Shown piece after piece: positions 1 through 34,886 of a stretch of DNA of 34,886 bases (positions are counted from its first letter, which is position 1; every line of letters begins with the position of its first letter). The notes under the pieces are model-generated. The model did not search any database and was not told the origin of the DNA. It saw nothing but the letters and a program-made list of their open reading frames with translations. The position numbers and the translations under genes were made by a program. This DNA comes from Methanobacteriota archaeon (GTDB lineage: Archaea; Thermoplasmatota; Thermoplasmata; RBG-16-68-12): positions 1 through 34,886 of the forward strand of contig VBMB01000029.1 of assembly GCA_005878525.1 (NCBI GenBank). Direction: 5' to 3'.

Positions 1-293
1 AGAACCGAGAGGAACACCAGTGCGGGCACGAGCTGGACACCCAGCACCAAAGCGTGCGCAGCCACGTATCCGGCGCCGATCGCGATGAGACCGATGGCCC
101 GAATCCCTCGCCAATGGAAAACGAATGACACGGTGAGGGCCGCCGCTCCGAGTCCGAGGATCGCGACGAGCGCGACGATCCATCGGCCGTCCGCGATCGC
201 GGACACATCCGAGATCGCCCATCCCAGCAAGACCGTCAGCGTCACGACGGGGGCCGCCCGCAACGCGACGGGGATCAGGCGGGGCGAGGCCAT
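1..293 (-). CDS. Polytopic membrane protein, partial (C-terminus beyond window)
   Basis: The open frame begins at an ATG (complement of 291-293) and runs off the left edge, giving at least 97 residues. It is almost wholly hydrophobic, with about three to four predicted membrane helices separated by short loops. Its start overlaps the last 19 bases of the DUF58 gene, so the two are probably translationally coupled and belong to the same minus-strand operon. In other genomes a transglutaminase-like or other membrane protein often follows MoxR/DUF58/DUF4129 genes, and transglutaminase proteins of this kind begin with several membrane helices, so that is one possibility. The catalytic part would lie outside the window, so the function cannot be decided here. 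Confidence 0.65.
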   Translation of the reverse strand, partial: MASPRLIPVALRAAPVVTLTVLLGWAISDVSAIADGRWIVALVAILGLGAAALTVSFVFHWRGIRAIGLIAIGAGYVAAHALVLGVQLVPALVFLSV

Positions 294-1448
294 GTGCCGA
301 TCCTCCGCAAGGCGAGCGCCAACGGGGTCGCGGGATCCCAGTCGACGACCTGCGAGACGCGTCGCAGTTGGGAGATCAAGTTGTCCCGCTCCATACGCAG
401 GATCCGGTACGCGGTCCGGTCCTCCGGCCGCTGCTCGCCGAGCCTCCATTCAATCGCGAGCGGCGAAGGCGAGACGATCGCGACGTCGTAGCCGCGAGCC
501 TCCATCGCGATCACCGCGTTCAGCGCCGCTCGGTCTTGGAGGGGCGAGATCAGGACGATCAGGCAGTCCCGCGGAAAGAATCGGGAGAGGACCCAGGCAA
601 CGTGTGCGAAGGGCCATTCCCCCCCGGGCCGCACATGCGTGAGGTGGTCCAGGATCCGGTACAGTTGCTTCCGCCCGAACGCGGGGGGCACCCAATCGAG
701 GACCTCCCGCTGGACGATGAGGCCGACGCGATTCTTCGACGCGAGGACGTGCTCCGCGATCCCGAGCGCGGCCCGGACGCCGTGCTCGATCGGGTTGTCC
801 GTCTCCGTGCCGATGAACGACTCGCGGCGCGCGTCGACGACGATGACGACGTCGCCGGACCGCTCCCCTTCATACTCGTTCGTAAATAGACGGTCGAGTC
901 GGGCGGATGCCTTCCAGTTGATCCGTCGTACCTCGTCGCCCGCGGTGTACTCGCGGACGCCCCAGAAGTCCGTGCCCGCGCCGATCTGCCGTGAGGCGAC
1001 CTGCCCGAACCACGGACGCGTGCGGCGCGGCTGGAGCTTGGTCCGCCGGAGGTCTTCCATCGTCGGCGCAACAACGAGGCGCGCCTCGACCGAGAGGACC
1101 GCATCCTCGGCGCCCAAGGCGAGGGGGTCGAGCGACCGCACGCGCACCGGCCCGATGCGGAAGTCGCCTTTCACGGGCGACCGGACGGTGTAGGATAGCG
1201 GGACGCTGCCGCCGCGCTCCAAGGAGACGACGGCGTGATTCGTCCCGTTGAGGACCGCGAACTCTCGGGGGAGGACATCCACGATCTCCACGAGGTCGAG
1301 CGCCGGTCCTGTGTTCTGTACGACCAAATGGACGGACGATCACCGGCGGCAGCGCGAGGAGGACCAGCTGCCAGCTTCGGAGAGCCAAACCGGCCACGAG
1401 AAGGCCCAACGACGCCGCGGCGAGGCCTCCGGAAAGAGGCGTGCGCAT
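275..1448 (-). CDS. DUF58 family protein, reading frame broken near the N-terminus
   Basis: The main part (275-1327) is a clear DUF58 protein: a beta-rich N-terminal region, then the family core with REYTAGDEVRRINW followed by KASARLDRLFTNEYEGE, and a von Willebrand A-like segment starting VVIVVDA. DUF58 proteins act with MoxR ATPases in envelope- or complex-maturation systems of poorly known role. The start is taken at the ATG at 1448, one base after the MoxR stop codon; that frame encodes a typical N-terminal membrane helix pair. It leaves the main frame near 1330-1340. Relatives normally have some 20-25 residues between the helices and the sequence LVVQNTG, and these are missing, which suggests a small deletion rather than a single-base slip. 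A TTG at 1327 is the only start in the main frame itself. Either the gene is damaged or the assembly is wrong here. Confidence 0.8.
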
Positions 1449-1449
1449 C

Positions 1450-2400
1450 TCACGGCACCTTCGGGACCGGCACAGCAGCGAGGACGTCAGCGAGGACCGA
1501 CGCGGTGCGAACCCCCCGGATCCACGGATCCGGTTTCAGGATGATGCGGTGGGCGAGGGCGGGCATCGCGACCACCTTGACGTCGTCCGGGGTCACGAAG
1601 TCGCGACCGGCGATCGCGGCCCGCGCGCGCGACGCTTTGAGGAGGGCGAGCGAGCCTCGCGGACTCGCGCCGACGTCGACCTGACTGTGGGCCCGCGTCG
1701 CCGCGACGATGTCGACCATGTACCCTTCGACGGCGGGCTCGACGTGGACGTCCTCGATCGCGGCCTGCAGGGCGCGCACCTCGTCGGGCGTCGTCACGCC
1801 CTGGATCGTCGCGTCGTCCGCGCGACGTTTCCGGCGTCGCTCGAGGACCTCGATCTCCTGTTCCCGCGTCGGATAGCCGACGTCGATCTTCAACAGGAAG
1901 CGATCGACCTGGGCTTCCGGGAGCGGATAGGTGCCCTCGTGCTCGATCGGATTCTGCGTCGCAATCACGAAGAACGGCCGGTCCAACGGGAACGTCTCGC
2001 CCTCCAAGGTCGCCTGCCGTTCCTGCATCGCCTCGAGAAGGGCGGACTGGGTCTTCGGCGGGGCGCGGTTGATCTCGTCCGCGAGGAGGACGTTCGTGAA
2101 GACCGGGCCCCGTCGGAGGACGAAATCGCCGGTCTTGCGGTCGAACACGTACGTCCCGGTGATGTCCGCGGGCAGCAGGTCCGGCGTGAACTGGATGCGG
2201 CGGAACGAGAGGCCGAGGCCCGCCGCGAACGACTTCGCGATCAGGGTCTTCGCCAGCCCCGGGACGTCTTCGATCAAGAGATGACCGTCGCCGAGGATCG
2301 CCCAGAGGACGCGTTCCAGGACCGGACGCTTGCCGACGATCACGGTCTCGACCGCGTCGAGGAGATCGCTGCCGACCTCCCGGACCGACGCGATGTTCAC
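1450..2400 (-). CDS. MoxR-family AAA+ ATPase
   Basis: A 316-residue AAA+ ATPase. It carries a Walker A region EDVPGLAKT (residues about 44-52), a Walker B and following helix LLADEINRAPPKTQSALLEAMQE (read as two parts, LLADEINRAPPK and TQSALLEAMQE), the sensor-1 stretch VIATQNPIEHEGTYPLPEAQ, and the arginine-containing DRFLLK motif. All are typical of MoxR/RavA-like ATPases. I start it at the GTG at 2400 because this GTG overlaps the stop of the upstream gene in a GTGA quartet; the longer open frame upstream is out-of-family sequence. MoxR proteins are thought to act as chaperones for partner proteins with vWA or DUF58 domains; the partner here is the next gene. Cytoplasmic, operon position four of six. 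Confidence 0.92.
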   Translation of the reverse strand: MNIASVREVGSDLLDAVETVIVGKRPVLERVLWAILGDGHLLIEDVPGLAKTLIAKSFAAGLGLSFRRIQFTPDLLPADITGTYVFDRKTGDFVLRRGPVFTNVLLADEINRAPPKTQSALLEAMQERQATLEGETFPLDRPFFVIATQNPIEHEGTYPLPEAQVDRFLLKIDVGYPTREQEIEVLERRRKRRADDATIQGVTTPDEVRALQAAIEDVHVEPAVEGYMVDIVAATRAHSQVDVGASPRGSLALLKASRARAAIAGRDFVTPDDVKVVAMPALAHRIILKPDPWIRGVRTASVLADVLAAVPVPKVP

Positions 2401-2996
2401 CGCCACGCCTCCATCCGCGTGAGGACGTCCCGGAACTCGCGGACGAAGCCCCCACGGACGCGAGCCCGTTGGACCCACGCCAATCGGTCCTCGAGGTCGC
2501 CGGCCCCGAGGTAGAGGAAGTCCACGAGCGCGTCGTCGCCGAACATCCGGCGGAGGGCCCCCGGGTCCCGTTGCGCGTCGCGGATCGTCTCCGGCGGGAG
2601 GCCCAGCGCGAGCCGGGCCCGCTCGAAGAACGCGGATCGCGCGCGGGACGCGACGAGCACCTGGCTGTACGGGAGGCCACGGGCCGCACGGCGCACCGCC
2701 GCGGCGAACGAATCGAGTTCCCCTTCGCGGGTCGCACCGGGGGACCTCGGGCCGACGAGCGGCGACGGTTCGGCGGTCCGGCGCTGGATCTGGCCCCAGG
2801 CGATCGCCGCCAGGACCGCGAGCGCGACGACCCCGAGCAGCCACCGGATCGTGCCGCTGAACTGCGCGTAGTACAGGAGCATGCCGAGCAGGATCGCGAA
2901 CGCGAGGATCAGGCCGAACGCCGGCAGCGGGACGCGGCGCGGCGACCGCATCCCGGGGGGATGGCCCGTCGTGGCCGGAATCCCGCGCTGATACAT
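2397..2996 (-). CDS. Hypothetical membrane protein of the MoxR/DUF58 operon
   Basis: 199 residues. Two adjacent membrane helices lie at roughly residues 25-45 and 49-68, followed by a soluble, charged, mostly helical C-terminal domain of about 125 residues. I recognise no named family with confidence. The start ATG at 2996 lies one base after the stop of the DUF4129 gene, and its stop overlaps the MoxR start by four bases, so it is firmly inside the operon. By position it is likely to be a membrane anchor or assembly partner for the MoxR/DUF58 pair; this is an inference from context only. Confidence 0.78.
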   Translation of the reverse strand: MYQRGIPATTGHPPGMRSPRRVPLPAFGLILAFAILLGMLLYYAQFSGTIRWLLGVVALAVLAAIAWGQIQRRTAEPSPLVGPRSPGATREGELDSFAAAVRRAARGLPYSQVLVASRARSAFFERARLALGLPPETIRDAQRDPGALRRMFGDDALVDFLYLGAGDLEDRLAWVQRARVRGGFVREFRDVLTRMEAWR

Positions 2997-2997
2997 C

Positions 2998-3833
2998 CTA
3001 CGCCCCCAACGCGGCCCGGATGCCCGCGAGGCTCTCGATCGCCCGATGGCGGTCCGCCTCGCCCAGCGGATGCTCGCTGTACCGGGCCTCCTCGAACAGG
3101 GACGTCAGGGTCTCGGACGCCACACGGGAGACGTGGAGCCGTTCGACCGCGAGGCCTTCGAGTTCCCTCGGGGTGAGGGCGCCCTGGGCGGTGATCCCGC
3201 GCGCGCCGAGCAGCGCGCAGAACCGGCGGAAGCACGCCAGGATCACGGACCGGACGTCTCCGCCGACCTCGAGTCCCTCGATCGCGTCTTGCACCGCGTC
3301 GGCCGCCGCGTGGCGGGCCGCGGGATCGTCCCCCGGCGGCTCCGCTTCGATCTCGACGACCCCCGCGCCGCGGCGGAGCAGGACGACCAAGATGACGATG
3401 GTTGAGAGGACGGTCAACCCGAGGAACAAGCCGAGGGGCGCCCCGGCGGCGACCGGCCATCCGGAACCGCTGGAGGCTCCCGCGTCCCCGGTCGTCGGGG
3501 CGGTCTGGCCGACCCGGAGCGTTTGGAGCATCCGGGGCCACGCGAGCAGGAGGGCGATGATCAGGATGAGGCCGATCGCCGAGCGACGAAACTCACAAAG
3601 ACGACGAGGAACAGGTCTCCCACGAGCGGGTCGAAGACGCCGAACGCGTTCGGCTCGGTGCCGCCCGAGGCGCCCCCTCCCGGAATCGCCTCGCCCCCGG
3701 TGTCGAGGTTCGCCACGTTGAAGGCGAGCGCCGCGACGAGCAGGATCGCCAGGAACAGGAGCAGCGGGACCGCCCACTCCGCCTTCCCCCGCCACGTGCG
3801 GATCACGTCTGTGCGAAGGCGCCGTGGTCTCAT
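2998..3833 (-). CDS. DUF4129 domain membrane protein with an apparent -1 frameshift
   Basis: The N-terminal part is read from the ATG at 3833: a cytoplasmic basic start, a membrane helix near residues 17-37, a Gly/Pro-rich loop and a second helix LFLVVFVSF. That frame stops at 3561. The C-terminal part continues in another frame from about 3575: RRSAIGLILIIALLLAW, a third helix LFLGLTVLSTIVILVVLLRR, and the DUF4129 signature FEEARYSEHPLGEADRHRA near the end. Adding one T to the TTT run near 3584 joins the two frames as VSFRRSAIGL and gives a gene of 278 residues. DUF4129 proteins regularly sit with MoxR and DUF58. The break could be an assembly error, a real mutation, or much less likely a programmed shift. 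Confidence 0.8.
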
Positions 3834-3845
3834 AACGGTTTCCCG

Positions 3846-3861
3846 GACTCCCGTGGGAGTC
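3846..3861. repeat. 16-base palindrome between regulator and DUF4129 genes
   Basis: GACTCCC, a two-base GT spacer, then GGGAGTC: a perfect seven-base inverted repeat filling half of the 34-base gap between the winged-helix gene and the DUF4129 gene. It could be an operator for the adjacent regulator or an RNA hairpin that tunes downstream expression; nothing in the sequence separates these. Confidence 0.6.
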
Positions 3862-3867
3862 GGGCGG

Positions 3868-4413
3868 TCACGCGACGCCGAGCTGCTCGAAGAACTGCGC
3901 GCGGCGCCGTTGGCCGACGAACCGCAAGGCGAGGGCGACCAGACCGGACGCGACGGAGAGTGTGAACGCGAGGACCGCGAGGCCGACAGGTCCACCCCAT
4001 GTACTCGGTGCCTGGGCGGCAGGCGCCGAGGCATTGAAAACAGGGGCAGCAGTCAAACCGCCGTAGCTGGCCGAAATCACCAGGAACGCGCCGATGGCGG
4101 CGAGGGTCACCGCGAGACCGAGCACGAGCGTGATCGCGACGCGCTCCGGATGCAGGATCTTGCGGCCCTTGTCCGAGAGCTCGTAGTAGATCCACTTCCG
4201 TCCTTCGTCCACGCGCTTCACGAGGCCCGCGGACTGGAGCTTCTCGAGGTGCTCGAGCAGTGTCGGCTTGCTCAGGCTGAGGAGGTTGCTCAGGTCCGTG
4301 ACCGTTTCGCGCCGCACGTCCAATCGCTTCAGGATCCCGACGCGGACGTCCGAGGCGAGCGCCTTGAAGCTCGCTTGGTCCAACGTGATCTTCGCGCTGC
4401 CGCCCGAGTCCAT
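3868..4413 (-). CDS. Membrane-anchored winged-helix transcriptional regulator (ArsR/HTH_20-like)
   Basis: 181 residues starting at the ATG at 4413. Residues about 14-90 form an ArsR-like winged helix: a first helix FKALASDVRVGILKRL, the recognition region LSKPTLLEHLEKLQSAGLV, and a beta wing KWIYYELSDKG. Two membrane helices follow (about 95-117 and 142-165), separated by an Ala/Pro-rich loop, with a basic cytoplasmic tail. This layout, a DNA-binding domain tied to the membrane, recurs in Thermoplasmata. It is the first gene of the MoxR/DUF58 operon and may control it. The longer frame that extends to 4623 runs into the divergent GTPase gene and lacks family features, so it was not used. Confidence 0.85.
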   Translation of the reverse strand: MDSGGSAKITLDQASFKALASDVRVGILKRLDVRRETVTDLSNLLSLSKPTLLEHLEKLQSAGLVKRVDEGRKWIYYELSDKGRKILHPERVAITLVLGLAVTLAAIGAFLVISASYGGLTAAPVFNASAPAAQAPSTWGGPVGLAVLAFTLSVASGLVALALRFVGQRRRAQFFEQLGVA

Positions 4414-4552
4414 GGTCCGGAATCCGATGCGACCGCGGGCACTTGAAGGATTCCCTGCCGTTCGGTCGCGGCCTAACGTTCGTTTCGCAGAGTTGACCGG
4501 CTGATAATCGTCCCGGAGGGCTTTTGAGCCCGCCAACGGACTGGCGGAGTCC

Positions 4553-5398
4553 TTGCGAATCCGCCGCCTCAAGCTCAAGATCAACGTCGTCGGCGAACGC
4601 GCCGTCGGCAAGACGAGCCTCATCCAGCGCTACGTCGAGGCGCGCCACAACCCGGAATACAAGGGCACCCTCGGCGTCCACCTCCACCGGGTCGACGTCG
4701 AATTGCCCGGCGACGAGGAAGGGGACGTCATCCTGGCGAACATCGCGATCTTCGACCAGATGGGGGAGCACGCGATCCGGGAGAACTTCCGGGATGCGCT
4801 CTTCTATGGCACCCAGGGCGCCCTGGCCGTATGCGACATCGAGCGTCCGGACACCCTGCACACCCTCACGGATTGGATCCGCGCCGTGTCTGTCGTCACG
4901 GGCGGCGTGCCGTTTCGCATCGTCTTCAACAAGGTCGACCGGGCGAAAGGCTCCAAGATCGGGCCCCAGGAGTCTGCGTGGCTCAAGGAGAACTTCCCGG
5001 GCGCGCCGACCTCCCCGACGAGCGCCGCCACGGGCGAGGGCGTCGAAGAGGCGTTCGCGGGGATCATCGGTCAGGCCGTGGACGCGATGATGGCCGGAGA
5101 AAAGAACCGGAAGGTGCGAAAGCTCCTCCGACAACGCATCCTGGTGTTCGCGGCTCGCCGCGAGGGCAACGGGATCACGAAGAGCGAGCTGTTCGCCAAC
5201 ATGCGGGACGTCAAGCCGGACGAGGTCATGGAGGAGCTCGACAACCTCGTGCGCCTGGACCTCCTCGTCCAGTACGACTCCGGCCCGAAGACGTTCCTCA
5301 AGTCGAGCACCTTGCCCGCGACGTTCCGATACCAGATCACGCCGCTCGGCCGCAAGGTCGCGGCGAGCCCGGCCATCGAGGACCTCGTTGTCGAGTAG
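4553..5398 (+). CDS. Ras-like small GTPase fused to a C-terminal winged-helix domain
   Basis: 281 residues. The first 180 or so form a Ras/Rab-type G domain: P-loop GERAVGKTS (14-22), a switch I threonine in KGTLG (T39), NKVD (126-129) and SAATG (from 157). The G3 motif is DQMGE (68-72) rather than the usual DTAGQ, so the residue that normally helps hydrolysis is glutamate. The last 100 residues resemble a winged helix (FAARREGNGITKSELFANM, then MEELDNLVRLDLLVQ), which suggests DNA or protein binding controlled by nucleotide state. The start is a TTG preceded by GGCGGAG; a CTG at 4541 is the only in-frame alternative before a stop. It is divergent from the membrane winged-helix regulator. Confidence 0.88.
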   Translation: MRIRRLKLKINVVGERAVGKTSLIQRYVEARHNPEYKGTLGVHLHRVDVELPGDEEGDVILANIAIFDQMGEHAIRENFRDALFYGTQGALAVCDIERPDTLHTLTDWIRAVSVVTGGVPFRIVFNKVDRAKGSKIGPQESAWLKENFPGAPTSPTSAATGEGVEEAFAGIIGQAVDAMMAGEKNRKVRKLLRQRILVFAARREGNGITKSELFANMRDVKPDEVMEELDNLVRLDLLVQYDSGPKTFLKSSTLPATFRYQITPLGRKVAASPAIEDLVVE

Positions 5399-5423
5399 TG
5401 TCTCGCGGGTCACGCGGGCCGCC

Positions 5424-6071
5424 TTATTTCGGCACCTTCGCCCAGTCGTCCAAGAACCGTTTCAGCCCGACGTCGGTGAGCGCGTGCTGCGTCATTTTCT
5501 TCAGGACGTCGAAGGGCAGCGTGACGATGTCGGCTCCGAGCTTCGCGGCCTCGATCACGTGCAACGGGTGGCGGATCGAGGCCACCAGGACCTCACAGTC
5601 CCACTCGTAGTTGCGGAAGATCTCGACGATCTCCCGAATCACCTGCATGCCTTCCTGGCCCATGTCGTCCAGCCGGCCAATGAAGGGGCTCACGTATTTC
5701 GCGCCGGCCTTCGCCGCCAGGATGGCCTGGGTCGAGGAGAAGATCAGGGTCGTGTTGATCCGCACGCCCTCCGAGGAGAGCGCCTTGATCGCCTTGAGGC
5801 CCTCCGTCGTCATCTGAATCTTCACGACGACGTTCTGGTGGAGCTTCGCGAGCTGCCGGCCTTGCTTGATCATGTCGTCGGCCTGGGTCGTCGTGACCTC
5901 GAGGGAGATCGGCCCGTCGATGAGGGCGAGGATGTCCTGGATGACCTCGGACCACTTCCGGCCGGTCTTCGCGACGAGCGTCGGATTCGTCGTGACGCCG
6001 TCGAGGACGCCCCACGAGGCCGCCTCGCGGATCTCGTCGATGTTCGCCGTGTCTAGGAAGATCTTGACCAT
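5424..6071 (-). CDS. tal: Transaldolase, small TalC/MipB type
   Basis: 215 residues, the length of the short transaldolase/fructose-6-phosphate aldolase family. The family motifs are present: [10 protein letters not shown] at the N-terminus, GVTTNPTL (25-32), VVVKIQMT with the Schiff-base lysine K84, and [12 protein letters not shown]. The usual proline after KI is replaced by glutamine. It moves a dihydroxyacetone unit between sugar phosphates in the non-oxidative pentose phosphate pathway; whether it favours transaldolase or simple aldol cleavage cannot be told from sequence. Transketolase and ribulose-phosphate epimerase genes lie within 8 kb. A TTAACC-like box about 31-39 bases upstream of the ATG suggests a nearly leaderless transcript. 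Confidence 0.93.
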
Positions 6072-6132
6072 GGCCGTCCGCCGCGGGCCGATACGAATGC
6101 CGGGTTAAGAACGTTGAGAGTCCTTTCTGTCG

Positions 6133-6519
6133 CTATCTCTTGGCGCGACGAAGAATCGCTTGATCGAATGCGAGCGGCGTGGCGCGTCGTTCCCGGCACC
6201 AGGCGAGGACCACGGCGTCGGGGTAGCTGAGCCGTCCCCGTGCCGCGCGAAAGATTCCCCAGCACCCATTCAACACGGATCGAGACGGCGCGGCGACCTC
6301 CATTCGTTTCTGAACGCGAATCCAGCTCCCTGCGGATTTCGCCGCGGCGAATCCCACGCGGTAGTGAATGAGCGATACCGTTTCCGCGAAAATCTCGCTC
6401 GGCACAAGAATGGCATCGGCGGAAGCGGCCGCTCGGCGGGCTTTGCCGTGGAAGGCGTCCGATTTCGAGAAGAGTGCGTAGAGGAAGCTGGTGTCCGCGA
6501 CCTGCACCGGCTCACCCAT
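6133..6519 (-). CDS. vapC: VapC-type PIN-domain ribonuclease toxin
   Basis: 128 residues with the PIN fold pattern: VADTSFLYAL with D9, the acidic pair in PSEIFAET (E42/E46), YPDAVVLAW with D101, and AFDQAI with D119. These are the expected metal-binding acids of VapC endoribonucleases, which cut tRNA or rRNA when freed from antitoxin. It overlaps the end of the antitoxin gene by eight bases, so translation is coupled. Target RNA cannot be predicted. Confidence 0.9.
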   Translation of the reverse strand: MGEPVQVADTSFLYALFSKSDAFHGKARRAAASADAILVPSEIFAETVSLIHYRVGFAAAKSAGSWIRVQKRMEVAAPSRSVLNGCWGIFRAARGRLSYPDAVVLAWCRERRATPLAFDQAILRRAKR

Positions 6520-6724
6520 ACAGGTAGCGGTCGTGTCGCACGCTCGCTCGTGGGTCCTCGTCCTCGAACGTGGGAAGGGAGTTCAGGTCCAAGCGTCCGC
6601 TCTCGCGAGGTCGGACCAGTTCGACCTGCACGACGTCTCCCTCACCAATCCCGGCCGACTCGAGGTCTTTCTTGTGAACCCGGAGGGCCAGACCATTCCC
6701 CCATCGCCGGACTTTGGCGAACAT
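6512..6724 (-). CDS. vapB: VapB-type antitoxin with AbrB/MazE DNA-binding domain
   Basis: 70 residues from the ATG at 6724. The N-terminal half, KVRRWGNGLALRVHKKDL followed by GEGDVVQVELV, is a swapped-hairpin AbrB/MazE domain that binds DNA as a dimer. The acidic C-terminal half should wrap the toxin. A GTG at 6745 gives seven extra residues, but those codons lie inside the operator palindromes, so I prefer the inner ATG. It is the first gene of a two-gene operon with the PIN toxin and probably represses its own promoter through the repeats just upstream. Confidence 0.87.
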   Translation of the reverse strand: MFAKVRRWGNGLALRVHKKDLESAGIGEGDVVQVELVRPRESGRLDLNSLPTFEDEDPRASVRHDRYLYG

Positions 6725-6744
6725 GTATACACATAATGTATACA
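6724..6744 (-). promoter_or_regulatory. Twin palindromic operator/promoter of the vapBC pair
   Basis: Two perfect copies of the self-complementary octamer TGTATACA lie at 6724-6731 and 6737-6744, with starts 13 bases apart. They sit against the vapB start codon in an AT-rich island inside GC-rich DNA. The arrangement fits binding of two antitoxin dimers and occlusion of the start region. The TATAC core may also serve as the basal promoter element. Confidence 0.7.
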
Positions 6745-6810
6745 CATCCGGCCCTTAATCTTTGCGCCGACGTGTGTGAATACGCACTCGACGACCGATC
6801 GACGGCGAAT

Positions 6811-6818
6811 CTACTTAT
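6811..6818 (+). promoter_or_regulatory. TATA-like box of the MFS transporter gene
   Basis: CTACTTAT lies 28-35 bases before the ATG at 6846. This distance predicts transcription starting at or next to the start codon. Confidence 0.5.
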
Positions 6819-6845
6819 GGGAACGGACCATGCCGGCTGCCCATC

Positions 6846-8087
6846 ATGGCCTCGACGCCCTCCCTGTGGCGGCACCGCGACTTCCTCCTGTTGTGGCTCG
6901 GGCAATCCGTCTCCCGCCTCGGGGACCAATTCACGGGCCTCGCAATCCCGGTGATCGCGGTCTACGTTCTCGCCGCCGGGCCGCTCGAGATGGGGTTCCT
7001 CGGATTCGCTGGAACCCTCCCATTCCTCCTCTTCGGGCTCCTCGTGGGAGTATGGGTGGATCGAAGGCAGCGCCGATCCGTGCTGATCCGTGCAGACCTG
7101 GGGCGCGGCGTGATGATCGCGGCGATCGCGGCCCTTGGCTTTGTCGGGCTCCTCCACATGGCCTATCTGTACGTCTTCTCGTTCCTCATCGGAATCCTGA
7201 CCGTCTTCTTCGATGTCGCGTACCAGGCATACCTTCCGGCCCTCGTGGAGCGCAACCAGCTCGTCGATGCGAACAGCAAGCTCGAGACGAGCAACTCGGT
7301 TGCCAACACGGGGGGCCCGGCGCTCGCGGGTGCGATCATTGAGCTGTTCAAGGCTCCCGTTGCGATGATCTTCGACGCCGCGTCCTTCTTCTTCTCCGCC
7401 GCGACCTTGGTCGCCATTCGGAAGCGGGAGCCGACACCGGATCCCGGCCTGCGTCGATCCGTCCTGACGGAGATCAAGGAAGGGCTTCAAGTCGTGCTCC
7501 AAGAACCGCGGCTCCGCCACATCGCCGCGTGCACAGCGTGGTCGAACTTCTTCTCCAGCGCGGTCTTCTCCGCGCTGCTGATCATTTACCTGAAGGACGC
7601 ACTCGGCTTCACCCCGCTCACCCTCGGGCTCATGTTCACCGTGGGATCCGTCGGTGGGATCATCGGAGCCGTCACGGCGAGCGCGGTCGCGAAACGAATC
7701 GGCGTCGGCGGCGCGATCATCCTGGGAGCGGTCATGTTCGGACCGGTCATGCTGCCCTTCCCGTTCGTGTCGGGCCCGTTCGCCTTCTTCGCCATCTCGG
7801 GCATGTTCTTCGTCTCGTTGATCGGCAACCTATACTACAACATCAATCAGGTCAGCTTCCGCCAAGCCATCGTCCCCGTGCGTCTCCAAGGTCGTCTGAA
7901 CGCGACGACGCGTACGATTGTCTGGGGGACCTTGCCCCTCGGGGCCATTGCCGGTGGCGTCTTGGGAGACGCCATCGGAGTGCGACCCGCGATCATAGTG
8001 GGGCTTGTCGGCGGCGCATTCTCCTTCCTCTGGGTCCTCTTCTCGCCGGTCCGCCAGATCCGGGAGATGCCCGAGTCCGTGGCGTGA
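6846..8087 (+). CDS. MFS transporter, EntS/multidrug exporter-like
   Basis: 413 residues with about 10-12 membrane helices. The N-terminal RDFLLLWLGQSVSRLGDQFTG (read as RDFLLLWLGQ and SVSRLGDQFTG) and the loop VGVWVDRRQRRSVLIRAD, between helices 2 and 3, are typical of the MFS_3 family that includes enterobactin exporter EntS and macrolide exporters. It is probably a proton-coupled exporter of a small organic molecule; the substrate is unknown. The gene stands alone, with the vapBC pair diverging on its left and DUF2182 converging on its right. The family is widespread in bacteria, so acquisition by transfer is possible, but base composition does not differ visibly from the neighbours. Confidence 0.9.
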   Translation: MASTPSLWRHRDFLLLWLGQSVSRLGDQFTGLAIPVIAVYVLAAGPLEMGFLGFAGTLPFLLFGLLVGVWVDRRQRRSVLIRADLGRGVMIAAIAALGFVGLLHMAYLYVFSFLIGILTVFFDVAYQAYLPALVERNQLVDANSKLETSNSVANTGGPALAGAIIELFKAPVAMIFDAASFFFSAATLVAIRKREPTPDPGLRRSVLTEIKEGLQVVLQEPRLRHIAACTAWSNFFSSAVFSALLIIYLKDALGFTPLTLGLMFTVGSVGGIIGAVTASAVAKRIGVGGAIILGAVMFGPVMLPFPFVSGPFAFFAISGMFFVSLIGNLYYNINQVSFRQAIVPVRLQGRLNATTRTIVWGTLPLGAIAGGVLGDAIGVRPAIIVGLVGGAFSFLWVLFSPVRQIREMPESVA

Positions 8088-8142
8088 CGGGGTCCCGCGG
8101 TCACCGGTTCATCAGTGCCGACGGGCCACCCACAGTCCGCCG

Positions 8143-8916
8143 TCACAAAGCGATGAACCCACCCACGGCGGCAAGTGCACCGAGGGCCATGAGGAGAACG
8201 CCGATCACCCGTGAGAACAGGAGAGTTCGAACGCCGAGCTTCTCTGCGAAGATGACGACCGAGATGCCGCCCATCCAGACGAGGCTCATCGATCCCGAGA
8301 TGATGAGGACGAGCATGAAGAGCCAGCAGCACCCGATGCAATAGAGGGAGTGTCGAAAGCCCATGCGGATCGCGCCGATTCGGCCGGACCGCCAGTGATG
8401 CATCACGAAGGACATCGGCGACGTGCAGTGCGTCAAGCAGACTTCTTTCGTCCGCGTGACTTGCCAGACGCCCGCGGTTACCAGGGTCACCGCGGAGGCG
8501 AACACGAACGGGCCCGGGATGGGGCCCATGAGGCCGGACGCCATCAACGTCAACAGCGCCCCCACCCCAAACGCGCCCCAGACGAGGAAGTAGGGCGTGA
8601 TGAAGAGCGCCGTCGCGGCGTCGTCGGCGGGCCTCGTCGGTCGACCCGCTTCGAGGCGCGTCATCCCGCGGAACGCGAGGATCATCGGCAAGGCCGAGGG
8701 CAACATCATCGCGACCATCATGACGACGAGGAGCGCGAAGAAGAGGACGAGGTCCGTCGACCGCAACAGGGAGGGCGCCGTGAGCGCCATCAGGACGTCC
8801 GCGGAGGTCCACGTGGCATACCAGGCGGCCCCGACGGCAAGGGCGACCGCCGCGGCAACGGGGACCGTGAGATGCCGCAGCAGCCAAGCGGGCTCGGCCG
8901 GGACCGTTTCGACCAT
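8143..8916 (-). CDS. DUF2182 integral membrane protein (putative metal-binding)
   Basis: 257 residues with about six to seven membrane helices. The family hallmarks are clear: MMVAMMLPSALPMILAF in an early helix, then KEVCLTHCTSPMSF, GAIRMGFRHSLYCIGCCW and EKLG near the end. The many Met, Cys and His residues in or near the membrane suggest a metal, perhaps copper, but the role of the family is not established. I start at the ATG at 8916. A TTCATATC box lies about 27 bases upstream, which fits a leaderless start; the longer open frame would run through the promoter and into the DUF1326 gene. It is transcribed away from the DUF1326 gene next door. Confidence 0.88.
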   Translation of the reverse strand: MVETVPAEPAWLLRHLTVPVAAAVALAVGAAWYATWTSADVLMALTAPSLLRSTDLVLFFALLVVMMVAMMLPSALPMILAFRGMTRLEAGRPTRPADDAATALFITPYFLVWGAFGVGALLTLMASGLMGPIPGPFVFASAVTLVTAGVWQVTRTKEVCLTHCTSPMSFVMHHWRSGRIGAIRMGFRHSLYCIGCCWLFMLVLIISGSMSLVWMGGISVVIFAEKLGVRTLLFSRVIGVLLMALGALAAVGGFIAL

Positions 8917-8991
8917 GCCGCGCTCGGTAGGGGACGTGACGATATGAACGTGCGGAATCGGTGCGACGACCGGAGGGCCTTCGGTGCTCGG

Positions 8992-8999
8992 TTTAAGTA
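8992..8999 (+). promoter_or_regulatory. TATA-like box of the DUF1326 gene
   Basis: TTTAAGTA about 43-50 bases before the ATG at 9042. An AGGAGGG Shine-Dalgarno sequence lies eight bases before that ATG, so this transcript has a short leader, unlike most of its neighbours. Confidence 0.55.
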
Positions 9000-9041
9000 G
9001 CCGAGAGCCGATACGAAGCCTGGGCCAGGAGGGTTCGATCG

Positions 9042-9680
9042 ATGCCGACAAAATGGAATTTTGAGGCGGAGTATATCCAGAGTTGCAACTGTGCATGGGG
9101 ATGTCCGTGCAATTTCGACGCGCTTCCGACGACGGGAAACTGCGAAGCGCTCGTCTCCTGGCACATCCGAAAAGGGACGTTCGGCTCAACGAAACTCGAC
9201 GGGGTGACGTTCGCGTGGGGCCTCTGGTGGCCGCGGGCGATCCACATGGGAGGCGGAACCGGCCGGGTCTACGTCGACTCGAAGGCGAAGCCGGACCAGC
9301 GTGAGGCGATCCAGAAAATCACGGGCGGCAAGGAAGGCGGGGGCGTCTTCGCGATCTTCCCGTCGACGCTCACGAAATCGTTCCCGGCGAAAACCGCGAA
9401 GATCAATTTCAAGTTCAAGGGCGTTGACAGTTCGTTCGCGGTCGATGGGGTTGGGGCGGTCGACAGCGAACACATTCGGAATCCCGTGACGGGCGACCCG
9501 TTCGAAGGTTACATCCTCTTGCCCGGCGGGATCAACATGAAGAAGTCGACCGTGACGAACATCCGTCGGTGGTGGCTCCGCGACGACGCCCCGGGTTGGG
9601 ACATGGCCCACGAGAACGTCGCCGGATTTGTGACGGTCCAGCGGTACAACGAAAAGGGTCCTGTCAAGAGGGCCGCCTGA
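9042..9680 (+). CDS. DUF1326 domain protein with a Cys cluster
   Basis: 212 residues, soluble, beta-rich. The defining motif is near the N-terminus: SCNCAWGCPCNF (C15, C17, C21, C23), with another cysteine in GNCEALVSWHI. Four clustered cysteines suggest a metal or iron-sulfur site, or redox chemistry; no reaction is known for the family. DUF1326 genes are often found with DUF2182 genes in bacteria, and here the two are divergent across about 125 bases, so a shared job is likely. A good Shine-Dalgarno sequence supports the chosen start. The stop lies 30 bases from the converging transketolase gene. Confidence 0.88.
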   Translation: MPTKWNFEAEYIQSCNCAWGCPCNFDALPTTGNCEALVSWHIRKGTFGSTKLDGVTFAWGLWWPRAIHMGGGTGRVYVDSKAKPDQREAIQKITGGKEGGGVFAIFPSTLTKSFPAKTAKINFKFKGVDSSFAVDGVGAVDSEHIRNPVTGDPFEGYILLPGGINMKKSTVTNIRRWWLRDDAPGWDMAHENVAGFVTVQRYNEKGPVKRAA

Positions 9681-9710
9681 TCGGGACAGGGAAGTCGAAA
9701 ACCGCCGGAC

Positions 9711-10652
9711 TCATCGCTTTCGGTCGCGGCGCTTCATCACGTCGTGGGCGCCATCGACGATCTTCTCCGCGGTCAGACCGTACTTCCGGAGAAGCTCTTC
9801 CGCCTCTCCGCTCTCGCCGAACACGTCCTGGACACCGACCATGGCGATCGGCACCGGATGGTTCCCCGCAATCGCGGAGGCGACCGCCGCCCCGATGCCA
9901 TGGACGACCGTGTGCTCCTCCGCAGTCACGATTCCGCCCGTTTCCCGCGCCGCGCGGTCGATCGTCGCGATGTCGAGCGGCTTGGCCGTCGAGAGATTGA
10001 TCACCCGGGCCTGAATCCCCGCGCGCTTCAGCGCGTCCGCGGCCTCGAGACAGCGGGCCACCATGAGGCCGCAGCCGATCAGCGTGACGTCGGATCCATC
10101 CCTCACCACGCGCGCCCGGCCGATCGCGAAGTCGTCCGCCGCTGACGTGACGGTCGGCACGTTCGTACGGGAGAAACGGCAGTAGACGGGCCCTTTCATT
10201 GCCGCGGCGGCGTCCACGCACTTCGCGGTCTCGGGCCCGTCCGCAGGGACGAGGACGGTCATTCGCGGGATGCCGCGCATGAGGGCGATGTCCTCGTTCA
10301 TCTGATGCGTCGCGCCGTCCGGCCCGACGGTCAGGCCGGCGTGGGAGCAGAAGATCTTCACGTTCAAATTCGTGTACGCGACATTCTGCCGGATCACGTT
10401 GTAGGTATGCGCGCTCCCGAACACACTGTACGTCGCGGCGAACGGGATCTTCCCGGCCGCCGCCAGGCCCGCGGCGACACTGATCATGTTCGGCTCCGCG
10501 ATCCCGAGTTGGAAGAAGCGGTCCGGGAACGACTTGCCGAAATCGATCGTCTTGATCGATTCCGTCGTGTCCGCGCCGACCACGACGACGTTCGGGTTGC
10601 GCCGACCGAGATCGATGAGCGCCTTGCCGAAGTACGCGCGCTGGCTCTCCAT
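9711..10652 (-). CDS. tktB: Transketolase, C-terminal subunit
   Basis: 313 residues containing the pyrimidine-binding and C-terminal domains of transketolase. FFQLGIAEPNMISVAAGLA holds the catalytic glutamate that activates thiamine diphosphate; SHAGLTVGPDGATHQ and the C-terminal sequence VQDVFGESGEAEELL are family-typical. The first half of the enzyme is a separate gene just upstream, 17 bases away. Splitting of this kind is common in archaea and in the related DXP synthase/pyruvate dehydrogenase families. The start is the ATG at 10652; a much longer open frame upstream is only an overlap with the N-subunit gene in another frame. Confidence 0.94.
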   Translation of the reverse strand: MESQRAYFGKALIDLGRRNPNVVVVGADTTESIKTIDFGKSFPDRFFQLGIAEPNMISVAAGLAAAGKIPFAATYSVFGSAHTYNVIRQNVAYTNLNVKIFCSHAGLTVGPDGATHQMNEDIALMRGIPRMTVLVPADGPETAKCVDAAAAMKGPVYCRFSRTNVPTVTSAADDFAIGRARVVRDGSDVTLIGCGLMVARCLEAADALKRAGIQARVINLSTAKPLDIATIDRAARETGGIVTAEEHTVVHGIGAAVASAIAGNHPVPIAMVGVQDVFGESGEAEELLRKYGLTAEKIVDGAHDVMKRRDRKR

Positions 10653-10669
10653 TTTCCAGGGCCCAGCGG

Positions 10670-11515
10670 TCAAATCGCGGCCTCCTGGGCGTCGAGCTCC
10701 GCGAGGGCGAGCTTCAGCTCCTCGTCGCTCGTCGCGGCGCCGTGATACTTGATCTTGTTCTCCATGAAGGAAACGCCTTTGCCCTTCACCGTGCGGGAGA
10801 GGACCGCGGTGGGCCGCCCCTTCGTGCGGTGGGCTTCCTCGATCGCCGCGAGGATCTGGCGGAAGTCGTGCCCGTCGATCGTCAGGACGTGCCAGTTGAA
10901 CGCCTCCCACTTCTCCGCAAGCGGCTCGAGGGGCATGATGTCCTCCGTGCGGCCCTCTTGCTGGATCCCGTTCCGATCGATGAACGCCGTCAGGTTGTCG
11001 AGGCCGTACTTCGACGAGGACATCGCGGCCTCCCACGTCTGCCCGACGTCCTGCTCGCCGTCGCCGAGGATGCAGTACACCCGCCAGGGCTTGTGATCCA
11101 TGCGGGCCGCGAGCGCGAGGCCGACGGAGAACGACAGACCTTGGCCCTCGGCGCCCGCCGCGTTCTCGACGCCGGGCGTGGTCCCCAGTTCCGGATGGCC
11201 CTGGAGGCGGCTGTTCAGCTTGCGGAACGTCAGGAGCTCGTCGACGGGGAAGAATCCGCGCTCCGCAAGGGCTGCGTACCAGACCGGGCAGGCGTGGCCT
11301 TTGCTCAGGACGAATCGATCCCGATCCGGCCACGTCGGATTCTTCGGATCGACGCGGAGGATGTGGAAGTACAGCGCGGTGACGATGTCCGCCGCGGACA
11401 TCGAGCCCCCAGGATGGCCGCTCTGCACGTTGTGCGTCATCCGGATGATGTGCTTCCGCAGAGTCACGGCCTTCTTCTTGAGGCTCGCGATGAGCTCCTC
11501 GGAAACGTCGACCAC
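10670..11515 (-). CDS. tktA: Transketolase, N-terminal subunit
   Basis: 281 residues, the thiamine-diphosphate (pyrophosphate-binding) half of transketolase. HNVQSGHPGGSMSAADI, the substrate-loop histidine in LSKGHACP, and the GDGEQDVGQTWEAA... FIDRN metal-thiamine motif are all present. Together with the downstream gene it transfers two-carbon ketol units between sugar phosphates. The start is a GTG at 11515. A TTAATAAT box (about 11567-11576) lies 50-60 bases before it and drives both subunits, which form a two-gene operon. Confidence 0.94.
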   Translation of the reverse strand: MVDVSEELIASLKKKAVTLRKHIIRMTHNVQSGHPGGSMSAADIVTALYFHILRVDPKNPTWPDRDRFVLSKGHACPVWYAALAERGFFPVDELLTFRKLNSRLQGHPELGTTPGVENAAGAEGQGLSFSVGLALAARMDHKPWRVYCILGDGEQDVGQTWEAAMSSSKYGLDNLTAFIDRNGIQQEGRTEDIMPLEPLAEKWEAFNWHVLTIDGHDFRQILAAIEEAHRTKGRPTAVLSRTVKGKGVSFMENKIKYHGAATSDEELKLALAELDAQEAAI

Positions 11516-11565
11516 GGCGTGCCCTGCCCCGCTCCCCGCCCGGAGACGGCCGGGACATGACGGGG

Positions 11566-11577
11566 GATTATTAAGGG
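11566..11577 (-). promoter_or_regulatory. TATA-like box of the transketolase operon
   Basis: On the minus strand the sequence CCTTAATAATCC stands out in GC-rich DNA, about 50-60 bases before the GTG start of the N-subunit, leaving a leader of roughly 25-30 bases. Confidence 0.5.
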
Positions 11578-11590
11578 CTTTGTCGCGAGG

Positions 11591-11824
11591 TCAAGGCGGG
11601 TTTTTCACACTTTGCACTCGAGACCAAACCACCGCCGCTGCGACCCAAAGAGAAAGAATCACAACGACGGCAAGCGCCGCGCCCAACCCGGCCATTGCGA
11701 GCACGATAACGAGGAAGGTGGAGGCGAGTGCCAAGATCCAAGGTAGCACAATGAGCAGAGGCTCAAGGGTCCATCGATTCACTCCGCCCGCCCGACGGAT
11801 TTCGGGCGGCGTCGCTGAGGCCAT
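11591..11824 (-). CDS. Small membrane protein, hypothetical
   Basis: 77 residues from the ATG at 11824, or 96 from an in-frame start at 11881. The basic N-terminus is followed by two hydrophobic stretches, EPLLIVLPWILALASTFLVI and AALAVVVILSLWVAAAVVW, then a short basic tail. Hydrophobic pattern and frame length make it likely to be real, but no family or start signal could be recognised. It stands alone between the transketolase promoter and an AT-richer intergenic stretch. Confidence 0.5.
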   Translation of the reverse strand: MASATPPEIRRAGGVNRWTLEPLLIVLPWILALASTFLVIVLAMAGLGAALAVVVILSLWVAAAVVWSRVQSVKNPP

Positions 11825-11881
11825 CAAACGGCGTAGCGCTCTCGTTCGGATGAAATATTGCTGTCGGGATTTCGCCCTCAC

Positions 11882-12091
11882 AGGAGGCCAATGTCGAAAC
11901 GGTTGTGACTACAATATGGCTACCCGTCGAAAATGCGCGAGTGGAAGCCGAGGCCGACGCTTCTCGCTGAGGCGCGCCGCGTGATTATCACTCCTAAACA
12001 TGTTCGACCACGCACGCAGTGTTCTACGTCCGTCTAATAATTCCCAAATACTCCAGATGTGGTTCGCCGGCTTCGAAACGGAGGAACGGAG
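11882..12091. other. AT-richer intergenic stretch with two small palindromes
   Basis: About 210 bases without a convincing gene. It holds GTGATTATCAC at 11981-11991, AACATGTT at 11997-12004 and a TAATAATT box near 12035-12043. The box is placed to start transcription some 25-30 bases before the Shine-Dalgarno of the secreted protein. The two palindromes could be operators for that gene. Confidence 0.4.
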
Positions 12092-13069
12092 ATGCGCATC
12101 AGACCTCTTGGCATGGTTGCGGTGACAGTCACGTTGGTCGGACTCGCCGTTGCGGCCGTGGCCTTCGGTCCAGCGAATTTCGCGAACCTCGGCTCACCCA
12201 CCGGGGGGAATACTCCGCAAGCCTCGTCGATCGGTACGCCGACCTGGCACGTGGGCGACACCTGGACGTACCACGTGAACTCGACACCGCCCGACGTGTT
12301 TGTGGCGGGTCCGACCTGGGGAAGCCCGTCCCTCGAAGGGACCTTGACCCGCGCGGTCGCGTCCGCAGACGCCTCCCAATACAACGTGACGGTGCACGGC
12401 TCCTTCCACCTGGGCAGCGTGTTCGACGCGGCCCGGGATGGCGGATACACGAACTCTTCGACCTTGCTGTTGTATCGGCCGGTCCTCGAGAACGCGACGG
12501 TGGACGGCTACGCGTTGTATCGCGCGTCCGACCTCGCGGAGCTGAAAGAGGTCCGAACCGTTCATCTCAAGAGCTCGCTCTGGACCGCACGCGGCTGGTT
12601 CAACGCCTCGTACACGGCGACGGTCCAGACGACGTACGAGCCGGCCCTCGACATCTGGGCCTTCCCGCTCGGCGAGAACGAGACCTGGAACGTCTCGAGC
12701 AACGCCACGATCCACGCGATGATCGCGTGGCGCTTTGACGGCCCGAACGAATCGTTCGGTTTCTGGCACACGTTCAACGTGACGGCGCCGATCCGCCTGA
12801 TGCTGCACTCCGGTGAGATTCAGGACGTGACGACACCCGCGGGGACGTTCTCGTCGATCCCGGTTCGCGTCGCGCTGCCGACGATTGATCGCCTGACGAC
12901 GGACGATCGCGAGGGACCCGTGGTGGGCCTCGGAGGCGACGAGTGCGGCAGGCCCCGCCTCGCGGCCGAAGCCTGGTTCAGCGGCGACGTCGGAAACGTC
13001 GTGAAGGCGGTGACCTTCATCGGCGGGATGAGGATCGTCGCCGAGCTCGCGTCGTTCCACCGAGCCTAG
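12092..13069 (+). CDS. Secreted or membrane-tethered protein, hypothetical
   Basis: 325 residues. The N-terminus is a short basic start and one hydrophobic segment (about residues 7-30), a signal peptide or signal anchor. The rest is polar and beta-rich. It contains WHVGDTWTYHV, a sequence common in archaeal secreted proteins, and many N-x-S/T sites, as expected for an N-glycosylated surface protein. The C-terminal stretch AEAWFSGDVGNVVKAV is also recurrent in such proteins. No enzyme motif was seen. The start is chosen because GGAGGAACGGAG ends right before the ATG; an upstream ATG at 12059 lacks such a signal. Confidence 0.8.
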   Translation: MRIRPLGMVAVTVTLVGLAVAAVAFGPANFANLGSPTGGNTPQASSIGTPTWHVGDTWTYHVNSTPPDVFVAGPTWGSPSLEGTLTRAVASADASQYNVTVHGSFHLGSVFDAARDGGYTNSSTLLLYRPVLENATVDGYALYRASDLAELKEVRTVHLKSSLWTARGWFNASYTATVQTTYEPALDIWAFPLGENETWNVSSNATIHAMIAWRFDGPNESFGFWHTFNVTAPIRLMLHSGEIQDVTTPAGTFSSIPVRVALPTIDRLTTDDREGPVVGLGGDECGRPRLAAEAWFSGDVGNVVKAVTFIGGMRIVAELASFHRA

Positions 13070-13092
13070 ACGATTGCAACCGAAATCTGCCG

Positions 13093-13123
13093 CCCTTCCC
13101 CGCGGCATGCGTTGCGGGGAGGG
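13093..13123. terminator. GC-rich hairpin between secreted-protein gene and rpe
   Basis: Arms 13093-13103 and 13114-13123 pair as a ten-base GC stem with one bulged base and a ten-base loop. AAATCTTATT follows at once. It could end the upstream transcript. It also touches the TATA box of the next gene, so it might affect that promoter instead. Confidence 0.45.
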
Positions 13124-13124
13124 A

Positions 13125-13132
13125 AATCTTAT
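13125..13132 (+). promoter_or_regulatory. TATA-like box of rpe
   Basis: AATCTTAT lies 27-34 bases before the ATG at 13159, consistent with a leaderless transcript. Confidence 0.5.
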
Positions 13133-13158
13133 TCCACGGGGGTTCCTTGCGCGGGTCG

Positions 13159-13839
13159 ATGGCCATCAAGATTGCGCCTTCGATCTTGTCTGCGCGGTTC
13201 GACCGCCTGGGGGACCAGGTGCGCGAAGCGTCGGACGCCGGCGCGGACATGCTCCACATCGACGTGATGGATGGCCACTTCGTCCCCAACCTGACGATGG
13301 GACCCGCCATTGTCAAGTCGATCCGGCCCCTGACCACAGTGCCGTTCGACGCCCACCTGATGGTCACGCATCCGCAGGACTTCGTGAAGGCCTTCGTCGA
13401 AGCCGGTGTGGACGACCTCACGGTCCACGTGGAGAGCGACCACGACGTTCGCGCGACGATCCGGGCGATTCGCGATGCCGGGGTCAGCCCCGGCGTCGTC
13501 CTGAACCCGGCCACGCCGTTTGAGAAGAGCGTTCCGTACCTCGGCGACGTCGACCTGCTGCTCGTCATGACGGTCCATCCCGGATTCTCCGGGCAGGCCT
13601 TCCGAGCGGATGTCGTGCCGAAAATCCGCGCCGCCCGGAAGTACGTCGACCAGGAACATCTCGCGGTCGAAATTCAGGTCGATGGCGGGATCAAAGTCGA
13701 CACGGCACCGGTCGTCGCGGAGGCGGGCGCGGACATCCTCGTGTCCGGCAGCGGCATCTTCCCCGACCGCGTCCGAGAGAACGTGATGGCCCTCCGCCGG
13801 GCAGCCGAGAAGGGCCGCGCCAGTTCGAAGCGCATCTAG
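13159..13839 (+). CDS. rpe: Ribulose-phosphate 3-epimerase
   Basis: 226 residues, a full-length TIM-barrel epimerase. The active-site signature is complete: IAPSILSARF (S8), MLHIDVMDGHFVPN with metal ligands H33 and D35, FDAHLMV with H66, and VDGGI with the second catalytic aspartate. MTVHPGFSGQAF is the phosphate-side loop. It interconverts ribulose 5-phosphate and xylulose 5-phosphate and so feeds the transketolase encoded 2 kb away. The start is the ATG placed about 30 bases after a TATA box; the longer frame upstream overlaps the secreted-protein gene and has no family sequence. Confidence 0.95.
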   Translation: MAIKIAPSILSARFDRLGDQVREASDAGADMLHIDVMDGHFVPNLTMGPAIVKSIRPLTTVPFDAHLMVTHPQDFVKAFVEAGVDDLTVHVESDHDVRATIRAIRDAGVSPGVVLNPATPFEKSVPYLGDVDLLLVMTVHPGFSGQAFRADVVPKIRAARKYVDQEHLAVEIQVDGGIKVDTAPVVAEAGADILVSGSGIFPDRVRENVMALRRAAEKGRASSKRI

Positions 13840-13876
13840 GACGGGATTCGTCGCCCCGCCGAGTCCCGGCTCGCAA

Positions 13877-13884
13877 ACCTTTAG
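13877..13884 (+). promoter_or_regulatory. TATA-like box of the 52-residue membrane protein gene
   Basis: ACCTTTAG at 28-35 bases before the ATG at 13912, which fits a leaderless start. Confidence 0.45.
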
Positions 13885-13911
13885 GAGCAAGAGGGCATCG
13901 AGGCGCTTGCG

Positions 13912-14070
13912 ATGGTCCGTCTCGGATTCGTCATCGGCACGCTGCTCCCCGTGGCCCTGCTTGCGGTGAACCTGGCCTTGGGCTACGGCGGGATCCTCGT
14001 CACGATCGGCCTCCTGGTGTGGCTGGGGACCGGCATCCTGCTCACGCCGGCGTCCGAGGACGAAGCCTAG
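13912..14070 (+). CDS. 52-residue membrane protein, hypothetical
   Basis: A short gene that is easy to miss. The product is two hydrophobic helices, VRLGFVIGTLLPVALLAVNL and GILVTIGLLVWLGTGILL, joined by a Gly-rich turn and ending in an acidic tail SEDEA. A TATA-like box sits at the right distance for a leaderless start, and the stop codon shares the CTAG palindrome with the stop of the converging PRC-barrel gene. No function can be given. Confidence 0.62.
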   Translation: MVRLGFVIGTLLPVALLAVNLALGYGGILVTIGLLVWLGTGILLTPASEDEA

Positions 14071-14468
14071 CCCTTTTCGTACAGCGAGTCGCCCGCCACG
14101 GAGAGCTCGACCCACTCGTCGATCGATCGGACGTCCTCCAGGAGGACGTTGACCATCTCCCCCGACTCATCCTCGACGATGAACGAATCGAGGACGTCGT
14201 CCGCCTCGTTCGTGTCCCGGACGATGCCGACGAATTCTCCGTCCGAGTCGATCACGTTCAGGCCCGCAAAGATCTCCGCCACCGGGCCGCGGAGCGTCAC
14301 GCGGTCAACGATCCCGCTCACGAACCGACGGCCGAGGCGCATCCGGCCGCCGGATCCTTCGCCGAGTACGAGCGTGTTTACCTCTTCGCCGGAGACGTAG
14401 CCGACCTCGACGCCTTCTCCGTCCACGACCGCCATTCCGACGAGCGAACGACCGCGCCGTCCGGCCAA
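14067..14468 (-). CDS. PRC-barrel domain protein
   Basis: 133 residues, acidic, beta-rich. Two successive stretches look like PRC-barrel strands: LVGMAVVDGEGVEVGYV and FAGLNVIDSDGEFVGIV, followed by VLDSFIVEDESGEMVNVLL. PRC barrels in archaea are small RNA- or protein-binding modules, some linked to RNA processing or cell division. The start is a TTG at 14468 with GGAGGTG seven bases upstream; the ATG at 14435 is the alternative. It ends tail-to-tail with the 52-residue membrane gene, sharing a CTAG. Confidence 0.75.
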   Translation of the reverse strand: MAGRRGRSLVGMAVVDGEGVEVGYVSGEEVNTLVLGEGSGGRMRLGRRFVSGIVDRVTLRGPVAEIFAGLNVIDSDGEFVGIVRDTNEADDVLDSFIVEDESGEMVNVLLEDVRSIDEWVELSVAGDSLYEKG

Positions 14469-14611
14469 ACCGAGACACCTCCGGGGTGCGCCCTGCGCGG
14501 GACGGTCCCGACGGGCGTGCGAACGGCGCGCGGCTACTGAAGCTTTTCGGGAACCGGCCCGGGACCGGTCCGAGCCATACGGTTATCAGGTGAGATATCG
14601 AGGACGCTTCA

Positions 14612-14619
14612 TTTATACC
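14612..14619 (+). promoter_or_regulatory. TATA-like box of the giant repeat-protein gene
   Basis: TTTATACC, about 68-75 bases before the ATG at 14687. A GGAG lies six bases before that ATG, so the transcript should carry a leader of some 40 bases. The rest of the 218-base gap to the PRC gene holds nothing else recognisable. Confidence 0.5.
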
Positions 14620-14686
14620 GGCTGACCCGACATCCAACGGTGTCATTCCCTCCCGATGCGGAGGGCAACCCCTCGGTTGGAGCCAC

Positions 14687-17600
14687 ATGGCCCGCTGCCC
14701 ACTGTGCGAGTCGGATGTCCCGGACGGGCGGTCCGCGTGCGACGTGTGCGGGCAGCCGTTCGACAGGGGCCTGACGACCCGGGCGGCGCTCGACGTCACG
14801 AAACGGGCGATTGCGGCCGCCCGCAAAGACCTCGTCCCTTCGAGCCGCGACTCGGCCGACCCGTCGTTCGCTCGGAGCTTGCTGGAGCGGGCCGAACAGA
14901 CGGAGGCCGCGGGCGACCTGGGACGGGCTCTGGACCTCGCGCGCGCCTCCCGACGGGTCCTCGAAATCGCGCGGCGCAAGGCGCGGGTCGCGGATGCGCT
15001 CGCTTATGCGGACGCGGTCCTCGACGGCGCCAAAAAAGCCGGCATCGAGACGCTCGCGTTCCAGCGGAACATCGACCAGGCCCGGACGCTCGCAAGCGGG
15101 GGGGACTTCGTCGCGGCGGAACGCCTGCTTCGTCGAGTCTCCATCCGAACGCTCGACCAGCGACGGGAACGAGTCCTCCAGGGAATCGTCGAAAAGGCCC
15201 AGACCCGCGTGCGATACGCGGAAGAGCGCGGCGGGAACGTCGAGGAAGCGGAGGTCCATCTCGCCGAAGCCCGGAACGCGCTCGCCCTGCGCGAGTACAA
15301 TCGCATCCGACCGCTCGCCTCGAAGGCGATCGAGAAGGCGGATGCGCAACGCAAGTATGCGCGCGCCGAGACGATCCTGGACCGCGCCGCGGCGGACGTC
15401 GACGGCGCCCGTCGGGATGGCGTGAACATCGCCGAGGCCCGCAAGGTCCTTACCCAGGCCCGGGACGCGCTCCGACGGGGCGTGTACGCAGACATTCCTC
15501 TCCTCGCTCAGAGAGCCCGGAACGGCTTGCAGGAGGCGCGCCGCTACGCGGTCGCCGACGCGGGCCTTCGGGAGTCCGCCCGCGAAACCGCGCGCGAGCG
15601 TCGGAAGGGCGTGGACGTGAGCCGCGCCGAGACAATCCTCGACGAAGCCGAAACAGCACTCGCGGCGAAAGAATACGGCAAGGTTCGGGCGCTCGCGAAA
15701 GACGCCCACGACGCGGTGCGGGAGGCGTCCCTCCTGCAGACGGTCCGGAACGCGTTCGCCAGTCTCCAGGTCGACGCGGAGGACCTGCGGAGTCTCGGGG
15801 CCGACGCCGCGGATTTTGAACAGATCCTGGTCGATCTCACGAAGGCCGTCGAGGCGAAAGACCTCGCGGCCGCGCGGCGGCTCGTCGCCCGAGCCCGCCA
15901 CTCCGCGGAGAGCGCGCGGGACTCGCACTTCCGAACAATCATGGAACAGTCCTTGCAGATCATCTTGATGAACGCATCTCGCGGCCTCGATCCGGCGGTC
16001 GCCCGGCAGCTCCTGAAAGAGGTCGACGATGCGGTCTCGCTCGGCAAGAGGCTCGATATGCAGGCCCTCATCGACAAGCGCATGGCCGACGCCGACGCCG
16101 AGACGGAGTCGAAGCTGACCGTGCGCGTCCTCCAGGCGCGGGACGACATCGTCGCGCTCCGACAAGGCGGACAGAACGACACCGTCGGCCTGGAGGGGAA
16201 GCTCGCCGACGCCGCCATCGGGATCCAGGAACGCCGGTTCTTCCACGCGGACGCCCTCCTCGACAGCGTCGAGCACGACATCTTCGCGACGCGCGAGCTG
16301 ATGCGGAGCTCCGCGGCCGAGGTCCTCGGGCAGGCGCGCGGCGAGGTCGCGCGGGCGAGGGCCGATGGCATCCAAGTCGACGCCGCGGCGCAGATGTTGC
16401 GAGACGCGGAGACGTCGTACTCCGAGGCCCGCTACGGCGACACGATCTACGCGGGCAAAGCATGCATCTCCGAGGTCGAAGAACTCGCGCACGCCGCCGC
16501 GGACACGAAGCGAAAGTCCGAAGCCGATGTCGCGCGCTCGAAGCTCGATCGCAGGGAGGAGATCCACCGCCGGATGGAGTCCGTCCGGGCCGAGATCCAA
16601 GACCTCCTAGCGCACAACGTCGATCTGGCGCACGCGCTCGAGACGCTCGCGGCGGCAGAGCAAGCGATCGACCGAGGGTCCCTCGAGGAGGCCGAACACC
16701 TGGTCGCCTCGGCGGAGGGGATCGTGACGGGCGTCAAGGTCACCTTGAACCACCAGGCCAAAGGGGCCCTGGAACGCGCCCGGAAGGCGGTGGAGCAGGC
16801 GAGACGCGATGGCGTCGAGACCCCGGAGTTCGCGTCCCTTCTGGTGAGCGCCCAAGCCGCCGTCCAAGACGGCCGGACGGCCGAGGTGCTCCAAGCGACC
16901 GGGGAGATCGACCGGCTCCTTTCGGAAAAGCGACAGGTCCGACATCAGGACGAACAGCGCCGCACGCTGGAGAAGGCGCGGAGCGCCGCGACGAAATTCA
17001 TCACGGTCAAGAAACTCATCATGGACTTGCGAAAGGCGGACATCGACATCACGGGCGCCGAGGAGAGTCTGCGAGCGGCGGAGCATGCGCTCGAGGAGCG
17101 GAACTTCGACGACGTCGATGCGATCCTGACCGACCTGGATGCGACCGCGAAGGAACTGATGGACGAGCTCGTCGCCGCGTCGCGAAACCTGATCGGCCGC
17201 GCGGAGCGCAAGATTCACGAAGCGCGGGACGCCGGACTCGACGTCGACAAGGCGGTCGCCCACCTCGACACCGCGGAAGCCGCGTTCGAGCGAGGGGAGT
17301 ACGCCGACGCGGTCGAGCATGCGCGGGCCGCGGAGAAAGAGGTCGCGGAAGGCCTCCGGGAGATGAAGAGTCGAGAGGCCGAAGCCCGCCGGAGGAACCA
17401 GGAGGCCGCGCGGGCGGAGCTCACCACAATCCGCAAGACGATCTCGGATCTCGCACGCGCCGACATCTCGATCCTCGGAGCGGACTCGGCGCTCAACCGT
17501 GCCGAAGCCGCGTTCGAAGAAGGACGGTTCGAGGACCTCTCGCGGGAATTGACCGAGACGAAGGAGATGGCCGCCCGCCTGAACGACGGACTGGAGGCGG

Positions 17601-20600
17601 CCGCGAAGGACCTCGTGTCATACGTCGAACGCGAGGTCGCCGAAGTGCGCTCCACCGGACTCGATCCGGGGCGGGCGGAGGTCGTCCTGCTCAACGCCCG
17701 CGAGGCGATCAACGACGGACGCTTCGTCGAGGCGATCGAGTACAAGAAGGTCATCGAAGACATCCTCGATGAGACCCGCCGGGACAAGGAGACGCGGGTG
17801 GCCCGGGACAGTCTTTCGGAGCTCCGGGCGAAGGTCGAGGCCCATGCGAAGCTCGGCGCCGATGTGCGATCGGCCTCGGAGATCCTGGCGCGGGCGGAGG
17901 CGATGATCGACGCCGGCGAACTGCACGAGGTCGGCGGATACGCGAAGCGGATCTCCGAAGAAGTCGACCTGGCACGCAAGGCGCATCTCGGTTCCGTGGT
18001 GGGGTCGTTCTCGCCGATGATCGAGGAAGGCGTGTCCCTCGGGCTCCATGAGGAGGAACTCGATGAGTTCCGCGCACACGCGGAGGACGCGGCGGCCGCG
18101 GACGATCTCGAGGAGGTCTACCGGCTCAAAGGCGACTTGCAAGAGCGGCTCCTCGACGCGAAGCGACACCAGATCGTCAAGAGGTCGATGAACGAGATCC
18201 ACAGCCTCGACGAACTCGTCACCCAGTCGGAGCGCCTGGGCGTTCCGTCGGAAGCCGCCCGGACGCACCTGGACGGGGCGCGGAAGGCGATCGAGGAGGG
18301 CAACGTCGACGGCTTCGAGCGCGGACTCACCGACGCCCGCGCATCCTTGGAGGAGTCGCGCAAGTCCCACTTCCTCGACAAATACGAGACCCGGGTCCAC
18401 GCCGTCTCGACGATGATGGCGAACGCAAAACGCCTCGGGGCGGAGCTCGGTGACGCCGAGGGTTCGCTCGAGCAAGCCGAAGCGGCGCTCCGCGCGGGCG
18501 ACATCGCGATGGCGGACATCCTGATCAAGCAAGCCGAAGTCTCGGTCGGCATCCAGATCCAGAATTTCATCAAGAACAAGTACCCGAACCTGTCGCTCCG
18601 CCTGCCGTCGGCCGGCTTGCAGGCGGGGGAGTGGAACCAGTACGTCGTCGAGATCGAGAACCGCGGGAAGTTGCCGGCGCGGAACGTCCAGATCGAGTTC
18701 TCCGGCAACTTGGAGGCGAAAGGCATCGCGCCGATCGCGGAGATCGGCGTGGGCGAGGTCGTCCCGGTCCGGGTCGGCGTGAAGCCGAAAGGCACGGGCG
18801 CGGTTCCGGTCGCGGTCGGGATCACGTACAAACGGTCCTTCGACGAGAACCGCTACGAGGTCCGGGACACGAAGGAGATCAAGGTCGAACCCGAGTCGAC
18901 GTACCTCGTCGAGGACGTGTTCCTGATCCATTCCGACGGACGGCTGATCGCGCATCACAGCCGCAAGTTCCGCGAGGAGATCGACGAGGACATCTTCTCC
19001 GGCATGCTCACGGTCGTCCAAGACTTCGTGAAAGACTCGTTCAAGTCGCGCACGCGCGTCGGGATGAAGCGCCTCGATTTCGGGGACTCGAAGATCCTGA
19101 TCGAGCGATCGCCTCACACGTTCCTCGCGACGGTCCTCGTGGGCAACGAGCCGAAGCTGCTCCCGCTCTACATGCTCCAGGTCCTGAAGGAAGTCGAGGA
19201 CCGGTACGGGAACGTCCTCGAGAGGTGGACGGGTCTCCTGCACCAACTGGAGGGCGTCGACGAGATGATCCAGAAGCTCGTGTTCGTCGCGAAGGAACCG
19301 ACCGCGGACATGGGCGCGCTGTCGGAGAGCCCGGTGACGCTGACCGCGAAAGTGATCGAGGCGCTCGGCGCGACGCAGGCGACCGAAGCGAACGAACTCC
19401 TCGCGAAAGCCCAATCGACGTTGGAGACGGACATCCAGCTCGCGTGGCAGTTCATCGAACAGGCGAAGACGCAGGCGGATCTGGTCAAGAGCCAGCTGCG
19501 GGAACGGATGGGCGAGATCCTGGCCGGCGCCCGCGACACGGTCGGCGAGATGAAAGGGATCGGCGCGGACACGAGCCAGGCGGAGCTCCTCCTGAGGGAG
19601 GCGGAAGAAGCCTACAACGAAGGCAAGTACGAGCGGGTCCGGGAGATCCAGCAGGGCCTTCACGAGTCCCTCGAACGGCACAAGGGCGAGATCGCCGCAA
19701 AGAAGGTCGAGGTCGAACTCGCGTCGCTGATCAACGACATCTCGATCGCGAAGAGCCAGAACCTGGACGTCCGGGAAGCGGAGTCGTACCTCACGAAGAT
19801 CGAGGGGGCGATTCAGAAGAAGAACGCGAGGCAGATGGACGAGTACCTCCGACGGGCGAAAGAATCGCTCGCGCGGCAACGCCGGCGGACGGTCCTCGAC
19901 AAGGCGCGGGCGGACATGGATCGGGTCCGGTCCACGGTGGCCCAGGCGACCACGGTCCACGCAGACCTCTCCGACGTCGAAGCGCTCCTCCAGAAGGCGG
20001 AAGACGCGATGCGCCTCGAGGACCTGAAGGGGGCCGAATCCCTGATCGACCGGGCCGAGGCGACGGCGAGAGCGAAGGTCGAAGGACTCCTGAAAGACCG
20101 CTATCCGCGGCTCTTCCTCGAGACGACGAGCGCCGGGCTGCAGGCGAACCGCTGGAATCGGTTCGAGATGAACATCACGAACAAGGGAAACTGGCCCGCC
20201 GAGCACGTCACGCCAATCGTGACTGGGCCCGTCGAGGTCCAGGGACTTCGGACGATCGAGAAGATCGAACCGAACCAGAAAGTGTCCCTCGAGTTCGGGC
20301 TCAAGCCGAAGGAGGCCGGCACGATGGACTTCGACTTCGAGGTCCACTACACGAGGCCCCTCGACGACGGGAAGCATCAGACGACCGACACGGCCGTCGT
20401 CCGCGTCGAATCCGAGAACGGCTACGTCATCGACGACGGCCTCCTGTTCCATTCGACCGGCGCGTTGGTCTGTCACGAGAGCCGGACGTTCCTGCCCCCT
20501 GAGGAGGCGTCCCGCGCCGCGAACCTCGAGGCGAAGGTCAAGGAGTTCGTGAACCGGGCGTTCCCGAACGGCGGGAAGAGCATCCAGACCGCCACGGTCG

Positions 20601-21844
20601 GCGGGACGACGGTCCTCGCGGCCCGCGGCCCCCAGGCGTTCCTGGCCGTCACCTTGCGAGGGAAGGAACCGGCGATCCTCCCGCTGTACGTCATGCAAGT
20701 CCTCAAAGACATCCACGATTCGTACGGGCCGCGGCTGGAGGAGTGGTCCGGAGACCCGGCGGAACTCCCAGGCATCCGCGATGCGGTTCGCAAGATCCTC
20801 TTCGCGACGGACGTCGCGGGCGTGTCGCTCGGCCCGCTCGAAGACAGCCTGGTCAGCAAGATCCCGATGCTCATGGAGCGCGGTCTCCTCGCGGGGGAAG
20901 GGGACATGGACTTCATGACGTGGGCGCGGACCGCGATCGAGCGGAAGGGATACGACCAGGGCGTGGCGATCCTCCGCCAGGTCTCGGACGCGACCGTCGG
21001 CCCGACCGAGGAGATCTCTCGCCAGATCCGGCAGACGATCATCGCGTCGAAAGAAGCCGGCACCCTCCAGATTTCGGACGAGCAGGTGAACGCGTACGTC
21101 GAGTTCCTGCGGCTCACCCTCGAGGCCGCCTTCCAGGCGAAGCATCGCGCGGGGCTCGAACGATACTGGCCGGTCTCACGCATCGCGGTCAAGACGGTGG
21201 ACCAGGTCGGCTACGACGCCGTGAGCGCGTTCCGCAAGGTCATCGTGGGACAGAGCGGGGCGAAAGAACTCGACCTCGTCTCGCCGAGCGACATGTGGCG
21301 GGGCATGAAGATCGACGTCCAGGTCCACATGGTCTCTGTCAGTGCCGCGTACAAGCTCTGGGCGAAGAAGATCGAAATCCTGCTACGGTCCCAGGACGCT
21401 TGGAAGATCAAGGCAGGACTGGACCGAGGCGAGTACTCCGTGGGAATCGAGGGCCAGAAGGTCCGCATCGACCCGTCGATGGTCTCCTTCATCGAGTCGA
21501 TTCCGGAGTACGTCGTCGAAGAGCCGTTCGAGGGTGGCGTCGTCTACCTCGATACGCGCATGTCGAAGGAGCTCATCGCGGAAGGGTACGCGAAGGAAAT
21601 CGCGAACCTGGTACGCGAGGCCCGGAAGGATATGCGTCTTCCCGACGACCGGATCGTCGAAATCGAACTCGTCGCCGGCAAGCCCTTTCGGGCGATGCTG
21701 CAACCTTGGAAGGACATGATCCTGCGAGATTCGAACGCCCTCGACATGCAGTTCGTCGCGGAACCGAACGCGAACGCGTACGTCATCGAGGCGGGGCTGG
21801 GAGAAGAGACGTTCCTCCTCGGAGTTCGGGCCGCGGAGATGTAG
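14687..21844 (+). CDS. Giant zinc-ribbon / helical-repeat / roadblock-like protein with IleRS-like C-terminal domain
   Basis: 2385 residues in one intact frame. Domains in order: a zinc ribbon CPLC...CDVC (C4, C7, C18, C21); residues about 40-1296, helical repeats of about 65-75 residues, each with a G-hydrophobic-D-hydrophobic turn then AExxLxxAExA; a beta-sandwich (about 1297-1400, YPNLSLRLPSAGLQAGEW); a roadblock/longin-like domain (about 1404-1538, VEDVFLIHSDGRLIAHHS... LLPLYMLQVLKEVEDRYG); more repeats (about 1542-1802); a second sandwich (about 1803-1908) and roadblock-like domain (about 1908-2041); then from about 2152 a region like the C-terminal domain of archaeal IleRS (HRAGLERYWPVSRIAV, VYLDTRMSKELIAEGYAKEI). 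No membrane helix or signal peptide is seen, so it should be cytoplasmic. Catalytic synthetase motifs HIGH and KMSKS are absent. It may be a scaffold; the function is unknown. Confidence 0.9.
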   Translation: MARCPLCESDVPDGRSACDVCGQPFDRGLTTRAALDVTKRAIAAARKDLVPSSRDSADPSFARSLLERAEQTEAAGDLGRALDLARASRRVLEIARRKARVADALAYADAVLDGAKKAGIETLAFQRNIDQARTLASGGDFVAAERLLRRVSIRTLDQRRERVLQGIVEKAQTRVRYAEERGGNVEEAEVHLAEARNALALREYNRIRPLASKAIEKADAQRKYARAETILDRAAADVDGARRDGVNIAEARKVLTQARDALRRGVYADIPLLAQRARNGLQEARRYAVADAGLRESARETARERRKGVDVSRAETILDEAETALAAKEYGKVRALAKDAHDAVREASLLQTVRNAFASLQVDAEDLRSLGADAADFEQILVDLTKAVEAKDLAAARRLVARARHSAESARDSHFRTIMEQSLQIILMNASRGLDPAVARQLLKEVDDAVSLGKRLDMQALIDKRMADADAETESKLTVRVLQARDDIVALRQGGQNDTVGLEGKLADAAIGIQERRFFHADALLDSVEHDIFATRELMRSSAAEVLGQARGEVARARADGIQVDAAAQMLRDAETSYSEARYGDTIYAGKACISEVEELAHAAADTKRKSEADVARSKLDRREEIHRRMESVRAEIQDLLAHNVDLAHALETLAAAEQAIDRGSLEEAEHLVASAEGIVTGVKVTLNHQAKGALERARKAVEQARRDGVETPEFASLLVSAQAAVQDGRTAEVLQATGEIDRLLSEKRQVRHQDEQRRTLEKARSAATKFITVKKLIMDLRKADIDITGAEESLRAAEHALEERNFDDVDAILTDLDATAKELMDELVAASRNLIGRAERKIHEARDAGLDVDKAVAHLDTAEAAFERGEYADAVEHARAAEKEVAEGLREMKSREAEARRRNQEAARAELTTIRKTISDLARADISILGADSALNRAEAAFEEGRFEDLSRELTETKEMAARLNDGLEAAAKDLVSYVEREVAEVRSTGLDPGRAEVVLLNAREAINDGRFVEAIEYKKVIEDILDETRRDKETRVARDSLSELRAKVEAHAKLGADVRSASEILARAEAMIDAGELHEVGGYAKRISEEVDLARKAHLGSVVGSFSPMIEEGVSLGLHEEELDEFRAHAEDAAAADDLEEVYRLKGDLQERLLDAKRHQIVKRSMNEIHSLDELVTQSERLGVPSEAARTHLDGARKAIEEGNVDGFERGLTDARASLEESRKSHFLDKYETRVHAVSTMMANAKRLGAELGDAEGSLEQAEAALRAGDIAMADILIKQAEVSVGIQIQNFIKNKYPNLSLRLPSAGLQAGEWNQYVVEIENRGKLPARNVQIEFSGNLEAKGIAPIAEIGVGEVVPVRVGVKPKGTGAVPVAVGITYKRSFDENRYEVRDTKEIKVEPESTYLVEDVFLIHSDGRLIAHHSRKFREEIDEDIFSGMLTVVQDFVKDSFKSRTRVGMKRLDFGDSKILIERSPHTFLATVLVGNEPKLLPLYMLQVLKEVEDRYGNVLERWTGLLHQLEGVDEMIQKLVFVAKEPTADMGALSESPVTLTAKVIEALGATQATEANELLAKAQSTLETDIQLAWQFIEQAKTQADLVKSQLRERMGEILAGARDTVGEMKGIGADTSQAELLLREAEEAYNEGKYERVREIQQGLHESLERHKGEIAAKKVEVELASLINDISIAKSQNLDVREAESYLTKIEGAIQKKNARQMDEYLRRAKESLARQRRRTVLDKARADMDRVRSTVAQATTVHADLSDVEALLQKAEDAMRLEDLKGAESLIDRAEATARAKVEGLLKDRYPRLFLETTSAGLQANRWNRFEMNITNKGNWPAEHVTPIVTGPVEVQGLRTIEKIEPNQKVSLEFGLKPKEAGTMDFDFEVHYTRPLDDGKHQTTDTAVVRVESENGYVIDDGLLFHSTGALVCHESRTFLPPEEASRAANLEAKVKEFVNRAFPNGGKSIQTATVGGTTVLAARGPQAFLAVTLRGKEPAILPLYVMQVLKDIHDSYGPRLEEWSGDPAELPGIRDAVRKILFATDVAGVSLGPLEDSLVSKIPMLMERGLLAGEGDMDFMTWARTAIERKGYDQGVAILRQVSDATVGPTEEISRQIRQTIIASKEAGTLQISDEQVNAYVEFLRLTLEAAFQAKHRAGLERYWPVSRIAVKTVDQVGYDAVSAFRKVIVGQSGAKELDLVSPSDMWRGMKIDVQVHMVSVSAAYKLWAKKIEILLRSQDAWKIKAGLDRGEYSVGIEGQKVRIDPSMVSFIESIPEYVVEEPFEGGVVYLDTRMSKELIAEGYAKEIANLVREARKDMRLPDDRIVEIELVAGKPFRAMLQPWKDMILRDSNALDMQFVAEPNANAYVIEAGLGEETFLLGVRAAEM

Positions 21845-21977
21845 AGTCCGCGGTCCCCGAGGGACGACCCTCGCAAAAGGACCGGGCGTCGTTCTGGGGT
21901 CATCTTGGCATATTCCGAAGTCGCCCGACCTGGTTTCAAAAGAGGATTCGGTTCGACGTTCACCTCCGGTTCGGGCT
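21845..21977. other. Intergenic stretch between convergent genes
   Basis: About 130 bases between the stop of the giant gene and the stop of the HAF-repeat gene. No promoter, RNA gene or strong hairpin was recognised. Confidence 0.5.
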
Positions 21978-23051
21978 CTAGCGCGGTCGGAAGGTCCGAC
22001 GCGCGTGATAGAACGCGAAGGTCGCCCCCGCTAGCCCGACGGCGGCAACAGAGAACGCCACGGCTACAGGCGGTGCCTCGGGCGTCGCGCCGGGCGCGTA
22101 GAGGTATCGGCCGCCGACCACCAGACGGGCCTCGTTGATGTCGGAGGCCGCGCCTCCGGTATCGCCCGGAGCCGGGAGCACCGTCATCACGCCATCCTGC
22201 CACATGAACGGGCGCATACGACCGTCGGCGGAGAAGCTGATCCCAACGACCTGTCCGGCACCGTTGATGCCGAATGCGGTCGCCGCCCGACCGCCCAAAT
22301 TCCCGAGGTCCCGGACCCCGCCGTTTTCCCAGAGGACCGCGTGCGTGGTGCCGTCGTCGCCGTAGCTGCTGCCGACGACCTGTCCCCTGTCGTTGATGTC
22401 CCAGGCGACGCTGAACTGGTAGCCGGGGAGTCCTCCGAGGTCGGTCATCGTTCCGTCCTGCCAGAGGAACGCGTGCATGAAACCATCCGGCGCGAGACTG
22501 CTGCCCACGACTTGGCCCGCGTTGTTGATGCCATACGCGGAGCCCGAATGGCCACCGAGGGTGCCGAGGTCCGTCATCCCGCCGGCGCGCCACAGGACGG
22601 CGTGACAAGGCGGAGCCGGAGAGGTCGGGTATCCGCAGCCGACGGCTTGTCCCTGATCGTTGATCGCAAAGGCGACGCCGGGGCCCAGATCCGTCATCGC
22701 TCCGTTCTCCCAAACGAACGCATGCATCGTATGGGTGGCATCCTCGCTCTCGCCGACGATGAGACCGGTGTTGCTGATTCCATGCGCCGTGCCGCGGCTG
22801 CCGCCGAGCGTCCCGAGGCTCGTCATGACGCCGTCGTCCCACAGGAACGGACGCGATTGGGATTCCATATCGCTGCTCGTCCCCACCACCTGTCCGGCCG
22901 CGTTGATCCCGAGCGCCTCGCTTGAGGTGTAGCCGGGGAGAGTCCCGAGGTCGCGCGCGGTGATGGCCGCCGATGCGTGAGGCAACGCCATGAGAGCCGC
23001 CACGGCTAGGGCGAGGAGAGCAATCGTGAGTGTCGTTCCCATCCGCGACAT
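21978..23051 (-). CDS. Secreted HAF-repeat protein with C-terminal membrane anchor
   Basis: 357 residues. A signal peptide spans about residues 1-28 (TLTIALLALAVAALMALPHASA). Then come seven HAF repeats, six good and one degenerate, of the pattern DLGTLGG, AxGINxxGQVVG, HAFLWxxGxMT. A single membrane helix (VAVAFSVAAVGLAGATFAFY) and a basic tail ARRTFRPR end the chain, so the protein is probably tethered outside the cell. HAF proteins are mostly bacterial, often with PEP-CTERM sorting tails; here the tail has the helix-basic layout but no clear PEP motif. The repeats probably form a beta-propeller-like fold, which is an inference. The start is the ATG at 23051, with a second at 23042; an AGTTTATC box lies about 28-35 bases before the first. 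Confidence 0.82.
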   Translation of the reverse strand: MSRMGTTLTIALLALAVAALMALPHASAAITARDLGTLPGYTSSEALGINAAGQVVGTSSDMESQSRPFLWDDGVMTSLGTLGGSRGTAHGISNTGLIVGESEDATHTMHAFVWENGAMTDLGPGVAFAINDQGQAVGCGYPTSPAPPCHAVLWRAGGMTDLGTLGGHSGSAYGINNAGQVVGSSLAPDGFMHAFLWQDGTMTDLGGLPGYQFSVAWDINDRGQVVGSSYGDDGTTHAVLWENGGVRDLGNLGGRAATAFGINGAGQVVGISFSADGRMRPFMWQDGVMTVLPAPGDTGGAASDINEARLVVGGRYLYAPGATPEAPPVAVAFSVAAVGLAGATFAFYHARRTFRPR

Positions 23052-23078
23052 GACGCGGGCGAGCGGACCGATCGCATG

Positions 23079-23120
23079 ATAAACTGACGATTCGGATGTG
23101 TTGGGAATGAAACAGTTTAT
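23079..23120. promoter_or_regulatory. Inverted repeat forming a symmetric promoter-like element
   Basis: ATAAACTG (23079-23086) and CAGTTTAT (23113-23120) are exact inverted copies 26 bases apart. The left copy reads as a TATA box for the HAF-repeat gene on the minus strand. The right copy could be a mirrored plus-strand promoter or the second half of an operator. The remaining 200 bases up to FEN-1 hold no gene. Confidence 0.5.
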
Positions 23121-23291
23121 GTCAAAGGCAATTGACCGCAAACCGCGCACGAAGGCGCGTGCCGTTCGCGTTGCGTCGCCGACGGTCGGCTCCGGATGCC
23201 GAATGGACCTTGTCGAGACAACGCGGCTCCGGGCTCCGCACCCCGCCACCCGAGGACCGGGCGGGCCGGGTGGCCTCACCCCAGCAAACGC

Positions 23292-23299
23292 TTTAGAAT
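23292..23299 (+). promoter_or_regulatory. TATA-like box of fen
   Basis: TTTAGAAT at 22-29 bases before the ATG at 23321; leaderless transcript expected. Confidence 0.5.
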
Positions 23300-23320
23300 C
23301 CAGCGCATTCTGCCGATCGG

Positions 23321-24337
23321 ATGGGCATCAACCTCGCGGACATCGTCATCTCCGAACCGCGGACGCTAGAGGACTTCTCCGGCAAAATCCTCGCCATCGA
23401 CGCCTTCAACACGCTCTACCAGTTCCTCGCCATCATCCGCCAGCCGGACGGAACGCCGCTGATGGATCACCAGGGCCGCGTGACGTCGCACCTGTCCGGG
23501 ATCATCTACCGCGTCTCGAACTTCGTGGCCGCGGGAATCAAGCCCGCGTTCGTCTTCGACGGGGAGCCGCCACGGCTCAAGGCGCGGACGATCGTGGCCC
23601 GAGGCGAGATCAAGCGCCGCGCGGAGCGCGAGTGGCGAGAGGCGGTGGAAATCGGGGATCTCGCGACCGCTCGGACGAAGGCGATGCAAACCTCGCGGCT
23701 CACCGAGGAGATGGTCGACCAATCGAAGCGACTTCTGGACCTGCTCGGATTCCCATGGGTCCAAGCGCCCGCAGAGGGAGAGGCACAGGCGAGCGCGATG
23801 GCCCGGACCGGGGTCGCATACGCGGCGGCGTCGCAAGATTTCGACTCCCTGCTGTTCGGCTCGCCGCGGCTCGTGAAGAACCTCGCGATCACCGGTCGCC
23901 GGAAGCTGCCCCGGAAGGACGTCTACGTGGACGTGCAACCGGAGGAGATCTCCCTCGAGGCCACGTTAGCGAACCTGGGCATCACGCGCGAACAGCTCGT
24001 CGATATGGGCTTGCTGATCGGGACGGACTTCAACGAGGGCGTGAAAGGAATCGGGCCGAAGAAGGCGCTCGCGCTGATCAAGAAACACGGGTCCCTCGAA
24101 CCGGCCCTCGAAGAGCTCGGGGTCGAGATCGAATCGAAGGACGAGGTCCGCGAGATCTTCCTGAAGCCGAACGTCCTTCCGAACGTCGAACTCCGATTCC
24201 GTAATCCGGATGCCGACGGCGTCCGACGGATGCTGTGCGACGAACACGACTTCTCGCCCGACCGAATCAACGCCGCGTTGGGGAAATTCGGAAGCGCTCG
24301 ATCGGAGCAGAAGCAGCGGTCCCTCGACTCCTGGTAA
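23321..24337 (+). CDS. fen: Flap endonuclease 1
   Basis: 338 residues, the usual archaeal length. The N-terminal XPG region has AIDAFNTLYQF (D27) and FVFDGEPP (D79); the internal region has APAEGEAQASAMA and ASQDFDSLLFG with the metal-binding acids; the helix-hairpin-helix is GTDFNEGVKGIGPKKAL. The last residues, QRSLDSW, form a PCNA-interacting motif that ends on the tryptophan without the usual final aromatic residue. The enzyme removes 5' flaps during Okazaki fragment maturation and base excision repair. It stands at the head of a plus-strand pair with DUF92, which has its own TATA box. Confidence 0.96.
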   Translation: MGINLADIVISEPRTLEDFSGKILAIDAFNTLYQFLAIIRQPDGTPLMDHQGRVTSHLSGIIYRVSNFVAAGIKPAFVFDGEPPRLKARTIVARGEIKRRAEREWREAVEIGDLATARTKAMQTSRLTEEMVDQSKRLLDLLGFPWVQAPAEGEAQASAMARTGVAYAAASQDFDSLLFGSPRLVKNLAITGRRKLPRKDVYVDVQPEEISLEATLANLGITREQLVDMGLLIGTDFNEGVKGIGPKKALALIKKHGSLEPALEELGVEIESKDEVREIFLKPNVLPNVELRFRNPDADGVRRMLCDEHDFSPDRINAALGKFGSARSEQKQRSLDSW

Positions 24338-24364
24338 GCACGGTCCGAGAATCGGGTCGGAAAG

Positions 24365-24372
24365 GCTATAAC
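24365..24372 (+). promoter_or_regulatory. TATA-like box of the DUF92 gene
   Basis: GCTATAAC at 23-30 bases before the ATG at 24395; leaderless transcript expected. Confidence 0.5.
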
Positions 24373-24394
24373 CGGACCTCGATTTGCCCGCGCA

Positions 24395-25183
24395 ATGCCG
24401 TTGGATTTCGTGTCCTCGGTCCTCCTCAGCACTGTCCTGACCGGGGCCCTGAGCGCCCTCGCGTACCGACGCGACGTCCTGACGTGGGACGGCAGCCTGG
24501 CGGCGTTCGTGGTCGGCATGGTCATCGGAGTCTTCGGCGACGTGACGTGGCTCTTCCTCCTGCTGTTCTTCCTCCTCTCCAGCTTCCTCGCGACCCGCTA
24601 TCGGTTCGCCCTCAAGGAAGCCTTGGGAGTCCAGGAGGGGCTCCGCGGCGAGCGCAAGGCGACGAACGTGCTGGCGAACGGATTCGCCCCCATGGCCGTC
24701 GCCGCGATCTCCCTCACGATGCCCGCCGGGTTCCCGAAGATCATCAGCGGCATCATCTTCCTCTCGGCCCTCGCGGTCGCCGGCGCGGATACCTTGGCGA
24801 GCGAGATCGGCGTGCTCTCGCGACGCACCGTACTCATCACGACCGGGCAACCCGTCCCGCCCGGGACCGACGGCGGCGTGTCGCCCTTGGGCCAACTGTG
24901 CGCGATCGGAGCCGCCCTCTACACGTCCATCGTCGGCTGGTTCGTCCTCTCGAACCTCGCGCGCATGTGGAACCTCATCCCGACGATGCCGTCCGCGCCG
25001 GTGTACGTGCTGATTCCGATTGCGATCGGGTTCCTCGGCTGTCAACTCGACAGCGTGCTCGGCGCGACCCTGGAACGTCGAGGCCTCGTGAGCAAGAAGA
25101 CCGTGAACCTGGTCTCGACGACAACCGGCGCGATCGTGGCGTACGCCATCCTGATCGCGGCCGGGCCCTTACCGACCGCCTAG
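24395..25183 (+). CDS. DUF92 / TIGR00297 family membrane protein
   Basis: 262 residues with about six or seven membrane helices. The family features are LTWDGSLAAFVVG near the N-terminus, KATNVLANG in a cytoplasmic loop, ALAVAGADTLASEIG and GGVSPLGQ. Plant and cyanobacterial relatives (VTE6) phosphorylate phytyl phosphate, so an isoprenoid-phosphate kinase role is possible in an archaeon with isoprenoid lipids, but it is unproven. The last 15 bases overlap the end of the converging phosphomutase gene. Confidence 0.88.
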   Translation: MPLDFVSSVLLSTVLTGALSALAYRRDVLTWDGSLAAFVVGMVIGVFGDVTWLFLLLFFLLSSFLATRYRFALKEALGVQEGLRGERKATNVLANGFAPMAVAAISLTMPAGFPKIISGIIFLSALAVAGADTLASEIGVLSRRTVLITTGQPVPPGTDGGVSPLGQLCAIGAALYTSIVGWFVLSNLARMWNLIPTMPSAPVYVLIPIAIGFLGCQLDSVLGATLERRGLVSKKTVNLVSTTTGAIVAYAILIAAGPLPTA

Positions 25184-26527
25184 CGCCTTCTTGATGAGGT
25201 CCACGCCTTCCGCGGCGAGCGCATCGGCCCGCTCCGGGGTCCGCCCTTCGGCATACACCCGGAAAATCGGCTCCGTGCCCGACGGCCGGACGAGGACAGC
25301 TCCATCGGCTTCGACGATCTTCACGCCGTCCGTCGTGTCGACCTTTCGGCCTTTCGTGAGTTCGACGAGGGACGCGAGGACCGCGTCGCGTCGCTCGACC
25401 GGCACGGACACGTTCGCTTTCTTGAGGTGGTATTGCGGCAGCGCGGCGACGAGAGCGGACAGCCTTTTGCCCTCATGAGCGAGGATCTCGAGCATCTTCG
25501 CCCCGGACATCGCGCCGTCCCGGCAGAACTGGTGGTCGGGGAAGATCACGCCGCCGTTCTCTTCGCCGCCAAACGCGGCCCCGGTCTCGAACATCGTCCG
25601 CGCGACGATCGGCGAACCGACCCGGGTCCGCACGACGCGTCCTCCCGCGGCGCGGACCACCTCGTCAATGAGGCTCGACGTGCTCACGGGCGTGACGACG
25701 GTCCCGCCGCGGCCTTGAATCGCCGCCTTCGCGAGGAGAGCCAGACTCTTGTCGCCGTAGACGAAGGATCCTTTGTCGTCCACGAAAATCGCGCGGTCCG
25801 CGTCCCCGTCGTGCGCGATCCCGAGATCCGCGTGGACCTCCGAGACGACGCGCATCAGGTCGCCGAGGTGGTCGGGGATCGGCTCGGGCATGCGGCCGGG
25901 GAACGCACCGTCCGGCTGCGCGTTGAGGGAAATCACGCGACATCCAAGAGACCGCAAGAGGTACGGTGTCACGACGCATCCTGCGCCGTTCCCCGGGTCC
26001 ACGACGACCGTGAAGGCGCTCTTGCGGATCGACGCGACATCGACCTTCGCGAGGATCGCCTCGAGGTATCGATGGTTCGCCGTGTCGTCGGATCGGATCG
26101 ACCCGACCTCGGACCACGCGGCCACGCGAAAACGGCTATCGAAGAAGATCGACTCGATCGCTTCCTCGTCCTCCCGACTCGCCTCCATGCCGCGGGCATC
26201 GAGTGCCTTGAGACCGTTGAACTCCCGCGGGTTATGGGATGCGGTCACGACGACGCCCCCTTTCAGATGGCCCGACTTCGCGAGGAAGTACTGAGCCGAC
26301 GGCGTCGGCACCACTCCCAGGTCGACGACGTCGCAGCCTGCGGACATGAGGCCGGACGCGGCCGCGCGCGCGAGCATCGGACCGCTGAGTCGGGTGTCGC
26401 GCCCAAGGGCCACCGGGCCTCCTTCGAAAGAGGTGCCGATCGCCCGGCCGACCTTCAGCGCGAGGTCCGCGTTCATGTCCGGACCCACGACGCCGCGGAT
26501 CCCGTTCGTCCCGAACAGCCGCGTCAT
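25169..26527 (-). CDS. glmM: Phosphoglucosamine/phosphohexose mutase
   Basis: 452 residues of the alpha-D-phosphohexomutase family. RLFGTNGIRGVVG opens the protein; TASHNPREFNG holds the phosphorylated serine S97; DGDADRAIFVD binds magnesium; GEENGGVIFPD selects the sugar and RPSGTEPIFRVYAEG binds phosphate. The opening and the length favour a GlmM-type enzyme, though archaeal members may also act on mannose or glucose phosphates. Its ATG overlaps the stop of the upstream nucleotidyltransferase in an ATGA quartet, so mutase and nucleotidyltransferase are made together and probably act in sequence to make a nucleotide sugar for glycans or lipids. Confidence 0.92.
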   Translation of the reverse strand: MTRLFGTNGIRGVVGPDMNADLALKVGRAIGTSFEGGPVALGRDTRLSGPMLARAAASGLMSAGCDVVDLGVVPTPSAQYFLAKSGHLKGGVVVTASHNPREFNGLKALDARGMEASREDEEAIESIFFDSRFRVAAWSEVGSIRSDDTANHRYLEAILAKVDVASIRKSAFTVVVDPGNGAGCVVTPYLLRSLGCRVISLNAQPDGAFPGRMPEPIPDHLGDLMRVVSEVHADLGIAHDGDADRAIFVDDKGSFVYGDKSLALLAKAAIQGRGGTVVTPVSTSSLIDEVVRAAGGRVVRTRVGSPIVARTMFETGAAFGGEENGGVIFPDHQFCRDGAMSGAKMLEILAHEGKRLSALVAALPQYHLKKANVSVPVERRDAVLASLVELTKGRKVDTTDGVKIVEADGAVLVRPSGTEPIFRVYAEGRTPERADALAAEGVDLIKKALGGR

Positions 26528-27534
26528 GCGCTCACCCGGTCGTCGAAAATCGTCGCATAGGCCGGCACCTGGACGCCGTCGCCCACGATGCTGTCGCGGA
26601 CGTGAGCTCCCTCCCCGATCGAGGCGCCCGCCCCGAGGATCGACGAGGAGATTTCCGCCTTGTCGTCCACGCTGACGCCTTCCCAGAGGGCTGCATTCGA
26701 CAGCGAAGCGCGACCGATCTTGCACGACTTTCCGAGGACGACGTGGGGTCCCAGGCGGCCTTCGACGTACGAGCCTGCGCCGACGTACACGGGAGGCCGG
26801 AGCGAACCTGCGGTCACGTCCGCTTCGGGGGCAATCTTCCCACGCCCGGCATCGAGGAGGACGCGTTGCGCATTCAGATAGCTGGGGAGCGTCCCGGCGT
26901 CAGACCAGTATCCATCGTATCGATACGCGGTGAGTCCGCGCTCGACGAGCCGGGGGAAGACGTCCCGCTCCAACGAAACGGCTCGGCCCTCCTCGATGAA
27001 ATCGAAGACCATCGGTTCGAACACGTAGCGCCCCGCGTTCACGAGGTTGCTCGGGGCCTCCCCGGGCCGGGGCTTCTCGACGAAGCGTGTGATCCGGCCG
27101 TCCTCGATCCCGACGACCCCGAACGCGGACGGATCGTCCACGGGCCATACGGCGATCGTGCCGATTCCGCGGCGCTGCCGATGAGCCTCGACGAACCGGT
27201 CCAACTCGATCGTGTCGACCACATCTCCGTTATACACCGCGAACGTCCCGCGGACGTGCCGCTGAATGTTCTTGATGGCGCCGGCCGTTCCGAGCGGTTT
27301 CGCCTCTTCCACGACGCGGACCTCGATGCCGAACTCGTGCGTCCGAAAGAACTCCCGCATCGCCTCGAAGCCGTAGTTGACCGCGATGATGACCTCGTCG
27401 CACATGGCCGGCAGCGAATCCAGCATGTAGACGATTTGCGGGCGGTCCACGAGCGGGACCAGCGCCTTCGGACGGTGTAGCGTGAGCGGGCGAAGCCTCG
27501 TGCCGAAGCCGCCCGCGATGATCACGAGCTGCAT
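26524..27534 (-). CDS. Sugar-1-phosphate nucleotidyltransferase with left-handed beta-helix tail
   Basis: 336 residues. The N-terminal Rossmann-like domain has the pyrophosphorylase signature AGGFGTRLRPLT and RPKALVPL, LGTAGAIKNI, and the metal-site YNGDVV. The last 90 residues contain hexapeptide-type repeats (YVGAGSYVEGRLGPHVVLG, AEISSSILGAG, VRDSIVGDGV) that fold as a left-handed beta-helix. It looks most like mannose-1-phosphate guanylyltransferase or a GlmU-like uridylyltransferase; the sugar and nucleotide cannot be fixed by eye. It is first in an operon with the mutase. Confidence 0.9.
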   Translation of the reverse strand: MQLVIIAGGFGTRLRPLTLHRPKALVPLVDRPQIVYMLDSLPAMCDEVIIAVNYGFEAMREFFRTHEFGIEVRVVEEAKPLGTAGAIKNIQRHVRGTFAVYNGDVVDTIELDRFVEAHRQRRGIGTIAVWPVDDPSAFGVVGIEDGRITRFVEKPRPGEAPSNLVNAGRYVFEPMVFDFIEEGRAVSLERDVFPRLVERGLTAYRYDGYWSDAGTLPSYLNAQRVLLDAGRGKIAPEADVTAGSLRPPVYVGAGSYVEGRLGPHVVLGKSCKIGRASLSNAALWEGVSVDDKAEISSSILGAGASIGEGAHVRDSIVGDGVQVPAYATIFDDRVSA

Positions 27535-27560
27535 CCGCGCTACGAAGCAAAGGCGCCGTT

Positions 27561-27569
27561 ATCTATTTT
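27561..27569 (-). promoter_or_regulatory. TATA-like box of the nucleotidyltransferase/mutase operon
   Basis: On the minus strand AAAATAGAT lies 27-35 bases before the ATG at 27534; leaderless transcript expected. Confidence 0.5.
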
Positions 27570-27582
27570 CTGGCCTCGCCGC

Positions 27583-27798
27583 TCACTTGGGGACGATCGT
27601 GACGACGTTGTTGCCCCGGAGGACCACGGTGCCGACGCGGCGAACGTTGTCCTCCTTCGTCTCTTCGGTATCCTCGAGCACCATGTTCATGTAATCGTCG
27701 TATCCGACGAGCTTGCCTTCGAGGATCCGATTGTCCTTGAGTAGGAGCTGGACCCGCTTGTTGATGGATTTTTCTAGAACGTTAAGAGGCATCACCAT
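27583..27798 (-). CDS. Archaeal Sm-like (LSm) RNA-binding protein
   Basis: 71 residues from the ATG at 27798 (a second ATG at 27792). Sm1 motif: VQLLLKDNRILEGKLVGYDDYMNMVLED; Sm2 motif: VVLRGNNVVTIV. I split the first as VQLLLKDNRILEGKLVGYD and DYMNMVLED. Such proteins form six- or seven-membered rings that bind U-rich RNA and take part in RNA turnover and tRNA processing. It is divergent from the EF-like gene across about 135 bases. A longer open frame to 27846 adds residues without family similarity. Confidence 0.94.
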   Translation of the reverse strand: MVMPLNVLEKSINKRVQLLLKDNRILEGKLVGYDDYMNMVLEDTEETKEDNVRRVGTVVLRGNNVVTIVPK

Positions 27799-27903
27799 AG
27801 AAGGATCTGTCCCCCCTTCCGACGGCGCCGTAATCTGTGAATGCACTTAAGACTTTTCTTGCGGAGTCTATCGAGAAACGCCCGCACAATGCAGTCGCCA
27901 ACG

Positions 27904-27911
27904 TATTTATC
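27904..27911 (+). promoter_or_regulatory. TATA-like box of the EF-like gene
   Basis: TATTTATC at 23-30 bases before the ATG at 27934; leaderless transcript expected. The spacing favours this ATG over those at 27841 and 27923. Confidence 0.55.
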
Positions 27912-27933
27912 GCGGCGAACCCATGCATCTGCG

Positions 27934-28380
27934 ATGCCGCTCGAACGGAAGAAAGTCGGCGAAGTCTTCCACTTCTATGGGAAGATCGGCGTCGCGGCAA
28001 TCCGTCTCACCGACGATGGAATCGCGATCGGCGACACGGTGCAAATCCAAGGGCCGTCGACGAACCTGGAGCAGACCGTGGAGACGTTGCAGATCGAACA
28101 CACAGACGTCTCGCGGGCGGACCCGGGCCAAGAAGTCGGGATGAAGGTCCGCGAGCGCGTGCGGGAGAAGGACTTCGTCTACAAGCTCGGCTCGATGGAA
28201 GTGCCCCTCCGGGAACCGCCCGCGAAAGCGCCTTCACCGAAAAAAGCAGCACCGCCGAAGAAGGCACCCGCCAAGAAGGCACCACGGAAGAAGAAGGCGC
28301 CCGTTAGACGAAAAGCCAGCCGCGCACCGCGTAGTAAAGCGCGCCGAGCGTCCCGACGATCGCGACCGCGTTCAAGATGA
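27934..28380 (+). CDS. EF-Tu domain 2-like small protein with Lys/Arg-rich tail
   Basis: 148 residues as read. The first 85 form a small beta-barrel like domain 2 of translation GTPases (VGEVFHFYGKIGVAAIRL, IAIGDTVQIQG, VGMKVRERVREKDFVYKL), a widespread archaeal stand-alone protein of unknown exact role, without a G domain. The rest is a low-complexity basic tail of PKKA/KKAP units that should bind nucleic acid. The last 26 residues lie over the end of frdD on the other strand. One extra C in the CCC at 28300-28302 would end the gene at TAG 28305-28307 (as numbered without the extra base), tail-to-tail with frdD, so the real product may be about 125 residues. Confidence 0.82.
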   Translation: MPLERKKVGEVFHFYGKIGVAAIRLTDDGIAIGDTVQIQGPSTNLEQTVETLQIEHTDVSRADPGQEVGMKVRERVREKDFVYKLGSMEVPLREPPAKAPSPKKAAPPKKAPAKKAPRKKKAPVRRKASRAPRSKARRASRRSRPRSR

Positions 28381-28759
28381 TGTCGAGGGCGGCCTCGATG
28401 CCAGGACCCTTCAGTCCTGCGTCGACGAGCATGAACTTCAGCCGATGCGTTCCGTGGAACAATGATCCGCCGATGAGGGCGAAGAAAAACAATCGGACCA
28501 GGGGCTCCCGCCAGTGGGCCGCGAACGTGACGTAAGCCGCGGGATCGGTCGGCCATAAGCCGAATACGGGCGCGAGGAACAGCAGGAACACGGTGATGGG
28601 GAATAGAAAGGCGGTGATGAATCCGCCCAGGGAGAAAAGGCCCCATAGGAGCGGCTCGAGGAACACCTCGGGCTCACCGGTCTTGGGGTCCGCGTGGACG
28701 GTTTCGCGGCCCGGATTGTACGCGAGGGATTCGCGGGTGGAACCGATTTCTTCGGCCAC
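28304..28759 (-). CDS. frdD: Fumarate reductase membrane anchor subunit D
   Basis: 151 residues with three membrane helices. EPLLWGLFSLGG at the first helix, then FPITVFLLFLAPVFGLWP, and LFHGTHRLKFMLVDAG after the second, follow the FrdD pattern closely (bacterial FrdD has EPVFWGLFGAGG and GLHRMHH). With FrdC it anchors the catalytic subunits and forms the quinone site; this class of anchor has no haem. The N-terminus is about 30 residues longer than in enterobacteria. The GTG start follows the frdC stop with no gap. Confidence 0.9.
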   Translation of the reverse strand: MAEEIGSTRESLAYNPGRETVHADPKTGEPEVFLEPLLWGLFSLGGFITAFLFPITVFLLFLAPVFGLWPTDPAAYVTFAAHWREPLVRLFFFALIGGSLFHGTHRLKFMLVDAGLKGPGIEAALDIILNAVAIVGTLGALYYAVRGWLFV

Positions 28760-29154
28760 TCAGAAGCCCCCGAAGATCAGGTAGACCACGGCGCCGGATA
28801 CGCCGATCCACAGGAGCACGTTGACTCCGAACACGGCTTTCCACGAGAGGGGCCGCTCGGTGAACTGAATCGGCTGGGCCTTGCCGATCAGCATGAACCA
28901 GGTGACCGCGTGCCACATCAAGAGGACGAACAACACGAGATTGACGTACAAAATCGGCGGCGTCCGCATCATCCCGACGAACGCCGTGTACGCCGATTCC
29001 CCGGCGCGAAGCGTCCGGAGCAGATTCAGGAAGATGAGTCCGTAGACCGCGGAAACGACGCCGCCGAACTCGCGCAATTGGAAGGCCAGGTAGCGCCGGT
29101 TCCGGAGCCACCATCCCGCACGCCGGCGCCACGGATACTCGCGGGCCGTCGCAT
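28760..29154 (-). CDS. frdC: Fumarate reductase membrane anchor subunit C, frame broken near the start
   Basis: The frame from 28760 upward encodes a three-helix FrdC: EYPWRRRAGWWLRNRRY, then GLIFLNLLRTL, YVNLVLFVLLMWHAVTWF and VFGVNVLLWIGVSGAVVYLIF. It continues upstream of the TTG at 29077 to about 29140, but has no start codon before a stop at 29177-29179. An ATG at 29154 sits exactly in a TGATG overlap with frdB but is in another frame. One extra C in the CCC near 29143 joins them as MRRPREYPW and gives 131 residues, the usual FrdC length. So a one-base deletion, by mutation or assembly, is likely. Confidence 0.85.
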
Positions 29155-29900
29155 CACCTCGAGGCGGCGCCGGGCATCAAGAGCCGCCGCACGTGCCGCA
29201 TCGTCGCGAGGACTTTCAACGTCTGGATCGCCGCGGCAGGATCCACGTTCTTCGGGCACACCACGGAGCACTCGCCGACGAAGGTGCACTCCCAGACGCC
29301 GGACTTCGTGTTCAGCCTCGCGAGACGTTGATCCGCGCCCTCGTCCCGCGTGTCGCGGATGTACCGCAGGGCTAGGGCCGACGCGGCGGGCCCGACGAAC
29401 TCGGGGCTCGCGCCGAACACCGGGCATGCGGCATAACAGAGCATGCAGTTGATGCACAGGCTCTGCTGCCGATAGGCCTCGACGTCCTCCGGGTACTGCA
29501 CGAACTCCTTCGACAGATCGGCCGACTCCTCGCGGACGATGTACGGCGTCACGGACGAGAGCTTCTCCAGGAAATCGTCGAAGTCCACCACGAGGTCTTT
29601 GAGGATCGGGAAGTTCGCGAGCGGATCGATCGTCACGGCGCCCCTGTGGACGTCGCGGATGTAGGTGCCGCAGGTGAGCCGCGGCTGGCCGTTCACGTTC
29701 GCCCCGCACGACCCGCAGATCCCCATCCGGCACGACCACCGGTAGGTCAACGTGGGGTCGACATGGTCCTTGATGTAATTCAGTCCGTCGAGGATGACCA
29801 TGTCGTCCCGATACGGGATCCGGTACTCCTGGTACGCCGGCTTGCCTCCGGATTCGGGTCGGTATCGCTTCACCCGGAACACGACGTCGCGTTCGGCCAT
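29154..29900 (-). CDS. frdB: Fumarate reductase/succinate dehydrogenase iron-sulfur subunit
   Basis: 248 residues. The plant-type [2Fe-2S] domain has SCRMGICGSCGANVNGQPRLTC in pieces SCRMGICGSC and NGQPRLTC; the C-terminal ferredoxin domain has CINCMLCYAACP for the [4Fe-4S] cluster and CTFVGECSVVCPKNVDPAAAI, whose spacing is that of the [3Fe-4S] site plus the returning [4Fe-4S] cysteine. It carries electrons between the flavin of FrdA and quinone or quinol in the membrane. The ATG starts one base after the frdA stop, and the stop overlaps the presumed frdC ATG. Confidence 0.95.
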   Translation of the reverse strand: MAERDVVFRVKRYRPESGGKPAYQEYRIPYRDDMVILDGLNYIKDHVDPTLTYRWSCRMGICGSCGANVNGQPRLTCGTYIRDVHRGAVTIDPLANFPILKDLVVDFDDFLEKLSSVTPYIVREESADLSKEFVQYPEDVEAYRQQSLCINCMLCYAACPVFGASPEFVGPAASALALRYIRDTRDEGADQRLARLNTKSGVWECTFVGECSVVCPKNVDPAAAIQTLKVLATMRHVRRLLMPGAASR

Positions 29901-29901
29901 G

Positions 29902-31614
29902 TCAGTACGTCCTCGCCACGGGCTGCCACTTCGTGATCTTCACCGGCGAGTAATCGATGCGCGGCGCGCCGTCCGTGCGATACGCGAGCGTGTGCTTCAG
30001 GTAATTCACGTCGTCCCGAGCCGGGAAGTCCGTGCGGCTGTGGGCGCCCCTCGACTCCCGTCGGTTCGAGGCGCTATGGGCGATCGACGCCGCGACATCG
30101 AGCATGAAGTCGAGCTCGAGGACCCCGGTCATCTCCGTGTTGAACACATGGTCCTTGTCCGCCAGGCCGACGGAGGAGAATCGGTCCCGCAGCTTGCCGA
30201 GTTTCCCGCACGCGTCGGCGAGGCCGGCCTCGTCCCGGAAGATTCCGACGTCGCGCTCCATCAGCTGCTGCATTTCGACCCGCACGCCCGCGAGGGTCTC
30301 CTTCCCTCGCTCGCGACCCATGAGGCCATCGAAGACGCGGGCCTCCTCCCTCCGGAGGGTTTCTCTCGTCGCGGTTCCGCGGGGATACGCGATCCGCTGC
30401 TTCGCGTACTGGGCCGCGGCGAGGCCGCACCACTCGCCGAACACGAGGCACTCGCTCAAGCTGTTCGACCCGAGGCGGTTCGCGCCGTTGATCGAGACGC
30501 ACGCGGTCTCGCCGACCGCGTACAAGCCCGGGAGCGTCGTCTCCCCGGTCGAGTTCGTGGCCACCCCGCCCATGATGTAATGCTGGCCCGGACGCACGGG
30601 GATCGGCTCGCGGATCGGATCGAGGCCCATGTACTTCTCCGCGAGTTCGCGGACCATCGGCAGCTTCTTGTCGATCGTCGCGGCTCCGAGGTGACGCAGG
30701 TCGAGGCCGAGGTACGGCCCGTACGGACCCTCGAACGCGCGGCCCGCTTTGATCTCCTGGATCATCGATCTCGAGAGGATGTCCCGCGGCCCCAGCTCCA
30801 TCTTGGTCGGGAGGTAGCGCTGCATGTATCGCTCCCCGTCCTTGTTGATCAGATAGCCGCCCTCGCCGCGGGCCGCCTCCGTGATCAAGATGCCCGTCCC
30901 CGGGAGGCACGTCGGATGGAACTGGACCATCTCCATGTCCTTCAGCGGCACGCCGGCGCGGTAGGCGAGGGCCATGCCGTCGCCCGTCTTGATGAAGCCG
31001 TTCGTCGTGAATTCGTACACGCGGCCGCACCCGCCGGTCGCGAGGATCGTCGCCTTCCCGTTGATCGCGACGAGGCGCCCGCCCCGAAGGTCGATGGCGA
31101 TCACCCCCGCGCAGACCCCGCCCTCGACAATCAGGCTCGTCACAAAGTACTCGTCGAACCGGTGGATGTTCTCGAACTTCATCGATGTCTGGAAGAGCGT
31201 GTGCAGGATGTGGAAGCCGACCTTGTCCGCCGCGAAAACGGTGCGCTTGACGGACATCCCGCCGAACGCACGTTGGCTCACCCGGCCGTCCGGGTCACGG
31301 GACCAGGGGCAGCCCCAGTGTTCGAGCTGAATGATCTCCTTCGGGCACCGAGCGACGAAGAACTCGACCGCGTCCTGGTCGGCGAGGAAGTCCGATCCTT
31401 TGATCGTGTCGAGGGCGTGCAGCTCGAGGGAATCGTAGTCCCGCAAGACCGCGGCGGTCCCACCCTCCGCGGACACCGTGTGGCTCCGCATCGGGTAGAC
31501 TTTCGACACGACCGCGATCGACAGGTCCGGGTCCGACTGCGCCGCCGCGATCGCCGCGCGCAACCCCGCCGCGCCCCCACCGACGATCACGACGTCGTGC
31601 GCGGTCCGGTCCAC
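29902..31614 (-). CDS. frdA: Fumarate reductase/succinate dehydrogenase flavoprotein subunit
   Basis: 570 residues from the GTG at 31614. DVVIVGGGAAGLRAAI binds FAD; RSHTVSAEGG carries the covalent-FAD histidine at H45; WGCPWSR and FGGMSVKRTVFAADK are shared with the enterobacterial FrdA line; FHPTCLPG, EAARGEGG (proton-shuttle arginine) and HYIMGG complete the active site. The enzyme interconverts succinate and fumarate; direction is set by the quinone used and cannot be read here. The start is chosen because a CTTAT box lies about 24-31 bases upstream; a GTG at 31653 would lie in front of that box. First gene of frdABCD. Confidence 0.94.
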   Translation of the reverse strand: MDRTAHDVVIVGGGAAGLRAAIAAAQSDPDLSIAVVSKVYPMRSHTVSAEGGTAAVLRDYDSLELHALDTIKGSDFLADQDAVEFFVARCPKEIIQLEHWGCPWSRDPDGRVSQRAFGGMSVKRTVFAADKVGFHILHTLFQTSMKFENIHRFDEYFVTSLIVEGGVCAGVIAIDLRGGRLVAINGKATILATGGCGRVYEFTTNGFIKTGDGMALAYRAGVPLKDMEMVQFHPTCLPGTGILITEAARGEGGYLINKDGERYMQRYLPTKMELGPRDILSRSMIQEIKAGRAFEGPYGPYLGLDLRHLGAATIDKKLPMVRELAEKYMGLDPIREPIPVRPGQHYIMGGVATNSTGETTLPGLYAVGETACVSINGANRLGSNSLSECLVFGEWCGLAAAQYAKQRIAYPRGTATRETLRREEARVFDGLMGRERGKETLAGVRVEMQQLMERDVGIFRDEAGLADACGKLGKLRDRFSSVGLADKDHVFNTEMTGVLELDFMLDVAASIAHSASNRRESRGAHSRTDFPARDDVNYLKHTLAYRTDGAPRIDYSPVKITKWQPVARTY

Positions 31615-31637
31615 GAACCGCGGAACCGAGTCGGGCG

Positions 31638-31645
31638 AATAAGCT
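31638..31645 (-). promoter_or_regulatory. TATA-like box of the frdABCD operon
   Basis: On the minus strand AGCTTATT lies 24-31 bases before the GTG at 31614. This spacing decides the start codon of frdA and predicts a leaderless message. Confidence 0.5.
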
Positions 31646-31746
31646 TTTGGCACATACGGTTCGCAACGAGATGTCGGGCCGTTTCTCTCCGGAGGCGCAG
31701 CGTTTCTCCCACCAGGTGGCAGTTGTCGCGGAGGCCCGCGCAGAAG

Positions 31747-31756
31747 TCTCAAGTAG
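31747..31756 (+). promoter_or_regulatory. TATA-like box of the ABC transporter operon
   Basis: TCTCAAGTAG lies 24-33 bases before the ATG at 31780; leaderless transcript expected. The 165-base gap to frdA holds only these two promoters. Confidence 0.4.
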
Positions 31757-31779
31757 CACGCGCCCGTTGGTCGCGGGCC

Positions 31780-32664
31780 ATGGAGGTCGTCCGCGTCGAA
31801 GGACTGGGGAAAACGTATCCGGGAGGGACGAAAGCCCTCGAGGGCGTTTCGTTCTCGATCGACCGGGGCGAGATCTTCTGCCTCCTCGGACGGAACGGCG
31901 CGGGCAAGACGACGCTCCTTCGTATCCTCGCGACGCAGCTCAAGCCAACCGTCGGCCGGGCGTCCGTCCTCGGTCACGACGTCCTCACGGATCCGCGGGC
32001 CATCCGTCCCCACATCGCGGTCGTACCGCAGGAGGCCCGCCCGCAGATGCTCCTGTCGCCCTACGATCACATCTTCTACATGTGCCTCATCCGCGGCCGA
32101 TCCCGCGCCGATGCGAAAGAACGGACTCGGAAGGTGATGGACGACCTGGGCCTTTGGGAGCACCGCGACAAGCTCGCGGCGGATTTGTCGGGAGGGCTCC
32201 GACAACGCCTGATCATCGCCATGGCGATGGTCGCCGACCCGGAGGTGCTCTTCCTCGACGAGCCCACGATCGGACTCGACCCGCTTGGGCGGCGATCCGT
32301 CTGGGCCATGTTGCGCGGCCTGACGAAGAAGGGAGCGACGATCCTCCTGACGACGCACTATCTCGACGAGGCCGAGGTCCTCGCGGACCATCTGCTAATC
32401 GTCGACAAAGGGCGGACCGCCTTCCTCGGAACGGTCGACGAGGCGAAAGGCGATACCGGCGTCGGGATGCGGGTGATCATGGAACCGGCCGCGGGGAATG
32501 GGTCCGCCGCTCCGGAGGTCCTCGAGCCCAAGTCGAGCGAGGAGATCCTGGCGATCGTCGAGCGCGGCCTGCGGGAGAAGCGCAAGGTGACGTTCAAACC
32601 GGCGAGCCTCGAGGACGCGTTCATCAAGATCGTGGGGGGATCGATTGAAGTCGAAAATACGTGA
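31780..32664 (+). CDS. ABC transporter ATP-binding protein (ABC-2 type)
   Basis: 294 residues. Walker A GRNGAGKTT (37-45), Q-loop VVPQEARPQ, signature LSGGLRQRL, Walker B VLFLDEPTIGLD and the switch histidine in LLTTHYLDEAE are intact. It is of the DrrA/CcmA-like class that pairs with ABC-2 membrane proteins for export of drugs, lipids or polysaccharide. The ATG at 31780 fits the TATA box; the longer open frame upstream crosses the frdA gene. It overlaps the permease gene by 20 bases. Confidence 0.93.
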   Translation: MEVVRVEGLGKTYPGGTKALEGVSFSIDRGEIFCLLGRNGAGKTTLLRILATQLKPTVGRASVLGHDVLTDPRAIRPHIAVVPQEARPQMLLSPYDHIFYMCLIRGRSRADAKERTRKVMDDLGLWEHRDKLAADLSGGLRQRLIIAMAMVADPEVLFLDEPTIGLDPLGRRSVWAMLRGLTKKGATILLTTHYLDEAEVLADHLLIVDKGRTAFLGTVDEAKGDTGVGMRVIMEPAAGNGSAAPEVLEPKSSEEILAIVERGLREKRKVTFKPASLEDAFIKIVGGSIEVENT

Positions 32665-33382
32665 GGCGATGTACATCGGGTTGTTCGACGCCTTGCCGCT
32701 CTTGCGGGATCCGATGCTCCTCGTCGTGATCAGCCTCTTCTCGTTCCTGCCGGTGATCTTCATCTTCGTCTTCGCGGACCAGGCGTCCGCCGTGCAATCG
32801 CTCATCGGGGCGATCGTCCTGACGTTCTCCTTCACGGGTCTCTTCGCGTCTCAGAGCGTGTTCTTCAACAAACAGTGGTTCCGTTTCCAAGACATGTTCG
32901 TGGCTTCGAAGGTCTCTCCCGCTTCCTATGCCCTCGGCCTCTCGTTGAGCGGATTGGTCGTCGCGCTCCCCGGGGTCGTCGTGGCCCTGGTCCTGCTCGT
33001 GCTATCAGGGACATCCAGTGCAACGGGGGTCGTCCTCCTCCTGGGGACTTCCATTCTCCTCTGGATCGGCCTGGTCTTCGTCGGGTTCGCGATCGGCGCG
33101 ACCACGAAGAACGCGCGACGTGCGAACTCGATCCCGCAAGTCCTCAGCATCGCGTTGGGATTCCTGCCGCCGGTCTACTATCCGCTCAGCCGGCTGCCGG
33201 CGATCGCGCAACCGATCGCGATGCTCATCCCGACGACGCACGCCGCCCAGCTCGCGAAGTATTACTTCGGTCTCATCTCGATCCCGGCATCGGAGGTCGC
33301 CATCGGATGGGCCTACCTGATCGGGTTCGCGGCCCTCATGGGGTTCATCGCCTCACGACGAGCGCACTGGGTTGATCCGTAG
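32645..33382 (+). CDS. ABC-2 type transporter permease
   Basis: 245 residues with six membrane helices. It starts in the style of ABC-2 permeases (KIREAMYIGLFDALPLLRDP), and PQVLSIALGFLPPVYYPLSRLP before the last helices is the family segment, given here as PQVLSIALGF and LPPVYYPLSRLP. The TTG at 32645 has GGGGGGA five bases upstream and overlaps the ATPase gene; an ATG at 32669, four bases after the ATPase stop, is a fair alternative. It forms the transport path for the ATPase above; the substrate is unknown. Confidence 0.9.
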   Translation: MKSKIREAMYIGLFDALPLLRDPMLLVVISLFSFLPVIFIFVFADQASAVQSLIGAIVLTFSFTGLFASQSVFFNKQWFRFQDMFVASKVSPASYALGLSLSGLVVALPGVVVALVLLVLSGTSSATGVVLLLGTSILLWIGLVFVGFAIGATTKNARRANSIPQVLSIALGFLPPVYYPLSRLPAIAQPIAMLIPTTHAAQLAKYYFGLISIPASEVAIGWAYLIGFAALMGFIASRRAHWVDP

Positions 33383-33465
33383 CAGAGGACGGTTCTTCGC
33401 GCTCGGAATCCGCGAGTCCCCACGGAAGGCGAGGCCTCCGCAGGCTCGAACGCCCGGACCCTGGT

Positions 33466-33963
33466 CTATGGACTATCCCATTCGGCAACCGTCGGATCCG
33501 AGTATCTCCGCGGCATCGCGTGTGGCAGACGGGCGCCAGCCTCGACGAGGGCTGAGCCGAGCACGGCGGTCACGAATCCGTAGGCGAAGGCGACCGACGC
33601 GGTGCCCGTCGATCCCAGAGGGTTCAGGTAGGGTGAAGCGACGAAGAGAAGGACCGCGTACAGGAGCAGGACAATCATCCCCAACGTTCCGAGGCGGCGT
33701 GTCCGGCGGCCCAGGGTGGCGACCGCCAGACCGACCATCGACGAAACCACGAGCCAAACGAAGGCGATCCAACCCCAAGGTCCGCCCAGCAGCGTGTTCA
33801 GGAGCCCTGTGCTCCCTGTCCCATCGTACGTCCCTGGAGGGAGGTCCGGTCTCGTCCCGGACACCACGAACCATGGGAGGGAGAACAGGCTGACGAGCAG
33901 CAGCACCGCGCCCGCAACGAGCAAAGCGCGACCACCGGCCGAAATCCTGCTCATGCCGGCCAT
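33466..33963 (-). CDS. Four-helix membrane protein, hypothetical
   Basis: 165 residues with four membrane helices: LLVAGAVLLLVSLFSLPWFV, an extracellular Gly/Pro/Thr-rich loop, WIAFVWLVVSSMVGLAVATL, GMIVLLLYAVLLFVASPY and ASVAFAYGFVTAVLGSAL. No family was recognised. The ATG at 33963 has a GGTATTAG box about 24-33 bases upstream; a second ATG at 33954 is possible. It converges with the ABC permease gene. Confidence 0.72.
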   Translation of the reverse strand: MAGMSRISAGGRALLVAGAVLLLVSLFSLPWFVVSGTRPDLPPGTYDGTGSTGLLNTLLGGPWGWIAFVWLVVSSMVGLAVATLGRRTRRLGTLGMIVLLLYAVLLFVASPYLNPLGSTGTASVAFAYGFVTAVLGSALVEAGARLPHAMPRRYSDPTVAEWDSP

Positions 33964-34043
33964 AGCCCGTACGAAGGGGACTACGGCTAATACCTTCCGC
34001 TACAAATGTCCTCGTGGTCGGATCGAGTCCCCATTCCTGAACG

Positions 34044-34886
34044 TCAATGCTCGTCGGAGGCGCCGCCTTCGACTTCGGCGAGCCATTTGCGGACTTCGTC
34101 CACCGCGCCGGGGTCTTCGAGGGTCGTCGTATCGCCGATCTCTTGGCCGGAGACGAGCGAGCGGATCACACGGCGCATGATCTTCCCGCTTCGGGTCTTC
34201 GGCAGTTTCCCGGTGACGTAGATCTCGTCGGGCACGGCGATGGCCCCGATCTCTTTCCGAACGTGGTCGCGTAATTCCTGCGCCAGCGAGTCGGTGCGAA
34301 CCTGGCTTCCTTTCAGGACGACGTAGGCCACGAGGGCCTGGCCCTTCAGAGGATGAGGCTTCCCCACGACCGCCGCCTCGGCGACCTTCGGATGGCTCAC
34401 CAACGCGGATTCGACCTCCATTGTCCCGATCCGGTGGCCTGCGACGTTGATCACGTCGTCGATGCGGCCCATGAGCCAGAAGTAGCCGTCTTCATCAATG
34501 CGCGCCCCGTCTCCGGTGAAATATTTGCCGGGGACTTGAGACCAATACACCTGCCGGTATCGATCCGGGTCACGGTACAGGGTCATGAGCATTGCGGGCC
34601 AAGGTTTTGAGATCACGAGGTAGCCTCCTTTGCCCACCGGGACTGGACGGCCCTTCTCGTCGACGACTTCCGCCGCGATCCCTGGGAACGGGTGCGTGGC
34701 GGATCCCGGTTTCGTCGTCGTCACGCCGGGCAACGGCGTGATGAGGATCATGCCCGTCTCCGTCTGCCACCACGTGTCCACGATTGGACAGCGGTCGCCG
34801 CCGATCGTCTTATGGTACCACCGCCACGCCTCCGGATTGATCGGTTCCCCGACGGTCCCGAGGAGACGGAGGCTCGAGAGGTCGTG
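34044..34886 (-). CDS. acs: Acetyl-CoA synthetase (AMP-forming), C-terminal part
   Basis: 281 residues, open at the right edge, so the N-terminal 55-60 percent of the enzyme lies outside. [11 protein letters not shown] is the adenylation A5 region; [20 protein letters not shown] and the hinge aspartate follow, then [27 protein letters not shown] carries the catalytic lysine whose acetylation switches these enzymes off in many organisms. It makes acetyl-CoA from acetate, ATP and CoA. Short acidic tail at the end. Confidence 0.94.

Follow-up and report, generated by a model that had tools for sequence, protein, structure and literature searches.

We identified, in the window (the whole 34,886-nucleotide stretch analyzed here, one complete contig of an uncultured soil archaeon), a gene for a 2,385-residue protein in which a zinc ribbon, ~19 three-helix repeats, a CARDB-longin pair, further repeats, a second CARDB-longin pair, a helical linker, and an IleRS-derived tail follow one another in a single chain (Table 1). 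On balance, we lean toward this protein being a cytoplasmic scaffold that binds GTPases and uses its repurposed IleRS tail to dock a partner, and it is called the scaffold below. The longin/roadblock-GTPase kind of system is already known; the giant rod architecture with an IleRS-derived tail is a new variation on it.

Table 1. Features of the scaffold gene, its conserved neighbors, and two IleRS genes. Coordinates are those of the window unless a locus is named.
Feature	Residues	Location	Strand	Evidence or remark
Ribulose-phosphate 3-epimerase (rpe)		12943..13839	+	Conserved upstream neighbor
Whole scaffold gene	1-2385	14687..21844	+	Open frame; full-length orthologs; dN/dS by region
Zinc ribbon, CPLC-x10-CDVC	4-24	14696..14758	+	Weak DZR_2/DZR matches; ortholog N-termini
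N-terminal helical array, ~19 three-helix units of 63-66 aa	~35-1290	14789..18556	+	Autocorrelation; recurring motif
CARDB immunoglobulin-like domain 1	1300-1402	18584..18892	+	Pfam CARDB (1.4e-5); modeled beta sandwich
Longin-fold domain 1	1406-1535	18902..19291	+	Topology b-b-a-b-b-b-a-a; Foldseek; most conserved part of the scaffold
Second helical array	1543-1803	19313..20095	+	AlphaFold2 model; autocorrelation
CARDB/Ig-like domain 2	1809-1909	20111..20413	+	HYDIN_VesB Ig-like in 13/19 orthologs; modeled beta sandwich
Longin-fold domain 2	1915-2040	20429..20806	+	AlphaFold2 model; alignments
Helical linker	2041-2130	20807..21076	+	AlphaFold2 model
IleRS-derived tail (region after Anticodon_1, through DUF5915)	2131-2380	21077..21826	+	Pfam; profile; Foldseek; tree
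FEN1-type (XPG) nuclease (fen1)		23321..24337	+	Conserved downstream neighbor
IleRS gene with C-terminal extension		L142:2-2098	+	Pfam
IleRS gene with C-terminal extension		L040:9310-13806	+	Pfam

The frame runs for 2,385 codons without a stop, and orthologs of the same length within the genus are 60-79% identical to it. Comparison of the window gene with that of L010 (protein identity 79%) gave dN/dS values of 0.09-0.28 across all regions, with longin 1 having the lowest dN of all (0.062) and CARDB domain 2 and the IleRS-derived tail the lowest dN/dS (0.09 each). Every region of the scaffold is under purifying selection, and since this holds throughout, the unbroken frame of more than 7 kb noticed in the sequence-only reading is a translated, constrained, and real gene. 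The source genome is a metagenome assembly of 165 contigs (81% complete), which could have favored a gene fusion or frame error in that single assembly; however, independent assemblies, including the single-contig genomes G035 and G060, show the same architecture, and these orthologs already refute an artefact, to which we give practically no credence. An antisense ORF of 1,175 aa (17618-21145, - strand) was rejected as a gene; it carries extra stops in two relatives and resembles a high-GC shadow. No transmembrane segment was found in the scaffold, the 19-residue hydropathy maximum being 1.39, as had been read from the sequence alone. Together with the helical rods, this supports the cytoplasmic, non-membrane scaffold proposed in that reading, while no direct evidence was found for its further proposal of a filament-like organizer.

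To describe the architecture, residues 1240-2385 were modeled with AlphaFold2 from 19 orthologs (mean pLDDT 83.6, pTM 0.40). The model shows, in order, a beta sandwich, a domain of topology b-b-a-b-b-b-a-a, a helical array, a second sandwich, a domain of topology b-b-a-b-b-b-a, a helical linker, and an alpha/beta tail; since its pTM is low, it does not fix the placement of these domains relative to one another. The second array alternates between helices of ~43 and ~15 aa, repeating every 66 aa. The N-terminal ~1,250 residues, in which autocorrelation is seen at 63, 66, and 126 residues and the motif G-x-D-x3-A-x3-L-x2-A recurs, are taken from their sequence as ~19 units resembling the modeled repeats of residues 1543-1803. 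The long helical repeat arrays noticed earlier are therefore borne out, with a period of 63-66 aa, and the CxxC...CxxC ribbon (CPLC...CDVC) is likewise real, though its DZR_2 and DZR matches are weak; it is present in families f1 and f6 and was not seen at the predicted starts in f2 and f20. CARDB copy 1 passes Pfam (residues 1307-1387, 25.6 bits vs. a cut-off of 22.7) and was matched in 19/19 orthologs, whereas copy 2 is recognized by fold and by other Ig models only, not by Pfam CARDB. Two beta-sandwich/roadblock-like modules had been proposed from the sequence; both exist, and each is more precisely a tandem pair in which a CARDB sandwich is followed by a separate alpha/beta domain of longin topology. 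Single Pfam matches such as FliS and Gp-FAR-1 fell under the cut-off and were taken as chance, and Foldseek matches to complement C3 and alpha-2-macroglobulin, which are multi-domain Ig chains superposed at an rmsd around or above 30 A, were discarded as meaningless.

The same genome encodes a 1,495-aa paralog (L139:2919-7406, - strand) that has similar helical repeats and a CARDB domain (27% identity over CARDB) and, unlike the scaffold, ends in a RING-like zinc domain and lacks both longin and IleRS tail. This paralog, and the fact that a helical array of variable length makes up more than half of the scaffold, would suit a structural rod of the cell envelope or cytoskeleton, in which the repeats do the work and no GTPase signaling is involved, the longin, CARDB, and IleRS-derived domains being only assembly contacts. 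However, conservation within the scaffold is lowest in the N-terminal array, which differs in length among families, and highest in longin 1 and the tail; we therefore consider a purely structural rod unlikely.

Longin 1 was modeled alone from an alignment of 70 domain copies from the scaffold and other proteins (pTM 0.74). In a Foldseek search of the PDB, the best ~35 matches of this model were all longin/roadblock domains, including those of AP-1/2/3/4 sigma, zeta-COP, Mon1-Ccz1, MglB, Asgard Roadblock3, Ragulator, and Sec22b, the longin of the last giving the best TM-score shown (TMt 0.71). At the level of sequence, 11 of the 70 family members weakly matched Robl_LC7 (best 1.7e-5) and three matched Fuz_longin; longin 1 of the window matched no curated Pfam model above cut-off, and a profile of the longin family found nothing significant in the PDB. 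As modeled, residues 1406-1535 belong to the longin/roadblock superfamily, with a five-stranded sheet and a central helix. Compared with roadblocks, longins have no N-terminal helix but one more at the C-terminus (PMC10933270). Since the longin 1 model likewise lacks the N-terminal helix and has the C-terminal one, its order of elements argues for a longin and not a roadblock, and the domain represents a longin-type branch for which no curated family exists. In family f1, longin 2 has diverged from copy 1 (34% identical, with the DxDIxSGML helix signature lost); in f2, f3, and f20, the two copies are more alike. The f20 ortholog (L041:4291-10806, - strand) has three CARDB-longin modules instead of two and an unrelated neighborhood.

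Domains of the longin/roadblock type usually pair with Ras-like switches, and a small GTPase sensed by the protein had been part of the sequence-only reading. Among relatives, comparison of scaffold loci revealed no conserved GTPase among the neighboring genes. The window does encode a Ras-family GTPase (4553-5398, + strand) with a C-terminal extension resembling a winged helix; it was rejected as the scaffold's fixed partner, being 9 kb off and not generally kept there in relatives. The other longin genes give indirect support. The source genome has 13 longin matches, two of them within the scaffold, and the remaining genes include those for apparent surface proteins, stand-alone longins, and a 7TM-DUF835-longin protein. 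Outside the scaffold, a Ras-like GTPase is present in 18/55 longin loci, on the same strand in all 18, and Pfam confirmed the Ras family for the GTPases checked; in L121, L125, L135, and L137 only 100-312 bases separate GTPase and longin match. Because one orthologous group holds most of the 18 loci, these amount to ~6-7 independent contexts. In that group, a membrane protein of ~1,400 aa is encoded downstream of the GTPase, and ~3.9 kb separate the GTPase from the longin match. Indeed, the pair of a ~183-aa Ras-like GTPase and a ~1,400-aa surface-like protein with a terminal longin is conserved in many Thermoplasmatota assemblies (L089, L094, L095, L097, L100, L104, L107, L109, L112, L114, L115, and L119).

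Within the source genome, a GTPase lies less than 1 kb from 2/9 longin genes outside the scaffold (chance 0.006) and less than 5 kb from 3/9 (chance 0.015). Per genome, the order shows 7-20 matches to Ras-like GTPases and as many as 19 to the longin family; 13 GTPase matches occur in the source genome and up to 35 in the relative G060. Across 22 families, the copy numbers of GTPases and longins co-vary (Spearman rho 0.86, p 3e-7), a correlation of which shared ancestry and genome size may be the source. These results support a GTPase role for the longin-domain family. For the scaffold itself, whose own neighbors are not GTPases, we infer GTPase binding from the fold and from the gene context of its relatives, and longin 1 probably binds a Ras-like GTPase. 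Some longins, e.g., SNARE longins, do not regulate GTPases (PMC10933270).

Approximately five longin proteins of the source genome appear, from segments read by eye, to consist of an outer part, one membrane segment, and a C-terminal longin. Taken with the Foldseek likeness to the AP sigma longin and to the Ig domains of adaptin/GGA appendages, they could point to an adaptor or coat-like protein that combines a helical trunk, an Ig-like ear, and a longin in a single polypeptide and recruits membrane receptors through the longins of membrane-anchored relatives. However, the likeness to clathrin/COPI adaptor subunits is at the level of fold only, with no sequence kinship seen, and the helical part is of another kind, the modeled trunk resembling three-helix bundles and not a HEAT-type solenoid. 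Internal membranes are not known in these archaea, and we regard a coat-like role as very improbable.

The tail of the scaffold is, by descent, the C-terminal DUF5915 region of IleRS. Pfam DUF5915 matches residues 2228-2367 (3.7e-8), and the tail matched IleRS structures in the PDB both by profile (5e-12) and by Foldseek (1e-11; 8c8v, 8wnd), corresponding over its whole length to residues 831-1036 of ScIleRS and 126-349 of L142. It is thus homologous to the C-terminal region of Type 2 IleRS by sequence, profile, and fold, confirming the IleRS-like region noticed earlier; the scaffold differs from that enzyme in having no catalytic, editing, or Anticodon_1 domain, and Pfam found neither the Rossmann catalytic domain nor Anticodon_1 in the protein. 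An NCBIfam match to the mupirocin-resistance IleRS MupA (23.6 bits vs. a cut-off of 1900) reflects the shared IleRS tail only. Structure prediction with a PDB fold search, which the sequence-only reading had suggested, recovered both longin/roadblock and IleRS folds within residues 1240-2385. A maximum-likelihood tree built from 40 sequences places the scaffold tails in a single group (support 93/95), which clusters with the IleRSs of their own class and is separated from those of the rest of the phylum (support 100/99); the exact sister of the tails is unsure because of two long branches (L041 and L048). These sequences are most simply read as the product of one capture event, with an IleRS of the lineage as donor, and of vertical descent thereafter.

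Considering that the residues near-invariant in IleRSs of the phylum (K.R.P, N.K, RRIQ.MRK, and ETR) are mostly lost from the scaffold tails, which instead share a motif of their own (SQ..WKIK.GL.KG.Y), an IleRS-like contact with tRNA is doubted. The tail also has a negative net charge, as does its counterpart region in IleRS. RNA binding through the tail, as proposed from the sequence alone, is consequently unsupported in that form, and tRNA binding appears doubtful from the residues retained.

Two gene contexts are conserved. In f1, f4, f5, and f6, rpe lies upstream of the scaffold and fen1 and DUF92 after it; contigs that extend far enough also show pgm, a nucleotidyltransferase, and LSm further on. 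In nearly every f2 and f3 locus, ileS comes directly after the scaffold on the same strand, and in f14, where no scaffold was found, fen1 adjoins ileS. These arrangements would fit a tail that arose when the 3' part of ileS was duplicated locally, and they show the neighborhood conservation that had been proposed as a check.

The IleRS enzyme of this class is itself unusual. Beyond DUF5915, it carries a helix-hairpin-helix, double zinc ribbons, and DUF835 (Pfam; L142 and L040), and DUF835 also matches the IleRS frames of many class relatives. IleRS is 1,230-1,540 aa long in the class vs. mostly ~1,000-1,100 aa elsewhere in the phylum, and the C-terminal extension occurs in many sampled families of the class and is absent from most of the phylum. 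DUF835 is listed as an inactive KaiC-like domain of archaeal response regulators (PMC5847659). It is fused to a scaffold-type longin in the 7TM protein of the source genome (L132:2663-4258, + strand), which joins a histidine-kinase type N-terminal region, DUF835, and longin, and is likely a membrane receptor without a kinase domain. Hence, IleRS gained a signaling-type DUF835, and a signaling-type scaffold received an IleRS domain; of all hints that the two systems touch, this one is the strongest, albeit circumstantial.

This exchange bears on the possibility that the scaffold is a sensor of translation status, its tail still binding tRNA-Ile or IleRS and reporting amino-acid supply to a Ras-like GTPase, by analogy with LeuRS and the Rag GTPases of eukaryotes. 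Such a sensor would agree with the descent of the tail from the tRNA-binding region of IleRS, its very low dN/dS, the adjoining ileS in two families, and the signaling-type DUF835 of the class IleRS. However, Anticodon_1 is absent and most near-invariant IleRS residues are gone from the tail, and its net charge is negative, though that of the IleRS region is equally so; a sensor of this type seems rather unlikely.

The architecture is widespread in the order. The scaffold was found in 36/37 order genomes, the exception (G007) being 75% complete, and among the class genomes sampled it occurs beyond the order only in f20 (G050 and G060); the same domain order was thus present in other Thermoplasmatota, as the sequence-only reading had suggested checking. 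Its near relatives are uncultured 'Euryarchaeota/Thermoplasmata' assemblies (Thermoplasmatota), many of them soil-derived. In a DUF5915 search of 117 phylum genomes, the window scaffold was the only match whose frame exceeded ~1,450 aa, the others being of synthetase length, and in a scan of ~85,000 species, long matches among the best 80 stretches came only from Thermoplasmatota-type assemblies. A search of the open-access literature returned no account of the scaffold architecture, of a DUF835-bearing IleRS, or of the Thermoplasmatota longin family; this agrees, as weak evidence, with the earlier statement that no described system has these parts.

Among known systems, MglB and the other roadblock/longin partners of MglA/Ras-like GTPases in bacterial conservons and Asgard share the superfamily fold of the scaffold domain and, like 18/55 loci of its domain family, are linked to Ras-like GTPase genes; the scaffold gene itself shows no such link. 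An MglB-type regulator is a dimer that binds the GTPase and alters its cycle. Such partners are small stand-alone domains or GTPase fusions, in contrast to a 2,385-aa rod with longin topology and an IleRS-derived tail. Ragulator/Rag with LeuRS, which serves eukaryotic amino-acid sensing, resembles the scaffold in concept only, both combining a roadblock/longin platform, a small GTPase, and a synthetase-related part; homology of the systems is not evidenced, and in the scaffold the parts are fused in one chain of putative function.

Returning to the GTPase-binding scaffold that we favor, the protein would be a single-copy cytoplasmic platform of a small-GTPase network, with the rod-like three-helix repeats likely acting as spacer and assembly surface. 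The CARDB-longin modules would serve as longin platforms for binding at least one of the organism's many Ras-like GTPases; longin 1 is the likely contact site and longin 2 would be its diverged partner in the genus, possibly pairing with it within the chain. The tail, captured once from the IleRS of the lineage, would have been repurposed as a docking domain, and its partner would most likely be a protein, such as IleRS itself or a translation factor, rather than tRNA bound in the manner of IleRS. The scaffold may, in this way, link small-GTPase signaling to IleRS or another translation-related partner.

Longins and extensive Ras-like GTPase repertoires are usually treated as traits of Asgard or of eukaryotes. 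In this Thermoplasmatota order, many of both occur, partly in shared clusters, together with a conserved giant longin-synthetase protein. A more ambitious reading is that a longin/Ras-like-GTPase network of a non-Asgard order has a giant scaffold that reads the state of IleRS or tRNA-Ile through its captured domain and that IleRS shares DUF835 with the same signaling proteins, which would make an independent parallel to synthetase-Rag-Ragulator; we offer this as speculation with a low chance of being correct. If the tail does read IleRS or tRNA, it would represent a new translation-to-GTPase signaling route in archaea. If it does not, the scaffold would still offer a clear example of a synthetase domain that was captured a single time and put to a different use.
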